Shown here: positions 1-49,526 of the stretch, piece by piece
How the letters are laid out: each line of letters starts with the position of its first letter
Position numbering within the stretch: position 1 is the stretch's first letter
Source of the DNA: a virus
IMG/VR virus record: IMGVR_UViG_3300035698_021806
Location: 1-49,526 of that record
Length of the DNA: 49,526 bases
Strand: one strand, 5' to 3'
Program-made: the position numbers and the translations under genes
The notes under the pieces: generated by a model
Databases searched by the model: none
The model's input: only the letters and a program-made list of their open reading frames with translations
What the model was told of the DNA's origin: nothing

Positions 1-953
1 CGATAAAAGTTAGCAAACATTCCCAATATTTGATTATAAATCTTGGGACCATGTTTCATCAATTCATACGTAGAACCACGCGTAACAGCTTCCGGCAGAT
101 TGACTGCCCAATGAGCGTAGGCAATTTCTAAATGATACCGCACCTCTTCGATTTTATCTCTGATATCATTTGAATCTAACAACTTTAACTCTAACATAAC
201 TTGATAGAAGCTATGAAGATGCGCTATACAAACATTACCAAGAGCCTGCTTCCCCCCGGTGTCTGCTGCATCTGAGCCATCTACATTTATCTTATGATAG
301 TACATTGATTGTTCATCTCGATTCATTTCATCTACACCACCCATCAAAATAGCATCGCGTAAATCATTCTTAGGAAATATCCGCTGACCACGTTCCCAAT
401 CCTCTATCACGCCCATTGTCTTACTCTGCATATTCAGAGCATCAGGACTTTTAGTATGTTGGGAGTTTATTCGATCCCAAATATGACGCATATCCCTAAT
501 GGTCACTTCCTCATAAATTTCCATACAAATGTAAGTCTTCGTCTTCATGACATGCTCATACATCAACGGATATTCCATAGGATTGTCTAGGATAAACTTA
601 AGAGCCCGCATCCTATGACCCGCATCTAGCAAATCTAGTATTTTATAAATTAACAACTTACCTCTGTGAAAGCAAAGGGAGTTGGTGTTTATTTCACTTG
701 CGGCTATTCCTGCACAAAAGCTCACGACACGATCCGAACTCTTGTCATATTCCATTTGCTTGGCTATCCTCTTGGCCCGTCTAAGTTTTGTTTTTCGCTG
801 TCGTCCTTCCTGTTTCTCAGAAATACCATCATCGGGATTCCACGGCTTCGTCTTAAAGAGGTTTAAAAACTCGAACAATGGAATAAATGTCACATAAACA
901 TTGTACCCATTATCAACTTCTTGTAGCGCTTTAAAAATTCCTAACGATTTCAT
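1..953 (-). CDS. ParB/DGQHR-like protein, C-terminus beyond the window
   Basis: The frame is open from an ATG at 951-953 to the left edge (at least 317 residues), so the stop lies outside the window. The ATG overlaps the stop of the upstream gene as ATGA, which indicates translational coupling. Around residues 107-117 it reads ILDLLDAGHRMRAL, which resembles the DGQHR/ParB-type core (usually DGxHRxxAL), a fold used by ParB-like nucleases/CTPases and by DUF262-type proteins. The remainder is helical and contains HIWDRINSQHTKSPDALNM, a style seen in DUF262-related proteins. What I see is the motif and coupling; assignment to the ParB/DUF262 superfamily is inference, and a DNA- or nucleotide-related role is only a guess. 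Confidence 0.7.
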   Translation of the reverse strand, partial: MKSLGIFKALQEVDNGYNVYVTFIPLFEFLNLFKTKPWNPDDGISEKQEGRQRKTKLRRAKRIAKQMEYDKSSDRVVSFCAGIAASEINTNSLCFHRGKLLIYKILDLLDAGHRMRALKFILDNPMEYPLMYEHVMKTKTYICMEIYEEVTIRDMRHIWDRINSQHTKSPDALNMQSKTMGVIEDWERGQRIFPKNDLRDAILMGGVDEMNRDEQSMYYHKINVDGSDAADTGGKQALGNVCIAHLHSFYQVMLELKLLDSNDIRDKIEEVRYHLEIAYAHWAVNLPEAVTRGSTYELMKHGPKIYNQILGMFANFY

Positions 954-1561
954 GTTAAATCTTTCTTTTTAAGTTTTTGGGCTATTATGTCCCATTGGTA
1001 ATATCTAATTTCTATTGTTTGTTTCATGTATTTAAAAAATTCATCGAACTCATAATACTTCCACTTGTTTTTCTTTTGAATACAGATTAAATCCTTTTCT
1101 ACTTGATCCAATAAAATACTAGAATTAATCAAATGATATGTGTGCTTTGCCGCATTTCGAATATCACACACAATCCACCAATCAGATCCTCCCACAAACT
1201 CCAAAAGCTGCGATTTAGAAAGATGGATTCTCTTACTTCCTGTTGCAGAAGATTGTTCGAAAGAAATACCACTATTTGTCATGCTCCGTATACAAGCCTT
1301 CCAAAGAACAATATTTGGAGATTTGTTATCATAGAAAACACCATCGGTAATAGGATGATTAGGATTAGTGTGTTTACTAAAGCAATAGCGTTGTTCGCCA
1401 ATGGGCCACATCATTGTTTGAGCACGCTCTTCAGTATATGCCGAAACCGATCTGCCATTTTGAAAAATTCGGCACATCGCTTCAAAAGGAAGTTTCAACC
1501 CGACAGCCCCCTGTTCTGCCCTGGTGTCAACAACTATCTGAGTCCACGGATATGCGATCAT
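950..1561 (-). CDS. hypothetical protein, 203 aa
   Basis: Complete ORF that ends in a 4-bp ATGA overlap with the ParB-like gene and lies just downstream of the recombinase gene, so the three are probably co-transcribed. Codon use is like that of neighbouring genes and the protein is mixed alpha/beta with a basic C-terminus (QKLKKKDLT). I do not recognise a family; the middle contains SWxx-like aromatic segments (GGSDWWIVCDIRNAAKHTYH) that could be a nuclease- or HEPN-like helical region, but no catalytic set is evident. Confidence 0.65.
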   Translation of the reverse strand: MIAYPWTQIVVDTRAEQGAVGLKLPFEAMCRIFQNGRSVSAYTEERAQTMMWPIGEQRYCFSKHTNPNHPITDGVFYDNKSPNIVLWKACIRSMTNSGISFEQSSATGSKRIHLSKSQLLEFVGGSDWWIVCDIRNAAKHTYHLINSSILLDQVEKDLICIQKKNKWKYYEFDEFFKYMKQTIEIRYYQWDIIAQKLKKKDLT

Positions 1562-1598
1562 TTAAATATGATACTTTCATATAACAAGTTGAGAGATT

Positions 1599-2774
1599 TT
1601 AACTTTGTTCCACATCATCACCAAGCAAATGAGAAACATCCGCACCAGCATCAATTTCTTCCGCTTGATCGACTACCGCAATTGCATCATGCCATTCTGC
1701 TAAATATTCCTTAACCTGATCTTCTGTGTCCGCATCTACCAAAGCAGGACACCGATAAAGAACTTCAGGATCGAGAGGATTACTCAACGATGCTTTAAAT
1801 TTAATTTCTTTTCCACCTGCCCAAGGCTCCCGCACGACATAATTACTCTTGCCTTCAATACGATCTGCAAGGATAAGAGCCTGAACCAAACCACCTAATG
1901 GGTTAATCCCATGCGAGAAAAACAAAGGCACATTTTCAATAAGAAGACCAGGATTAAAATGTCTGTTCTTCTTGTTCTTAATTTTCATATTTACGCCAAG
2001 CGGGAATTTAGTCTTTTTATTCACAAACTCCTTGGGAGCGCCCATTCGCAAACGTACCGAAGAGAAAAACTTTAATGCCTCGCCGCCACCATGCGTCGTT
2101 TCGTCGCTACCATACAAAACACCTATCTTCTTTCTAATCTGATTAACCACATACAATGTTGCATTATGATCGTTTAAAAAAGGATTTAATTTTCTCAAAA
2201 GACCATTAGCAACTTTTGCCCGTTCCCCTGGACGTTCTTTGCCACCAGCTTCTTTAATTTGAGTTGCCGTTGGATTCTCGGGAAGTTCTGTTTCGTTCCA
2301 TTCACGGTTAGTTGGATTCACCCCAATACTATCCCACAAAATACCAATAGGACAATCTGGATATCTCTTCCGTATAGCTTTAACCACCAAACAAACCTTC
2401 TTTTCTACCTGTTCTAAAGTAACTGGGTAGTATGTCAATAAACGAGAAGGATCTACGTGACCGCAACGTTGTGCAAATTCTGGACTTGATGCTCTCTCAC
2501 AATCGAGTTGAACCGCAATACCGCCCATCTTTTGAACTGACCCTAAAAAACAATAACCAGCCAAAGACTTTCCAGAAGCCTCCGGACCAAATGCCTCAAC
2601 AATGCGCCCTCCTGGAAATCCTCCATGAATAAATTTTCCACTCAATAAAAAATTAAATGCAAAATTTCCAGAATCTATCCAATAAGGAACAAAGCCCGCC
2701 TCTTCTAAAGTCTCTCCACCAGTATCATTTGCTATTTCAGCTAAAAAATCTTCATCTGTCTTTTTCTTTGCCAT
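1599..2774 (-). CDS. uvsX: RecA/UvsX-family recombinase
   Basis: ATP-dependent strand-exchange recombinase, acting in recombination-dependent replication and repair. Walker A is GPEASGKS at residues 63-70, the Walker B strand is GILWDSIG near 144-151, and the YVVNQIRKKIG and THGGGEALKFFSSVRLR segments match the RecA core and L2/after-L2 region. A longer frame starts upstream at 2894 but would read through a terminator hairpin; the ATG at 2772-2774 has a GAGGAT ribosome binding site and gives 391 residues, the same length as T4 UvsX. It follows the gp32-like gene, as expected of a phage recombination block. The very acidic C-terminus (EIDAGADVSHLLGDDVEQS) resembles the regulatory acidic tails of RecA proteins. 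Confidence 0.95.
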   Translation of the reverse strand: MAKKKTDEDFLAEIANDTGGETLEEAGFVPYWIDSGNFAFNFLLSGKFIHGGFPGGRIVEAFGPEASGKSLAGYCFLGSVQKMGGIAVQLDCERASSPEFAQRCGHVDPSRLLTYYPVTLEQVEKKVCLVVKAIRKRYPDCPIGILWDSIGVNPTNREWNETELPENPTATQIKEAGGKERPGERAKVANGLLRKLNPFLNDHNATLYVVNQIRKKIGVLYGSDETTHGGGEALKFFSSVRLRMGAPKEFVNKKTKFPLGVNMKIKNKKNRHFNPGLLIENVPLFFSHGINPLGGLVQALILADRIEGKSNYVVREPWAGGKEIKFKASLSNPLDPEVLYRCPALVDADTEDQVKEYLAEWHDAIAVVDQAEEIDAGADVSHLLGDDVEQS

Positions 2775-2851
2775 TTTATCCTCGTGTGGTGGTGGTGGTG
2801 CGTTAAAATTCGTCCTTATGAACAAAATTAGCACTTCGTCTTCATATATCA

Positions 2852-2886
2852 TAAAAAGCCCCTCTCGCCGTTTGGCGAGAGGGGCT
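2852..2886 (-). terminator. intrinsic terminator after the gp32-like gene
   Basis: A 13-bp perfect stem (2857-2869 with 2874-2886) with a 4-nt loop is followed on the minus strand by a T run. It separates the ssDNA-binding protein gene from the recombinase gene, allowing SSB to be made in excess over UvsX. Confidence 0.9.
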
Positions 2887-2894
2887 ACTCTCAC

Positions 2895-3851
2895 TTATGC
2901 CCCCATTTCCTTCAACTCTTTCATAAACACATCGTCTGCCATTACCTCACCATCCTCAGCGGGTGCTTCTGTCGCTTCTGTAGTCGCTTCGGGTTCGTCA
3001 GGAGTATCTTCCACAGTGGCTTCTGGTTCACTTGTAACAGAAACCTCTTCAGACTTTTGATATTGAGAAGGATCAAAATCACTGGGGTCGTCATTTTTCA
3101 AACCCAAATGACATTTAAGCTCGTGATCCAATTCATCCGCACTCTTCAAAACACGCAACGTAGTTAAATCGTGAAGATTATCCATCCATGTTTTCACTTC
3201 TTCTGGATTTCCTAATGGAGATTCGTCCAAGAAACGTGACGTATCATACTTCGGGAAGGAATCTTGTCCCGACTTGACGATGTTCTTCATAATTTTAAAA
3301 TCTCGTCCCTTTTTGGGATCAGTAACATCGCCCAACGCGGGCTCTCCAAGATCCTCATCGCCACAAATATGACGCAAAATAATCTGGTGGAGTGTTTTTC
3401 CTACTGATAGTATCTTAGGACCAACATTCTTCTTAACGCCGCCATCATCACCAATTTCTTCTCGAACAATGCAGTTGTAGTAGTATCGCTCAATCGGCTT
3501 AATTTCTCGATAAAGTGCCCGCATTCTATTTTGTTCTTCGACATCAACGTTTTCTGATTCCTTCCAGAGCCATCTTAAATAATCCCCAATTGGATTTTGC
3601 CCAACCCACTTTCCGTTAACCATATGACGTGGATCGTGAAGACTCTTTCCATTTACTCTATGGATTCTAGTCCATTGATAAAAAGGCCCTTTCTCCGCAA
3701 ATTTTCCCTCTGGGGCAGGAGGAAGGAGACGAACGGTAACGCTACCTTTACCGTCCGGCATCTTTACAAAATTTTCTAGGTAATTATTACGCCCGCCCTG
3801 TTCTTTCAGTCTCGCATGGTCTTCTTTTAGTGCATTTAAATCTAGTGACAT
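2895..3851 (-). CDS. gp32-like single-stranded DNA-binding protein
   Basis: Replication ssDNA-binding protein, 318 residues (T4 gp32 is 301). The N-terminal part has the gp32-style core: basic, aromatic-rich strands (GSVTVRLLPPAPEGKFAEKG, FYQWTRIHRVNGKSLHDPRH, IERYYYNCIVREE) expected to form the OB fold, followed by a segment of the DPKKGRDFKIMK type found in phage SSBs. The last ~60 residues are rich in Glu, Thr and Pro and end in an acidic/hydrophobic tip, the usual protein-interaction tail. Unlike T4 gp32, no clear His-Cys3 zinc-binding set is visible in the core. Position beside the recombinase supports the call. Confidence 0.88.
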   Translation of the reverse strand: MSLDLNALKEDHARLKEQGGRNNYLENFVKMPDGKGSVTVRLLPPAPEGKFAEKGPFYQWTRIHRVNGKSLHDPRHMVNGKWVGQNPIGDYLRWLWKESENVDVEEQNRMRALYREIKPIERYYYNCIVREEIGDDGGVKKNVGPKILSVGKTLHQIILRHICGDEDLGEPALGDVTDPKKGRDFKIMKNIVKSGQDSFPKYDTSRFLDESPLGNPEEVKTWMDNLHDLTTLRVLKSADELDHELKCHLGLKNDDPSDFDPSQYQKSEEVSVTSEPEATVEDTPDEPEATTEATEAPAEDGEVMADDVFMKELKEMGA

Positions 3852-3943
3852 CAGTTCTCTCCGTAAAAAGTTAAATTGTTACTTGCTGTTATAAAGTAAA
3901 TCGAACAGCAGGTCAAGAGACATTAGAAAGAACTAGAAAAAAT

Positions 3944-4510
3944 CTAATTTTCTGATTTATATACACAAAATTCTTCTTCTCGCAACATTGTGGGAGTGTA
4001 TAATGTGGGGCAATAATCACCCATAAGTCCAGTAGCTTTAGGACGTATAATGCCTTTGTGAGGATTGCGCTTATAATCTAATTCTACATCGTGACAATAC
4101 CACAAACCAAATCGCTTTTCAGTAAAATCAATTACTTCTTTATAAACACTCTCTTTAGAAACAGGATATAAAGAAATCGTATGTCGTAGCGAATTGCAAT
4201 GAGCGTTATGATAGATCCAAACCAACCCGTGAAATTGTCTACTTTTTCTTCGTCCCGCTTCTTTCCATCCATCATCTTCAACAAAGACATGTTTTGAATC
4301 GGAAATCCAAACAGCATCTTCCTCCCACAACCAAGCATAACAAGTCCTAAATGAATGACAACATATCGCTTCTTCAGATGGCCAATCTTGCCACTCTATG
4401 TCTTTTAGGATCTTCTCAAAATTAACGATTTTTCCATCTGTTATTTTGATAGAGTCTGGATTTTCAAGTGTTGTTAACAACTTGTCATAACGTATCTCAA
4501 ACGGGTTCAT
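3944..4510 (-). CDS. hypothetical protein, 188 aa
   Basis: Complete ORF with an ATG that overlaps the stop of a tiny upstream ORF (ATGA). The protein is rich in Trp, His and Cys (WYCHDVELDYKRNPHKG, CCHSFRTCYAWLW), which could reflect metal binding. No family recognised. The run of tightly overlapping small genes from 7129 down to 3944 suggests a single operon. Confidence 0.6.
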   Translation of the reverse strand: MNPFEIRYDKLLTTLENPDSIKITDGKIVNFEKILKDIEWQDWPSEEAICCHSFRTCYAWLWEEDAVWISDSKHVFVEDDGWKEAGRRKSRQFHGLVWIYHNAHCNSLRHTISLYPVSKESVYKEVIDFTEKRFGLWYCHDVELDYKRNPHKGIIRPKATGLMGDYCPTLYTPTMLREEEFCVYKSEN

Positions 4511-4593
4511 TTTGCCTCCACCAGCAAACTCGTCACCGTCGTTTTTCGATTAGAATGTTTAACTAACTCTTGCCACATTTCCATCTCATCCAT
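4507..4593 (-). CDS. tiny ORF, 28 aa
   Basis: Begins MDEMEMWQELVKHS and ends VEAK. A GGAG sequence lies 7 nt upstream of the ATG at 4591-4593, it overlaps the end of the 71-aa gene, and its TGA overlaps the next ATG as ATGA. This spacing looks like real translational coupling, but the product is too short to classify. Confidence 0.4.
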   Translation of the reverse strand: MDEMEMWQELVKHSNRKTTVTSLLVEAK

Positions 4594-4801
4594 TGCCATA
4601 CTCCGAAATAAGTTTTCCAAACACTCCTTCAATAAACTGGTTTATAGACTCTTGCTTTACGCCAAGTTCTCCCAATTCATTCCTAACTTCTTGAGGCAAT
4701 CTCTTCACAGAAGAACCATAACTCCAACACCCAATTGAACGAATAGCGTCCTCTTCATCTTTGGTAAAATAATCCCTTACCCATTCATCAAAATAACTCA
4801 T
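4586..4801 (-). CDS. hypothetical protein, 71 aa
   Basis: Small acidic protein starting MSYFDEWVRDYFTKDEEDA and ending in a Gly-rich tip. The N-terminus has the same rough aromatic-Asp-Glu-Trp look as the tagged proteins further along the window, but lacks the Leu-Glu that completes the tag, so I do not count it among them. No family recognised. Confidence 0.5.
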   Translation of the reverse strand: MSYFDEWVRDYFTKDEEDAIRSIGCWSYGSSVKRLPQEVRNELGELGVKQESINQFIEGVFGKLISEYGNG

Positions 4802-4834
4802 AAGGCATTTCCCTGTCTAATATTTCTTTAAATA

Positions 4835-5245
4835 TCACATCTTCTCCCTTTCGAGAGCTTCTGTGTGAGCTTTTTCTCCAAGAGCTTTAACTTTGTCTTC
4901 TAACGAATCATGCCCTTCTTCTTCAAGTTGTTTGTTGAGTCCCTTTTTCATCTCCTGATCCTCAAGATATTGTTCTTCTAACGCTTTTAACATCTCTTGA
5001 TTACGTTCTAGTTGTTCTTTAATCCTAGCATCATTTTCTTCTTCTATCTTCTTTCTTTTCTCGGGACGCATATATGGTTGGAGTTTTTGCTTTGATTGTG
5101 ACTTGTCCGACTTCTCCATTTCCTCTTCCCACTCACTCTGCTTCTTTTCCTTCTTTTTGTTGATTTCTCGAAGTTTAGCAACCTTCACTTTACTCGCTCG
5201 GTCATGAGCTTTTTTCTTCTTCTCTTTAAGTTTTTGATTAGACAT
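4835..5245 (-). CDS. lysine/glutamate-rich coiled-coil protein
   Basis: 136 residues, almost entirely charged helix (repeated KKKEKK, EEENDARIKEQLERNQEMLKALEEQ), predicted as a long coiled coil without signal or membrane segment. It sits 9 bp downstream of the 250-aa gene. Such proteins in phages are often scaffolding, DNA-associated or structural spacers, but nothing here identifies which. Confidence 0.55.
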   Translation of the reverse strand: MSNQKLKEKKKKAHDRASKVKVAKLREINKKKEKKQSEWEEEMEKSDKSQSKQKLQPYMRPEKRKKIEEENDARIKEQLERNQEMLKALEEQYLEDQEMKKGLNKQLEEEGHDSLEDKVKALGEKAHTEALEREKM

Positions 5246-5254
5246 TTTTAATCC

Positions 5255-6007
5255 TTATCTTATTTCTGGCATTTGTTCTACATTTCCACCCGATGTTTTC
5301 ATCCCCGTCCACAAATCCACACCAGGATCTACTTGTTGGTTAACCATTTGATCTTCAAACACTAACTTCCCCGCAGTTTGAGGCATAAAAAATTCCGAAC
5401 TAACTGTCTTTTCTTGTCCCTTATCATCCTGAGTTGTATAAGCAACAGCCCCACCCATACTTTTCTCTACAAAAATAGGATATTTCTTACCTTTTGTAAA
5501 TTTTAGATTTTGTTGATCTGCTTTATGTTGTTGAGGTAATTCAGGATCATAAACTTCCCAACGTACCGGGGCTCCTCCTATTGAACTAATGGTAGGTTTT
5601 AATGGGATGTTGGGAACATTGGTTGAAGCAGGAGATGGTATGGTAGATTGTAATTGCTGTAAAAGCTGCGGATTTGATTCGAGCAGCTTAGCTGCAACAA
5701 CTAATGGAGATTCTTCAACATCCTCTCCCTCAATAACTGGTCCGTCGTCAAAACGAAACTTCTTGTTTTTTATAACAATGCCATCATCAGCTTCACGATA
5801 ACTCAACTTTTTCCTTTCAAACTCATAAATCTCAACATCAGTTACGAGAATATTGCGTCTCGCTAATTGGGACATAATTTTTCCAGCAAGGACTTCTAAC
5901 TCAATGTCCTCATAGGCTTTTCCCACTCTAACCTTTTTCTCGTGAGTTTCTTCTACCCAGCCTTCTTCATCTTTTTCTCTATAGTGAAGAACTATTTCGT
6001 AACCCAT
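5255..6007 (-). CDS. hypothetical protein, 250 aa
   Basis: Starts MGYEIVLHYREKDEEGW, an alpha/beta N-terminal domain (about residues 1-75), then a Pro/Gln-rich linker (around residues 95-140), then a C-terminal beta-rich part with VRWEVYDPELPQQ and KKYPIFVEKSMGGAVAYTTQ. The last part resembles a small OB/SH3-like fold found in phage proteins. It overlaps the upstream 161-aa gene by 16 bp. No function assigned. Confidence 0.6.
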   Translation of the reverse strand: MGYEIVLHYREKDEEGWVEETHEKKVRVGKAYEDIELEVLAGKIMSQLARRNILVTDVEIYEFERKKLSYREADDGIVIKNKKFRFDDGPVIEGEDVEESPLVVAAKLLESNPQLLQQLQSTIPSPASTNVPNIPLKPTISSIGGAPVRWEVYDPELPQQHKADQQNLKFTKGKKYPIFVEKSMGGAVAYTTQDDKGQEKTVSSEFFMPQTAGKLVFEDQMVNQQVDPGVDLWTGMKTSGGNVEQMPEIR

Positions 6008-6477
6008 TGTTCCTCCTTACTTGCAGCCACCATAGGTAAGGCGAGGTTACATTCAACCGACAACCCACCTTCCTCTCCCAATAATTGACAAACTTGTTGC
6101 AAAAGTAAATCTCGCAACTCTGAAGATTCCAGTTTTGCCGTTTGTTTATATACTTGAACAATCTTATCCACATTTCCTGTTGCAAGTGTATCCTCGCGCA
6201 ACTTCATTCTTTCTTCAGCAAAACACCCAAGTATATCAAGTGTGTCAAGGTGATTGCGTTGGAAATCGGATGCAAGATGCCACAATAGATCGACATCTTT
6301 GACATTTTTTGCTAAATCCAAAAAATAAGCATTGTTAAACAGAAGCCGATTTATGTATATCTCAATATCATCCACATCTCTTACAAGTGGTAGCTCGCGC
6401 AACTTCAAATCGTAATAATTAAACAAACTTAGCGAACACGAGTCTTTTTTATCTTTTTCCAACCAATAATTACCCAT
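5992..6477 (-). CDS. hypothetical helical protein, 161 aa
   Basis: Largely alpha-helical, Leu-rich protein that overlaps the following gene by 16 bp. No signal peptide, membrane segment or catalytic motif is visible. Probably part of the same operon as the SAM methyltransferase-like gene upstream. Confidence 0.55.
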   Translation of the reverse strand: MGNYWLEKDKKDSCSLSLFNYYDLKLRELPLVRDVDDIEIYINRLLFNNAYFLDLAKNVKDVDLLWHLASDFQRNHLDTLDILGCFAEERMKLREDTLATGNVDKIVQVYKQTAKLESSELRDLLLQQVCQLLGEEGGLSVECNLALPMVAASKEEQWVTK

Positions 6478-6505
6478 CTTTTTACCTCCAGCTTATTAGA
6501 GTGTC

Positions 6506-7129
6506 TTATTTCATAACTATACCCATTTTGTATCTTGTATCATAGAAAACCGGTTTTCTATTTGCAATCTTACAAAATGTGTCAAATGCTTCTTGTGCTG
6601 GTTCGTGTTTAGAAAGATAATCTACTGCAATTAAGCCATTTGGTTTAAGATTTTCCCAAAGTAAATCTAAGCAATTACGCATGTCATCCAAAGAACTTTC
6701 ATAATGAACTAAAGCTAATTCACACGAAAATAGACTGTCTATAAACGCTATATCCATAACTTTTCCATAATAAAAATTAAAAATTCCTTTATAATTCCTT
6801 TTAACATTAAGTTTAGCTAAACGCAGAGAATACGGCTCAGAATCATTCTCAAACGCAAGAAAATTCTCAACCGATTTACAACTTGTTAAAAAACAAGAAC
6901 TAAGAAAGCCAGATCCAAACCCAATTTCAATTAAATTTTTAGGCTTAACGTATTTCCCCAAGTGATAATAGAAGGGAATAAAAAGAGGATCTTGATACCA
7001 CGAACTTTTTCTAACAGATTCATTACTAATTGCTAGACGCCCCAATAACGTACGTGAAGACACAGCCTCCTTTTTTAAGGCTGTATCTATATGGATTTTG
7101 AGACTTTCTAATTCGTGATCGGAATTCAT
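6506..7129 (-). CDS. class I SAM-dependent methyltransferase-like protein
   Basis: 207 residues from the ATG at 7127-7129 (a TTG eight codons upstream has no ribosome binding site). Motif I is LIEIGFGSGFLSS, motif post-I ends in LAFENDSEPY, a motif IV-like strand reads CELALVHYESSLDD and motif VI is LKPNGLIAVDYL. This order is that of Methyltransf_24-type Rossmann enzymes, which act on small molecules, sugars or proteins. No target-recognition domain is present, so the substrate is unknown. It begins 23 bp downstream of a strong terminator, so its transcription depends on readthrough of, or control by, the structured RNA region described at 7152-7490. Confidence 0.65.
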   Translation of the reverse strand: MNSDHELESLKIHIDTALKKEAVSSRTLLGRLAISNESVRKSSWYQDPLFIPFYYHLGKYVKPKNLIEIGFGSGFLSSCFLTSCKSVENFLAFENDSEPYSLRLAKLNVKRNYKGIFNFYYGKVMDIAFIDSLFSCELALVHYESSLDDMRNCLDLLWENLKPNGLIAVDYLSKHEPAQEAFDTFCKIANRKPVFYDTRYKMGIVMK

Positions 7130-7151
7130 ATCTTTTTCTAGTTGCCAGTAC

Positions 7152-7216
7152 AAAAAAAACGAAGTGACCCATGCCTATCGCCCAATTTGCCAAAAAGACT
7201 CGACACAGGTCACTTC
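7152..7216 (-). terminator. intrinsic terminator with a long loop
   Basis: Nine-bp perfect stem (7161-7169 with 7208-7216), a 38-nt loop, and an eight-T tract on the minus strand (7152-7159). It lies between the structured RNA candidate and the methyltransferase gene. Confidence 0.75.
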
Positions 7217-7290
7217 ATTATATAAGCTATTTATTATTAAATTAAACCTCTCCAGCAAAAATTCAATAAAAAAGGAAGAACAAACTACTA

Positions 7291-7494
7291 CATTTCGCTT
7301 GTCTCCCTTACTCTAGTTAATGGTGTTACCCAAGGCTGCGTTTCGGTTGTACTCAACGAGTATCCAACCATCGCACTCCGCAACCAGCCACGAACCCTCG
7401 ATGCCTTTGTCATGCGATCTAAAGGCATTCGAATAAGAACTCGTGACCGAAGACTCGGATCACTAGAGCAAAGGTATATATGTTCTTGACCTTC
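7291..7494 (-). ncRNA. candidate structured RNA downstream of dam
   Basis: A 200-nt region, visibly richer in G+C than its neighbours, with at least five perfect helices: 7334-7338 with 7385-7389, enclosing 7345-7354 with 7358-7369 (two-nt bulge); 7401-7408 with 7421-7428; and 7435-7440 with 7482-7487, enclosing 7443-7450 with 7455-7463 (one-nt bulge). The terminator at 7152-7216 lies downstream. By coincidence the frame following the dam stop codon stays open to 7291, but helix content argues for RNA. It may be a stand-alone RNA or a leader controlling the methyltransferase gene. Strand is inferred from the terminator. Confidence 0.5.
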
Positions 7495-8370
7495 CTATTC
7501 TTCCATTTTAATCTTGTATTCTTTGGGACAAATTAAAAGTTCTGGCTTGTTTTGCGAAAGACGCTTTCCTGATTTTTTATCTTTTATTCCATTAAGAGTG
7601 TAGTTGACCGATATCTCTTCTATAACAGCCCATTCATATAATTTTCTAATCTCTGGACAGTCGTCGTAAGAAAGAACCCAAGGATTTGTTGTGTTTTGGA
7701 GAACTTCAGATAGTCGTTTGTGATCTTTTGCAAAACCACATTGATAAAGATCATCACCCTTTACATAATATGGTGGATCAAGATATAAAAAAGCATCACC
7801 TTCAATTAAATCTGCAAAATCAAAACCAGTACAACATCCATCTTTAATTTTCACAGTAGAAAATTGCTTGTGTAATTTGTCAATTTTCTTACAAATATAA
7901 TCTGGAGACCATCGACAATCAATTTTGTAATTTGATTTTTGTTTCCTACCACCAAGAGGTCCACCAGACTTGGTTCCCAAACCAGAATAAGAAATTTGGT
8001 GTATTGCCAATTTTTTAAATCCATACTCAATAACTTTTTGTTTCTGTTTGTGGAACTTAGTATTGTCAAGAAGTTCTTTTTTATACTTATCAAACATTTC
8101 AACAGAAGGAGAAAAATCTCTAACTCTCTGCTTCAATTCATCTGGATGCCTAATTACAGAAGTCCATAAATTAGCAACACCGATATCTTTATCATTAATC
8201 CATATCTTTTCCCAACCTGGATTGTCCAAAAGAAATCTCAAACCAACACTGCCACCACCAAAAAACGGCTCACGATATTCCAAACTAATTTGATCGGAGT
8301 ATGCATTGAGGTGCGCTGAAATGGCGTCTTTAAGTTTTGCCTTGCCACCCGGATAACGAAAAAACGACAT
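7495..8370 (-). CDS. dam: D12-class DNA adenine N6-methyltransferase (Dam 1)
   Basis: Methylates adenine in DNA, protecting phage DNA from restriction or marking it for host-like control. The N-terminal SAM motif is FFRYPGGKAKL (residues 3-13), followed by REPFFGGGSVGL (33-44) and the catalytic DPPYY at 198-202, then the usual WVLSYDDCPEIRKLY and LLICP end. Length 291 is typical (T4 Dam 259, E. coli Dam 278). GATC is the usual target of the family but cannot be read from sequence. A second, divergent copy is encoded at 18220-19086 on the other strand. Confidence 0.93.
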   Translation of the reverse strand: MSFFRYPGGKAKLKDAISAHLNAYSDQISLEYREPFFGGGSVGLRFLLDNPGWEKIWINDKDIGVANLWTSVIRHPDELKQRVRDFSPSVEMFDKYKKELLDNTKFHKQKQKVIEYGFKKLAIHQISYSGLGTKSGGPLGGRKQKSNYKIDCRWSPDYICKKIDKLHKQFSTVKIKDGCCTGFDFADLIEGDAFLYLDPPYYVKGDDLYQCGFAKDHKRLSEVLQNTTNPWVLSYDDCPEIRKLYEWAVIEEISVNYTLNGIKDKKSGKRLSQNKPELLICPKEYKIKMEE

Positions 8371-8419
8371 TAATTCTCCTCAGAAATACAATTCATAAGT
8401 CCCATAAACCTATCATCTT

Positions 8420-8791
8420 CTAACATGTCTGGAGCTTTTTTTTTATCGCAGATACAAGTGTTGCACAGCATCTAAAGTCTTTAGTCATTTTGCTGTCTGT
8501 ATATGGGTTTTTAAATGTCTCTGAAATAAATCCTCCCAAATGATCTGCCACGTTAAAAATATAATATTTTGAATTAGGCCAATAAGATTGAGTGCATTCC
8601 TGGATGATAATTTCCCAATCGCCAATACAATAACAAAATAATAAACTCTGAGGATCGCCTTTTATATTCCAAAAAATAGACAACTTCTTTGTGGGTTTGA
8701 TAAGAGACTCTAAAAGCTCAACAGCCATTTCTCTTTTGCGCTCTTTTCTCTTCATCCTACATTCTTGGTCATCTTGCTTTTCTTTTTTCAA
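8420..8791 (-). CDS. hypothetical protein, 123 aa
   Basis: TTG start with a GGAGG ribosome binding site 7 nt upstream. A charged basic N-terminus (residues 1-22) is followed by a compact alpha/beta part with several Cys residues (FCYCIGDWEIIIQECTQSYW; FRCCATLVSA). No family recognised. It is followed by dam 1 after about 50 bp. Confidence 0.5.
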   Translation of the reverse strand: MKKEKQDDQECRMKRKERKREMAVELLESLIKPTKKLSIFWNIKGDPQSLLFCYCIGDWEIIIQECTQSYWPNSKYYIFNVADHLGGFISETFKNPYTDSKMTKDFRCCATLVSAIKKKLQTC

Positions 8792-8844
8792 TTGTCATCC
8801 TCCAAAGGATCATTCAGATGATCCCGCCAAGAGACACAATCCAT
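8788..8844 (-). CDS. tiny ORF, 18 aa (uncertain)
   Basis: Reads MDCVSWRDHLNDPLEDDN and its TGA overlaps the TTG start of the 123-aa gene as TTGA. It contains the ribosome binding site of that gene. It lacks its own clear ribosome binding site; it may be a coupling leader or the tail of a frameshifted gene, because another frame upstream (8813-8905) also looks coding but has no start. Confidence 0.25.
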   Translation of the reverse strand: MDCVSWRDHLNDPLEDDN

Positions 8845-8905
8845 TTAGTGATGGTAGTGGTGATGTATTAGCCTCATCCCAACGAATGAAATCAGCACGT
8901 AATTT

Positions 8906-9085
8906 TTAAACTTCTTCATCATGAAATTTTACTGCTACCCAGTCTCTAAGATAATTGAGCCTGTATTCGACAGTTGATCTTTCTAGCCATCTCCATTCAT
9001 CTTCATCTATTGCAAGGGTAGGAAAAAATAAAAATTTATTCTTAATTATTTTGCAATCACCTACTTTTGGTCTTAAAAACCTCAT
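8906..9085 (-). CDS. hypothetical protein, 59 aa
   Basis: Starts MRFLRPKVGDCKIIKNKF and ends VAVKFHDEEV. The ATG overlaps the stop of the UvsY-like gene as ATGA. Composition (basic N-terminus, WRWLERSTVEYRLNYLRDW helix) is that of a folded small protein. Function unknown. Confidence 0.6.
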   Translation of the reverse strand: MRFLRPKVGDCKIIKNKFLFFPTLAIDEDEWRWLERSTVEYRLNYLRDWVAVKFHDEEV

Positions 9086-9579
9086 TTTATAATCTCATCC
9101 ACTTTCGCGGCAAGATCCTTGTTTTTCAAATAAATTTCAGATTGTAGCTTATCCATTTCCTTGCGCATCATATACCCACGACTTTGGGCATTATCATGTG
9201 CTTTATCCCACGCCCTAATATGCTTGTCTAATTGTCGTTGTCGCAATTTGGCAAAAATAACTGATTTTTTAGCTGCTATTACTTCTGAATCGCTTTTTGC
9301 ATAGGCGTCACTTAATTTGTCAGTACAGCCTTCTTCTTTCTTTGTTGTATACATTTTTGTATACGCAACCTCGTAAGCAGCTTCCTTACAAGACAAAAGA
9401 TACTCAGCTTGGCTAAACATCTCTCCAAAATAATCATACCATGTTGCTAAACGATCTTGGAAATCGCTCAAAACAACTTCATTAAAAAAAAGACGATCAG
9501 GATCTAAAACAACTTTATTATCACCCAATGTAACAACACGTTTGTTATCAGGAGGTAATTTATCTGGATCTATTGACAT
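9082..9579 (-). CDS. helical protein, possible UvsY-like recombination mediator
   Basis: 165 residues, almost all helical with alternating Lys/Glu patches. The last third reads IRAWDKAHDNAQSRGYMMRKEMDKLQ, similar in spacing and composition to the C-terminal helix of T4 UvsY, which ends in a similar SRGFAIKHIQDM segment. UvsY loads UvsX onto gp32-covered ssDNA. Here the gene lies next to the replicative helicase and in the same block as the recombinase and SSB, and no other mediator is visible. UvsY proteins diverge strongly, so this is inference from composition, size and context. Confidence 0.45.
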   Translation of the reverse strand: MSIDPDKLPPDNKRVVTLGDNKVVLDPDRLFFNEVVLSDFQDRLATWYDYFGEMFSQAEYLLSCKEAAYEVAYTKMYTTKKEEGCTDKLSDAYAKSDSEVIAAKKSVIFAKLRQRQLDKHIRAWDKAHDNAQSRGYMMRKEMDKLQSEIYLKNKDLAAKVDEIIK

Positions 9580-9612
9580 TTTTATTTTCCTTTCTTGTTG
9601 CTTAAATTATAT

Positions 9613-11289
9613 CTAATTTTCTGCATCTTTGGAAGATGGATTTTCATCTTCCGGCTCGGGCCTAGATTCATCCTCGTCTTCGGGATTAACTTCAGGCTTG
9701 TCGGGGCCTTCATCCTTTTGATAGTCGGACTTAAAATATTTTTTAGCTTTTTCACCGAGCTTCCCATCCGGAGCTTTCGAGGGAATTGCAGCCGAAAGGA
9801 CTTCCGCTTCATTCCTAATCTTTTTAAGAAGGTCTCCATGTTTTTTCTCGCTTATTTGAGTGATTGCTAATGTTTTAGGATTGAATTCCACGCAAAAGCT
9901 AAATCTACTTTTTCCATGTCGATGTTTGACGACAAATATTCTGGCGATGTTTGCTTTCTTTTCCTCGATCATTTGGTTGATAGACCAACAACCATCAAGA
10001 GGACGAATTTGAGCAAATGAATCTCCAAGATTGTTATCATCTATCACGGGATTGCCTTGAAGTGCAAAACGATCTTTGTCGTTCAAAAGGTCTCTAGCAC
10101 CACGATTGGGTTGCATTGCCGTAAACATGCACACTTTTTCCTCAGTACAAAAACCACGCAAATCTCGAACAATCCTGTATCGGGACTCATGCGTTGGCAT
10201 ATTGGGATAATCCTTCATCTCGCCAATGTAATCTACAACAATTAAGTCGGGCTTAAATCCCCTGAGATTGACTTGCTGAATATATGCTCGCAACATGTCA
10301 ACGTCAAACATTCCAGCAGAAAATTGCTTAATGATAAGCATTCGAGGATCTTTAATATCTTTGACATGTTCTTCTATTGCTGCTTTAATTAAATCTTTAT
10401 GTTTTTCTAATTCATTAATGTCTACGTCGGCTAATTGAGCATCAAAACGTTCGGCTATTTTATCCTCGTCCATTTCTAAAGAAATATATAATACTCGTTT
10501 TGCAAGTTTTACAATATTTAATAATGATGCTTTTACAAGTGTAAGACTTTTTCCACTACCTGAAAGTCCCATCCATGAATATAATTCCCCTCGACTCGGA
10601 CCACCACCAAGTAAAGCACTATCAAGAGCCTCGAACCCAGTAGTAAAAACTTCACGCGCTTCTTCGTTCTCTTCTTTCCTTTTATACCGTTCCTCAAAAC
10701 TCTGAAAATACTCCAACCCGCTCTCAAAGTTACGATCTACCGATAATGCTTCATGCAACAACTCTCTAATTTTCGTCCATGTTTCATCACTTTCTGGATT
10801 ATTTTTTACCTGACTCAAACACTTATTGAATGCAACTTTCAACGCCTGTAATTTGGCAAAATTGGTGATTTTGTCAAGCAGATAATCTCTATTATCTAAA
10901 TTAGGAACATAATGATTGTAAACACTTGCCAATTCCCCAAGATAATGAAATCTTACTTCATTAGACTTTGACTCAATTACCTCTTTGACTTCTTGGGTTA
11001 AAAATGTTTTAGTTGGCATAACCCTATAACTTTTAAAATGTTCAAACAACACTTTGCAAATTAACTTATGAACCTCATCTGTAAAATAACTTGATTCAAC
11101 CAGTCCCATACCCTGTATCAAAAAATTCTTGTCATTTACAAGCATCCCTAAAACATAACGCTGAAATTCTTCATCCCATTTATAACCATCACCTACATCA
11201 TCATCATCTGGGTCTATAAGTGTAGCCAAAGTCGCTTGTTCTTCTACAGTTAATTCATCCATATCGCTTAAACCGCTTGTGTCGCTCAT
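9613..11289 (-). CDS. DnaB/gp41-type replicative DNA helicase
   Basis: Hexameric 5'-3' helicase of the replisome. An N-terminal DnaB_N-like helical domain (about residues 40-150) is followed by the RecA-like core: Walker A GLSGSGKS at 241-248, ISLEMDEDKIAERF, Walker B PDLIVVDYIGEM, and FTAMQPNRGARD, which resembles the Q/R-finger motif (usually SQLNRxxE). The C-terminus (from ~515) is an acidic Glu/Asp/Pro-rich tail that could contact SSB or primase. 558 residues, longer than T4 gp41 (475), mostly through the acidic ends. No primase gene is in the window. Confidence 0.92.
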   Translation of the reverse strand: MSDTSGLSDMDELTVEEQATLATLIDPDDDDVGDGYKWDEEFQRYVLGMLVNDKNFLIQGMGLVESSYFTDEVHKLICKVLFEHFKSYRVMPTKTFLTQEVKEVIESKSNEVRFHYLGELASVYNHYVPNLDNRDYLLDKITNFAKLQALKVAFNKCLSQVKNNPESDETWTKIRELLHEALSVDRNFESGLEYFQSFEERYKRKEENEEAREVFTTGFEALDSALLGGGPSRGELYSWMGLSGSGKSLTLVKASLLNIVKLAKRVLYISLEMDEDKIAERFDAQLADVDINELEKHKDLIKAAIEEHVKDIKDPRMLIIKQFSAGMFDVDMLRAYIQQVNLRGFKPDLIVVDYIGEMKDYPNMPTHESRYRIVRDLRGFCTEEKVCMFTAMQPNRGARDLLNDKDRFALQGNPVIDDNNLGDSFAQIRPLDGCWSINQMIEEKKANIARIFVVKHRHGKSRFSFCVEFNPKTLAITQISEKKHGDLLKKIRNEAEVLSAAIPSKAPDGKLGEKAKKYFKSDYQKDEGPDKPEVNPEDEDESRPEPEDENPSSKDAEN

Positions 11290-11351
11290 TCATTCTCCAA
11301 TTTCTAAATTAACCATACGAATAACTGCAAGGTTATTTGTTGTGGGACATT

Positions 11352-11921
11352 TTACACTTCCCAAACCCTTTCATTATCTAAAAGCATACCAAGCACAAAC
11401 CCATGTCCCATTTTCTTATCAGGACAATCCAAGACCTCTTGATATGACATATTTAAATCGTGATGATCGTAAGAATCAAAATCAAATAAGGTAATATCCC
11501 CAGCAGCATCATAAAGTTCTTTTAATTTCTTAAACGCATCAGTATGCTCCACCGTTCGTGCATAAAGAGAGCAATAAATTTTCTTTCTTGCTTCGACATA
11601 ACCTAATTTTTCACCATCCCACAAAGAATATGTGGGCTTGGTTCCTTTCCCCATTGGATAACGATAAGCACGATTTTGCATCCAACCCCATTCAGCCCAC
11701 GTCCAATAACTACTCGTTGGCTCTCCATCCTCTATGTGATCTGCATATACTTTTGAAAACTGCCATCCGTTTTCAACATTCTTCGCTTCATATCCGTCAT
11801 AAAGCTCTACTGGACCTAGAAAAAAAGGACTAAGACCACAACTCCAGTTCTTAGACCGAGAGGTTGTGTCAATAGCCCCAGAAATTCGCGTTCTCATATT
11901 GCAAAAATTAATCACTCGCAC
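11352..11921 (-). CDS. conserved-looking phage protein, 189 aa
   Basis: Aromatic-rich protein (KNWSCGLSPFFLGPVELYDG, WTWAEWGWMQNRAYRYPMG) with a globular pattern and no signal or membrane segment. The first half has the GPxxLYDGxxAxNxEN pattern that I associate with an uncharacterised phage/bacterial family (DUF6939-like), tentatively. Function unknown; it sits between the helicase and the sigma-like gene. Confidence 0.6.
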   Translation of the reverse strand: MRVINFCNMRTRISGAIDTTSRSKNWSCGLSPFFLGPVELYDGYEAKNVENGWQFSKVYADHIEDGEPTSSYWTWAEWGWMQNRAYRYPMGKGTKPTYSLWDGEKLGYVEARKKIYCSLYARTVEHTDAFKKLKELYDAAGDITLFDFDSYDHHDLNMSYQEVLDCPDKKMGHGFVLGMLLDNERVWEV

Positions 11922-11969
11922 CCCTTTTCACTGCAATATAGAAGAAAACTAATTTTTTGTCGATAGCAA

Positions 11970-12524
11970 TTATACACCTAAATAATCAAATTCTGAAAGC
12001 GAAACTTGTGAAGCACGTATGCTCTTTTCGCGCGTAATCTTCTTCCCCATCGACTTCTGAGCGTTCCAGGTGATCGCTTTACAGTAAGTTCCAAATTTAG
12101 AATCAATACGCAATGGTCTGTCCTTTTTAGGGCGTTTAGAAGGGGGAACATGTTTTTTAATGATTTTATCTAAAATCTTTTCTTGATGCGGACCATACTT
12201 CTGCCTGTTCGCACCGTGACGAGTCTTGTTCTTCCAAAGATGCTTCAGTTTTTTAACCATCTCAGAAATAAACTCGTCTTCAACATGTTCCTCACATTTT
12301 TCAAAACAATCTTCAATATAAATTTGACGTTTGTAATACGAACCCGCTCGCAACATCGCAATTCTAAGAGTTTGAACTACGTCCTGCTGCTCGTCTGTAT
12401 GATTCCCTCGATTGTTTTTCTTGATTAATTGCCACGCGGCTTTATGAGCTAACTTTCCAAACTTTTCATCTAATTCTCGGTATTCATCTTCCGTTACCGG
12501 AAAATCCTGAGCTATCTGTAGCAT
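11970..12524 (-). CDS. sigma-factor-like protein, candidate late sigma (gp55-like)
   Basis: 184 residues, strongly basic in the second half. Residues ~25-75 (AHKAAWQLIKK, DEQQDVVQTLRIAMLRAGSYYK) resemble sigma-70 region 2, in which a helix with acidic residues leads to a Tyr/Arg-rich stretch; KFGTYCKAITWNAQKSMGKK later resembles the helix following it in T4 gp55 (185 aa). Size matches gp55. A late sigma would fit with the TAAATA-containing boxes seen in front of several virion-related genes in this window. The call rests on composition and order, not on a full motif. Confidence 0.4.
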   Translation of the reverse strand: MLQIAQDFPVTEDEYRELDEKFGKLAHKAAWQLIKKNNRGNHTDEQQDVVQTLRIAMLRAGSYYKRQIYIEDCFEKCEEHVEDEFISEMVKKLKHLWKNKTRHGANRQKYGPHQEKILDKIIKKHVPPSKRPKKDRPLRIDSKFGTYCKAITWNAQKSMGKKITREKSIRASQVSLSEFDYLGV

Positions 12525-12536
12525 GTGTCTCCTGGG

Positions 12537-13832
12537 TTAGTGGGATTGTAATTTAATTTCACTTAAATTACTTAAAGAACTTCCTGCCATGCAGGAAGTA
12601 GTTAGATGAAGGTTGGGAAAAAGTGGATCTTCTGTCTCAAGTACTTTAGTTGCTGTTTTAAATATGTCTTTCCAGTTATGCTTGTTAACTAATATACAGA
12701 ACCCATCATGCAGATGAAATGCCAATTTAGCGCAATTTTTAGTTTCTTCGTGTAATTTAACTAACTTGCGCAAACATATAATGCTCGCAGGTGCCTGCAC
12801 TACGAAATTCCTGATTTTATGAGTACTCTCTTCAAATTGCCGTTTTCGACCAAAGTAGTCAGTACAAAATCCGTCATTGTCAAGATTTTGCGATACCCAT
12901 TTAAATGCTGTTGGATAGGTCTTATAATATTTATTTATTATCCAACCAGCAATATCTTCCCTAATATTCATTTTTTTTGCCAACCCTCTTTTCCCTAACC
13001 CAAACACAACAGGTAAAAAACTAGTTTTTCCCTTCTTTCTAGAATTTTCTTTTACTCCAGTAGCTTTTTCCCAAATGCATTCATAAACATCTTGTTTTCC
13101 CGCTAAAACTTCTCCTAAAACAGGATCTCCTGACAACCACTGAAGCGTAGCTACTTCCATATGCTTAAAATCAAAAACCATAAATATATTTTCGTGGTCG
13201 CGAGGAACAAGTTGTTCTTTGTCTTTCGGAGTCATACTGTGAGGTGTGTAACATCTTGAAAGTCCTTTAAATGTTGTACTCCTTCCATTTACCTGCCCTT
13301 CTATCTCATAACAAGAATAAACAGAATGACGCTTTCCTCGATGAACTAATGCCTCGACTTCCATACTAGGAACTACTTCTGTCAACAAAGGTAAATGTAT
13401 CTCTTTGTATATCGTGCGCAATTTATCCCAAGAAGAATTTTTTCCTACTCGTTGCAGTCTGGTTTTAGCTTCTTGGAGTGTTGTGGGTGGAGGATCAGTA
13501 TACCCAAGGAAAGATTCGATCAGCTTGAGATCTAAAATTGGACGACTGAATTTAAGAAAATCACCTGTTATTGCCAGGTAATAAGAAAAGAGGGGCTTTA
13601 GCCCCCAAGCTAAAATAAGTTCCTCTTTGACACCTAAAATCTCAGGAAGAGTTCCGATTTGAAGAACTAAATCGTGTTCTTCACTCGAAAGAGGAATAGT
13701 AACCTTTTTACCGCCGCCTTGAATAATTAAAGTTTTTGGATTTCCATTCGTCCAATCTAAAACTTCAGGGTTTGTGGTCAAAAAAATGTCTTGACCTTCT
13801 AAGGGGATCAGCGCGTCTGCAAGAATTTTCAT
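12537..13832 (-). CDS. compact family A DNA polymerase
   Basis: Only 431 residues: the polymerase palm/fingers with a short N-terminal part that looks like a degenerate exonuclease or thumb (1-160). Motif A is MVFDFKHMEVA with catalytic Asp221 and Glu226; motif B (O helix) is RKKGKTSFLPVVFG at 265-278, where the usual Phe is Leu and the usual Tyr is Phe; motif C is HLHDGF with Asp376 but Gly377 in place of the usual Glu. The proofreading exonuclease is absent and would have to be encoded separately. It may be the replicative or an accessory repair polymerase; T4-like phages normally use family B. Confidence 0.88.
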   Translation of the reverse strand: MKILADALIPLEGQDIFLTTNPEVLDWTNGNPKTLIIQGGGKKVTIPLSSEEHDLVLQIGTLPEILGVKEELILAWGLKPLFSYYLAITGDFLKFSRPILDLKLIESFLGYTDPPPTTLQEAKTRLQRVGKNSSWDKLRTIYKEIHLPLLTEVVPSMEVEALVHRGKRHSVYSCYEIEGQVNGRSTTFKGLSRCYTPHSMTPKDKEQLVPRDHENIFMVFDFKHMEVATLQWLSGDPVLGEVLAGKQDVYECIWEKATGVKENSRKKGKTSFLPVVFGLGKRGLAKKMNIREDIAGWIINKYYKTYPTAFKWVSQNLDNDGFCTDYFGRKRQFEESTHKIRNFVVQAPASIICLRKLVKLHEETKNCAKLAFHLHDGFCILVNKHNWKDIFKTATKVLETEDPLFPNLHLTTSCMAGSSLSNLSEIKLQSH

Positions 13833-13857
13833 AGCTTGAATATAGGTGGAATTAGGG

Positions 13858-13891
13858 AAAAAAGAAAGGGCGAATTTTAATTCGCCCTTTC
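13858..13891 (-). terminator. intrinsic terminator after the HNH/helicase gene
   Basis: Perfect 11-bp stem 13864-13874 with 13881-13891, a 6-nt loop and a six-T tract on the minus strand. It ends the transcript of the helicase fusion and insulates the polymerase gene. Confidence 0.88.
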
Positions 13892-13946
13892 TATGGAAAG
13901 GTCAATGCAGTGCTTTAAAACCATCCTAACGAATGGTTTTAGCACA

Positions 13947-16202
13947 TTAACTCCTCATTTTTAAATATCTTCTATAATCAAAATCATCTTGCTCTGGTGT
14001 TGTCAAAAGATCACTTAGGAGTTCTTTACAAACTTTTACAATATTGTGATAATTCTCTACACCTGACAAATTTTTTAATGATTGATTAGGACGAAAACCA
14101 CAACGTCTCTTCACGCAAGTCCAAACATTTTTAGTTATGTCCATATAAAGATTTTTTTCATATCTGATTCCCATTAACGATAAAATCTCTTTTACAATCT
14201 CCTTTACTGCGGTATTTGCCTCTCCACGTAATCGAGACTCCTCTTCATTTGCGTCAAGAAGAGGAGATTGAAATTTTTTTTCTTTAGGCAATGGCATTTT
14301 TTTCAACCAATCATCACCATGTATCTCTGCCATTTCTTGGTAATGATTTAATTTCTCTTGATTGTTTAAAAATCTATTAGATAACGTTGGTAATTTTAAA
14401 TCGAACATTTCAACAATTTCATCGTTGAAATTTCTTGATATGTGAGGATTTACACTTATATTGTGCTTATCAAACTCAAAATCAGAAAATTCCTCCTTAT
14501 CTTTGGGATCGACAATAATCTCATCCTCTTCTTCTGTTATAATTTCTTTTGTTTCAACTTCTAATCCTGTTTCATCTTCAAACTGTTTCCATAATTCTAT
14601 TTGTCCTTTATCTTTCGCCATAACAACATCATAAGTAGCAATATTTGCAAATAGACGATTTCCACGAGCAGTAAGCTGCATAAAAGCTGGTAGTGTCCTA
14701 AAATTAGACAAATTCAAAACAACTTTTATTTTTGGACAATTATAACCAATTGTCCCCATAGCTTTAACAATTAACACATCATAATTTCCTGATTTAAAAG
14801 TTTCTAATCCGTTCTCTGAATTTGTTTTAGATGTAACTACCAAAACTTTTAAATCAGGCGCTTGCCTAGCAAATTCTCTTTTAATTTTATTTGCATGAAT
14901 GTCTGCATAATAATCGGGTGTATCGTCATCCATCTCGGCATCCTCTAGATCTGACAAGGTGGTCACAATTGCAGCAGCGGTAAAATCCGCATTTTTTCGT
15001 AAGCGAACTTTTTCAATACAAGCCTTCACACATTCGCAAATTGTCCTCTCATCCATCAAAAAAGCTCGCAACAATCTATCACCTCGCCTTTTTGACATTG
15101 TAGATAGTATTTCATCACTGTACATAAGCGTTGCATCTACGAATGCAGGAGTAGGTTTTAAAATAATACCATCTTCCCAAGCTCGCTGATATGTATATTC
15201 ATAATCTGCTTTTAATGAATACTTACAAACCTTCATATTTCCTTTTTTTATCTTAATAACAAAAGGATTATCAGTTTTTTCTGACTTCACATATCTTCGC
15301 ACACTTTCTCCAAGTAGTTCTACATGAAAACCAGGAATTTTAATATTATCAGATCTAAAAGGTGTACCGGTGACAAGCACAATAGGAATGCCAATTTTTT
15401 GCATTTTCAACGCGGCTGCTCCCCATTGATTCTCAGTGCTGTAAAGATGACTTTCGTCAAAAAACACAACAGGAAATTTTCCACATTTGGAATGAATTTT
15501 TTCTGCATGTTCGATAAATTGATCTACATTCAGTTTTTCTTTCTCATTCTTTTTCCCATTTATTAAAAATTGCACTGTAAAACTCTCTAATATACATCCA
15601 TTTCTAAACCGCTTAGTATCAAGTCTATTCTCTTCCATAAATGGATTATAGTTGCCACTACTAACATAATCCAGCCTTTCAAATAAATCATCAATATCGT
15701 CAGACTTTAATTGATTTTTTAGTGTTGTGCTAGGACTAAAAACCCATGCTCCGGCAAATACCTTTCTCTTTTCAACCAGACCAATTGCACAAGCCCTGAT
15801 TACATCAGATTTACCAACCCCTGTTGGAAGGAACAAACTCGCCGCGAGGGCTCCTTTAATAACCAACCTGTCTATTACGCAATTATAACCGCCTATTTGA
15901 CATATACGCATGTTAGAAGCATTAGGAAAATCATCAAAAAAATAAGTATCTTTTTCATAATCACTAGCAGTTTTAGTCTCAACCATTTTATTTCCCTTTT
16001 TAAGATTACAAAGTTTACAAGACGCACGCAAATTCGACATTATAGTTTTTCCACCACGACACCAAGGAATAAAGTGGTCAACTTGCCACTCTTCATCTAA
16101 ATCAGAACCACAATAATAACATTTACCATCAGCTCTTAAATAGATTTCTGTCCTAACATACCTACTTCTCACAACCCTTGATTCCGCATTTAGATAAACC
16201 AT
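13947..16202 (-). CDS. HNH endonuclease fused to SF2 helicase
   Basis: 751 residues from the second ATG (16200-16202), which has a GGAGG site at the right distance; a first ATG two codons upstream is too close to it. N-terminal HNH domain: CYYC at 28-31, VDHFIPWCRGG at 41-51, Asn57 and CKLC at 62-65. Then an SF2 helicase: Walker A PTGVGKS (126-132), motif II FDESH, motif III VTGTPFR, and a second RecA lobe ending in QLTARGNRLF in place of the canonical QxxGRxGR. The pairing suggests a nuclease that loads or translocates on DNA, perhaps a restriction-like or homing/exclusion enzyme. Its C-terminal ~150 residues have no recognised fold. Confidence 0.8.
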   Translation of the reverse strand: MVYLNAESRVVRSRYVRTEIYLRADGKCYYCGSDLDEEWQVDHFIPWCRGGKTIMSNLRASCKLCNLKKGNKMVETKTASDYEKDTYFFDDFPNASNMRICQIGGYNCVIDRLVIKGALAASLFLPTGVGKSDVIRACAIGLVEKRKVFAGAWVFSPSTTLKNQLKSDDIDDLFERLDYVSSGNYNPFMEENRLDTKRFRNGCILESFTVQFLINGKKNEKEKLNVDQFIEHAEKIHSKCGKFPVVFFDESHLYSTENQWGAAALKMQKIGIPIVLVTGTPFRSDNIKIPGFHVELLGESVRRYVKSEKTDNPFVIKIKKGNMKVCKYSLKADYEYTYQRAWEDGIILKPTPAFVDATLMYSDEILSTMSKRRGDRLLRAFLMDERTICECVKACIEKVRLRKNADFTAAAIVTTLSDLEDAEMDDDTPDYYADIHANKIKREFARQAPDLKVLVVTSKTNSENGLETFKSGNYDVLIVKAMGTIGYNCPKIKVVLNLSNFRTLPAFMQLTARGNRLFANIATYDVVMAKDKGQIELWKQFEDETGLEVETKEIITEEEDEIIVDPKDKEEFSDFEFDKHNISVNPHISRNFNDEIVEMFDLKLPTLSNRFLNNQEKLNHYQEMAEIHGDDWLKKMPLPKEKKFQSPLLDANEEESRLRGEANTAVKEIVKEILSLMGIRYEKNLYMDITKNVWTCVKRRCGFRPNQSLKNLSGVENYHNIVKVCKELLSDLLTTPEQDDFDYRRYLKMRS

Positions 16203-16236
16203 GTGCATCCTCCATATTATATATAAAGGAGCACTG

Positions 16237-16272
16237 AAGTTTAAAAAATTTAAAAGTTTTAAAAAATTTAAA
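16237..16272. repeat. AT-only direct and inverted repeat
   Basis: The 15-bp unit TTTAAAAAATTTAAA occurs twice, separated by 4 bp, between two minus-strand genes; the outer ends (AAGTTTAAA and TTTAAACTT) also pair. It could be a weak hairpin or a protein-binding site. Confidence 0.5.
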
Positions 16273-16273
16273 C

Positions 16274-16615
16274 TTAGACAAGTATAGAATAATCAAATTT
16301 CTCGTCAACCTCTATTTCCTCAACCCCCAATATCTTCGTCTTTCCAATCCACTTTCTAATATCATCATCCACACCGACTTTAAATCTCGGAAGATGATTT
16401 TGTTGTTTTATCTTCTGAATAGTCCTTACAGCAAGTAAACCATCAAGACGACATAAAACTCTTTGTCCAACCACAAGATTGGTTAATTCTTTTATTTCAA
16501 GAAGAGTTTTTCGATGAGGATTATTGATGTGCTGAAAAGGAACAAAAATAAATCCTTCTGCTGTTACTGTTTTTCCTTTGCGCAGCTTCTTAGCAAGATG
16601 AAAACTTAAAGTCAA
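16274..16615 (-). CDS. hypothetical protein, 113 aa
   Basis: TTG start without a good ribosome binding site. Basic N-terminal helix (FHLAKKLRKGKTVTAEG), then beta-rich segments (RVLCRLDGLLAVRTIQKI), and an acidic C-terminus. Possibly a small nucleic acid-binding fold; no family recognised. Its upstream region holds the second structured RNA candidate. Confidence 0.45.
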   Translation of the reverse strand: MTLSFHLAKKLRKGKTVTAEGFIFVPFQHINNPHRKTLLEIKELTNLVVGQRVLCRLDGLLAVRTIQKIKQQNHLPRFKVGVDDDIRKWIGKTKILGVEEIEVDEKFDYSILV

Positions 16616-16649
16616 TTTAATTTTGCCTATCTATTAATAATTAATATAC

Positions 16650-16731
16650 ATTTGTACATAACAACATCCTTTTGGGATCTTGTATAATTGTACTGTACCA
16701 ATAATTAGTACTAATGTACAATAAGGAATTT
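16650..16731. promoter_or_regulatory. GTAC-rich intergenic segment, possible operator
   Basis: Five GTAC tetramers occur within about 80 bp, several as TTGTAC or GTACAA half-sites, together with a TATAAT hexamer near 16683. This is upstream of the minus-strand 113-aa gene. No factor is identified; the pattern is what I see and the operator role is inferred. Confidence 0.3.
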
Positions 16732-16740
16732 CCTTTCGGC

Positions 16741-17013
16741 GAAGCCATCTTTTATCTTATCCCGAGCACTTTAGGTCTATGACCTTGATCCCATATTAAA
16801 CCAGGGCGTTGTCGTATTATTGGATCTAAACACCAATCCGTTGCCTGGGGTTACTCCCGTTAGGAAGCGTCTCGTTTCGATAATTTTTGACTTAAGAAGA
16901 GGATTACTTTGACAGTCCGCCAAGCTAATCACCTCTTCGGTTGCAGAAAGTTCTAGAATGTTTTTGGAAGTTTGATTGTTATACCGTACCGCTGGGTGAT
17001 AGTTCAAGCCCAG
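16741..17013 (-). ncRNA. candidate structured RNA
   Basis: Gene-free 476-bp gap. Helices: 16773-16777 with 16781-16785; 16801-16805 with 16844-16848 enclosing 16819-16823 with 16833-16837; 16896-16902 with 16932-16938 enclosing 16909-16913 with 16919-16923; 16992-16996 with 17009-17013. In the inner helix of the third element one pair is G-U on the minus strand but A-C on the plus strand, which favours a minus-strand RNA. A 76-codon TTG frame (17007-16777) overlaps it but has no ribosome binding site. It resembles, in style and G+C richness, the element beside the other dam gene. Confidence 0.42.
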
Positions 17014-17054
17014 TTTAGAATAGTTTTAATCTAGAATTTCTATGTCGTGTACTA

Positions 17055-17060
17055 TATAAT
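17055..17060 (+). promoter_or_regulatory. possible -10 box for the homing endonuclease/dam 2 operon
   Basis: TATAAT lies 33 bp upstream of the TTG start at 17093; the -35 region at 17 bp (TAGAAT) is poor. Suggestive only. Confidence 0.3.
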
Positions 17061-17092
17061 ATAGAGAACCTTTTGTAGTATAGGGGAATAAT

Positions 17093-18223
17093 TTGAAGAA
17101 ATTAGATGGATTAAATATAGCTCATGAAGTAGCAAAAAAATTCAAAGGGGTATGTCTTTCTACTAAATATGTTAATATTGATGCCAAGTTATCTTGGAAA
17201 TGTTGTAATGGTCATAAATTTAAAAAAAGTCTCTACGACGTGCATCATCGTCATAGATGGTGTTCACGATGTAATAAAACAAATATCACAGAGGAATTTT
17301 GTAGATTTATTTTTGAATCTATATTTAATTGTTCTTTTGAGCGAACAAGATCGGTAATCCCTGGTAGATTAGAGTTAGATGGGTATAATGAATCTATCAA
17401 ACTGGCGTTTGAGTATCAAGGAGAGCATCATTTTATAAAAGTTCCCAAGTTTAGACATAGTGTTAGTGAGGTTGTATCTAGAGATAATAGAAAACGTAAA
17501 TATTGTAAAGAATTAAATTTAACATTGATTGAAATTCCATTCTGGCATACTCATACCATTGATAATTTAGAAACATATATCTATAATCAACTTGAGTTCT
17601 TTAATGTGGCACACAAAAAAATTATAGTTGATTATGAGAAAATTAAATTTATCACATTTTCAAGTTTAGAAAAGGCTCAAAAATTAGCATTCGCTCGGGG
17701 TGGGTGTCTATTATCTAAAGTCTACTATAATAGTAGAGAGCCTTTACAATGGCAATGTTCAAAAGGACATAATTGGCAGGCCGGATTTTCTTCAATACAA
17801 CAAGGATCTTGGTGTCCATATTGTGCTGGACAAATAGTAACTATTGAAGATATGAAGAAAATTGCCTTTTCCAAAGGAGGATGTTGTTTATCTAATATTT
17901 ATATAAATGCCAAACATAAATTAACATGGAAATGTAATCAAGGTCATGTTTTTACGTTAAGTTCTGATAAAGTAAAACGAGGACAATGGTGTGGAATTTG
18001 CAAGAAAGCATCAAGACAAATAAGAGAAAAAGGAACTATTGAAATTTATCAAAATATAGCAGCAAGCAAAGGTGGCTTATGTCTCTCTGATATATACACC
18101 AATTCACATACAAAATTAAAATTTAAATGCTCTCAAGGACACATATGGGAATCCGAACCATGTAAAATAAAAAATTGTGGAAGTTGGTGTAAAATATGTA
18201 GTAAAAAATGGAGAACACAATGA
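17093..18223 (+). CDS. EDxHD/Vsr-like homing endonuclease with zinc-ribbon repeats
   Basis: 376 residues, TTG start behind AGGGGA. Residues ~64-150 form a Vsr-like restriction-endonuclease fold: RLELDGYNESIKLAFEYQGEHHF holds the acidic and Gln-x-His residues of the EDxHD group of phage homing endonucleases. Around it are four copies of a zinc-ribbon unit (pattern LxWxCxxGHxWxxxxxxxxxGxWCxxC; about residues 24-60, 200-245, 255-300, 330-372), a DNA-binding array typical of free-standing phage endonucleases. Its TGA overlaps dam 2 as ATGA, so the two are translated together; the pair may be a mobile unit in which a methylase and an endonuclease travel together. Confidence 0.78.
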   Translation: MKKLDGLNIAHEVAKKFKGVCLSTKYVNIDAKLSWKCCNGHKFKKSLYDVHHRHRWCSRCNKTNITEEFCRFIFESIFNCSFERTRSVIPGRLELDGYNESIKLAFEYQGEHHFIKVPKFRHSVSEVVSRDNRKRKYCKELNLTLIEIPFWHTHTIDNLETYIYNQLEFFNVAHKKIIVDYEKIKFITFSSLEKAQKLAFARGGCLLSKVYYNSREPLQWQCSKGHNWQAGFSSIQQGSWCPYCAGQIVTIEDMKKIAFSKGGCCLSNIYINAKHKLTWKCNQGHVFTLSSDKVKRGQWCGICKKASRQIREKGTIEIYQNIAASKGGLCLSDIYTNSHTKLKFKCSQGHIWESEPCKIKNCGSWCKICSKKWRTQ

Positions 18224-19086
18224 TGTTTAGGTATCCTGGAGGTAAACGCAAAGCAGTAAAAAAGATTTTGTCTAAAATGCCAAAAGATATATGCGAATTC
18301 CGTGAACCTTTTATAGGTGGTGGATCTGTTTTTTTTGCTATATCCCCTACCATTAAGCGTTGGATCAATGATTTGGATGAAGATTTAATTAATGTTTATC
18401 TAGCATTGAGAGATGAACCGGACGAATTTATCCGTATGTGTAGGGAAATTAAGCCACAAAAGGATGGTGAAGAACTTACTTCATCCAAGCCAGGAGGCAA
18501 AAAACTCTGGAACAAGAGGCTTAAAGGACATTTCGATACTTTTGTAGCTAATCGAGGTAAAGAGAAAACTCTTTGTGAGAAGGCTTTAAGGCATTATTTC
18601 ATTAATCGCACTGTTTGGGGAGGGCGCGTTAATTATGACATTCCCTCTAGACTTTATTTTTCTAATCCGGCTGGATGGAATGTCATAAAAAAAGATCAAC
18701 TAGAAAAAGCAGCAGAAATTCTTCAAGGCGTGAAAATTACAAGCGAAGGTTATGAAGTTCTACTTGCCGAGCCTGGAAAAAATGTTTGGATCTATAATGA
18801 TCCTCCGTATGTAGTCAACACAAAATTGGCCGTTTCTTCTCAACTCTATCGTCTTGGATTTGGAATGGAAGATCATGCATTGTTTAAAAAGAACATTGAA
18901 AAGTGCAAACATAAAGTTTGTATATCATATGACGATTTGCCCGAGGTGAGAAAATGGTATCCGAAAAACCAGTTTTTTACTTATCAAGAAGAATGGACAT
19001 ATTCAGGAACATCATCAGCAAAAGGAGCGAAGCAGACTAAGGAAAAGGGGCAAGAACTTTTGATAACTAATTATTTTCTTAATTAA
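18220..19086 (+). CDS. dam: D12-class DNA adenine methyltransferase (Dam 2)
   Basis: 288 residues from the ATG that overlaps the preceding stop (ATGA); another ATG is the next codon. SAM motif MFRYPGGKRKAV near the start, REPFIGGGSVFF (29-40), and catalytic DPPYV at 194-198. It is only distantly similar to Dam 1: the insert with KPGGKKLWNKRLKGHFDTF and the VNYDIPSRLYF segment differ, so a different target or origin is likely. It is on the opposite strand to its paralog and coupled to the homing endonuclease. Confidence 0.9.
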   Translation: MMFRYPGGKRKAVKKILSKMPKDICEFREPFIGGGSVFFAISPTIKRWINDLDEDLINVYLALRDEPDEFIRMCREIKPQKDGEELTSSKPGGKKLWNKRLKGHFDTFVANRGKEKTLCEKALRHYFINRTVWGGRVNYDIPSRLYFSNPAGWNVIKKDQLEKAAEILQGVKITSEGYEVLLAEPGKNVWIYNDPPYVVNTKLAVSSQLYRLGFGMEDHALFKKNIEKCKHKVCISYDDLPEVRKWYPKNQFFTYQEEWTYSGTSSAKGAKQTKEKGQELLITNYFLN

Positions 19087-19468
19087 CCCAAGGCCATCCT
19101 GCACTTATGCTCTTAGCATGTATTTTATCCATAATATTTTCTAATGCATCCATATACGCTCTATGTGCTGCTCTAAAACTTTTTTCTTTAGTTCTTTTCT
19201 CTTTATGGTCCATCGCATTGCCTATTGTCATCGCGCTTATTCCATACATAGGGGTATTGGCAAATTTGACATCTTCTTCTGAGGGTCGAATCATTTCCAA
19301 CTCATTGGCTTCTTGTTCAAGATTTACGTTTCTTAGTAAACGAACGATATTGTCGTGGAAGTGAGGGTTTTCAAACGGACCCTTTTTATACATTGTTAGA
19401 GCATAATCAAATAGTCTACGCCACTCATTTTCGTTATCAGTTTCAAGCCATAGGGTAAAGTTGAGCAT
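19079..19468 (-). CDS. tagged protein, 129 aa (MLNFTLWLET)
   Basis: The first nine residues, MLNFTLWLE, match the N-terminal tag shared by several proteins in this window. The body is helical (EWRRLFDYALTMYKKGPF; KSFRAAHRAYMDALENIMDKIHAK) with no recognised family. A CTAAATAC box ends 4 bp upstream of the ATG on the minus strand. Its 3' end overlaps that of dam 2 (convergent). I infer a packaged virion protein from the tag. Confidence 0.6.
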   Translation of the reverse strand: MLNFTLWLETDNENEWRRLFDYALTMYKKGPFENPHFHDNIVRLLRNVNLEQEANELEMIRPSEEDVKFANTPMYGISAMTIGNAMDHKEKRTKEKSFRAAHRAYMDALENIMDKIHAKSISAGWPWVN

Positions 19469-19471
19469 ACT

Positions 19472-19479
19472 GTATTTAG
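19472..19479 (-). promoter_or_regulatory. CTAAATAC box before a tagged gene
   Basis: On the minus strand the order is CTAAATAC, 3 nt, ATG. The same box precedes the genes at 26111, 27256 and 27305. The TAAATA core matches the T4 late promoter TATAAATA. Confidence 0.4.
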
Positions 19480-20363
19480 TCCAATATGTTTATTACTCCG
19501 TAAAACTTACTGCCTGTTTGTGGTAAATTTTTGCCAAATCTAACAAGATATCCAGAGCGGAAAGGAGAATCGGGAAAAATATTTGAAGTGTCACACAACG
19601 GAACGTATGGACAATATTGATATCCTGCTGTGTAATACCATAGTGGTTTTTCTTGTTTATCTATTTCTTTTCCTCGCAATCCAACTAAAATTTTATTTTT
19701 AGGAAATTGTGCATCCACATAAACATCCTGAGTATCTTTATGCGATCCTGCATAAAATATTTCTTCTTTGGAATTTAATTCTGTCTCTAGTAATCTTTCT
19801 GCTAATTCAAGAGAAGTGACGATCCAATTACCCTTACCCAGGAGAGTTTTTTTGTCAATTATATTACTAATTAAGTGTATTTGACTTTCTAGTGAGTTGC
19901 CTTCGCCTTCGCAATTACCTCTAGTTGCCGCATTATTGATTAAATCATGCAGCACACTTCTTGTAATTTCATTTGCAATTATAGATGCAAATTCTTCATC
20001 ATCATATTCATTGTCGTTTACATGTAGGGTTTTTAATTTAACAGCATGAGCTGCCACTTCTTCATTACGCAACAACACATCAGATTTTTTAGTTTCCTCA
20101 TCATAATTAAATTTACAATAAAAAACCTCGGCAATGGGACCGATCATCGGTTGTACAGAAACTAAATTTTTAATTATCCATTTAGAATAAACTAGAAATG
20201 CTACATGTTCAGTTCTTTTTGATTGATCTTCACGAAACTTATTGAATAGAGATTGGTTTTCAATAATCAGGGCGAGGTCATGTTTTTCTTGTTCACAACC
20301 TTTAATATCGTAGACTTGACTCCACTTTTCCAACGCACCGACACTTAATTCTTTTTTGTTCAT
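19476..20363 (-). CDS. gp23-type major capsid protein paralog, shortened
   Basis: 295 residues against about 500 for T4-type major capsid proteins. The order of conserved blocks is kept: LVSVQPMIGPIAEVFYCKF (residues 67-85, cf. the VQPMxGPTGLIFAM block), a central region ending in ASIIANEITRSVLHDLINNA, GNWIVTSLELAERL, VYVDAQFPKNKILVGLRG, and YQYCPYVPL with SGYLVRFGKNL at the end. The N-terminal prohead-cleaved part is missing. A GGAG ribosome binding site precedes the ATG. A second paralog is at 40333-41256. These may be vertex (gp24-like), minor capsid or decoy subunits; the genuine major capsid gene is presumably elsewhere. Confidence 0.7.
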   Translation of the reverse strand: MNKKELSVGALEKWSQVYDIKGCEQEKHDLALIIENQSLFNKFREDQSKRTEHVAFLVYSKWIIKNLVSVQPMIGPIAEVFYCKFNYDEETKKSDVLLRNEEVAAHAVKLKTLHVNDNEYDDEEFASIIANEITRSVLHDLINNAATRGNCEGEGNSLESQIHLISNIIDKKTLLGKGNWIVTSLELAERLLETELNSKEEIFYAGSHKDTQDVYVDAQFPKNKILVGLRGKEIDKQEKPLWYYTAGYQYCPYVPLCDTSNIFPDSPFRSGYLVRFGKNLPQTGSKFYGVINILD

Positions 20364-20409
20364 AATGGCTCCTTTAGTTTAATAGAGAAACCATAAAAAT
20401 TTTTTATGT

Positions 20410-23400
20410 CTAGCTATGCCAGAACCAACCTTGCAATTCAACATTGATAATATACACATTACTAGTGCAAGTATCCCCTGTTACTCCAGTAGCATCCCTT
20501 TTCAATGCAAAAAACAAACCCTCTTCTGGTAATGAGTCTGGTACTGAGAACTCATACCTAGATTCATAAATTTCATTAGCAGAGTTTAGTGTTGTAACTG
20601 TTGTATCCGTGAATGTTGTTTCAGTATTTGTGCCATCTAAAACAGTTCCAATTACCGCTTGTCCAAGTACAAAATCTAATGCTACGGTGGCAGACGCAAC
20701 GTTAGAAGATAACCCCCATCGCACAATATACTCTAATGGTTGGGACGTATCTAATCCGGCTGGTACTGATATAGCTTGTCCGAATCCATCATGGTTGGGA
20801 TATTCAAATTTATTCTTTTTTACCTTCAATTCAATTATAGGCCCAAAGTTAATATTGTTGTCTTTTGGTCCAAGTCCCTGGAGTCCAAAGGTATTGCCAA
20901 CGTTGATGCCTTCTATAGTTCTCTCAATTCTAGCTTTGCCCATATATTCAAGAAAGCCATCGGCATTGATTTCAGTACGATTACTATGAACTTTGAATTG
21001 CTCAAAAATTGGGGCGGTGGTAATTCCAGTAGCAATTCGGAACCTTATCCAAAATCTATTAATTCCTTCAGTAGGGGGATCGTTTTTCGTCCAAGAAGCA
21101 GCAGCTAGAGCTAAGTTTTGGAACCTGATTTGTTCTGATCCAGTTTGCTCAAATATAGAATTAGCATGTTGAGTGTAAGGAGCATTTGAGAATGCAGACA
21201 TATGACCGAACTCTGTCCATGCCGACCCATTCCAATATTCAGCAACTATTTCTCCTGCACCAGGAACAGCCGCAACTGTGACTTTTGACTTAATCCCTAG
21301 AAATTGTTTGTAGTCAGAAGAATCTTGAAGGTCAGAAGAAATATAAATCGCATTGTCCGCAGCTACTCCTGGGAATGTAAGTGCCGAGCCACTTGCACTT
21401 GCCGCTTCGGTACTCACATCTGTAAAGGCTCCAACTGCTGTTTGTGTATAGACTAGCATTCCACGAGTATAGCTATCGCCTTCACCAAGCACTGTCTCTC
21501 TACCTACTTCAGGTGAGCCCACTTGCAATTCTTCTAGGAATAAATGCCCTTCATCACCTTCAACATCACTATTGAAATCAATTTTGATAGTAGATGCATT
21601 AACTAAAGAAAGTCTGGTTGCAAGGAAAATACATCCTGTTACATGTACATCGGTATTGTCGGCTTCTTGTAAAACATGCATAGGACTACTCGGACCAGCC
21701 AATATACCTGTGCCTTGAATTACATTTGCCGTTCCATTAACGCCAGTTCTTAAAACATTAGTGCCGCCAAGGGTGTTTATAATAGCGACAATTATTGCTC
21801 CATCATCATTACAATAAATATGATTAGTTGCGCCCGAACTAAAACTATTGTGAAGTAATAGCACGCCACCATCGGAAAAATAAGCATTCCCTGTAGCTTC
21901 AGAATATATGTTAGATGCTGCTATACTTCCACTATTTGTTGCATGGAGACCATTAGTGCAACTTGATTTAAATTTTGTTTCTTCGACTGTTATACTTCCA
22001 GATGCCGTATCAGATTGAACGCACGTTTGTGAGTTTTGGAAAACACAACGTACAATTTCGCTTTCATCATCACTATACACGCCGATTTCAGCAGTAGGCC
22101 CATCCACTCTCAAATTGTAAAGAACGGCATCATGTCCTAAAGTGATAAAAGTAGCAGCATTGTTAGAGGCTTTAACAAATGTGCATTCGTCATTAACTCC
22201 CATTAAAGAAACATAATCAGGTAATGTAAAAGGGGCTTCTGTAAAAATACCTGGGGTCAACTGAATGACATATCGTTTAGAGGAAGAAGCGTCTCCTAGA
22301 GAATTGATTTGTGCAACTGCATCTGTGATGGAATTGTATTCTGCTTCTCCATCTGTTGTCGAAACTGTTATAATCTGTGCAGGGGAACGATTGTCGTTAA
22401 CAACATGCCATTCACCACTTGCACCTTCCCAGTGGGCAGTAATTGTAAGTCCTTGATGGTTTTTACTAAGGGTTTGTGATGTAAAACCTCCTATTTCTTG
22501 AACACCACCCACAGTGGTTATAATAACTTGATTAACATCGTCTGTGTCTTTAAAAAAGGACATTCGACTACCGTTATTGGCAGCGATTACATTAGAAATC
22601 GTTATAGTAACATCACCACCAGATGTATCTACAAAGAAAGTGCCACTAAGTGTTCCTGCTGCATCTAAATCAGTGTCGATACTTATTTCTGATACTTCTA
22701 CTGGATCGGTTACATTTTGCCATTCTCCAGCACCAGAGTCGTATTGTAATATTTGATGATTTTCTACACCAGAAATCACTACAGATTCAGCAAAAGTTTT
22801 GGCATCTTCTTTTAAGTGCCAGTAGTGGTTGGCTTCTCCACCTTGTAGTCCGCTTAAACTATTGTGATCTGATACTCCACCTGTTTTAGTCCAAATAGTT
22901 CCGTTAAAAACATATGCAGCACTTTCAGCATCAACATAAGTTGAATTTCCAGAAACAACTACCGTTTCATCCCAACCGGCTCCATTATATTCGTAAACAT
23001 TATTTTCCGTCCATGTTGCACCATCGGCAGAAGCAATGTATCGAAAACCGAGGGTTTCGGTGGCCGCCGCTTGTGTCTTAAAATCAAGAACAGCTTCTAA
23101 CCAAGCACTGACTCCTGCAACAGCACCATCTACACAACCTTTAGTAGCAGCATCAGTATTATCATCTACGAGTCCACTAAGGGTTATGCTTGTAAAGGTG
23201 GGGGTTCCTCCAGTAAGATTAGATTCTTGTGCAGCAGTAAGGTGTTTGTGATCGTTACCTGCACCACCCTGTAAGCCAGTTAATGATTCGTGATCGTAAG
23301 TTAAAGCATCAATCTCTGTTTGGGTATAATAATCACCTGGACCCTTTCCAGAATTAGTTAAATTCCCATTTCCGTCTAATCCTGCAAAATCACCAATAAC

Positions 23401-23850
23401 GGGAGCGGATACCTTATCAGCCTTGCCAGCAATATCAATTGTATTAGAAGCCATATTTAATTCATTAACAACGATTGCAGCTACATTTGCATCAATATCA
23501 TCTTGGTGTTCTTCAAGACCTTCTTGAACATCGTTTGCTGCTAAATTACCAGTTGGAATAATAATAACGTCAGAGGCAAGCGGAGTGGAAATGCTATCAA
23601 TATCATCTTGATGATCTTCAAGAGCTTCTTGAACATCTGTGGCTGTTAAATTTCCAGTGGGAGTAACAACCACATCAGCAGCAGTAACATCATCAACACC
23701 AGTTGTTTGAGATCGCATATTTCCCTCATCATCGAGAGAAAATGCGACTTCTTCACCAGTTTGCTTTAGTATTTTGGAAACGTCCCCTAGACCTCTAATT
23801 GGACCTTCGGCTGATCCAGGACCAGTTCCCGTTGCTGATTGTGCTCCCAT
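20410..23850 (-). CDS. tail-fibre protein with beta-helix domain
   Basis: 1146 residues. N-terminal Gly/Ser-rich end, then two ~40-residue tandem repeats (PTGNLTATDVQEALEDHQDD / PTGNLAANDVQEGLEEHQDD; residues 60-110) typical of trimeric fibre shafts, a segment common in fibres (GATWTENNVYEYNGAGWDE; 270-300), a right-handed parallel beta-helix resembling pectate-lyase fibres (~500-740), and a C-terminal beta-sandwich region with two W-rich jelly-roll-like modules. It is the likely receptor-binding or glycan-binding fibre, though no catalytic residues can be assigned. The box CTATATAATTAGTATG spans its start codon, a late-promoter-like arrangement. Confidence 0.85.
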   Translation of the reverse strand: MGAQSATGTGPGSAEGPIRGLGDVSKILKQTGEEVAFSLDDEGNMRSQTTGVDDVTAADVVVTPTGNLTATDVQEALEDHQDDIDSISTPLASDVIIIPTGNLAANDVQEGLEEHQDDIDANVAAIVVNELNMASNTIDIAGKADKVSAPVIGDFAGLDGNGNLTNSGKGPGDYYTQTEIDALTYDHESLTGLQGGAGNDHKHLTAAQESNLTGGTPTFTSITLSGLVDDNTDAATKGCVDGAVAGVSAWLEAVLDFKTQAAATETLGFRYIASADGATWTENNVYEYNGAGWDETVVVSGNSTYVDAESAAYVFNGTIWTKTGGVSDHNSLSGLQGGEANHYWHLKEDAKTFAESVVISGVENHQILQYDSGAGEWQNVTDPVEVSEISIDTDLDAAGTLSGTFFVDTSGGDVTITISNVIAANNGSRMSFFKDTDDVNQVIITTVGGVQEIGGFTSQTLSKNHQGLTITAHWEGASGEWHVVNDNRSPAQIITVSTTDGEAEYNSITDAVAQINSLGDASSSKRYVIQLTPGIFTEAPFTLPDYVSLMGVNDECTFVKASNNAATFITLGHDAVLYNLRVDGPTAEIGVYSDDESEIVRCVFQNSQTCVQSDTASGSITVEETKFKSSCTNGLHATNSGSIAASNIYSEATGNAYFSDGGVLLLHNSFSSGATNHIYCNDDGAIIVAIINTLGGTNVLRTGVNGTANVIQGTGILAGPSSPMHVLQEADNTDVHVTGCIFLATRLSLVNASTIKIDFNSDVEGDEGHLFLEELQVGSPEVGRETVLGEGDSYTRGMLVYTQTAVGAFTDVSTEAASASGSALTFPGVAADNAIYISSDLQDSSDYKQFLGIKSKVTVAAVPGAGEIVAEYWNGSAWTEFGHMSAFSNAPYTQHANSIFEQTGSEQIRFQNLALAAASWTKNDPPTEGINRFWIRFRIATGITTAPIFEQFKVHSNRTEINADGFLEYMGKARIERTIEGINVGNTFGLQGLGPKDNNINFGPIIELKVKKNKFEYPNHDGFGQAISVPAGLDTSQPLEYIVRWGLSSNVASATVALDFVLGQAVIGTVLDGTNTETTFTDTTVTTLNSANEIYESRYEFSVPDSLPEEGLFFALKRDATGVTGDTCTSNVYIINVELQGWFWHS

Positions 23851-23904
23851 ACTAATTATATAGGAGATATAGGAGATTTAGTAGAAGGTATGTCGTTAAA
23901 TTGG

Positions 23905-23940
23905 AAAAAAAACCTCCCGCCTTCGCGGGAGGGTTTTTTA
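23905..23940 (-). terminator. bidirectional intrinsic terminator
   Basis: Stem 23913-23920 with 23925-23932, loop CTTC, flanked by an A run on the left and T run on the right, so it can work in both directions. On the minus strand it ends the nuclease-like gene before the tail-fibre gene. Confidence 0.85.
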
Positions 23941-23968
23941 TTAGAAAGTTTTATAAAGTTTTATAAAG

Positions 23969-24553
23969 TTACTTGCGCTTTTCTGCCCAAAGTATAGCTT
24001 CATTTTCATTTACTAGCTGTTGGGCTTTGGGAGTCCAATTTTTCTTCCAAACATATCCCTTTTGAATATATTTATCAACTTCTGCCATATTGATTCTAAC
24101 CGCTAGATCATTAGGAGAAAATCCTTTATAAAAGCTATGTTTAAAATCATTCAACATAGCTTGAGCACCATCAGGTCTAATCATAAACCAACAGGTATCT
24201 CTTGGAACAAAAATTATCCCATTTTCTTCAACACAACGCTTAAGAGCATAAACTTTAAAAGTAAAGAACTTATTCAACCATTTTGGGGCTGTTTTAATTT
24301 CTAAAGGAACACGTTTTTCTCCTTCATCAAAAACAAGCAATTTATCAGAATTGTTGTTTTCAAGCGTTCCTTCAATAAGTTCTCCGGAATTATCGACACC
24401 CAAATCTTCAACTTGGATATCGCCTCCACGTTCTTCTAAATCTATACGTAAAATTTCACCCCAAACCTGTTCCCTTTCTGTGAAGTCTTTGATATTATCT
24501 GCAAAGACTTGCTTTGTTCTTGCATCCATTCTTTTCTGTAAACTTGTTGGCAT
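23969..24553 (-). CDS. PD-(D/E)xK nuclease-like protein, 194 aa
   Basis: Middle region reads SDKLLVFDEGEKRVPLEIKTAPKW (residues ~68-92), which fits the Asp ... Glu-x-Lys core of PD-(D/E)xK nucleases, with a conserved-looking acidic helix upstream. Flanking parts are helical. Such folds include phage recombination nucleases, Holliday junction resolvases and restriction enzymes; the specific type is not clear. Divergent from the promoter at 24623. Confidence 0.5.
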   Translation of the reverse strand: MPTSLQKRMDARTKQVFADNIKDFTEREQVWGEILRIDLEERGGDIQVEDLGVDNSGELIEGTLENNNSDKLLVFDEGEKRVPLEIKTAPKWLNKFFTFKVYALKRCVEENGIIFVPRDTCWFMIRPDGAQAMLNDFKHSFYKGFSPNDLAVRINMAEVDKYIQKGYVWKKNWTPKAQQLVNENEAILWAEKRK

Positions 24554-24622
24554 CTCTTTGCCTCCAAAAAACTAACTTACTGTCTGTAATTTAATACATT
24601 TTAAAAATTATTACAAGGTACG

Positions 24623-24650
24623 TTGACAAAAAAGTTAGATAGAGTAAAAT
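24623..24650 (+). promoter_or_regulatory. strong sigma-70 promoter
   Basis: TTGACA, a 16-bp spacer, and TAAAAT. The downstream ATG is at 24657, where transcription would begin, so the mRNA would be leaderless. Confidence 0.75.
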
Positions 24651-24656
24651 AGTTTT

Positions 24657-25352
24657 ATGTTAAATCCATTAGAGGTAATTCTTAAATACAAGATGAATGA
24701 GCTTGAATCCAAGGCTTATAAGCTCTGTGTTCTGTGGGATACTTTAGTTAGAAAGGAATTTCCCGACGAGCACCATACAAGGTTGCGTCAAAAGGGCGAC
24801 CCAAGAAAAAGCACTTTATTTAAATATTGTTACAAACTATCTCGTGAAACCAAAGGGTTAATTCTCGATTCGGATTACAAGCTATATATTACAGCGCAAC
24901 TTCATATTTTACGCTTGCAAAATGATGGAACAATTCATGCTTTGATAGACCCGCAAATTCTTGTGGGAGATAAAGCATGGAAACGTTGGAAATTGTGGAA
25001 GAGTTATTACGACAAACAAGTTGTTCGCGTACAAACCGATGAAGAGATCGAGCTTAAGAAAAAAGCCGAATTTGTTCTGGTTGATTTAAGAAGGACTAGA
25101 AAATTTTTAGAAAGTCAAAACATTGTGACTTTTGAGAAGATGAAAGAAAAGGTAGATGATCTTTCATTTATTCGGTGGGTAACAGTAGGAAAAATTTCTC
25201 CTTATTACGCAATTCTTTCTCCTTTTGTTTCTAAGGCATTGGGAGGCAAATCACTAGAAGAAGTTTTCCTCTTTGATTTGAGCATCTATCATCGCTCAAT
25301 TAATGAAGAGGTAAAAGAATGGTTTAAGAAAGAATTTAAGAAAGAGTTTTAA
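24657..25352 (+). CDS. hypothetical protein, 231 aa
   Basis: Helical, strongly basic protein (KYKMNELESKAYKLCVLWDT, RRTRKFLESQNIVTFEKM) ending in a repeated EWFKKEFKKEF. It follows a consensus promoter with almost no 5' leader. It looks like a conserved T4-like early protein but I cannot name a family. Its 3' end overlaps the convergent ADP-ribosyltransferase-like gene by 17 bp. Confidence 0.6.
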   Translation: MLNPLEVILKYKMNELESKAYKLCVLWDTLVRKEFPDEHHTRLRQKGDPRKSTLFKYCYKLSRETKGLILDSDYKLYITAQLHILRLQNDGTIHALIDPQILVGDKAWKRWKLWKSYYDKQVVRVQTDEEIELKKKAEFVLVDLRRTRKFLESQNIVTFEKMKEKVDDLSFIRWVTVGKISPYYAILSPFVSKALGGKSLEEVFLFDLSIYHRSINEEVKEWFKKEFKKEF

Positions 25353-25665
25353 ATACAAACACAGAAGGTGGTTCATTCGAACCTTCATCAAACCAAACAC
25401 CATCAAATCCTTGTTCTCTTGCCATGAATAATGCGTCATCAAATTCTTTTTCGCTGGTTGCATGAGGAAGAGGATTTAGCTTCATGATTTTTTCTGGATC
25501 TACAATTTTAGTTTGGATTTCTGAGTTTTGTCCTGTTTGAGTAAATTGTCGAGCCCAATCCTTATCAGGAGTCCAATAACTTCCTCGGGTGCCTCCCTGC
25601 CTATTTACAGTGGATACACCTCTGTAGATTGAAAGTCCTTCTAAAAATTGTTGGAATGTGACCAT
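25336..25665 (-). CDS. tagged ADP-ribosyltransferase-like protein
   Basis: 109 residues. N-terminal tag MVTFQQFLEG is followed directly by LSIYRGVS, a short gap, GSYWTPDKDWARQFTQTG and FDGVWFDEGSNEPPSVFVF. This order (Arg in a YRG strand, aromatic Thr-Pro loop with Ala-Arg-Gln-Phe helix, acidic Glu late) fits small R-S-E type ADP-ribosyltransferases; the catalytic Glu would be near 95 but the exact residue is uncertain. T4 packages its own ADP-ribosyltransferase, Alt, and injects it, which fits the tag. It overlaps the upstream gene as TAATG, forming an operon with it. Confidence 0.55.
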   Translation of the reverse strand: MVTFQQFLEGLSIYRGVSTVNRQGGTRGSYWTPDKDWARQFTQTGQNSEIQTKIVDPEKIMKLNPLPHATSEKEFDDALFMAREQGFDGVWFDEGSNEPPSVFVFKTLS

Positions 25666-26111
25666 TATGCAACTTTCCCCAAATAATCCTTGAAAGAAGA
25701 ATGACTAACAGGGGTGTCGCCAAGAGATATTTTTACATCAGCATATAAGCCAGCATGTCCATCATTAATTAGTTTCCACATCCAATCACTTACGCGACGA
25801 TGTAAATTTTTAGGATTAATAGTCTGAATAGACCAAACATCAGGACGAGTATATTTGCGAAGACGTATCCATCCCTGTTGCATAGCTTGAATTAAAATTT
25901 CTTCGCGGGCATTGCCTTCTTGTCCTCTCATTTCTCCATGTTTAGCGTGGATTTCATCTAATTGATCTTTTGTGAATCCAAACTTTTCAGGGTTGTTATA
26001 GATGTAATCAATATGATTTTCATCATTTGGAATAATTACACCAGTAGGAGAAATCCAATAGGCAGAACTTTTAAAAGCTGCTTCTAACCATAATTTAAAG
26101 TCTAATTCCAT
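25665..26111 (-). CDS. tagged protein, 148 aa (MELDFKLWLEA)
   Basis: Starts with the shared tag (MELDFKLWLEA). The body has AYWISPTGVIIPNDENHIDYIYNNPEKFG, a helix with EREEILIQAMQ, and RVSDWMWKLINDG, a compact alpha/beta protein recurring, to my memory, in T4-like genomes as hypothetical. A CTAAATAC box ends 4 bp upstream of the ATG. Its stop overlaps the start of the ART-like gene. Function unknown. Confidence 0.6.
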   Translation of the reverse strand: MELDFKLWLEAAFKSSAYWISPTGVIIPNDENHIDYIYNNPEKFGFTKDQLDEIHAKHGEMRGQEGNAREEILIQAMQQGWIRLRKYTRPDVWSIQTINPKNLHRRVSDWMWKLINDGHAGLYADVKISLGDTPVSHSSFKDYLGKVA

Positions 26112-26115
26112 ACAA

Positions 26116-26123
26116 GTATTTAG
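26116..26123 (-). promoter_or_regulatory. CTAAATAC box before a tagged gene
   Basis: Minus strand: CTAAATAC, 4 nt, ATG at 26111. Shares the box with 19472, 27273 and 27293. Confidence 0.45.
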
Positions 26124-26797
26124 GCAGAATTTAATTTATTTGGCGTAAATGGACCATTGCGCCAATGTTGTGTAGTCACATGACCTTTGCGAACAAATTT
26201 AGCTGCATTATGATTATTAAAAGCAAAAGCATTCAAAGGGCGAACAACATATCCTTCTTGATCTCCACCACAAGCAGACACTCCAGTATAACAGGCTTGA
26301 ATTTCATCTTTTCGCCAAGGACCAATATAGAGTTCAGGAACATGGGCGATGCATAGATTGGGATCAGTAAATGTGTCTAAACGCTGTGTCCAATCTTTTA
26401 TTGAATCCCAATCTAAACAGATGTTATTTTGATCGTAGATAGCGAAAACCATAAAGAAAGCAGGTAAAGCATCATAATAAATACTGTGTTTAATTTGTAC
26501 ATTCTCACCCACGATTCTCCATCCTTCTGGAATTCGTCGAGCGATAAGCTGATCGCCATAAACTAATTGTTCTGTTATTCGGCGTATAATCCATTGAGTT
26601 GGATTGTGATATTGGCTGTCGAGACTACGGGCGTGTAAAGAGCCATCTGAATAAATTGTCGTATTTTCGCCGTCTATTTTTTCGGTGACAACAACAACTT
26701 CGTCTTCGAGATAATTAGTATTTTCTAACACTTTATCATCTCTACTTATTCCTTCGCTCCATGGAAGATGAAGCGTTTTTGGAAATTTATATTTCAT
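26120..26797 (-). CDS. RNA ligase family protein
   Basis: 225 residues, close in size to small Rnl2-type ligases. The nucleotidyltransferase motif I is EKIDGENT (residues ~39-46; Lys is the adenylated residue), followed by LHARSLDSQ (motif with Arg/Ser), WRIVGENVQIKHSIYYD (motif III-like) and EGYVVRP (motif IV, usually EGxVxR), and AAKFVRKGH (motif V, K-x-K/R). It seals nicked RNA, typically repairing tRNA cut by host anticodon nucleases. In this genome, which carries a tRNA cluster, that role is plausible. No kinase partner is fused, but a P-loop kinase gene lies at 28796. Confidence 0.8.
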   Translation of the reverse strand: MKYKFPKTLHLPWSEGISRDDKVLENTNYLEDEVVVVTEKIDGENTTIYSDGSLHARSLDSQYHNPTQWIIRRITEQLVYGDQLIARRIPEGWRIVGENVQIKHSIYYDALPAFFMVFAIYDQNNICLDWDSIKDWTQRLDTFTDPNLCIAHVPELYIGPWRKDEIQACYTGVSACGGDQEGYVVRPLNAFAFNNHNAAKFVRKGHVTTQHWRNGPFTPNKLNSA

Positions 26798-26852
26798 TTT
26801 TGGTGTTTCTCAGGACTTCCACGCCGAATATGGTGTTCAAAACAACCCTATC

Positions 26853-27095
26853 CTACTTTACCCTGTTTTCACTCTCTTGTAAAGAAAGCCAATCGGCAAA
26901 AACGAGTTTTCTGAACCTGCTCAAGGGAATTGAAGGTTGATTTAGTAGTTTTTCTACATCTTTCTTACCTTGACCAGTGGTGAGTTTTCTCCATGCGCGT
27001 CGGCGGGTATCTCGAATATAATCTTTGAAAACAGACCGCAAAGCGGCAGCCATGTCAACAATTGCTTGACGTTCGTTGCTTCTAGATTTAGACAT
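26853..27095 (-). CDS. small basic protein, 80 aa
   Basis: Arg/Lys-rich helical protein (MSKSRSNERQAIVDMAAALR, DTRRRAWRKLTTGQGKKDVEK). Its ATG is overlapped by the stop of the coiled-coil gene upstream (TAATG). Possibly nucleic acid-binding; unrecognised. Confidence 0.5.
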   Translation of the reverse strand: MSKSRSNERQAIVDMAAALRSVFKDYIRDTRRRAWRKLTTGQGKKDVEKLLNQPSIPLSRFRKLVFADWLSLQESENRVK

Positions 27096-27256
27096 TATCC
27101 AGTTGCTCGCATGTTAGGGTTTACAATGCTCATTAGAGTATTGACTTTATTCTCTAGTTCTTGAACTCTTGCTTCGAGATTTTGTGCCCCTTGTGGCCCA
27201 CGCATTTCTATTTCATGTTCCTGGAGTTGTTCTTTCCACTCTTGATAGTTTTTCAT
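27095..27256 (-). CDS. small coiled-coil protein, 53 aa
   Basis: Starts MKNYQEWKEQLQEHEIEM and continues into a Leu/Val heptad helix (ARVQELENKVNTLM). A GGAGG site precedes the ATG. Its first residues resemble the T4 internal-protein tag MKTYQEF even more than the others, but it lacks the Leu-Glu that would end the tag. It lies on the minus side of an 18-bp palindrome and overlaps the 80-aa gene by 1 nt. Confidence 0.6.
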   Translation of the reverse strand: MKNYQEWKEQLQEHEIEMRGPQGAQNLEARVQELENKVNTLMSIVNPNMRATG

Positions 27257-27264
27257 AACATCCT

Positions 27265-27308
27265 CCATAAAAGTATTTAGTTCTCAACACAACTAAATAC
27301 TTTTATGG
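27265..27308. promoter_or_regulatory. perfect 18-bp palindrome with divergent CTAAATAC boxes
   Basis: Arms 27265-27282 and 27291-27308 are perfect inverted repeats around an 8-nt centre. Each arm contains CTAAATAC followed by TTTTATGG, so each strand carries a TAAATA box; the plus arm ends within the start of the gene at 27305 and the minus arm precedes the gene at 27256. It could be a mirrored late promoter or an operator. Confidence 0.6.
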
Positions 27309-27673
27309 ATTTTCGTCAATTTATAGAAAATGATACCAACGACATTGTAAGAGAATGGTTGCGATCTATACGAGAACAATATCCAGGAGCAGATATAGAC
27401 GCATGGGCAACTATTAACAAGATAGAATTAGCCACTCTGAAAATTCCATCTGATGTGCAAGGAATAGGCAAAGGTACTGCTATTGTAAAATCACTTCAAG
27501 AAATATCCAAACAAAGTGGTCTTCCTATTGTAGTTCATCCTGAACCCGAGCCTCGCAAAAAAACTAAATTACTTGCTTTTTACCAAAGGTTGGGATTTTT
27601 ACCAAATAAGGGAAGGTATAAAGATTATACTCTTTCTTCCCCGTTTGCTTATACAATGTATTGGAAACCTTAA
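27305..27673 (+). CDS. tagged GNAT-like acetyltransferase
   Basis: 122 residues. N-terminal tag MDFRQFIEN, then a shortened GNAT core: IELATLKIPSDVQGIGKGTAIVKSLQEISKQ contains the acetyl-CoA P-loop (Q-x-x-G-x-G, GIGKGT, residues ~60-66), and LLAFYQRLGFLPNKGRYKDYTL is the usual AxxFYxxxGF strand. Acyl acceptor unknown. The start is inside the palindrome and the stop overlaps the converging gene at 27670-27673. If packaged, it would act on host targets at once after entry. Confidence 0.7.
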   Translation: MDFRQFIENDTNDIVREWLRSIREQYPGADIDAWATINKIELATLKIPSDVQGIGKGTAIVKSLQEISKQSGLPIVVHPEPEPRKKTKLLAFYQRLGFLPNKGRYKDYTLSSPFAYTMYWKP

Positions 27674-28458
27674 TACCAATGCATGGTATTGGCCATAGTT
27701 TCTATAATCTCATCTCTAGCTTGGTTTGGGGCGAAATACCAATCGGTGTCAGCTTCCATTAATTTCCAACTTTGAGATCCTCCGACATCTGCTTCAATGT
27801 TGTAATTAAACACTCGAATAATGCCGGTTTCTTTAGAAAACACAACATGAGTTTGATTTTCAAGGACTCGTCTTTGATGTGGAGCTTGCACTCCTTGCCC
27901 TCTCAAACTTAATCTGATAATGTAGCTGTTTTCATCTACTTTTCTAATACCATCAAAAATGAAAATTTGTCGAGCGTTACGACGAATCGCTCCTGCCATC
28001 GACACAACCAAATTTTCTAAATCTTCGTAGGTTTCAATTGCAGAGGGTTGAGATTGTTGGTCTAAGTATTTGACTTGTTCTAGGATTTCGTTGGCTACTT
28101 TAATTTCATTTCCGCCATATCCTGTGCGGTCAATTTGAAAAACCCGAACAGCAAACCATCTCGGATGTCCTTGTAAATCTATTCCTTGTCGTTCAATAAT
28201 TACATTAAGTCGAGTATTCATACTAACGCGTATTGATCCCGATCCACTTCCCCAGTGAACTTCATTCATAAATTTAAAATTTGGATTTTTAGGACCAATT
28301 GGAAAACGAGCAAGATATTCCATGGTTTCTTCTATATTGAACGGTTTGAGTGGTTCATCCTTTGAAGAATCATAGAGCGAAGGTGCAAAATCCTTGGCAA
28401 AACCAAAGATATCTCTTCCTTCATCCAACATCCAATGACGAAAACTAAGTTCAGGCAT
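27670..28458 (-). CDS. tagged protein, 262 aa (SFRHWMLDEG)
   Basis: MPELSFRHWMLDEG is a variant of the shared tag whose LDE-G matches the T4 prohead protease rule (Leu/Ile-x-Glu then Gly/Ala/Ser). The body is alpha/beta (VHWGSGSGSIRVSMNTRLNV, YIIRLSLRGQGVQ, WYFAPNQARDEII) with no recognised fold. It is divergent from 28486, with CTATATATCTAC just upstream of the ATG. Function unknown. Confidence 0.55.
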   Translation of the reverse strand: MPELSFRHWMLDEGRDIFGFAKDFAPSLYDSSKDEPLKPFNIEETMEYLARFPIGPKNPNFKFMNEVHWGSGSGSIRVSMNTRLNVIIERQGIDLQGHPRWFAVRVFQIDRTGYGGNEIKVANEILEQVKYLDQQSQPSAIETYEDLENLVVSMAGAIRRNARQIFIFDGIRKVDENSYIIRLSLRGQGVQAPHQRRVLENQTHVVFSKETGIIRVFNYNIEADVGGSQSWKLMEADTDWYFAPNQARDEIIETMANTMHWY

Positions 28459-28485
28459 GTAGATATATAGGATATCGGAGGCAAT

Positions 28486-28806
28486 ATGCTTAAAGGTTTT
28501 AAAGATTGGTTAGAAACAGCCCTGCCAATACAGACAGATCGTATCGAAGATGCAATATTAGGAATAGTAGCTGGTTCTGATCCTTCTCTCGATGCAGATG
28601 AAAGAGGGCATCTTTTACAACGAACCACAACAGAATTTAGTGCTGATATTTTAGATCGACTTCGTAATCTAGGTATTATTAAAAACATAGGTAATGGGGA
28701 TGCATCTCAATATCAAAATATTTTACAAGCTATCAATCATGGAATTTTGATAAAAGATCTAATTAACAAGGTGCGAGGAGTAGTTCCAGGCAATAATGAA
28801 ATTTAG
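28486..28806 (+). CDS. tagged protein, 106 aa (MLKGFKDWLET)
   Basis: Begins with the tag MLKGFKDWLET behind a GGAGG site, then a helical domain (DRIEDAILGIVAGSDPSLDADERGHLL). No family recognised. Its end overlaps the P-loop kinase gene, so it is in the same operon. Confidence 0.6.
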   Translation: MLKGFKDWLETALPIQTDRIEDAILGIVAGSDPSLDADERGHLLQRTTTEFSADILDRLRNLGIIKNIGNGDASQYQNILQAINHGILIKDLINKVRGVVPGNNEI

Positions 28807-29428
28807 ACAGTGGCTAGAATCAGACGATCCCCAGATTAGAAACAAGAAAATTCTTGTTTTGTTGCGAGGACTCCCAGGTAGTGGGAAAAGTTATACTGCC
28901 AAACAAACACTTAATCGTCTCGGCGGCGGTGAGGTTTATGGGCATATTTTTTCAATAGATGATGAGTTTATTCCAGATACAGTAAGAAAACGAAAGGGTG
29001 GAGTAGAGGTTGGTTCTAAAGAAGAAGATGTCGAATATAAAAAGAATTTTTCAATTGTACGCCGACCTGCTATGGTGAAAAAAATGGTCCAGCGATTCAA
29101 ACAAGCTGTAGATCAGGGAATAACACCAATTATTGTAGACAACACCAATATAGAAATTCCTCACATGCAAACTTTTGCAGATTATGCTGAAAAGCTAGGT
29201 TATGAAGTTCGCATTCAATATCCAGAATCGGATCATTGGAAACAACATAAAGATGCTCTGCGCACTAAAGATCCAGCAGCGATGAAAGCATTTGCACAAG
29301 CTCTTCGACAAGTGGGTAGACACAATGTCCCAGAAGATAAGTTAATTGATTTAATGAAAAGTTGGGATTATCAACCAAAAATGACCGACATCCTTGGTAG
29401 AGATCCTACTCCGATTCTAAAACAGTAA
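28796..29428 (+). CDS. tagged P-loop kinase (AAA_33/NEDD4-binding-like)
   Basis: 210 residues. Tag MKFRQWLESDD, then ILVLLRGLPGSGKSYTAKQ with Walker A GLPGSGKS at 25-32, FSIDDEFI (motif II-like D-x-[DE]), PIIVDNTN at ~120, and a Lid-like R-x(n)-H-N-V-P end. This is the polynucleotide-kinase / zeta-toxin-like P-loop kinase family seen in NEDD4-binding protein 2. Substrate could be a nucleic acid 5' end or a small metabolite. The tag suggests delivery with the genome; a kinase and the RNA ligase at 26120 would make an RNA repair pair. Confidence 0.7.
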   Translation: MKFRQWLESDDPQIRNKKILVLLRGLPGSGKSYTAKQTLNRLGGGEVYGHIFSIDDEFIPDTVRKRKGGVEVGSKEEDVEYKKNFSIVRRPAMVKKMVQRFKQAVDQGITPIIVDNTNIEIPHMQTFADYAEKLGYEVRIQYPESDHWKQHKDALRTKDPAAMKAFAQALRQVGRHNVPEDKLIDLMKSWDYQPKMTDILGRDPTPILKQ

Positions 29429-29600
29429 CATTCACACACCCAACACAAAGTCTCATTCTGTCTGTTGCAATAATACAAGGATTTCCTGCTTTCAACATTT
29501 TTATTTTCACCCCTTTGTACAATCCTACTTCTTCTAAAATATGATTTCCAACAGTTTCGATAAAAGCAAAACTTCCTTCTTTTAAATCATATAAGCTCAA
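29406..29600 (-). CDS. FeoA/SH3-like small protein, 64 aa
   Basis: The pattern MSLYDLKEGSFAFIET...LYKGVKIKMLKAGNPCIIATDRMRLCVG matches FeoA domains (a ~70-residue SH3-like fold of ferrous iron transport) in the LxxLxxG and GxxIxVL positions. TTG start; its TTG overlaps the stop of the UvsW-like gene (TTGA). A phage FeoA-like protein is unusual: it could bind metals or a Fe-dependent regulator. Cysteines at CVGC and CI may bind a metal. Confidence 0.45.
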   Translation of the reverse strand: MSLYDLKEGSFAFIETVGNHILEEVGLYKGVKIKMLKAGNPCIIATDRMRLCVGCVNVTVLESE

Positions 29601-31024
29601 AAGTCAATTTCCTCCTTCACTGTTATATCATGACCTTCAGTGGCTAAAATTTTAATTCTTTTCCTTGAATGGTCAAAAAGATAATCGTTTATTTCAAATA
29701 CAAAATCGTAATAGTTTAATTGTTTTTTGTCGTCCGCTATTCTTAACCCACGACCAATTCTTTGTATAATTTGGTGATCTGCCTGTCCTCCAGCCGCATT
29801 GATAACATTATTTGCTTTAACATTTATACCAGCGTTGAATATTTGTTGGGTCGCAATAGCAACTACTTTGGTTTTAGAACTCTTAAGTTGTTCGATTACA
29901 TATTTTCTAGTTTCAAGATTATCTTTACCTTGAACCCATAAAGAATCTGGAATTAATGAGTGAAGTGTGTCTCCATGAGCGATTCTATCCACCAAAATAA
30001 GTGTACGTCCTTTTAGTGTCTTGATAAGTCTTTTGACAATTTCATGAAAACTCCAATTTTCAGCAATGCCATTAGTTACTGCATCTAAGTAAATATCATA
30101 AGGAATTTGTGGTTCTCTTATTGGGTAGAAAATACATTTGCTTTCAGAAAGCATTCCACGTTTTTGTAATTTATTTGTTGTTAAAATTCCGCCTATAGAA
30201 GTAGAACGCATCAAAGGTCCAAAATAACCCTTCACAGAGAATTTTTGGGTGCGGTCTTTACCTCCAAATTTAAAAGGAGTGGCACTAACAGCCACTCGTA
30301 TAGAACAAGATTTCATTTTATTATAAAAATATTTGGGCTTCTTGCTCATATTTTCGTGGATTTCATCTACAATTAAAGCACGAATTTTTCCAAGTAATGG
30401 CTCTATTTTATGTAATGATTGAACAGTCGCACAAGTAAACATATTAGGATCGTGGAAACGATCATAAAGACGACCTATATTGTCAAATCCCCATTTTGAC
30501 ATTTCGGAATAATTTTGGTCGCATAAACTTTTTCGATTGGCTAGAATTAAAGTGGGACAATTTTGAGGAAGAGCTTTAAGAATAGCAATCATCACCGCAG
30601 TTTTTCCCGCTGATGTTGGTGCGCAAATTACTCCTCTTTTGTGTTTAAGTAGCGTGTTGGTCAGATCAACTTGATAATCATAAAGAGTAAGAGGATTTTC
30701 TCCTGATTGTAGCCATTGATTTAAATAATTTTCGTCAATGGTTTTGTGTCGAAAATCTGTTTTATCTTGGGAGTCTTTGATTCTGTAGCTGGCACCCCAA
30801 TGATTTAGAGCTGCTATAACTTCAGGCAAAAGACCAGTTAGAAAACGACCACTATCTTTTTTGTAGAATTCAGTAAAGCCATCCCACAACTTTTGTTTAT
30901 AAAGTCGGCTGTGAAAATAATTACGCTCCCTATGTCGCAAAGCTCTCCACAACTTATACCGAATTTCTTTGTCTCTGGTAGTGAGCCAAGAGTAACAATT
31001 TTCAACTTGAATTAATGCATCCAT
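29597..31024 (-). CDS. uvsW: UvsW-like SF2 recombination helicase
   Basis: 475 residues. Residues 1-105 resemble the N-terminal DNA-binding part of UvsW-like phage helicases; then Walker A APTSAGKT (135-142), DEIH motif II, SATPF motif III, IATQQIFNAGI (motif V) and HQIIQRIGRGLR (motif VI). T4 UvsW branch-migrates D-loops and R-loops, turning off origin-dependent replication. No nuclease domain is fused. It fits the T4-like recombination set in this window (recombinase, SSB, mediator candidate). Confidence 0.82.
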   Translation of the reverse strand: MDALIQVENCYSWLTTRDKEIRYKLWRALRHRERNYFHSRLYKQKLWDGFTEFYKKDSGRFLTGLLPEVIAALNHWGASYRIKDSQDKTDFRHKTIDENYLNQWLQSGENPLTLYDYQVDLTNTLLKHKRGVICAPTSAGKTAVMIAILKALPQNCPTLILANRKSLCDQNYSEMSKWGFDNIGRLYDRFHDPNMFTCATVQSLHKIEPLLGKIRALIVDEIHENMSKKPKYFYNKMKSCSIRVAVSATPFKFGGKDRTQKFSVKGYFGPLMRSTSIGGILTTNKLQKRGMLSESKCIFYPIREPQIPYDIYLDAVTNGIAENWSFHEIVKRLIKTLKGRTLILVDRIAHGDTLHSLIPDSLWVQGKDNLETRKYVIEQLKSSKTKVVAIATQQIFNAGINVKANNVINAAGGQADHQIIQRIGRGLRIADDKKQLNYYDFVFEINDYLFDHSRKRIKILATEGHDITVKEEIDF

Positions 31025-31104
31025 TAAATAATATTATACCAAAAAACTACCGTCTTGTTAAGAGTATATATCGGTAGAAAAGGTAGTTTATTCAAGGAAG
31101 AAGC

Positions 31105-31308
31105 GTGTTATTCACAACCAAGACTCGTGTGTATGTCTGGAATGGAGCAGGCTGTCCAGATGTGCTATATCCCAATAAAGAATACCGCATTACTGGTGGG
31201 TATTTTAACGACAACAAATTCTACTATACACTTGAGGGTGGTTATAAAACAACTGCGTCAGAGATTGACAAACAATTTGCTTTACAATCTACTAAAATTG
31301 GTGTATAA
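31105..31308 (+). CDS. small beta-rich protein, 67 aa
   Basis: GTG start with GGAAGAAGC upstream. The sequence (LFTTKTRVYVWNGAGCP, EYRITGGYFNDNKFYYTLEGG) suggests a beta-strand-rich fold. First gene of a compact series of small ORFs divergent from uvsW. Unknown. Confidence 0.5.
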   Translation: MLFTTKTRVYVWNGAGCPDVLYPNKEYRITGGYFNDNKFYYTLEGGYKTTASEIDKQFALQSTKIGV

Positions 31309-31315
31309 TGGGAAC

Positions 31316-31492
31316 ATGAGTAACAAAAATGATGATGGCGGATCGTTTCTATGGGCAGTTATCATTGCTTTGTGCCTTTTTTCCACCTGTACCATGTCAG
31401 ATCAAAATCAGAGTGATATTTCGTCTTTAGAAAGCGATGTCAAATCTTTAAAACATGAAGTCAAATCTTTGAAAACTGCATTGGAAAGATAA
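31316..31492 (+). CDS. small membrane-anchored coiled-coil protein, 58 aa
   Basis: N-terminal transmembrane segment (FLWAVIIALCLFSTC) with cytoplasmic MSNKNDDGG, followed by a 30-residue coiled coil (ISSLESDVKSLKHEVKSLKT). Cysteine at the end of the segment is not a clear lipobox. Role unknown, possibly a membrane-tethered regulator or spanin-like. Confidence 0.5.
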   Translation: MSNKNDDGGSFLWAVIIALCLFSTCTMSDQNQSDISSLESDVKSLKHEVKSLKTALER

Positions 31493-31523
31493 AGATAAAG
31501 AATGAGACTGAGCGATTATAAGG

Positions 31524-31640
31524 GTGCAAGCCAGAATAGCAGACGATAATCGTAAACTGGCATTGGGTTTGTTGATAAATGCCAGTATAGACCCCAATAA
31601 AGAAGTAAACATACAATTCAAGGCTGTTTGGCAGAAATAA
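31524..31640 (+). CDS. tiny ORF, 38 aa
   Basis: GTG start, product begins MQARIADDNRKLALGLL and ends VWQK. No ribosome binding site at the correct distance; a 15-codon ATG frame (31503) precedes it. Coding-like composition but weak evidence. Confidence 0.3.
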   Translation: MQARIADDNRKLALGLLINASIDPNKEVNIQFKAVWQK

Positions 31641-31643
31641 TCC

Positions 31644-31904
31644 ATGAGGGAAATGATGAATAAAGGAAAGAAAAAGTACAAATGTGTGGATTGTGGCGTC
31701 ACACGCTATGTTCATTGGATAGAGTTAAATCGAGCCGCAAGACCTCGTTGTTATGCTTGTGGCGGAAGTGTTGAACCAGCAAGCGAAAATGCTATTGAGA
31801 GCCTTGTTATGGCTAATCGCAATCTTATAGCTCGCGGAAAGAGGAAAGCCAGAAACAGCGCCAAGAGTGACCTAGATAACGTATGGACTTCCAAAGTTAT
31901 CTAG
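31644..31904 (+). CDS. zinc-ribbon protein, up to 86 aa
   Basis: CVDCG at ~14 and CYACG at ~36 form a zinc-ribbon of the two-CxxC type, followed by a basic region. The start may be ATG 31653 or 31656, which have a GAGGGA site at a better distance than the ATG at 31644. It overlaps the Nudix gene by 22 bp, so the two may be coupled. Confidence 0.6.
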   Translation: MREMMNKGKKKYKCVDCGVTRYVHWIELNRAARPRCYACGGSVEPASENAIESLVMANRNLIARGKRKARNSAKSDLDNVWTSKVI

Positions 31905-32323
31905 AAACAAAAAAGAATCAAGGAGCAGGAATTTTACCCATTGCTCGTACGGGACGAATGTTATTAGGGCTTCGGGCCGCTGGAGAAGATCAGGATACTT
32001 GGGCGATATGGGGTGGGACAATGGAAGGTAATGAAACCCCCCAAGAAGCAGCTTTACGAGAATTAGAAGAAGAAACCGGTTTTTCGGGCAAGATAAAACT
32101 TGTTCCATTCTATGTGAGCAAAGATATTGGCGAAGCGGTTGATGCTTTTCATCATTTTATTGGATTAGTAGATGAGGAATTTAAACCTCAAATCAATTTT
32201 GAACATAGTAAAGCAAAATGGCTTTCTTATGAAAATTTAAAAAAAATAAATCTTCATCCAAGTTTAAAAGATTCTTTAAAACGTAAAGAAATTAAAGAAT
32301 TTTGCATTAAACAATCTTTGTGA
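31883..32323 (+). CDS. tagged Nudix hydrolase
   Basis: 146 residues. N-terminal tag MDFQSYLET, then AGILPIARTGRMLLGLRA and the Nudix box GTMEGNETPQEAALRELEEE followed by TGF (residues 45-67), complete with G-x5-E-x7-R-E-L-x-E-E-x-G. Substrate unknown (nucleoside diphosphate derivative, cap, or damaged nucleotide). The tag suggests packaging; if so this Nudix enzyme would enter the host with the DNA. Confidence 0.8.
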   Translation: MDFQSYLETKKNQGAGILPIARTGRMLLGLRAAGEDQDTWAIWGGTMEGNETPQEAALRELEEETGFSGKIKLVPFYVSKDIGEAVDAFHHFIGLVDEEFKPQINFEHSKAKWLSYENLKKINLHPSLKDSLKRKEIKEFCIKQSL

Positions 32324-32330
32324 GCTTAAA

Positions 32331-32558
32331 ATGTTTCGTTACCTTCCTTATGTACTTGTAGGAGTATTGTCAATGCCTACATCCCTATATCTTTACAAGA
32401 CAATTCCCCCATTCCTTCCGGAACCAATTTTTTCTTTTGTGTGTACTTTTGTCGGCATAAGCATAACAGGTTTTTTGCTTTTCATACAATCCGCAGCAGT
32501 TGCTCATGTTCATGTTTTTGAAAATAAAGAAAACTTTAAAAGGAAAAAAAATGACTAG
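32331..32558 (+). CDS. small membrane protein, 75 aa
   Basis: Two hydrophobic segments (LPYVLVGVLSMPTSLYLY; FSFVCTFVGISITGFLLFI) and a basic C-terminal tail. It overlaps the next gene by 8 bp. No family recognised. Confidence 0.55.
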   Translation: MFRYLPYVLVGVLSMPTSLYLYKTIPPFLPEPIFSFVCTFVGISITGFLLFIQSAAVAHVHVFENKENFKRKKND

Positions 32559-32997
32559 TCGATATGTAAAAATTGCATGGGCGTTAATAGCCATTCAATG
32601 GATAATGGTTATCTGCGAAATGACTCATAAAGAAACCATATTACCCTTTCAGAATTGGTGGGATGGTGTTTATTGGAGCATCTTTATTACAGCAATAATC
32701 TTTCTGTTGCGTGATTATAGAAGAATTATTGGTGTCGTCAAACTAAAACACGAATACGATTTTCAAGAGATGTCAGAAAATCAATTGTGTTGTATATTTA
32801 AATGCATTCATTGCGGAGACACAACGCCTGTACCCGCAGAATTACTGAAGAAAACACCTGGAAAACTTGCCAAATGTCCTTCTGGAGCAAAAGTAAGTTT
32901 AAGAGAACGAATAACAGGAATTTATAATTGTTATATTGGAAAAGATGTAATATCGCCCGCCGATCAAATTTACGACGCAAGAAGAAATATTTTTTGA
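32551..32997 (+). CDS. two-TM protein with zinc-finger-like domain
   Basis: 148 residues from the ATG with an AGGAAAA site. Two TM segments (IAWALIAIQWIMVICEM; GVYWSIFITAIIFLLR) followed by a cytoplasmic part with CIFKCIHCGD and AKCPSG, a possible zinc knuckle. An earlier in-frame start exists but lies within the upstream gene without ribosome binding site. Confidence 0.55.
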   Translation: MTSRYVKIAWALIAIQWIMVICEMTHKETILPFQNWWDGVYWSIFITAIIFLLRDYRRIIGVVKLKHEYDFQEMSENQLCCIFKCIHCGDTTPVPAELLKKTPGKLAKCPSGAKVSLRERITGIYNCYIGKDVISPADQIYDARRNIF

Positions 32998-33004
32998 GTA
33001 AATA

Positions 33005-33484
33005 ATGGATCATTCATTTCATTTGTGGTCGTATTGTGAATTAAGAAACTCTCGAAGAATATTTCTATTTTCTTTGTTCTTTCTGTTTTACGATATTCGA
33101 GAATATCAACCCAATTTCAGAAAAATAAAAGTTGGATGGAACAAAAGAACTGTTTGGTTTCCTTATACAATTTTTGTAATAAATAGAATTACTGGATCTC
33201 TTTATGTTTGTTTCTCAGAAGAAACAATACACTGGAGATTTTCAAAAGTTTATCACTATAGCTCTCTTGTTAGTCAAATTGGAGGAATGAGAATATGTTT
33301 GGGTTACCAACCAAAATTCTGGTGGTCAACAAATAATATAATAAGTCATTTTTGGTGGACTTCTTTTTCAAATCAATATGAATCATCTAAATCTCCTTAT
33401 CGCACAATAAACCGTATGAAAATCAAAAAACCTCTTTCTCTTTGGAACTTTTTATTTTTGTGCGCATTTAAACCTTATGTATAA
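33005..33484 (+). CDS. divergent fifth member of the E2-like family
   Basis: 159 residues. Aligns in block order with the four paralogs downstream: VWFPYTIFVI (cf. AFPYVQYYLV), VYHYSSLVSQIGGMRICLGY (cf. FLPNIFRTGNTCMPF), FWWTSFSNQ (cf. FWQSSFF) and LSLWNF at the end. The GG-M-R-I-C-L core resembles the active-site Cys region of ubiquitin E2s (G-x-[IV]-C-L), but the E2 catalytic Asn position holds Ser. N-terminal residues differ and contain a hydrophobic segment. Function unknown. Confidence 0.55.
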   Translation: MDHSFHLWSYCELRNSRRIFLFSLFFLFYDIREYQPNFRKIKVGWNKRTVWFPYTIFVINRITGSLYVCFSEETIHWRFSKVYHYSSLVSQIGGMRICLGYQPKFWWSTNNIISHFWWTSFSNQYESSKSPYRTINRMKIKKPLSLWNFLFLCAFKPYV

Positions 33485-33501
33485 AAAATATTGGATTGAC
33501 G

Positions 33502-34134
33502 ATGAATAAACCACACATTTTGGCACAACGTAAATTGAGAAAAGTATTTGAAGGAGAACTCAGCAAATGGGGACGCGATAACTGCTGGAATAGTCAGTTC
33601 AACATTTCTATTACAGAATCTCAACCTGTAATACGCACAATTAAAATAATATACAAAAAATTTGCCCCGGTCGTAAACTTTTTAAGTTTCAATGGCAATT
33701 GTGTTAAAACTGTTATTGAAAAAAGAACGCTTGCTTTTCCCTATGTGCAATATTATTTGGTGTCAGAAGGCGCAAGAACTATGCCTTTAATAACATGGTC
33801 TTACACGCCGCTTTCATCTTCTGAGGATAAAATATCTATTCCTTTTCTTCCCAACATATTTCGCACTGGAAACACTTGTATGCCTTTTGTTCCAGCAGTT
33901 GACGGAGCAAAAGAAGTATGTGCTAAATTTTGGCAGTCATCATTTTTTGTTAACCCCGCAGATGATTGGGAATATAAACGACGTTTGCCGAAGTCTCCAT
34001 TGAAATCATTTGTAAATTGGGAAAAGATGACAAAAAGATGCAAATCACCTAGCTTCATGTGTGAATTATTAGAAAAAATAGACATGAAGCAAAAGTTTCA
34101 AAAAAGAACCATATGGGAACTTGGGAATGGATGA
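33502..34134 (+). CDS. E2-like protein 1 (Asn-x7-Cys family)
   Basis: 210 residues. Opens with ILAQRKLRKVFEG, then FPYVQYY (80-86), and IPFLPNIFRTGNTCMPF (113-129) in which Asn118 and Cys126 are separated by seven residues, exactly as in E2 enzymes (HPNIxxxGxxC). Ends with FWQSSFF and SPLKSFVNWEKM, also conserved in the paralogs. The gene overlaps the next by 8 bp. Prokaryotic E2 (PRTRC-B-like) folds are the best guess; conjugation activity has not been shown for this family and is inferred. Confidence 0.6.
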   Translation: MNKPHILAQRKLRKVFEGELSKWGRDNCWNSQFNISITESQPVIRTIKIIYKKFAPVVNFLSFNGNCVKTVIEKRTLAFPYVQYYLVSEGARTMPLITWSYTPLSSSEDKISIPFLPNIFRTGNTCMPFVPAVDGAKEVCAKFWQSSFFVNPADDWEYKRRLPKSPLKSFVNWEKMTKRCKSPSFMCELLEKIDMKQKFQKRTIWELGNG

Positions 34135-34709
34135 ACCACGCATTTTAGCACAACGCAAATTGAGAAATATACATGATGGTTTGGCAACTTCTTGGGGATA
34201 TGATGATCCTTTTGATCCTCTTGGAACTGATCCACTTGAAATTTCTATTATAGAAACCCAACCCGCCATACATACGATTCGGACCAGGCGAGAGTAATGT
34301 CGAAAAAAGAACACTCGCCTTTCCCTATATGCAATATTATTTGTTGTCAAGAGCTTTAACTCCAACATGTAAAAGGAGTTTGGTAACATGGTCAAGCAAA
34401 CCACTTTCATCTTTTTGTGATAAATTATTAATTCCTTTACTTCCGAATGTGGATAGGAATGCTAGTGTTTGTATGAATTCTGCTGTAGATGCCCTACATG
34501 TGTGTGTTAATTTTTGGCAAACAACATTTACTAATAGAATAGACGAAGGTTGGCCTTATAAAATAAATTTACCTCACACCTCATTAAAATCATTTGAAAA
34601 TTGGGAAAGAATGACAAAAGAATGTGATTCTCCTTATTTTATGTGTGGGTTGTTAGAAAAAATGCACATACAGAAAAAAACTATATGGACATTTCAAAAA
34701 TGGCATTAG
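34127..34709 (+). pseudogene. E2-like protein 2, frameshifted
   Basis: Starts MDEPRILAQRKLRNIHDG and runs to a TAA at about 34296 after TQPAIHTIR; the continuation (VEKRTLAFPYMQYYLLS, LPNVDRNASVCMNS) is in another frame and open to 34709. One-base indel near 34276-34295 restores the family alignment. Asn-x7-Cys is retained. Either a pseudogene, programmed frameshift or base-call error; I see no slippery site. Confidence 0.6.
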
Positions 34710-35299
34710 ACATAAATTCGCGCATCTTAATTCGACGCAAATTGAGAACTGTGTTTGAAGGTATAGCAGAAGAATTTGGAATGCATTCTCGCTTTTCTTC
34801 AAATTACAAACATCCTTTATTTATTATAGAATCTTCCCCTATGATTCGCACTGTTTGTTTTTGGAGTGTGGCACATGGCGGATATGAAAAAACAGCCTTT
34901 ACACTTGCCTTTCCTTATATGCAATATTATCATTTTAGAGGCGTCCCTCATGTGTCGTGGTCTTGCGGGCCGATAAAAGATAAAAATAGTTTAATTACCA
35001 TTCCTTTACTTCCTAACGTGTATGATGATGGGTCTGTTTGTATGCGTGTGCGTATAAACAAAGAAGAAGAAGAAGAAGCAAAAGGCGTATGTGCTGAATT
35101 TTGGAAACGTCCATTTACCCCCGACTCAGATGATTGGAGTTATAAAGTATTTTTACCTTTATCCCGATTAATTTCATTTGATTATTGGCAGAAATTAACA
35201 GAGGAACACAATTCTCCTGATTTTATGTTGAATTATATCAAAAATTCAGATAAACCCCAATCTGTTGAAAAATTGCTTTATGGATATAGGGTCATATAA
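34700..35299 (+). CDS. E2-like protein 3 (Asn-x7-Cys family)
   Basis: 199 residues from the ATG that overlaps the previous stop. LIRRKLRTVFEG, FPYMQYYHFRG and IPLLPNVYDDGSVCMRV (Asn and Cys separated by seven), then CAEFWKRPF and LISFDYWQKL. Of the group, it is closest to the E2 active-site pattern (N-V-Y-D-D-G-S-V-C). A Glu run (EEEEEA) follows the Cys. Likely function as for paralog 1. Confidence 0.62.
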   Translation: MALDINSRILIRRKLRTVFEGIAEEFGMHSRFSSNYKHPLFIIESSPMIRTVCFWSVAHGGYEKTAFTLAFPYMQYYHFRGVPHVSWSCGPIKDKNSLITIPLLPNVYDDGSVCMRVRINKEEEEEAKGVCAEFWKRPFTPDSDDWSYKVFLPLSRLISFDYWQKLTEEHNSPDFMLNYIKNSDKPQSVEKLLYGYRVI

Positions 35300-35301
35300 T
35301 T

Positions 35302-35883
35302 ATGCATAAACCACATATAATATCACGGCGAAAATTAAGAAAAGTATTTAAGGGATCAATGCTTGATTGGGGTGTGCGTCGTTGGGAACCTTTTTATGAT
35401 TGGTCTGTGGTAATTGTAGAATCTAATCCCATGATACGCACTCTTAAATTTGAAACTATTGAAGAATATAAAACAAAAACAACAAAAGTTCTTACTTTCC
35501 CTTATGTGCAATATTATGCATTAAAAAGAAAACAACAGTGTTTTTTGTATTTAACATGGACCCATAAGCCGCTTTTGTCTCCGGAAGATAAAGTAAAGAT
35601 TCCTTTGCTTACCAACATATATGCAAATGGGATGGTTTGTATGCCATACGAATCATCCCATCAAGTAGAAGATTTGTATGTGGATTTTTGGAACACTCCA
35701 TTTACACCACATTGGAATATAACAAGCCCGCAGCGTTTAAAACAGTCTAGATTAAAATCACTCAGTGTATGGGAAACATTGACCAAACAACAAAAAACAC
35801 CAGATTTTATGCTTGATTTGGTAGAAGGATTAAGAAAAAGCGATATCTTTTGCGAATTGATAAAAACCCCTCATTTTCAATGA
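35302..35883 (+). CDS. E2-like protein 4 (Asn-x7-Cys family)
   Basis: 193 residues. IISRRKLRKVFKG, FPYVQYYALKR, IPLLTNIYANGMVCMPY (Asn and Cys separated by seven), DFWNTPFTP and LSVWETL. Last in the tandem; its TGA overlaps the 2H phosphoesterase ATG as ATGA, so the two are translated together and are likely to act in one process. Confidence 0.62.
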   Translation: MHKPHIISRRKLRKVFKGSMLDWGVRRWEPFYDWSVVIVESNPMIRTLKFETIEEYKTKTTKVLTFPYVQYYALKRKQQCFLYLTWTHKPLLSPEDKVKIPLLTNIYANGMVCMPYESSHQVEDLYVDFWNTPFTPHWNITSPQRLKQSRLKSLSVWETLTKQQKTPDFMLDLVEGLRKSDIFCELIKTPHFQ

Positions 35884-36296
35884 ATAAATTGTATAAATCA
35901 ACTGGAGTTCTGAAGTATTTTAGAAATTCCAGATTGGTAGTTGAAATCGACAAAGAATTAGTAGCTTATTACAGATCTTTAATTCCCAAATGGAAGTCTG
36001 TAAAATCACAAATGTACCCTCCGCACATTACAGTCGTGCGAGAGGGAAAAGAAAAACCTTTAATAATGGATGCGTGGAGAAAGTATAATGGAGAAATAAT
36101 AGAATTCACCTACAGTCCCATGATTCAAGAAGGAGAAATCTATTACTGGCTAAACGTTTTTTCCACTAGATTAGAGGAAATTCGAAGCGAACTAGGATTG
36201 CCAATAATAAGCGAATATACATTACCTCCCGAAGGCTTTATTAAGTGTTTTCATACAACGATTGGGAATTCTAAACCAATAACCTCTTCGCCGTAA
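35880..36296 (+). CDS. 2H phosphoesterase
   Basis: 138 residues with the two His-x-Thr motifs of LigT/2H phosphoesterases: PPHITVV (H49, T51) and CFHTTIGN (H125, T127), about 75 residues apart, as in cyclic phosphodiesterases. T4 and other phages use a 2H enzyme (Acb1) to destroy cyclic-oligonucleotide signals of CBASS defence; others repair tRNA ends. Here the fold and phage context are compatible with an anti-CBASS role, but the substrate is unknown. Confidence 0.72.
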   Translation: MNKLYKSTGVLKYFRNSRLVVEIDKELVAYYRSLIPKWKSVKSQMYPPHITVVREGKEKPLIMDAWRKYNGEIIEFTYSPMIQEGEIYYWLNVFSTRLEEIRSELGLPIISEYTLPPEGFIKCFHTTIGNSKPITSSP

Positions 36297-36306
36297 GAGC
36301 CCGTAA

Positions 36307-37083
36307 TTACATTCGCCAAATTTGTTTCTCGATTCTAGGAATAGAAAGTTTATCGTTTAAGTCGGTAAGAGTTCTTAAAGTTCTATCAACTTTTAAATGG
36401 CAATTATGTGGAATTATTTCAATGCTAAGATTTAAAGCATCATTAACATAAGAAGCAAGTTTGTATTTGCTTACATCATTTGAAAATATATGATGTAATT
36501 TTTCTTCATACAACCCTTTGCTTATTATTTGATGGCATACATCTGCATATGTTTTAGTTGTAATACCATTCCAAAAATGATCGACATATCCATTAACCTT
36601 TCCTCCTTTATTTGACATTAACCATCCAACAAAGCTGTGAGGAGAATCCTTTCCAATAATACTTGTTCGTAAAACCATACAATTTGTAGGCTCTCCAAGA
36701 GATTTTGACTTGCCATAAATGTCATTGGCATCATGTGGTGAAAATTCCATATATTTTCCCTCTGTCCCGGAAAATACACAATCTGTACTTATGTGAATTA
36801 ATTTAGAGTCTTTGGATTTGCAACATGAAGCAAGATTCCTCGGAAATACTGCATTAACTATAATTCCTTCTGTGACTCTTCCATCTATATGTTTGTTGGT
36901 CACCCCAATACAATTAATCACATAGTCAGACCATTCAATAAGATCTTTAATAACCCAGACAGGATGTGTAGCATCAAATTTATCTCTAGAAGTGGTTTTA
37001 ACCTCACACCCTTCTTTATCAGTAAAATATTCAGTTACCGCCGTTCCAAGGAGTCCATTACAACCTAAAATTAAAATTTTCAT
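36307..37083 (-). CDS. RmlD-like nucleotide-sugar reductase (FnlB-like)
   Basis: 258 residues from the ATG that overlaps the stop of the upstream epimerase (ATGA). Rossmann motif ILGCNGLLGTAV, STDCVFSG, and YGKSKSLGE (Tyr-x3-Lys) identify an extended SDR of the RmlD_sub_bind family. The pairing with a WecB-like epimerase whose signature is that of FnlC suggests the terminal two steps towards UDP-L-FucNAc or UDP-L-QuiNAc. No FnlA dehydratase is in the window. Presumably used to alter host surface glycans. Confidence 0.75.
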   Translation of the reverse strand: MKILILGCNGLLGTAVTEYFTDKEGCEVKTTSRDKFDATHPVWVIKDLIEWSDYVINCIGVTNKHIDGRVTEGIIVNAVFPRNLASCCKSKDSKLIHISTDCVFSGTEGKYMEFSPHDANDIYGKSKSLGEPTNCMVLRTSIIGKDSPHSFVGWLMSNKGGKVNGYVDHFWNGITTKTYADVCHQIISKGLYEEKLHHIFSNDVSKYKLASYVNDALNLSIEIIPHNCHLKVDRTLRTLTDLNDKLSIPRIEKQIWRM

Positions 37084-38171
37084 TTTCTCCACACAGTTCT
37101 ATTAATGTAATCCGTGTAACTAAGAATGATATTAAGAACTTTTGTAGATACGTTGTGATCTTTGTAACCTGCTACATTTACAAGTCTATTGGTGTCTATT
37201 GCTATTTTTGCGGTTTTTAAAATGGTATTTGGATTAAGCTCAGACATTATCAAAACCCCCGCATCCATTCCTTCTGGTCGTTCATGGGCTTGTCTAATTG
37301 TAATTGCAGGAAAATTTAATATAGCTGATTCTTCTGTAATAGTTCCACTATCTGACAACACAAGCATTGCGTTTTTCTGTAAATTTACATAATCAAACAA
37401 TCCAAATGGATTGTGAAATTGTATGTGCTTATTGACAACTTGATCGTTTAATTTTTTTCTTGTTCTTGGATGTGTAGAAACTACAACTGGTATTTTATAA
37501 TGATCCGCTAACACATTTAAACAATCTAAAAATTTTTGAAAATTATATTCAATATTTTCTTCACGGTGACAACTAGCCACAATATATTCTTTTGGTTTAA
37601 TTCCAATATTTTCAAGAACTTTTGAGGTGTGCATTCCAATACTATTACTTTCTAAAACCTCGCGCATCGTTGATCCAACATTAAAAATTGTTTCTGACCT
37701 AATTCCTTCAGCAAGGAGATTTCTTCTAGCATGTTCTGAAACCGTCATGTTGATGTCACTGATGTGGTCAATAATTCTTCTGTTGATCTCTTCAGGAACT
37801 CGCTCATCAAAACAACGGTTTCCAGCTTCCATATGAAATACAGGAATTTTTAACCGCTTTGCAACATACGCACACAAACAACTGTTAGTGTCTCCATATA
37901 TCAAAAAAGCATCAGGACGAATATCTTTTAAATGTTTTTCACATTTTGGTAATATGTCTGAAATCATTTCGATTGGAGTATCGCCCTTCGCTTTAAGGAA
38001 GATTTGAGGTTTTTTAATTTTTAATTCATCGAAGAATATTTTGTTTAACTCGTAATCGTAATTCTGTCCAGTATGAATCAAAACGTGATCGAGTTGCTGA
38101 TCTAACATTTTTATGACGGGACTCAACTTGATAACTTCTGGTCTGGTCCCTACTACGGTGACTATTTTCAT
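37080..38171 (-). CDS. WecB-like UDP-sugar 2-epimerase (FnlC-like)
   Basis: 363 residues. MKIVTVVGTRPEVIKLSPVI, HTGQNYD, IYGDTNSC, VFHMEAGNRCFDERVPEE and DSGTITEESAILNFP are the blocks of the UDP-GlcNAc 2-epimerase family; NRCFDERVPEE instead of the WecB GLRT block resembles the FnlC/WbjD branch (UDP-2-acetamido-2,6-dideoxy-L-hexose 2-epimerase), from memory. It is followed by FnlB-like gene with ATGA overlap. The gene lacks a clear ribosome binding site. Confidence 0.78.
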   Translation of the reverse strand: MKIVTVVGTRPEVIKLSPVIKMLDQQLDHVLIHTGQNYDYELNKIFFDELKIKKPQIFLKAKGDTPIEMISDILPKCEKHLKDIRPDAFLIYGDTNSCLCAYVAKRLKIPVFHMEAGNRCFDERVPEEINRRIIDHISDINMTVSEHARRNLLAEGIRSETIFNVGSTMREVLESNSIGMHTSKVLENIGIKPKEYIVASCHREENIEYNFQKFLDCLNVLADHYKIPVVVSTHPRTRKKLNDQVVNKHIQFHNPFGLFDYVNLQKNAMLVLSDSGTITEESAILNFPAITIRQAHERPEGMDAGVLIMSELNPNTILKTAKIAIDTNRLVNVAGYKDHNVSTKVLNIILSYTDYINRTVWRK

Positions 38172-38353
38172 ATTGTTAAGTTAGTGCTTTACATTGAGAT
38201 TAATTGGGGTAAAATAGTATGGAATTTGCTGAGCGTCGAGTTGGCATATCCGGATTTTGGAAAAACCGTGAACCTTTAAGGGTTTTTGCGCGTCTATTCT
38301 TTTAGTCAACAATCTCTGCTAATTGAAATCAGAGCTAATTGAAATAAATGCCC
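38172..38353. other. intergenic region with hairpin and 12-bp direct repeat
   Basis: No gene seen. It holds a 7-bp hairpin (38261-38267 with 38281-38287) and two copies of GCTAATTGAAAT (38318-38329 and 38334-38345), 16 bp apart. The repeat ends 9 bp before the -35 box of the leader promoter and may be an operator. Confidence 0.45.
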
Positions 38354-38382
38354 TTGAAAAATTGGGCCGTAGTGTATATATT
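38354..38382 (+). promoter_or_regulatory. sigma-70 promoter of the tRNA operon
   Basis: TTGAAA, 17-bp spacer, TATATT. The expected start near 38389 leaves a 25-nt leader before the AAGGAA ribosome binding site of the leader peptide. A 12-bp direct repeat lies directly upstream. Confidence 0.65.
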
Positions 38383-38413
38383 AGGTAGAAGAAACAACAA
38401 AAGGAAATAAATC

Positions 38414-38488
38414 GTGATTACGTTCTCCGTCAAGTCACTCAGTAGCAACTCATCATCGTCCTTTACGGACGGATCGCTACCGATCTGA
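38414..38488 (+). CDS. serine-rich leader peptide, 24 aa
   Basis: GTG start with AAGGAA 8 nt upstream. The product (MITFSVKSLSSNSSSSFTDG then SLPI) contains nine Ser, four in a row at residues 13-16, and two Phe. The Ser codons are UCC, UCA, AGU, AGC, UCG, so five of the six Ser codons occur. The stop is 22 nt before an intrinsic terminator and the operon downstream encodes tRNA-Phe and four tRNA-Ser. This is the arrangement of an attenuation leader; inference, but with strong coincidence. Confidence 0.6.
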   Translation: MITFSVKSLSSNSSSSFTDGSLPI

Positions 38489-38510
38489 CCAGACGGAAGT
38501 TAGTAGGGGA

Positions 38511-38546
38511 AAACAGCCCCGCTGGCCTCGGTCAGCGGGGCTGTTT
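38511..38546 (+). terminator. attenuator-type terminator
   Basis: Stem of 14 bp (38511-38524 with 38533-38546), 8-nt loop and a short T tract. It follows the leader peptide stop and precedes the operon. A GGGG at 38506-38509 could pair instead with the CCCC of the 5' arm, and TCCGTC in the leader can pair with either of two downstream GACGGA copies, providing alternative structures. Confidence 0.75.
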
Positions 38547-38591
38547 GCATTTATAACGTATTATCTTGACAAATGGATTATTTTTGGGAGA

Positions 38592-38789
38592 ATGAAGATG
38601 AAAAGTGTTGCTGAAAAAATAGTGGATGGATTAGAACAATTCGCTACCGATTTGGAAAACGGACGATTTGTCGAAGCTCGCATAGCAACGCGCGAGAGAT
38701 GGATCGAAAATGTGGAACTGCTGGAAGCTCTCAAAAAGCGAAAGAAAAAATGTCAAGCAGAAAATGGAAAGTTCTCTGTGAACAATTAA
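38592..38789 (+). CDS. hypothetical protein, 65 aa
   Basis: Starts MKMKSVAEKIVDGLEQFA behind GGGAGA; helical, charged, overlapping the next gene by 40 bp. First gene after the leader terminator. An ATG two codons later also fits. Confidence 0.55.
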   Translation: MKMKSVAEKIVDGLEQFATDLENGRFVEARIATRERWIENVELLEALKKRKKKCQAENGKFSVNN

Positions 38790-39334
38790 GACAATATCCA
38801 CAACGAAAATATAGGTTTGATAATAGTAAGAAAAAGATAAAACTGATTAACAGAAAACAAGGATCTGATACTGAGTACCGACACTCATCAATCATTGGAA
38901 AACCTTGGGGATTTTGGTATTCCTGTGGCGAAGGTTGGCTCGATTGGTGCCTTGCTGAAGATTTTGGTTTTAAACTCAATGTGCATGAACTTATATTAGA
39001 TATGACAAAAGTAAAAACAATCACTAACTTGAATGAATTTGATGAGTTTACCAAAGAATATGGAATAACCTACGCAGAATATTATGAGAAAATATTAGGA
39101 AAACTACCAACTAATTTTGATGCCAATTTCTATGATTGGAGCTATGAAAGAAATGTAAGAATTTATAGTCACATCTCCTGGGAAGATGTTCAGGCTGATG
39201 GGTATTGGGGAATAGAAATTAATCCATACTTATACGAAAGAAGATTGGAAAGTAAATGGTATTACGGTTGGGATTGCGCTTCGGGAGTTTTGTGGAATAA
39301 AAAAGCGTTGGTTAATTCAAAATTGATAGCTTAA
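38750..39334 (+). CDS. hypothetical protein, 194 aa
   Basis: MSSRKWKVLCEQLRQYPQRK start; aromatic-rich body (WGFWYSCGEGWLDWCLAEDF, DGYWGIEINPYLYERRLE). No family recognised. The GFWYSCGxxWLDWC part suggests a globular domain, perhaps a toxin immunity-like fold. It lies in the tRNA operon. Confidence 0.55.
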   Translation: MSSRKWKVLCEQLRQYPQRKYRFDNSKKKIKLINRKQGSDTEYRHSSIIGKPWGFWYSCGEGWLDWCLAEDFGFKLNVHELILDMTKVKTITNLNEFDEFTKEYGITYAEYYEKILGKLPTNFDANFYDWSYERNVRIYSHISWEDVQADGYWGIEINPYLYERRLESKWYYGWDCASGVLWNKKALVNSKLIA

Positions 39335-39344
39335 GGAAAAAGAA

Positions 39345-39611
39345 ATGAGCGAAACATTTGAATCGGGTCAAGTTGTTGTGTTTGATCCGTCGAGTTTTAA
39401 CCCAGAATATTGGAATAATTTGTCGGAGGAAGATAAAGTAAAATACTACGGAGCACTTGGATACGGAAATGATAAGCCGAAGTTTTTCGTGTTCCTTTGT
39501 GAAATCAAGCCCGCACTTGGACATTGTGTTTTAGTGTCGTTGGATAACCAAAAAATAGAAACCATGCGGCACACTTCTGAATTTCGAGCAGTAAAGGAGG
39601 AAGAATTTTGA
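39345..39611 (+). CDS. hypothetical protein, 88 aa
   Basis: Starts MSETFESGQVVVFDPSSFN, followed by SEEDKVKYYGALGYG and a beta-rich FFVFLCEIKPALGHCVLVSL. Carries the GGAGG ribosome binding site of the following gene in its 3' end. Unknown. Confidence 0.55.
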   Translation: MSETFESGQVVVFDPSSFNPEYWNNLSEEDKVKYYGALGYGNDKPKFFVFLCEIKPALGHCVLVSLDNQKIETMRHTSEFRAVKEEEF

Positions 39612-39808
39612 AAGAAGTAAAAATTGTGAACGACGATACAAATAATAGATTTTTTAAAATCACTGTAAGGAATGTCCCGCCGTTGTACAAAGAAGTAAAA
39701 ATTGTTTACGATGACACAACTATTGATCTTGGGATTTTAGATGCTAATGAGCAAAAAGAATTAGCTAATCATTTAAAAGAAGTTGTGGAAGATTTAGAGG
39801 ACCGGTAG
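39608..39808 (+). CDS. hypothetical protein, 66 aa
   Basis: TTG start with a strong AAAGGAGG site; TTG overlaps the previous stop (TTGA). Two halves share KEVKIVxDDT, an internal repeat (residues 2-10 and 28-36). The stop codon lies inside the tRNA-Phe gene (10-bp overlap), so tRNA processing would cut the message at its very end. Confidence 0.55.
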   Translation: MKEVKIVNDDTNNRFFKITVRNVPPLYKEVKIVYDDTTIDLGILDANEQKELANHLKEVVEDLEDR

Positions 39809-39870
39809 CTGAGGCAGATTAGCGAGACGCTGAAAACGTCTAGACGCAGGTGCGATACCTGCTCGGTCCA
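39799..39870 (+). tRNA. tRNA-Phe (GAA)
   Basis: Acceptor stem of seven pairs (one G-U), anticodon stem AGACG/CGTCT with loop CTGAAAA, T stem GCAGG/CCTGC with loop TGCGATA. CCA is not encoded. The D-arm is adequate. Overlaps the preceding CDS by 10 bp. Confidence 0.85.
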
Positions 39871-39878
39871 CTTGATAT

Positions 39879-39967
39879 AGAGGCGAGGCAAATACTGGTT
39901 CGTTGCGAATGATTGCTAATCATTTCCGGTTTTAAACCCGGTGCTGGTCCAATTCCAGTCGCCTCTG
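39879..39967 (+). tRNA. tRNA-Ser (GCT)
   Basis: Acceptor AGAGGCG/CGCCTCT, D stem GCAA/TTGC, anticodon loop TTGCTAA, long variable arm (CCGG/CCGG around TTTTAAA), T stem with loop TCCAATT. Reads AGU and AGC. Type II structure supports serine identity; no encoded CCA. Confidence 0.88.
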
Positions 39968-39978
39968 CTGATTTAAAT

Positions 39979-40065
39979 AGAGGGGCAAGCCAATTGGCGG
40001 TGGCCGCGGATTTGAAATTCGTTAGGAGTTAATGACTCGTACTGGTTCGACTCCAGTTCCCTCTG
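39979..40065 (+). tRNA. tRNA-Ser (TGA)
   Basis: Acceptor AGAGGGG/TCCCTCT, anticodon loop TTTGAAA (anticodon TGA), long variable arm with GAGT/ACTC, T loop TTCGACT. Reads UCA and by wobble other UCN codons. Confidence 0.85.
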
Positions 40066-40092
40066 CTTTTTTGATGAGAATTTCATTGGAAT

Positions 40093-40180
40093 GAAGGTGA
40101 GGCAAACACTGGTTCGTTGCGATAGCTTGGAAAGCTATTCCGTCCTTGTGGCGGTGCAAGTTCGATTCTTGTCGCCTTCG
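40093..40180 (+). tRNA. tRNA-Ser (GGA)
   Basis: Acceptor GAAGGTG/CGCCTTC, anticodon stem ATAGC/GCTAT with loop TTGGAAA, long variable arm, T stem with loop TTCGATT. Reads UCC and UCU. Confidence 0.87.
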
Positions 40181-40197
40181 CTTAAAAAGTAATGAAT

Positions 40198-40283
40198 AGC
40201 GGATATGGCGGTAGGCTCGCCAAGCATTTTCGAAAAATGTACCCTTGAAATATGGGGCGGGGATTCGAGTTCCTCATCCGCTG
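40198..40283 (+). tRNA. tRNA-Ser (CGA)
   Basis: Acceptor AGCGGAT/ATCCGCT, D stem GGCG/CGCC, anticodon loop TTCGAAA (CGA), variable arm, T loop TTCGAGT. Reads UCG. Its 3' 43 nt are duplicated at 41699-41743. Confidence 0.87.
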
Positions 40284-40285
40284 CT
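40241..40285 (+). repeat. 45-bp direct repeat, copy 1 (tRNA-Ser 3' end)
   Basis: Identical to 41699-41743. It spans the variable arm, T arm and acceptor 3' strand of tRNA-Ser(CGA), the usual crossover target of tRNA-integrating elements. The copies flank the capsid-paralog cassette. Confidence 0.85.
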
Positions 40286-40289
40286 ACAA

Positions 40290-40318
40290 AGCCCTTTTTC
40301 GCAAAGCGAAAAAGGGCT
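40290..40318 (+). terminator. hairpin after the tRNA cluster
   Basis: Perfect 12-bp stem 40291-40302 with 40306-40317 of the CCCTTTTTCGC type that also occurs at 41747, 42328 and, slightly changed, at 41265. No T tract follows, so its terminator activity is weaker than that of the others. Confidence 0.6.
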
Positions 40319-40332
40319 TCTATATTATTGGT

Positions 40333-41256
40333 ATGAATAATGAAGAAATACTTAATGAAAAAACAAAGTTGTTAGAAAAATGGAATTCTATTTTTGATAT
40401 TAAAGATAGAGTTGAAGAAGAATACGCATTAGAGTTAGCTTTAATTATAGAAAACCAATCGTTATTTAATCATTTTTTTGAGGAAAAACAAGTAAAAGAG
40501 AGAAATCTCGACATAGTGTTTGAAACATTTTCTAAACTGATAGCACGAAAATGGGTTTCTATTCAAGCTATGTGGGGGCCTGCTGGTAAAATACTTTTCA
40601 ACAAACTTAACTTCATACCTACAGAAAATAAGTCATACCAAAAACCAGAGCTTGTTCTTATTGAAGAGGAAGTCGCTGTAAAAACAAGAAAGTTAAAATC
40701 ATTATGGTTTGATGAGTTTGATGATTTGAGCAATGAAGAGATATCATCTAGAATAGCAGATGAAATTACACGAGAGATCTCAACAGATTTATTGTTAAAT
40801 GCTGGGAGCATTAAAACTTGTAAATCCGATGCAGACCTAGAAGAATTATATGGTATGATAACAGCGACATCTGATATCATTTCTAGAAAAACAATGATGT
40901 TGGGAGCTAATTGGATTTTAACATCTCCCGAATTGGCAGAAAAAATATCACCATTTATTTTCAATAAAGATGAAACAGAATTAGAAAAAGAAATCAGAAG
41001 ATTTGGAATTCTCAACCACATTTGGACGATATATGTGGATACTGAATTTCCTAAAGACAAATTACTTTTTGGGGCAAGAGGAGAGAATGATTATTACAAG
41101 GCGGGATATACTTATTGTCCGTATGTAGCGCTATCAGAATCTCCTGATCTTAGAACACCTGATTGGTGTCCAAGGCGTGGATTTTTAATGCGATACGGTA
41201 AAAAAATGTTATCGCCTTTTGGAAGTAATTTTTATGCCGTATTGAAAATAGTATAA
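40333..41256 (+). CDS. gp23-type capsid protein paralog 2, shortened
   Basis: 307 residues from the ATG at 40333; a longer frame would run through the tRNA. The blocks match the paralog at 19476: EYALELALIIENQSLFNHFF, WVSIQAMWGPAGKILFNKLN (with Ala for Pro), GANWILTSPELAEKI, IYVDTEFPKDKLLFGARG, YTYCPYVALSES and RGFLMRYGKKM. The start is at CTATATTATTGGTATG, very like the sequence at the tail-fibre start. It shares roughly a third of residues with the first copy. Its place between tRNA-fragment repeats suggests mobility or later acquisition. Confidence 0.68.
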   Translation: MNNEEILNEKTKLLEKWNSIFDIKDRVEEEYALELALIIENQSLFNHFFEEKQVKERNLDIVFETFSKLIARKWVSIQAMWGPAGKILFNKLNFIPTENKSYQKPELVLIEEEVAVKTRKLKSLWFDEFDDLSNEEISSRIADEITREISTDLLLNAGSIKTCKSDADLEELYGMITATSDIISRKTMMLGANWILTSPELAEKISPFIFNKDETELEKEIRRFGILNHIWTIYVDTEFPKDKLLFGARGENDYYKAGYTYCPYVALSESPDLRTPDWCPRRGFLMRYGKKMLSPFGSNFYAVLKIV

Positions 41257-41264
41257 TCCTATTG

Positions 41265-41297
41265 CTCTTTTCCGCCTTGCGGAAAAGGGGTTTTTTT
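41265..41297 (+). terminator. terminator with overlapping promoter
   Basis: Stem 41267-41275 with 41279-41287, then a seven-T tract. Across the hairpin, TTGCGG (41277-41282), a 17-bp spacer and TATTAT (41300-41305) form a promoter for the gene at 41312. Confidence 0.75.
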
Positions 41298-41311
41298 GTT
41301 ATTATATTATT

Positions 41312-41497
41312 ATGATAGAAGCTGAAGAAAAATGGTTAGATGAACTGCATGAACTCAAACACTTGCAGCCACCGTTTTACTACTCTAATGATAGATTAGG
41401 TTCCCCTAAGTTTGAGAATGGTGTTCTTGATCTATATTTAAAAGGGATGACCCCAGAAGAGGCGTTGAATTGGTGGCGTAATGGAAAAACAAGTTAA
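41312..41497 (+). CDS. hypothetical protein, 61 aa
   Basis: Starts MIEAEEKWLDELHELKHLQ directly after the -10 box, with no leader or ribosome binding site, so it would be leaderless. Contains LYLKGMTPEEALNWW, a helix-loop-helix of a type seen in small phage proteins. Overlaps the next gene by 17 bp. Confidence 0.5.
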   Translation: MIEAEEKWLDELHELKHLQPPFYYSNDRLGSPKFENGVLDLYLKGMTPEEALNWWRNGKTS

Positions 41498-41636
41498 GTG
41501 CTACTATTGGGATGGTGATGAACTCGTACTCGAAACGGTGGATGGCGAAACATATCGTCTTGTTAATCCTTATTTGTCAAGCATAAGGTTTGACGGATTA
41601 GACACCGACGATGAAGAATGTATTATTTTAATTTAA
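41481..41636 (+). CDS. hypothetical protein, 51 aa
   Basis: Starts MEKQVKCYYWDGDELVLET and ends DEECIILI; acidic beta-rich. Overlaps the upstream gene by 17 bp in another frame. Confidence 0.5.
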   Translation: MEKQVKCYYWDGDELVLETVDGETYRLVNPYLSSIRFDGLDTDDEECIILI

Positions 41637-41655
41637 CTTTTACAAGGATCATCTG

Positions 41656-41706
41656 ATGGATAGAAGAGATTTCTTAAAAGCAACGACACTTGGCTTAGAC
41701 CCTTGA
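41656..41706 (+). pseudogene. broken Tat-signal ORF
   Basis: ATG with AAGGAT upstream; MDRRDFLKATTLGLDP then stop. RRDFLK is a canonical twin-arginine motif, but the frame enters the duplicated tRNA fragment and ends. I read it as a secreted-protein gene cut by recombination. Confidence 0.5.
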
Positions 41707-41743
41707 AATATGGGGCGGGGATTCGAGTTCCTCATCCGCTGCT
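41699..41743 (+). repeat. 45-bp direct repeat, copy 2 (partial tRNA-Ser)
   Basis: Identical to 40241-40285; without a 5' half it cannot be a tRNA. Together with copy 1 it flanks a 1.4-kb segment containing a capsid paralog and two small genes, resembling left and right attachment sites. No integrase gene is between them. Confidence 0.85.
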
Positions 41744-41746
41744 TTT

Positions 41747-41782
41747 ACCCCTTTTTCGCCTTGCGAAAAAGGGGTCTTTTTG
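41747..41782 (+). terminator. terminator with overlapping promoter
   Basis: Perfect 13-bp stem 41747-41759 with 41763-41775, then CTTTTT. TTGCGA (41761-41766), 17 bp, TAATAT (41784-41789) form a promoter across the hairpin. Confidence 0.78.
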
Positions 41783-41804
41783 TTAATATTAGGCATGTAT
41801 TTTT

Positions 41805-42308
41805 TTGAAAAAGGCACATCGAAGATGCATGGTTATAAATCAATATCATCGTTGGGGATTGGAAGAAAGTCACATACTAAGAAAAATCTGTGATCGTCTT
41901 CCAGATTGGATGCCAAAGTATGATTCTAAGATAAAAAGCCATCTTGAGTTCCCTAAAACAGGAAGCCAGATTAAATGGTCAACATACGGACAGAGCAGAG
42001 GGAGTACGGTTCATCACTTGTTCGTTGATGAAAGCGCCTTTACCAAGGATATGAAAGAACACTGGAGAGCAATGTATCCATGCCTATCGGCAGGAGCCAC
42101 ATGCATTGTGATGTCTACTCCAAACGAAGCAAATGGTTGGTTCTATGATACATATCAAGATGCTATCTATGGGAATAACTCATTTGCGGTTTACGAGTGC
42201 AACTTTAGAGAGCACCCTAAATACAATAACGATGATTTTATTTCTACAACGAAGGGAAATCTAGGGCGAGCATGGAAGCAAGAAATGCTCCAAGAATTTG
42301 TAACGTAA
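41805..42308 (+). pseudogene. terminase large-subunit ATPase fragment
   Basis: 167 residues; TTG start. Contains the Walker B and coupling region of T4 gp17-type terminases: VHHLFVDESAFTKDMKEHWR, YPCLSAGATCIVMSTPNEANG and GWFYDTYQDA. The Walker A half and the C-terminal nuclease are both missing. It is bracketed by the repeated terminators, so it is a stand-alone transcript. It may be a decayed gene or a small interfering version of the motor. Confidence 0.7.
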
Positions 42309-42327
42309 GTCTCCTTGTCATTTAATC

Positions 42328-42363
42328 AGCCCTTTTTCGCCTTGCGAAAAAGGGCTTTTTTTG
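42328..42363 (+). terminator. terminator with overlapping promoter
   Basis: Perfect 13-bp stem 42328-42340 with 42344-42356, then seven T. TTGCGA (42342-42347), 17 bp, TACCAT (42365-42370) give a weaker promoter for the next gene. Confidence 0.8.
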
Positions 42364-42398
42364 TTACCATACAGACATAAATTCAGAAAGGATGACAA

Positions 42399-42629
42399 AT
42401 GCCTTTAAAAAAGATAACAATTGAATTCCCGCCCAACGTATTTCCTCTTCCTCCTGGGGATGTAACATTACGGGATCAGGGCGGCAACCACATTTGTAGA
42501 ATTAGTTACGATACTCCACTTAGTCAGGTAATATTGACAGTTGTTTCTAATATTTGCAAAAAAGCGGGTATTGAATTTGATAGTGCTAGTAGTGGGCATG
42601 ATGTAACAGAAGAGGATTTCAAATGTTAA
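42399..42629 (+). CDS. hypothetical protein, 76 aa
   Basis: GAAAGGATG ribosome binding site; MPLKKITIEFPPNVFPLPPG start, beta-rich. The Gly-rich DQGGNHICRISYDT suggests an exposed small domain. Overlaps the next gene by 7 bp. Unknown. Confidence 0.5.
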   Translation: MPLKKITIEFPPNVFPLPPGDVTLRDQGGNHICRISYDTPLSQVILTVVSNICKKAGIEFDSASSGHDVTEEDFKC

Positions 42630-42991
42630 GAAGAAAAATGTTATATGGTTTAGTTGCTGTTTTAGGAGGATTTTTTTCAACTAAGTCAGTAAAAGCAGCC
42701 GAAAAACGTATTTGCGGATGGGTAAACAAAAGGACATTTCGTTATAAAGAAGACGGAACCTCCTATTCAGTTGCAGAGTTTTATGATGCGCGTGATGGGA
42801 TTAACCGGCTTCCAAACCGGCTTCCAAACCTGCTCAACTGTGGCAAACCAATAACTACAGCCCAAGAAGAGGCTGAGTATATGAAAGATTTGTATGACCG
42901 ACTTTTACCAAAAAATGCAGTAAGCACAAGCGAAAGAGCAGCCGACGCAGCTATGATTGAGAATATTGTCTTCCCAGTATATTCGGAGTAA
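42623..42991 (+). CDS. secreted protein with signal peptide, 122 aa
   Basis: MLRRKMLYGLVAVLGGFFST then KSVKA-AEK is a typical signal peptide with an Ala-x-Ala-like cleavage site near residue 26. The mature part has KRICGWVNKRTFRYKEDG and a helical C-terminus. No family recognised. Export from the host suggests an envelope or superinfection-exclusion role. Confidence 0.6.
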   Translation: MLRRKMLYGLVAVLGGFFSTKSVKAAEKRICGWVNKRTFRYKEDGTSYSVAEFYDARDGINRLPNRLPNLLNCGKPITTAQEEAEYMKDLYDRLLPKNAVSTSERAADAAMIENIVFPVYSE

Positions 42992-42994
42992 ACT

Positions 42995-43168
42995 ATGGGA
43001 CAAATATTACATTTAATGGGGTTGGGTTTTGGACTTTGTGCTATCATTAGTGCTTTTTTAATACTTCCTTGTAGCCCACCCAAATCAATCAATATGTTTT
43101 ATGTTTCTTTATGTTTTTCTGGTGCTTGTTTTGGGTGTGTATTTTTAAGAATGATATTTGGAGTTTAA
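42995..43168 (+). CDS. small membrane protein, 57 aa
   Basis: Two hydrophobic segments (LGFGLCAIISAFLILPC; MFYVSLCFSGACFGCVFL). It starts 4 bp after the signal-peptide gene and is followed by another membrane ORF; holin- or exclusion-like proteins have such a layout. Confidence 0.5.
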   Translation: MGQILHLMGLGFGLCAIISAFLILPCSPPKSINMFYVSLCFSGACFGCVFLRMIFGV

Positions 43169-43170
43169 AA

Positions 43171-43296
43171 ATGGCTATTTTTATATTTATTGTATCCATG
43201 ATTCCTTCGATACTTTGTATCGTTACATCTGCTATTTTAGCCGCAAAAGAAAAAGAGGGTTGGGGGTGGTTTTTGTTTGCTGGGGTTCCTTACTAA
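43171..43296 (+). CDS. small membrane protein, 41 aa
   Basis: One transmembrane helix (FIFIVSMIPSILCIVTSAIL) and a KEKEGWGW tail, starting 3 bp after the previous stop. Unknown. Confidence 0.45.
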   Translation: MAIFIFIVSMIPSILCIVTSAILAAKEKEGWGWFLFAGVPY

Positions 43297-43321
43297 TTAG
43301 TTCATTTCCGAGGAAAAAGAA

Positions 43322-43479
43322 ATGATAAAATTTTATATGATAGTGCGATAATTGCTACATTATCTGGAGCCTATCACACCCTCACAGGAAATTACCAAAT
43401 TGCTACCACGTCATTTAGTATGTCTACTTCACTTTTATGGCTTTATGCTATTATTATGAAGGATAAGATGTTTAAATGA
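43322..43479 (+). pseudogene. frameshifted small membrane ORF
   Basis: ATG behind GGAAAAAG leads to nine codons before a stop; another frame continues as IIATLSGAYHTLTGNYQIAT and MSTSLLWLYAIIM to the TGA that overlaps the next ATG. One indel would join them. Confidence 0.3.
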
Positions 43480-43670
43480 TTGATATCAAATGTCCATTTT
43501 GCAAGACAGAATTTGAAGCAGAGAGGTGGGAAGATGACAAATGCCCAAACTGCCATAATGAATATTGGTGGGAAGAAGATTGTACAGAAGACTATTCTGA
43601 TTGTTGGGGTTATGTCGATTGGGATTATAAAAAATTAGATAAAGAGAAGAAAAATGACTTTAAATCGTAG
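43476..43670 (+). CDS. zinc-ribbon protein, 64 aa
   Basis: CPFCKTEFEAERWEDDKCPNC is a rubredoxin-like/zinc-ribbon pair of CxxC motifs, followed by a very acidic aromatic tail. Overlaps a stop as ATGA at its start and the next gene by 17 bp at its end. Confidence 0.65.
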   Translation: MIDIKCPFCKTEFEAERWEDDKCPNCHNEYWWEEDCTEDYSDCWGYVDWDYKKLDKEKKNDFKS

Positions 43671-43977
43671 AGATGCTTTAAAAGTTATTGGAGCAGCCGT
43701 AGTTCCTGCTTTTATTCCTAAATTTGGAACTAAAAAGTCACTTGGAAAGACTCCCAAACTTGGAACGTCCGAATGGAAAATACCACCAAAAGAATCCTCA
43801 ACTTTTCTTTGTTGCCCTGCAACAGATTATAAACATCGTGTTATTACTATACTGAAAGAAAATCAACTAAAGGTTGAATCAGGCTTTAAAAAACAAGGCC
43901 GAGGAATTGCTGGAGGGTCTAGAATAGTGCGAAAAGTTGCATATCCAAGATTAGGAACTAAACCCGTTCGTATTTAA
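43654..43977 (+). CDS. Tat-signal protein, 107 aa
   Basis: MTLNRRDALKVIGAAVVPAF is a twin-arginine signal (RRDALK plus hydrophobic core). The mature part is basic and repetitive, with ILKENQLKVESGFKKQGRGIAG. It converges with the phosphatase gene, overlapping its 3' end by 27 bp. Confidence 0.55.
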   Translation: MTLNRRDALKVIGAAVVPAFIPKFGTKKSLGKTPKLGTSEWKIPPKESSTFLCCPATDYKHRVITILKENQLKVESGFKKQGRGIAGGSRIVRKVAYPRLGTKPVRI

Positions 43978-44583
43978 GCTGCCTGTCTTACTGATGGCAC
44001 AACTATATTTTGTATTGCTTTTATATATTTGTTTAGCTGTTTCTTTATATTCATCTAAATCACCACCATAGGGATCATCAACATTTAGGCTAACTATTTT
44101 ACTAGCTGCTTCTGGATGTTTAGCCAAAATCTTACTTTTGTGACTTGGAGACATAGTGAAAATAAAATCAGCGCCATCAACTAAACCTTCAGTCACTTTT
44201 CGACTTGTGTAATTAGAGATATCTACGCCAAACTCTCTGGCAGCTAAAACTGAATTCTCAGAAACAGGATCTCCATCACCCATAAAACCTGCGGACGCTA
44301 CTTGTGCGTTCGGCAGCAGTTTCTTCGCAAATCCTTCTGCCATTGGACTTCTACAAGTATTTCCGGTGCAAACAAATAGGATTTTGGTTGGACTTGGAAG
44401 TCTTTGTTGGATAGGTTGTGGCATTCTAGCGTTATCATTTGGAGCACCCAAGAGTGGCTGAGTAGAATTTGTTTGATCTGGTGTTTCCTGTGGTTTTCTT
44501 CCAAACATGCCTTTTAATGAATCCCACATTCCCTCGTGAAGTTCTGGATTTCTTTTTTCTAGCCATTCATCAAAAGTTTTCAT
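43951..44583 (-). CDS. tagged low-molecular-weight phosphotyrosine phosphatase-like
   Basis: 210 residues. N-terminal tag MKTFDEWLEKRNPELHEG closely follows the T4 internal-protein peptide MKTYQEFIAE, and LHE-G fits the T4 prohead protease rule. A Pro/Gln-rich linker (residues ~30-65) leads to ILFVCTGNTCRSPMAEG with the C-x5-R catalytic loop (Cys72, Arg78) and the DDPYGG general acid near the end. Family members dephosphorylate phosphotyrosine or reduce arsenate; a phosphatase role seems likelier. The ATG at 44581-44583 is chosen because it starts the tag; a TTG four codons upstream has no better support. Confidence 0.75.
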   Translation of the reverse strand: MKTFDEWLEKRNPELHEGMWDSLKGMFGRKPQETPDQTNSTQPLLGAPNDNARMPQPIQQRLPSPTKILFVCTGNTCRSPMAEGFAKKLLPNAQVASAGFMGDGDPVSENSVLAAREFGVDISNYTSRKVTEGLVDGADFIFTMSPSHKSKILAKHPEAASKIVSLNVDDPYGGDLDEYKETAKQIYKSNTKYSCAISKTGSLNTNGFSS

Positions 44584-44644
44584 AACGCCAACCAATTATT
44601 AAAGCCATTCATAACGATATATACGATAACAGGGAGGTTTTTTA

Positions 44645-44902
44645 ATGGCAGGTTGTATTTTACTTAAAGATAACAGTTATAACGTAGCAGATCGTCAAAG
44701 GCATACTGCTTATGTCTTTGTAAATGGCGATGTTACATCAACAGCAATCGAATTGCACAGAACGGTGTATCACGACCGCATTGGTAGTGGGTGGATGAAA
44801 TATTTAGAAAAATTTACCGATGATGGTCCCCGTATTAGAAAAATAAAGATTCAGCACGATAAATTACGGGACGATAATGATCGTTGTTGGGGATTTGAGT
44901 AA
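44645..44902 (+). CDS. hypothetical protein, 85 aa
   Basis: MAGCILLKDNSYNVADRQRH start, with GGGAGG upstream; the 5' intergenic segment has AT-rich -10-like sequences. The body is HDKLRDDNDRCWGF. Unknown. Confidence 0.5.
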   Translation: MAGCILLKDNSYNVADRQRHTAYVFVNGDVTSTAIELHRTVYHDRIGSGWMKYLEKFTDDGPRIRKIKIQHDKLRDDNDRCWGFE

Positions 44903-44905
44903 AAA

Positions 44906-45400
44906 TTATATTCCATATTCCATATTAACCTTAGCAGTTCCAGAACATTTGATTCCGGGTATTTCTTTGTATGTTTTATTTGCCAGAACGTTGTATATGC
45001 TTATCTTAGAAACATTATAAATCTTTGCAATTTTTGTCACTTTGATATTTTGTTTAAAAAAAAGATTACGTATTTTTACGGCTTTATTTTGATTTAATTT
45101 GTGAATTTTATATTTTGTCAAAATAGGTTTTAGTGGTCTAAAATTAGTATAGTCAATATTGAAGTTTGTATAACAGTTATTAAATTGTTTTAGCGTATGG
45201 TAATCATAATTCATTGCCGCTTCCTTTTCAGAAAAAAAGTTACCCACACTTATCATTCGTCCATTAATTTTTAATTTTGCTTGCCATTTGTTTTTATGAC
45301 GATAAACTCCTTTGAATTTTGAAGCAGATTTATTTCTTCCTGGTTTTGATCGAACCGTTTGGATGCCTTGTTTAATTTTGGATTTATTGCTATTTTTCAC
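44906..45400 (-). CDS. AP2-domain DNA-binding protein
   Basis: 164 residues. FKGVYRHKNKWQAKLKINGR (residues ~29-48) begins an AP2 fold found in phage homing endonucleases and host regulators, preceded by a basic N-terminus. A C-terminal helix-turn-helix-like region (VTKIAKIYNVSKISIYNVLA) resembles those of HNH homing enzymes, but no HNH or GIY-YIG nuclease part is visible. It lies antisense immediately upstream of the intron-split gene, so it may have been that element's endonuclease. Confidence 0.6.
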   Translation of the reverse strand: MKNSNKSKIKQGIQTVRSKPGRNKSASKFKGVYRHKNKWQAKLKINGRMISVGNFFSEKEAAMNYDYHTLKQFNNCYTNFNIDYTNFRPLKPILTKYKIHKLNQNKAVKIRNLFFKQNIKVTKIAKIYNVSKISIYNVLANKTYKEIPGIKCSGTAKVNMEYGI

Positions 45401-45470
45401 ATTTGACCTCCAATTCTCCCTTTACTCATAGATAGATAATTGTAACAATTTTTAACGAGGAGAAAATATT

Positions 45471-46325
45471 ATGCCTATGGTGACGCCTAAGTAATATTGG
45501 GCCTCGAAGAAGTAATTTTTCGAGCAAATTGGGTGAATTCAGGGAAACCCTAACGTAAAGACGAGGGCAATCCTGAGCGAAGCCTGTTGAAGAACATCAA
45601 AGTAAACAGGAACGTGCAGAGACCAGAGGGTGAGAAGTTCAATCAATAAACCTCAATAGCGCCCAACATCCTTCGGGATGATGATATGGTCCGCCCTTAG
45701 CGAAAGTTAAGAATAAGGTGAATGCGGGAGAACTTGAGTTATTGGATTAAGAATTGGTCCCCATATATCAAAAGATATATGGAAAATTCCCTCTAATTGG
45801 CTTGGAAATCCGGCCACGGACGACAGGGCGGAAGGCAAATTGCCACCGTGAACGACTGAACGAGGGAACAACCAGAAAGGTTGATGCGACAGTCTGCTCT
45901 GCATGTATAATGGCAATAAGAAGATGCAGCTAACATAAAGGAAATTACTCAAAGATGCTCTCTCTGTAGATGAAGATTATACATTAGGATTATTTAACAA
46001 CGATCACACTGTTACCCAAGCGTCGGTATCTGCTGATTTTACAGCATGTACGTTTACTAATTATGTTGCTAAAACATTAACGCGTGCTAATTGGAAAGCT
46101 GCAACTACGGTATCGAATAAGGGTTCAAGTGATTATAGTAGCGCACTCACCTGGACTTGTGGGGCTACTGGCGATACTGTTTATGGATATTGGGTAGTAG
46201 GAGCCACTTCAGGAACGACTTTATGGGCTGAAAGGTTTAGCACAGCTAAACCAATGGCTTTAAATGACATTTTGAATTTGACTCCAAAATTTACTTTAAA
46301 TTCAGAGAATGCGACTTCGCCTTAA
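45471..46325 (+). CDS. intron-split virion-type protein, 133 aa after splicing
   Basis: Exon 1 is 45471-45488 (MPMVTP), exon 2 is 45942-46325 (KLLKDALSVDEDYTLGLF...). Joined, they make a continuous frame. The product has YTLGLFNNDHTVTQASVSAD and a beta-rich C-terminus, similar to small phage virion proteins of about 130 residues found beside fibre genes. GAGGAG precedes the ATG. It lies next to two sulfotransferase genes. Without splicing the ORF stops at codon 8. Confidence 0.72.
45489..45941 (+). ncRNA. group I intron, 453 nt
   Basis: Core elements: P/Q (AGGGAAACCC near 45541 and AATCCTGAGC at 45569-45578), R (GTGCAGAGACC at 45614-45624) and S (ATATGGTCC at 45684-45692), the R/S pairing giving P7. 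P1 is GCCU at the exon end (45485-45488) with GGGC at 45499-45502, a U-G at the splice site. The intron ends with G45941, and TAAT (45492-45495) can pair with ATTA (45944-45947) as P10. It carries no endonuclease ORF. Confidence 0.88.
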
Positions 46326-46338
46326 TATATTCTTAAAT

Positions 46339-46376
46339 GTGGGATTGATAGATTTTAACGAGTCTGTCAATCCCAC
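46339..46376. terminator. bidirectional hairpin between convergent genes
   Basis: Ten-bp stem 46339-46348 with 46367-46376 overlapping the end of the sulfotransferase gene. Part of the left arm and loop (46339-46363) is nearly repeated at 46418-46443 inside that gene, as if the gene end was duplicated. Confidence 0.55.
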
Positions 46377-47071
46377 TCAGGAATAAGGTCATTTGCAAAT
46401 TTACGCAATCTCTCATTGTGGGGTTGATAGATTTCAACGAGTCTATCTTTTGTCTCGTTGTCTAATTCTATTTCATCATATTGTCCCACATTTTCTTGAC
46501 ACCAGTTCAATTCAATTGGTGTCACCCCCAAAAAATTAAATATTTTGGGGTATTCTATAGAACCAGAACGATCAGAAATTACAATGTGTAATTTTTCTCT
46601 TGGGTAGAATTGCAAGAGATGTTCTATTTGATCTATATAAAATCCGCGTTGGAGATTATCAAGTCTAGCTGGACGCCTGTCTTTTTTTGCCATATTTGCC
46701 AAATCAAAATTCAACATTTCTGAAGGATTCCCCGAAAGAGATCCTTCTTTACGAAAATGATTCCATTGGGAAAAGAACCGAGCAACAGGATTTCTGACAA
46801 ATAAAATTAATTTTGCATCAGGAACAATTTTATACATGCGTTTATGGCATTCTGTATCATATATGTAGATTGGTGTTTTTTCTCCTACAAGCGAATAGTG
46901 ATAATCAAATAATCGTTTATAAGGAGTTATGCCATTTTGCCAATGATGATTAAAAAAATGTCCCTCTTTTTGAGGCATAAAAATAGCCGGATGTTCATTA
47001 AGATTGCGTACAGCGGACGAAGTTCCGCATTTTGCACTTCCGATAATAATAAAATCTACTATGCGTCCCAT
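46367..47071 (-). CDS. PAPS-dependent sulfotransferase
   Basis: 234 residues. IIIGSAKCGTSSAVRNL is the 5'-phosphosulfate loop (residues 8-24), KLILFVRNPVARFFSQWNH is the 3'-phosphate motif, and CHKRMYKIVPDAKL the preceding segment. This is the Sulfotransfer_1/3 family that sulfates glycans or lipids. It presumably modifies a host surface sugar or the phage's own glycan. Convergent with the intron-split gene. Confidence 0.85.
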   Translation of the reverse strand: MGRIVDFIIIGSAKCGTSSAVRNLNEHPAIFMPQKEGHFFNHHWQNGITPYKRLFDYHYSLVGEKTPIYIYDTECHKRMYKIVPDAKLILFVRNPVARFFSQWNHFRKEGSLSGNPSEMLNFDLANMAKKDRRPARLDNLQRGFYIDQIEHLLQFYPREKLHIVISDRSGSIEYPKIFNFLGVTPIELNWCQENVGQYDEIELDNETKDRLVEIYQPHNERLRKFANDLIPEWD

Positions 47072-47123
47072 TTTTACCTCACGCCTATACTCTAGTAATT
47101 TAAATCATTTTAGGGAGATTTTT

Positions 47124-47855
47124 ATGTCTGAAATAGAGTTAGATCCCAAAGTTGAGTATGTAAAAATATATGGATTACAAAGAAGTGGCACAAATTATAT
47201 GGCTCATTTACTTAACACCAACTTCAAAAATGTTCGTGCTCTTGTGAACATAGGTGGGTGGAAACACGGTCATTATGCGGCTGAATGGATTTTAAATCGA
47301 ACAGTTAATGTGTTGGTTGTTGTAAAAAATCCTTATTCTTGGCTAAGGTCTGTATATGATTATTGGGGTCCGAATCGCACATTAAACATAGGACCAGATC
47401 TCCGTAATGTAGCATTTGAACAATTTGTTAGGGATAAAATTTCTTTAGAAAAACAAAAAGGAGTTCCCTATTTGTTTAGAGCCTCCAGTCCTATTCAACA
47501 TTGGAATGATATGAATTTCCATTGGACCTCCATTCAACTTAGAGATAAAAAACTCTGTGTAATGACTTATGAAGCAATACTTTATAGCTTGGAATCAGTG
47601 ATGCTTCAAATATCTGAGTCTCTTGATTTAGAACCTATTTCTGATGACCTTTCTTTTAAAAATTGCGAACATAAATTCATTCCTGCCGATGAGACAATTG
47701 AAATCAGTAATGAAAGATTTGACAAACTTGATTATTATCAGAAAAAGATTTTTCTTAGATCTTTTTCTCCTGATTTGTTGGATTTTGTTAATGCTAATCT
47801 CGATCATGACTTAATGCAAGGATTCGGTTACCCCTTAGAAGTTGCAGGAGACTAA
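47124..47855 (+). CDS. second sulfotransferase-like protein
   Basis: 243 residues from the ATG with AGGGAG upstream. KIYGLQRSGTNYMAHLL is a variant P-loop (PSB), VLVVVKNPYSWLRSVYDYW the 3'-phosphate motif. Divergent from the other sulfotransferase. It is in a likely operon with the glycosyltransferase (a single stop to GTG junction). Substrate unknown. Confidence 0.75.
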   Translation: MSEIELDPKVEYVKIYGLQRSGTNYMAHLLNTNFKNVRALVNIGGWKHGHYAAEWILNRTVNVLVVVKNPYSWLRSVYDYWGPNRTLNIGPDLRNVAFEQFVRDKISLEKQKGVPYLFRASSPIQHWNDMNFHWTSIQLRDKKLCVMTYEAILYSLESVMLQISESLDLEPISDDLSFKNCEHKFIPADETIEISNERFDKLDYYQKKIFLRSFSPDLLDFVNANLDHDLMQGFGYPLEVAGD

Positions 47856-49079
47856 GTGTTAAGTTGTTGTTATTTTACAAAAAGTGCCAAATTTACAATG
47901 ATGTATGATGACCAACATCAATGCGAATATGATTTCAAAGCTATTCCAAAACCTCCAGAGCCTAAATCTAAAGAACCATTTGAAGCGCCATATGATCTAA
48001 TATACGTTACTACACCTAGTGATTTGCAAGATATTCGAGATGTGTATAAACACCAAGGAGAAGATCCAAACACCATAAGAGTGGTTGATCCAGAAGCAGG
48101 ATCTTTTCCTAAAGATGTCGGTTTTAAAAAAGAAGGATTAGAAAATACATTACAACCTTTCATAAAAAAGGGGTCTTTTAAATTAGCCATTACCAACGCT
48201 ATGTCAAAAGCTATTGGCGATCATTTGGTTGGAATGAAAGCCTTATCAATTTATCATAAAGAATTACTTAAATATTTTACTTCCGATCAAATTTCCATTG
48301 ATCTTTTTCAACTTGATCCACTCAGGATAGAGATTATAACAAATCAATGGAAAGACATTTATAATGATGTTTGTAGGTTGCCAACTACTCTTGATAAATT
48401 ATTAAAATACGATGCAATTGTTGATTTTGGAGGAATGCTTCTTTACGACAATTTCAACGGACAACCAATGATTGATTTTTATTTAGATGGATTTTCTGTT
48501 GATAAAACAAAAATCTCTGATGAAGACAAGCGGATGAGGTGGATTCCCGATACCAAATCTTTTAGATTGGCAGACATTCTTTTAAATACGATAAAAAAAA
48601 GAACTAATGGGAAGCCAATTATTCTTTTTCACCCACAAGCCACTAGTCCAATTCGTTGTATGGATGATGATACTGCTTGTCGTCTTGTGAGCGAATTTAT
48701 CGAAGAAACAGATTGCTTTATTGTTTCCCTTAATCATTTGGATTTTAAACATAAACGCTTTTTGAATTTAAGTAAATATTCTGTTGCTATAAATGAATTC
48801 TCTGCCATTCTTTCTAAAATGGACGGAATTATTACAGTAGATACTTGCACATATCATATTGCAGATGCATTTAATATTCCAACAGTAGTTATTTGCACCT
48901 CAATCCCACCAGAATGGAGGTGCAAATATTATCCATTTTGCGAATCCATTATGCTTGAAGAAGAAAATGGACCAATATACGGGAAACACAAGGGAGAAAG
49001 TGTCAAAGAAATAGAGCATGTTAAGAGTCTTTGGGACAAATTACACGCAGTTGACATAGTAGAAAAGTTAAAACGATGA
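47856..49079 (+). CDS. glycosyltransferase family 9-like protein
   Basis: 407 residues. GTG start with AGGAGA in the preceding gene; it follows that stop without a gap. The C-terminal half has GKPIILFHPQATSPIRCMDD, IVSLNHLD and GIITVDTCTYHIADAFNIPT, the block (TxxxHxAxAxxxPTVV) of heptosyltransferase-like GT-B enzymes. The N-terminal half shows the expected AIGDHLVGMKAL. It probably adds a sugar to a surface glycan alongside the sulfotransferases. Confidence 0.8.
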   Translation: MLSCCYFTKSAKFTMMYDDQHQCEYDFKAIPKPPEPKSKEPFEAPYDLIYVTTPSDLQDIRDVYKHQGEDPNTIRVVDPEAGSFPKDVGFKKEGLENTLQPFIKKGSFKLAITNAMSKAIGDHLVGMKALSIYHKELLKYFTSDQISIDLFQLDPLRIEIITNQWKDIYNDVCRLPTTLDKLLKYDAIVDFGGMLLYDNFNGQPMIDFYLDGFSVDKTKISDEDKRMRWIPDTKSFRLADILLNTIKKRTNGKPIILFHPQATSPIRCMDDDTACRLVSEFIEETDCFIVSLNHLDFKHKRFLNLSKYSVAINEFSAILSKMDGIITVDTCTYHIADAFNIPTVVICTSIPPEWRCKYYPFCESIMLEEENGPIYGKHKGESVKEIEHVKSLWDKLHAVDIVEKLKR

Positions 49080-49127
49080 AACAACACATCTATATACTTT
49101 CAGTATAAATCCTGTAAGGAATTGTAA

Positions 49128-49526
49128 ATGTATTGGTTTTTTCTTTCATCACTATCTGATCTCGTCGGTTCTGGTGGCGCTGTCGCCGGAGGTTCTGCCA
49201 AACTTGTACAAAGTTCGGTAATTTCTGGTGGTATAGTTGTTAGTGGCACTGCCCATTCACAAGTTGTCTTTTTTGAAGATGATTCTAGTGGTGTAGTTGT
49301 TGGTGGTGTTGGAGATTCACAAGCTGTCTTTTTAACAACTGGATCAGGAGGTATTGCAGTTGGTGGCGTTGCTGCTCTTATTTTTGGAGATGAGGAAGTT
49401 GGTTCTGGTGGTGCTGTTGCTGGTGGAGTTAGTGATGTAAAAATGACTTTCTCTACAACTGGATCGAGCGGAATTGTTGCTGATGGCGTTGCTCAATCAC
49501 AAGCCGTCTTTTTAACAACTGGATCG
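49128..49526 (+). CDS. glycine-rich repeat protein, N-terminus only
   Basis: ATG with TAAGGA upstream; the frame is open to the edge (133 residues seen). After MYWFFLSSLSD it is made of ~22-residue repeats with a core like SGGAVAGGVA followed by a beta-strand (SQAVFLTTGS). This suggests a stacked beta structure such as a fibre or adhesin-like virion protein; a TATAAATC late-promoter-like box occurs at about 49103. Confidence 0.75.
   Translation, partial: MYWFFLSSLSDLVGSGGAVAGGSAKLVQSSVISGGIVVSGTAHSQVVFFEDDSSGVVVGGVGDSQAVFLTTGSGGIAVGGVAALIFGDEEVGSGGAVAGGVSDVKMTFSTTGSSGIVADGVAQSQAVFLTTGS

Follow-up and report, generated by a model that had tools for sequence, protein, structure and literature searches.

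Why does a phage carry five consecutive copies of what looks like a ubiquitin-E2 gene, and what would these copies do? The genes lie at positions 33005-35883 of IMG/VR record IMGVR_UViG_3300035698_021806, a stretch of virus DNA of 49,526 nt that was analyzed whole and that we call the window. We lean, with modest confidence, toward the explanation that the array arose when an E2-like gene of the Prok-E2_D/PRTRC-B type was multiplied in tandem in one lineage, and that this gene is part of, or descends from, a phage-encoded module for conjugation of a ubiquitin-like protein (Ubl).

Its gene content marks the window as a piece of the genome of a large T4-like phage. It encodes UvsX, a gp32-like SSB, a DnaB helicase, a polymerase B, UvsW, and a gp23-type head protein whose closest match found (38%) is in the uncultured phage LR756511.1 (595 kb). 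Two ORFs, at 19476-20363 and 40252-41256, match one and the same gp23-type head protein of that phage (31% and 38%), and the window possibly has two head protein genes. Five tRNA genes are clustered at 39799-40284, four of them for tRNA-Ser with differing anticodons. Upstream of the array, 0.7 kb away, is a NUDIX gene.

The array consists of five homologous ORFs on the plus strand that are consecutive and close-set or overlapping. They are given here together with the ORF that follows them.

33005-33484, + strand: p5, divergent fifth E2-like paralog, 159 aa; Cys98 present, Ser at the Asn position
33502-34134, + strand: p1, E2-like, 210 aa; motif LPNIFRTGNTCM at 33847-33882, Cys codon 33877-33879
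34127-34297, + strand: p2, N half; MDEPRILAQRKLRNI...IETQPAIHTIRTRRE, TAA at its end, frame broken relative to the C half
34299-34709, + strand: p2, C half, in the other frame; motif LPNVDRNASVCM at 34440-34475, Cys codon 34470-34472
34700-35299, + strand: p3, E2-like, 199 aa, the AlphaFold query; motif LPNVYDDGSVCM at 35009-35044, Cys codon 35039-35041
35302-35883, + strand: p4, E2-like, 193 aa; motif LTNIYANGMVCM at 35608-35643, Cys codon 35638-35640
35880-36296, + strand: 2H-phosphoesterase-like ORF that overlaps p4 at its end; PHIT and FHTT motifs

Translation of p1 and p3 probably starts at the ATGs at 33502 and 34700; the p1 frame is open from a TTG at 33496. Three copies (p1, p3, and p4) are intact, with mutual identities of 35-43%, and p2 is split by a frameshift. 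When p4 was used as a query against the window, it recovered p1, p3, and both halves of p2, the N half at E 3e-4 and with one internal stop. A programmed frameshift in p2 was rejected as first choice, as ~53 nt of p1 are absent from p2 and there is no fitting -1 slippery site. The first-pass annotation had described five tandem paralogous genes. The tandem paralogs were confirmed by the p4 search and by the outside-only HMM described below, and all five are homologous, but the second is not an intact gene, its halves being in different frames. The dN/dS of p1 versus the other copies was ~0.2-0.6, figures that are only rough because dS is near 1 or above; they indicate, roughly, purifying selection between copies.

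The ORF at 35880-36296 matched phrog_12204, a family of unknown function, at E 2.5e-18, and 2H-SAK at E 0.05. There was no match for it in the PDB, Acb1 included, and its identification as Acb1 is unsupported. It is perhaps on the same transcript as the array, and its link to the array is putative.

Asn and Cys are kept at the spacing of E2 enzymes in four of the five copies. These four have the motif L-x-N-[IV]-x6-C-M (sequences above), and the N-x7-C spacing is exactly that of UBE2D, with HMMER aligning the family profile to UBE2D PNINSNGSICL. The pattern L.N[IV]x6C[ML] occurred four times among the window's 455 stop-to-stop ORFs, each time in the array, and in 200 residue shuffles of the ORFs its mean was 0.065 per window, with a maximum of 2; the earlier observation of this spacing in four paralogs therefore holds. 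The fifth gene had been called divergent. It is a homolog (E 6e-4) that retains the Cys, but in the alignment it has Ser where Asn is expected (LVSQIGGMRICL). Among 24 aligned relatives the Cys is invariant and the Asn nearly so, and some relatives have LSN...CC and LYN...CR motifs. A His downstream of the Cys is not conserved in the array: p1 has none, and in the other copies it is at differing positions.

The array proteins are homologous to E2-like proteins of other phages and of Patescibacteria over ~130 residues, extending beyond the motif. We scanned IMG/VR with a degenerate (IUPAC) DNA pattern of the motif that did not select for partner genes and obtained ten contigs, each encoding a protein of the array's E2-like kind. 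Because these relatives had been found by motif, we built an HMM from outside proteins alone (14 proteins of other contigs, with the window sequences left out) and searched the 455 window ORFs with it. The five array ORFs were the top five (E-values of 3e-13 for p4, 4.8e-11 for p1, 6e-11 for the p2 C half, 8e-10 for p3, and 6e-4 for p5), and the next ORF had an E-value of 0.1. After the motif columns were removed from this HMM, four array ORFs were still the top four (E 5e-6, 1e-4, 8e-4, and 0.03); p5 was at E 8e-4 and p1 dropped to E 0.18. Comparison of the window profile with the outside profile by hhalign gave a probability of 98 and E 7e-14 over 130 columns.

In bacterial genomes, the motif pattern led to PRTRC-like E2s on Pseudanabaena plasmids and in Bacteroidota, and to a protein of 712 aa encoded in a Vogelbacteria MAG. 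BLASTP against this Vogelbacteria protein gave E 5e-8 for p3 and E 5e-6 for p4, both as single comparisons. Other searches gave no relatives. No true relative turned up when p1, p4, and four relatives were run by tblastn against 50,697 phage records; the match in S-B64/S-H35 (E 8) is to an unrelated protein and arose by chance. Unlike the motif pattern, searches of IMG/VR for related loci gave none with either p4 or A2 as the query, and no E2-like relative was found in LR756511.1, LR756508.1, GAP32, or WecB-sharing contigs. Taken at the level of sequence, these results support the array ORFs as relatives of PRTRC-B/Prok-E2_D-like proteins.

The sequence profiles and the structural comparison pointed in different directions with respect to the fold. 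An AlphaFold (AF2) model of p3 made with 24 sequences had a pLDDT of 79.8 and a pTM of 0.77; with the four window sequences alone the model was poor (pLDDT 37). The p3 model has a strand meander, the motif loop, and three helices, in an order that appears compatible with E2, and no clear first helix. Foldseek comparison of this model with the PDB gave 298 weak matches, and there was no E2 among the best 50, all with a probability of 0.10 or less. In profile searches of PDB sequences, E2s made up 42 of the 45 matches listed for the family profile (E 0.07-1.5) and 33 of the 34 matches listed in another search, in both cases aligned on the catalytic Cys, with no single E-value significant. A search of BFVD with the p3 model found uncharacterized phage proteins (best E 7e-8). 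An E2 fold for p3 is a candidate assignment, with sequence profiles for it and Foldseek against it. The E2-like identity proposed in the first-pass annotation is thus upheld as far as homology to the Prok-E2_D/PRTRC-B type and the PDB profiles go, but not by the fold comparison of the p3 model, and the refutation check that this annotation had set for itself was not cleanly passed.

Relatives of the array genes in other phages are found next to genes for the partners of an E2. A ThiF/E1-like gene was present in all ten contigs found by motif, 0.3-6.2 kb from the E2-like gene. All ten also have a JAB-like gene with an HxH motif, a count to be read with the fact that the HMM was trained on most of these sequences; the Pfam Prok-JAB match of the JAB-like gene of L024 was only E 0.006. 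Three of the ten (L024, L023, and L027) encode a protein that, from its size, place, and sequence, is probably a Ubl. An association of phage relatives with Ubl genes had been suggested as something to look for, and these three contigs are candidate cases of it. In the operon of L024, the gene for a Prok-E2_D-positive protein is accompanied by genes for a Ubl-like, a small, a ThiF, and a JAB-like protein. E2-like genes are recurrently multiple in phage contigs, with three copies in G011, three in G017, and two in G018. In Patescibacteria, the Vogelbacteria E2-like gene is followed downstream by JAB and then E1, and a second genome has the E2-JAB-E1 unit twice; motif matches were rare there (3 of 380 genomes).

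Several other features were seen at or near such modules. In three phage contigs, the E2/JAB/E1 module is directly adjoined by a reverse-transcriptase-like gene, recognized by eye from motifs only:

L025, 879-1820: reverse-transcriptase-like gene beside the module
L042, 7503-8603: reverse-transcriptase-like gene beside the module
L043, 8928-9977: reverse-transcriptase-like gene beside the module

In L053, another ThiF-like gene is followed by a gene for a protein with HPNADLYSGLLCLP (5383-6698), perhaps a second E1-E2 pair in that phage. In the phage LR756511.1, ThiF and JAB-like genes are neighbors and no E2-like gene is recognizable; at 9620-11521 of the stretch L130 from this phage, E1-like, JAB-like, and JAB-N-like proteins are encoded close together.

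The window itself has none of these partners. A ThiF search, custom E1 and JAB HMMs, and a Ubl search found no E1, JAB, or Ubl in the whole 49.5 kb, that is, within 33 kb on one flank of the array and 13.6 kb on the other, in agreement with the initial reading of the locus and unlike every relative. This absence applies to the window as a fragment, not to a whole genome.

We believe that the array gene belongs to, or derives from, a phage Ubl-conjugation module. The copies would accept a Ubl as a thioester on the Cys from an E1, and charged copies would pass it to host or phage proteins. The source of E1 and Ubl that we rank best is elsewhere in the phage genome, and otherwise the host. Several E2-like copies with different surfaces might reach different targets and so replace E3 ligases, and p2 and p5 may be decaying or redeployed copies. 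We counted for this explanation the outside HMM ranking, the E1 in ten of ten contigs, the recurrent multi-copy E2-like genes, the Vogelbacteria BLASTP matches, the hhalign result, the PDB profile matches to E2s, the ThiF and JAB-like genes of LR756511.1, and dN/dS. Against it we counted the absence of partners from the window, the negative Foldseek result, the missed Prok-E2_D cut-off, the unconserved downstream His, the frameshifted copy, the Asn-less copy, and the lack of a recognizable E2 in LR756511.1. Since Asn and Cys are kept in four copies and the relatives are linked to E1, a working E2 would be the likeliest ancestral and present function of most copies. One copy is frameshifted and one is without the Asn; therefore, catalysis is not needed in all copies. 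A bolder version, which we regard as possible and hold only tentatively, is that large phages carry a dedicated Ubl module with an E2 array that works without E3 ligases, every copy directing the tag to a host protein of its own; the phage would use it to gain control of the host or to disarm it.

The copies might instead be decoys or inhibitors that bind the E1 or Ubl of a host system (CBASS type II, Bil, or PRTRC-like) and block or divert conjugation, the tandem arrangement giving breadth. E2-like genes without E1, JAB, or Ubl in the whole window would fit this, as would five diverged copies of which some are decayed and one has lost the Asn. The neighborhood fits as well, with a 2H-phosphoesterase-like gene next to the array and the NUDIX gene upstream; T4 uses the 2H-phosphoesterase fold against CBASS. 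However, the 2H ORF had no PDB match to Acb1 or anything else, there was no PADLOC match to E2, Bil, or Cap2, and the catalytic Asn and Cys, which a decoy could dispense with, are retained in four copies. Close relatives are in full E1-JAB operons, some of them in cellular genomes, and that the closest ones belong to complete operons for conjugation points to an enzyme more than to a decoy. Inhibition would require binding without catalysis, for which we found no positive support, and we consider it unlikely, placing it ahead of the two alternatives that follow.

Ranked next, and improbable in our view, is a binding or structural protein with an E2-derived or E2-reminiscent fold, in which the Asn/Cys motif is a structural loop. 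The Foldseek result, the loss of the Asn in p5, and the LSN...CC and LYN...CR motifs of some relatives are in line with this, but the near-invariance of the Asn, the invariance of the Cys among the 24 aligned relatives, and the E1 in every one of the ten contigs argue against it. Least probable, we think, is that the phage E2s take a Ubl from a host E1/Ubl system (PRTRC-like, plasmid or chromosomal) and redirect it to new targets. The array is E2-only, and cellular genomes do contain E2-JAB-E1 systems of this kind (the three Patescibacteria and the Pseudanabaena plasmids), but such systems are rare, and the E1 may simply be outside the fragment.

Conjugation of Ubls in bacteria is known mainly as a cellular defense against phages and from operons predicted for bacteria, plasmids, and ICEs (PMC10097602, PMC1779556). 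A text search of a 2021 overview of jumbo phages (PMC7824862) found no E2-like, ThiF, JAB, or Ub-like entries, and among open-licence papers we found nothing specific on phage E2 modules; an earlier description elsewhere is possible. The E1-E2-JAB modules in ten phage contigs and the fivefold E2-like gene would mean, if the explanation is true, that phages themselves tag proteins, and they suggest a protein-tagging system, so far little described, that certain phages encode and amplify in copy number.

Among known systems, the array is most readily compared with Prok-E2_D (PF14460)/PRTRC system protein B (TIGR03737), with which it shares an L-P-N-[IV]-x6-C-[ML] stretch without the His of HPN. 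Matches to Prok-E2_D were below its curated cut-off of 25 bits for p4 (14.8 bits, E 0.024) and p3 (12.3 bits, E 0.14), both aligned on the motif stretch; p1 and p2 had no match, and no window protein was above the cut-off. The phage relative L024 was above it, at 33.3 bits. Operon type 6d (Iyer et al. 2006, PMC1779556) combines a Ubl, JAB, E1-like, and E2-like protein with an alpha-helical protein, and its E2-like proteins have an absolutely conserved His downstream of the Cys. The window differs from type 6d and PRTRC in having no neighboring E1, JAB, or Ubl, in not conserving the downstream His, and in having five phage copies in a row.

The E2-JAB-E1 operons of Patescibacteria (Vogelbacteria L083; G124 and G062) gave the best pairwise sequence match found for the array. 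Their E2-like proteins share with it an FPY strand, the LPN..C motif, and an FW.S.F helix, but the protein is far longer (712 aa in L083), has operon partners, and is present in one or two copies. The Cap2 of CBASS type II and Bil are similar in that E2-like cysteine chemistry is tied to phage-host conflict (PMC10097602), but their gene make-up differs, and p1, p3, and p4 matched no PADLOC family, Cap2 and Bil E2 models included, at E 0.1 or better. With eukaryotic E2s (UBE2D and others), the Asn-x7-Cys stretch aligns at the catalytic Cys and the modeled order of strand, loop, and helix seems compatible, but there is no significant E-value, no E2 among the 50 best Foldseek matches, no HPN His, and no clear first helix. 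The E2-like kind of conjugation is already known from bacteria and mobile elements (PMC1779556), and the array would be an E2-expanded phage branch of it.
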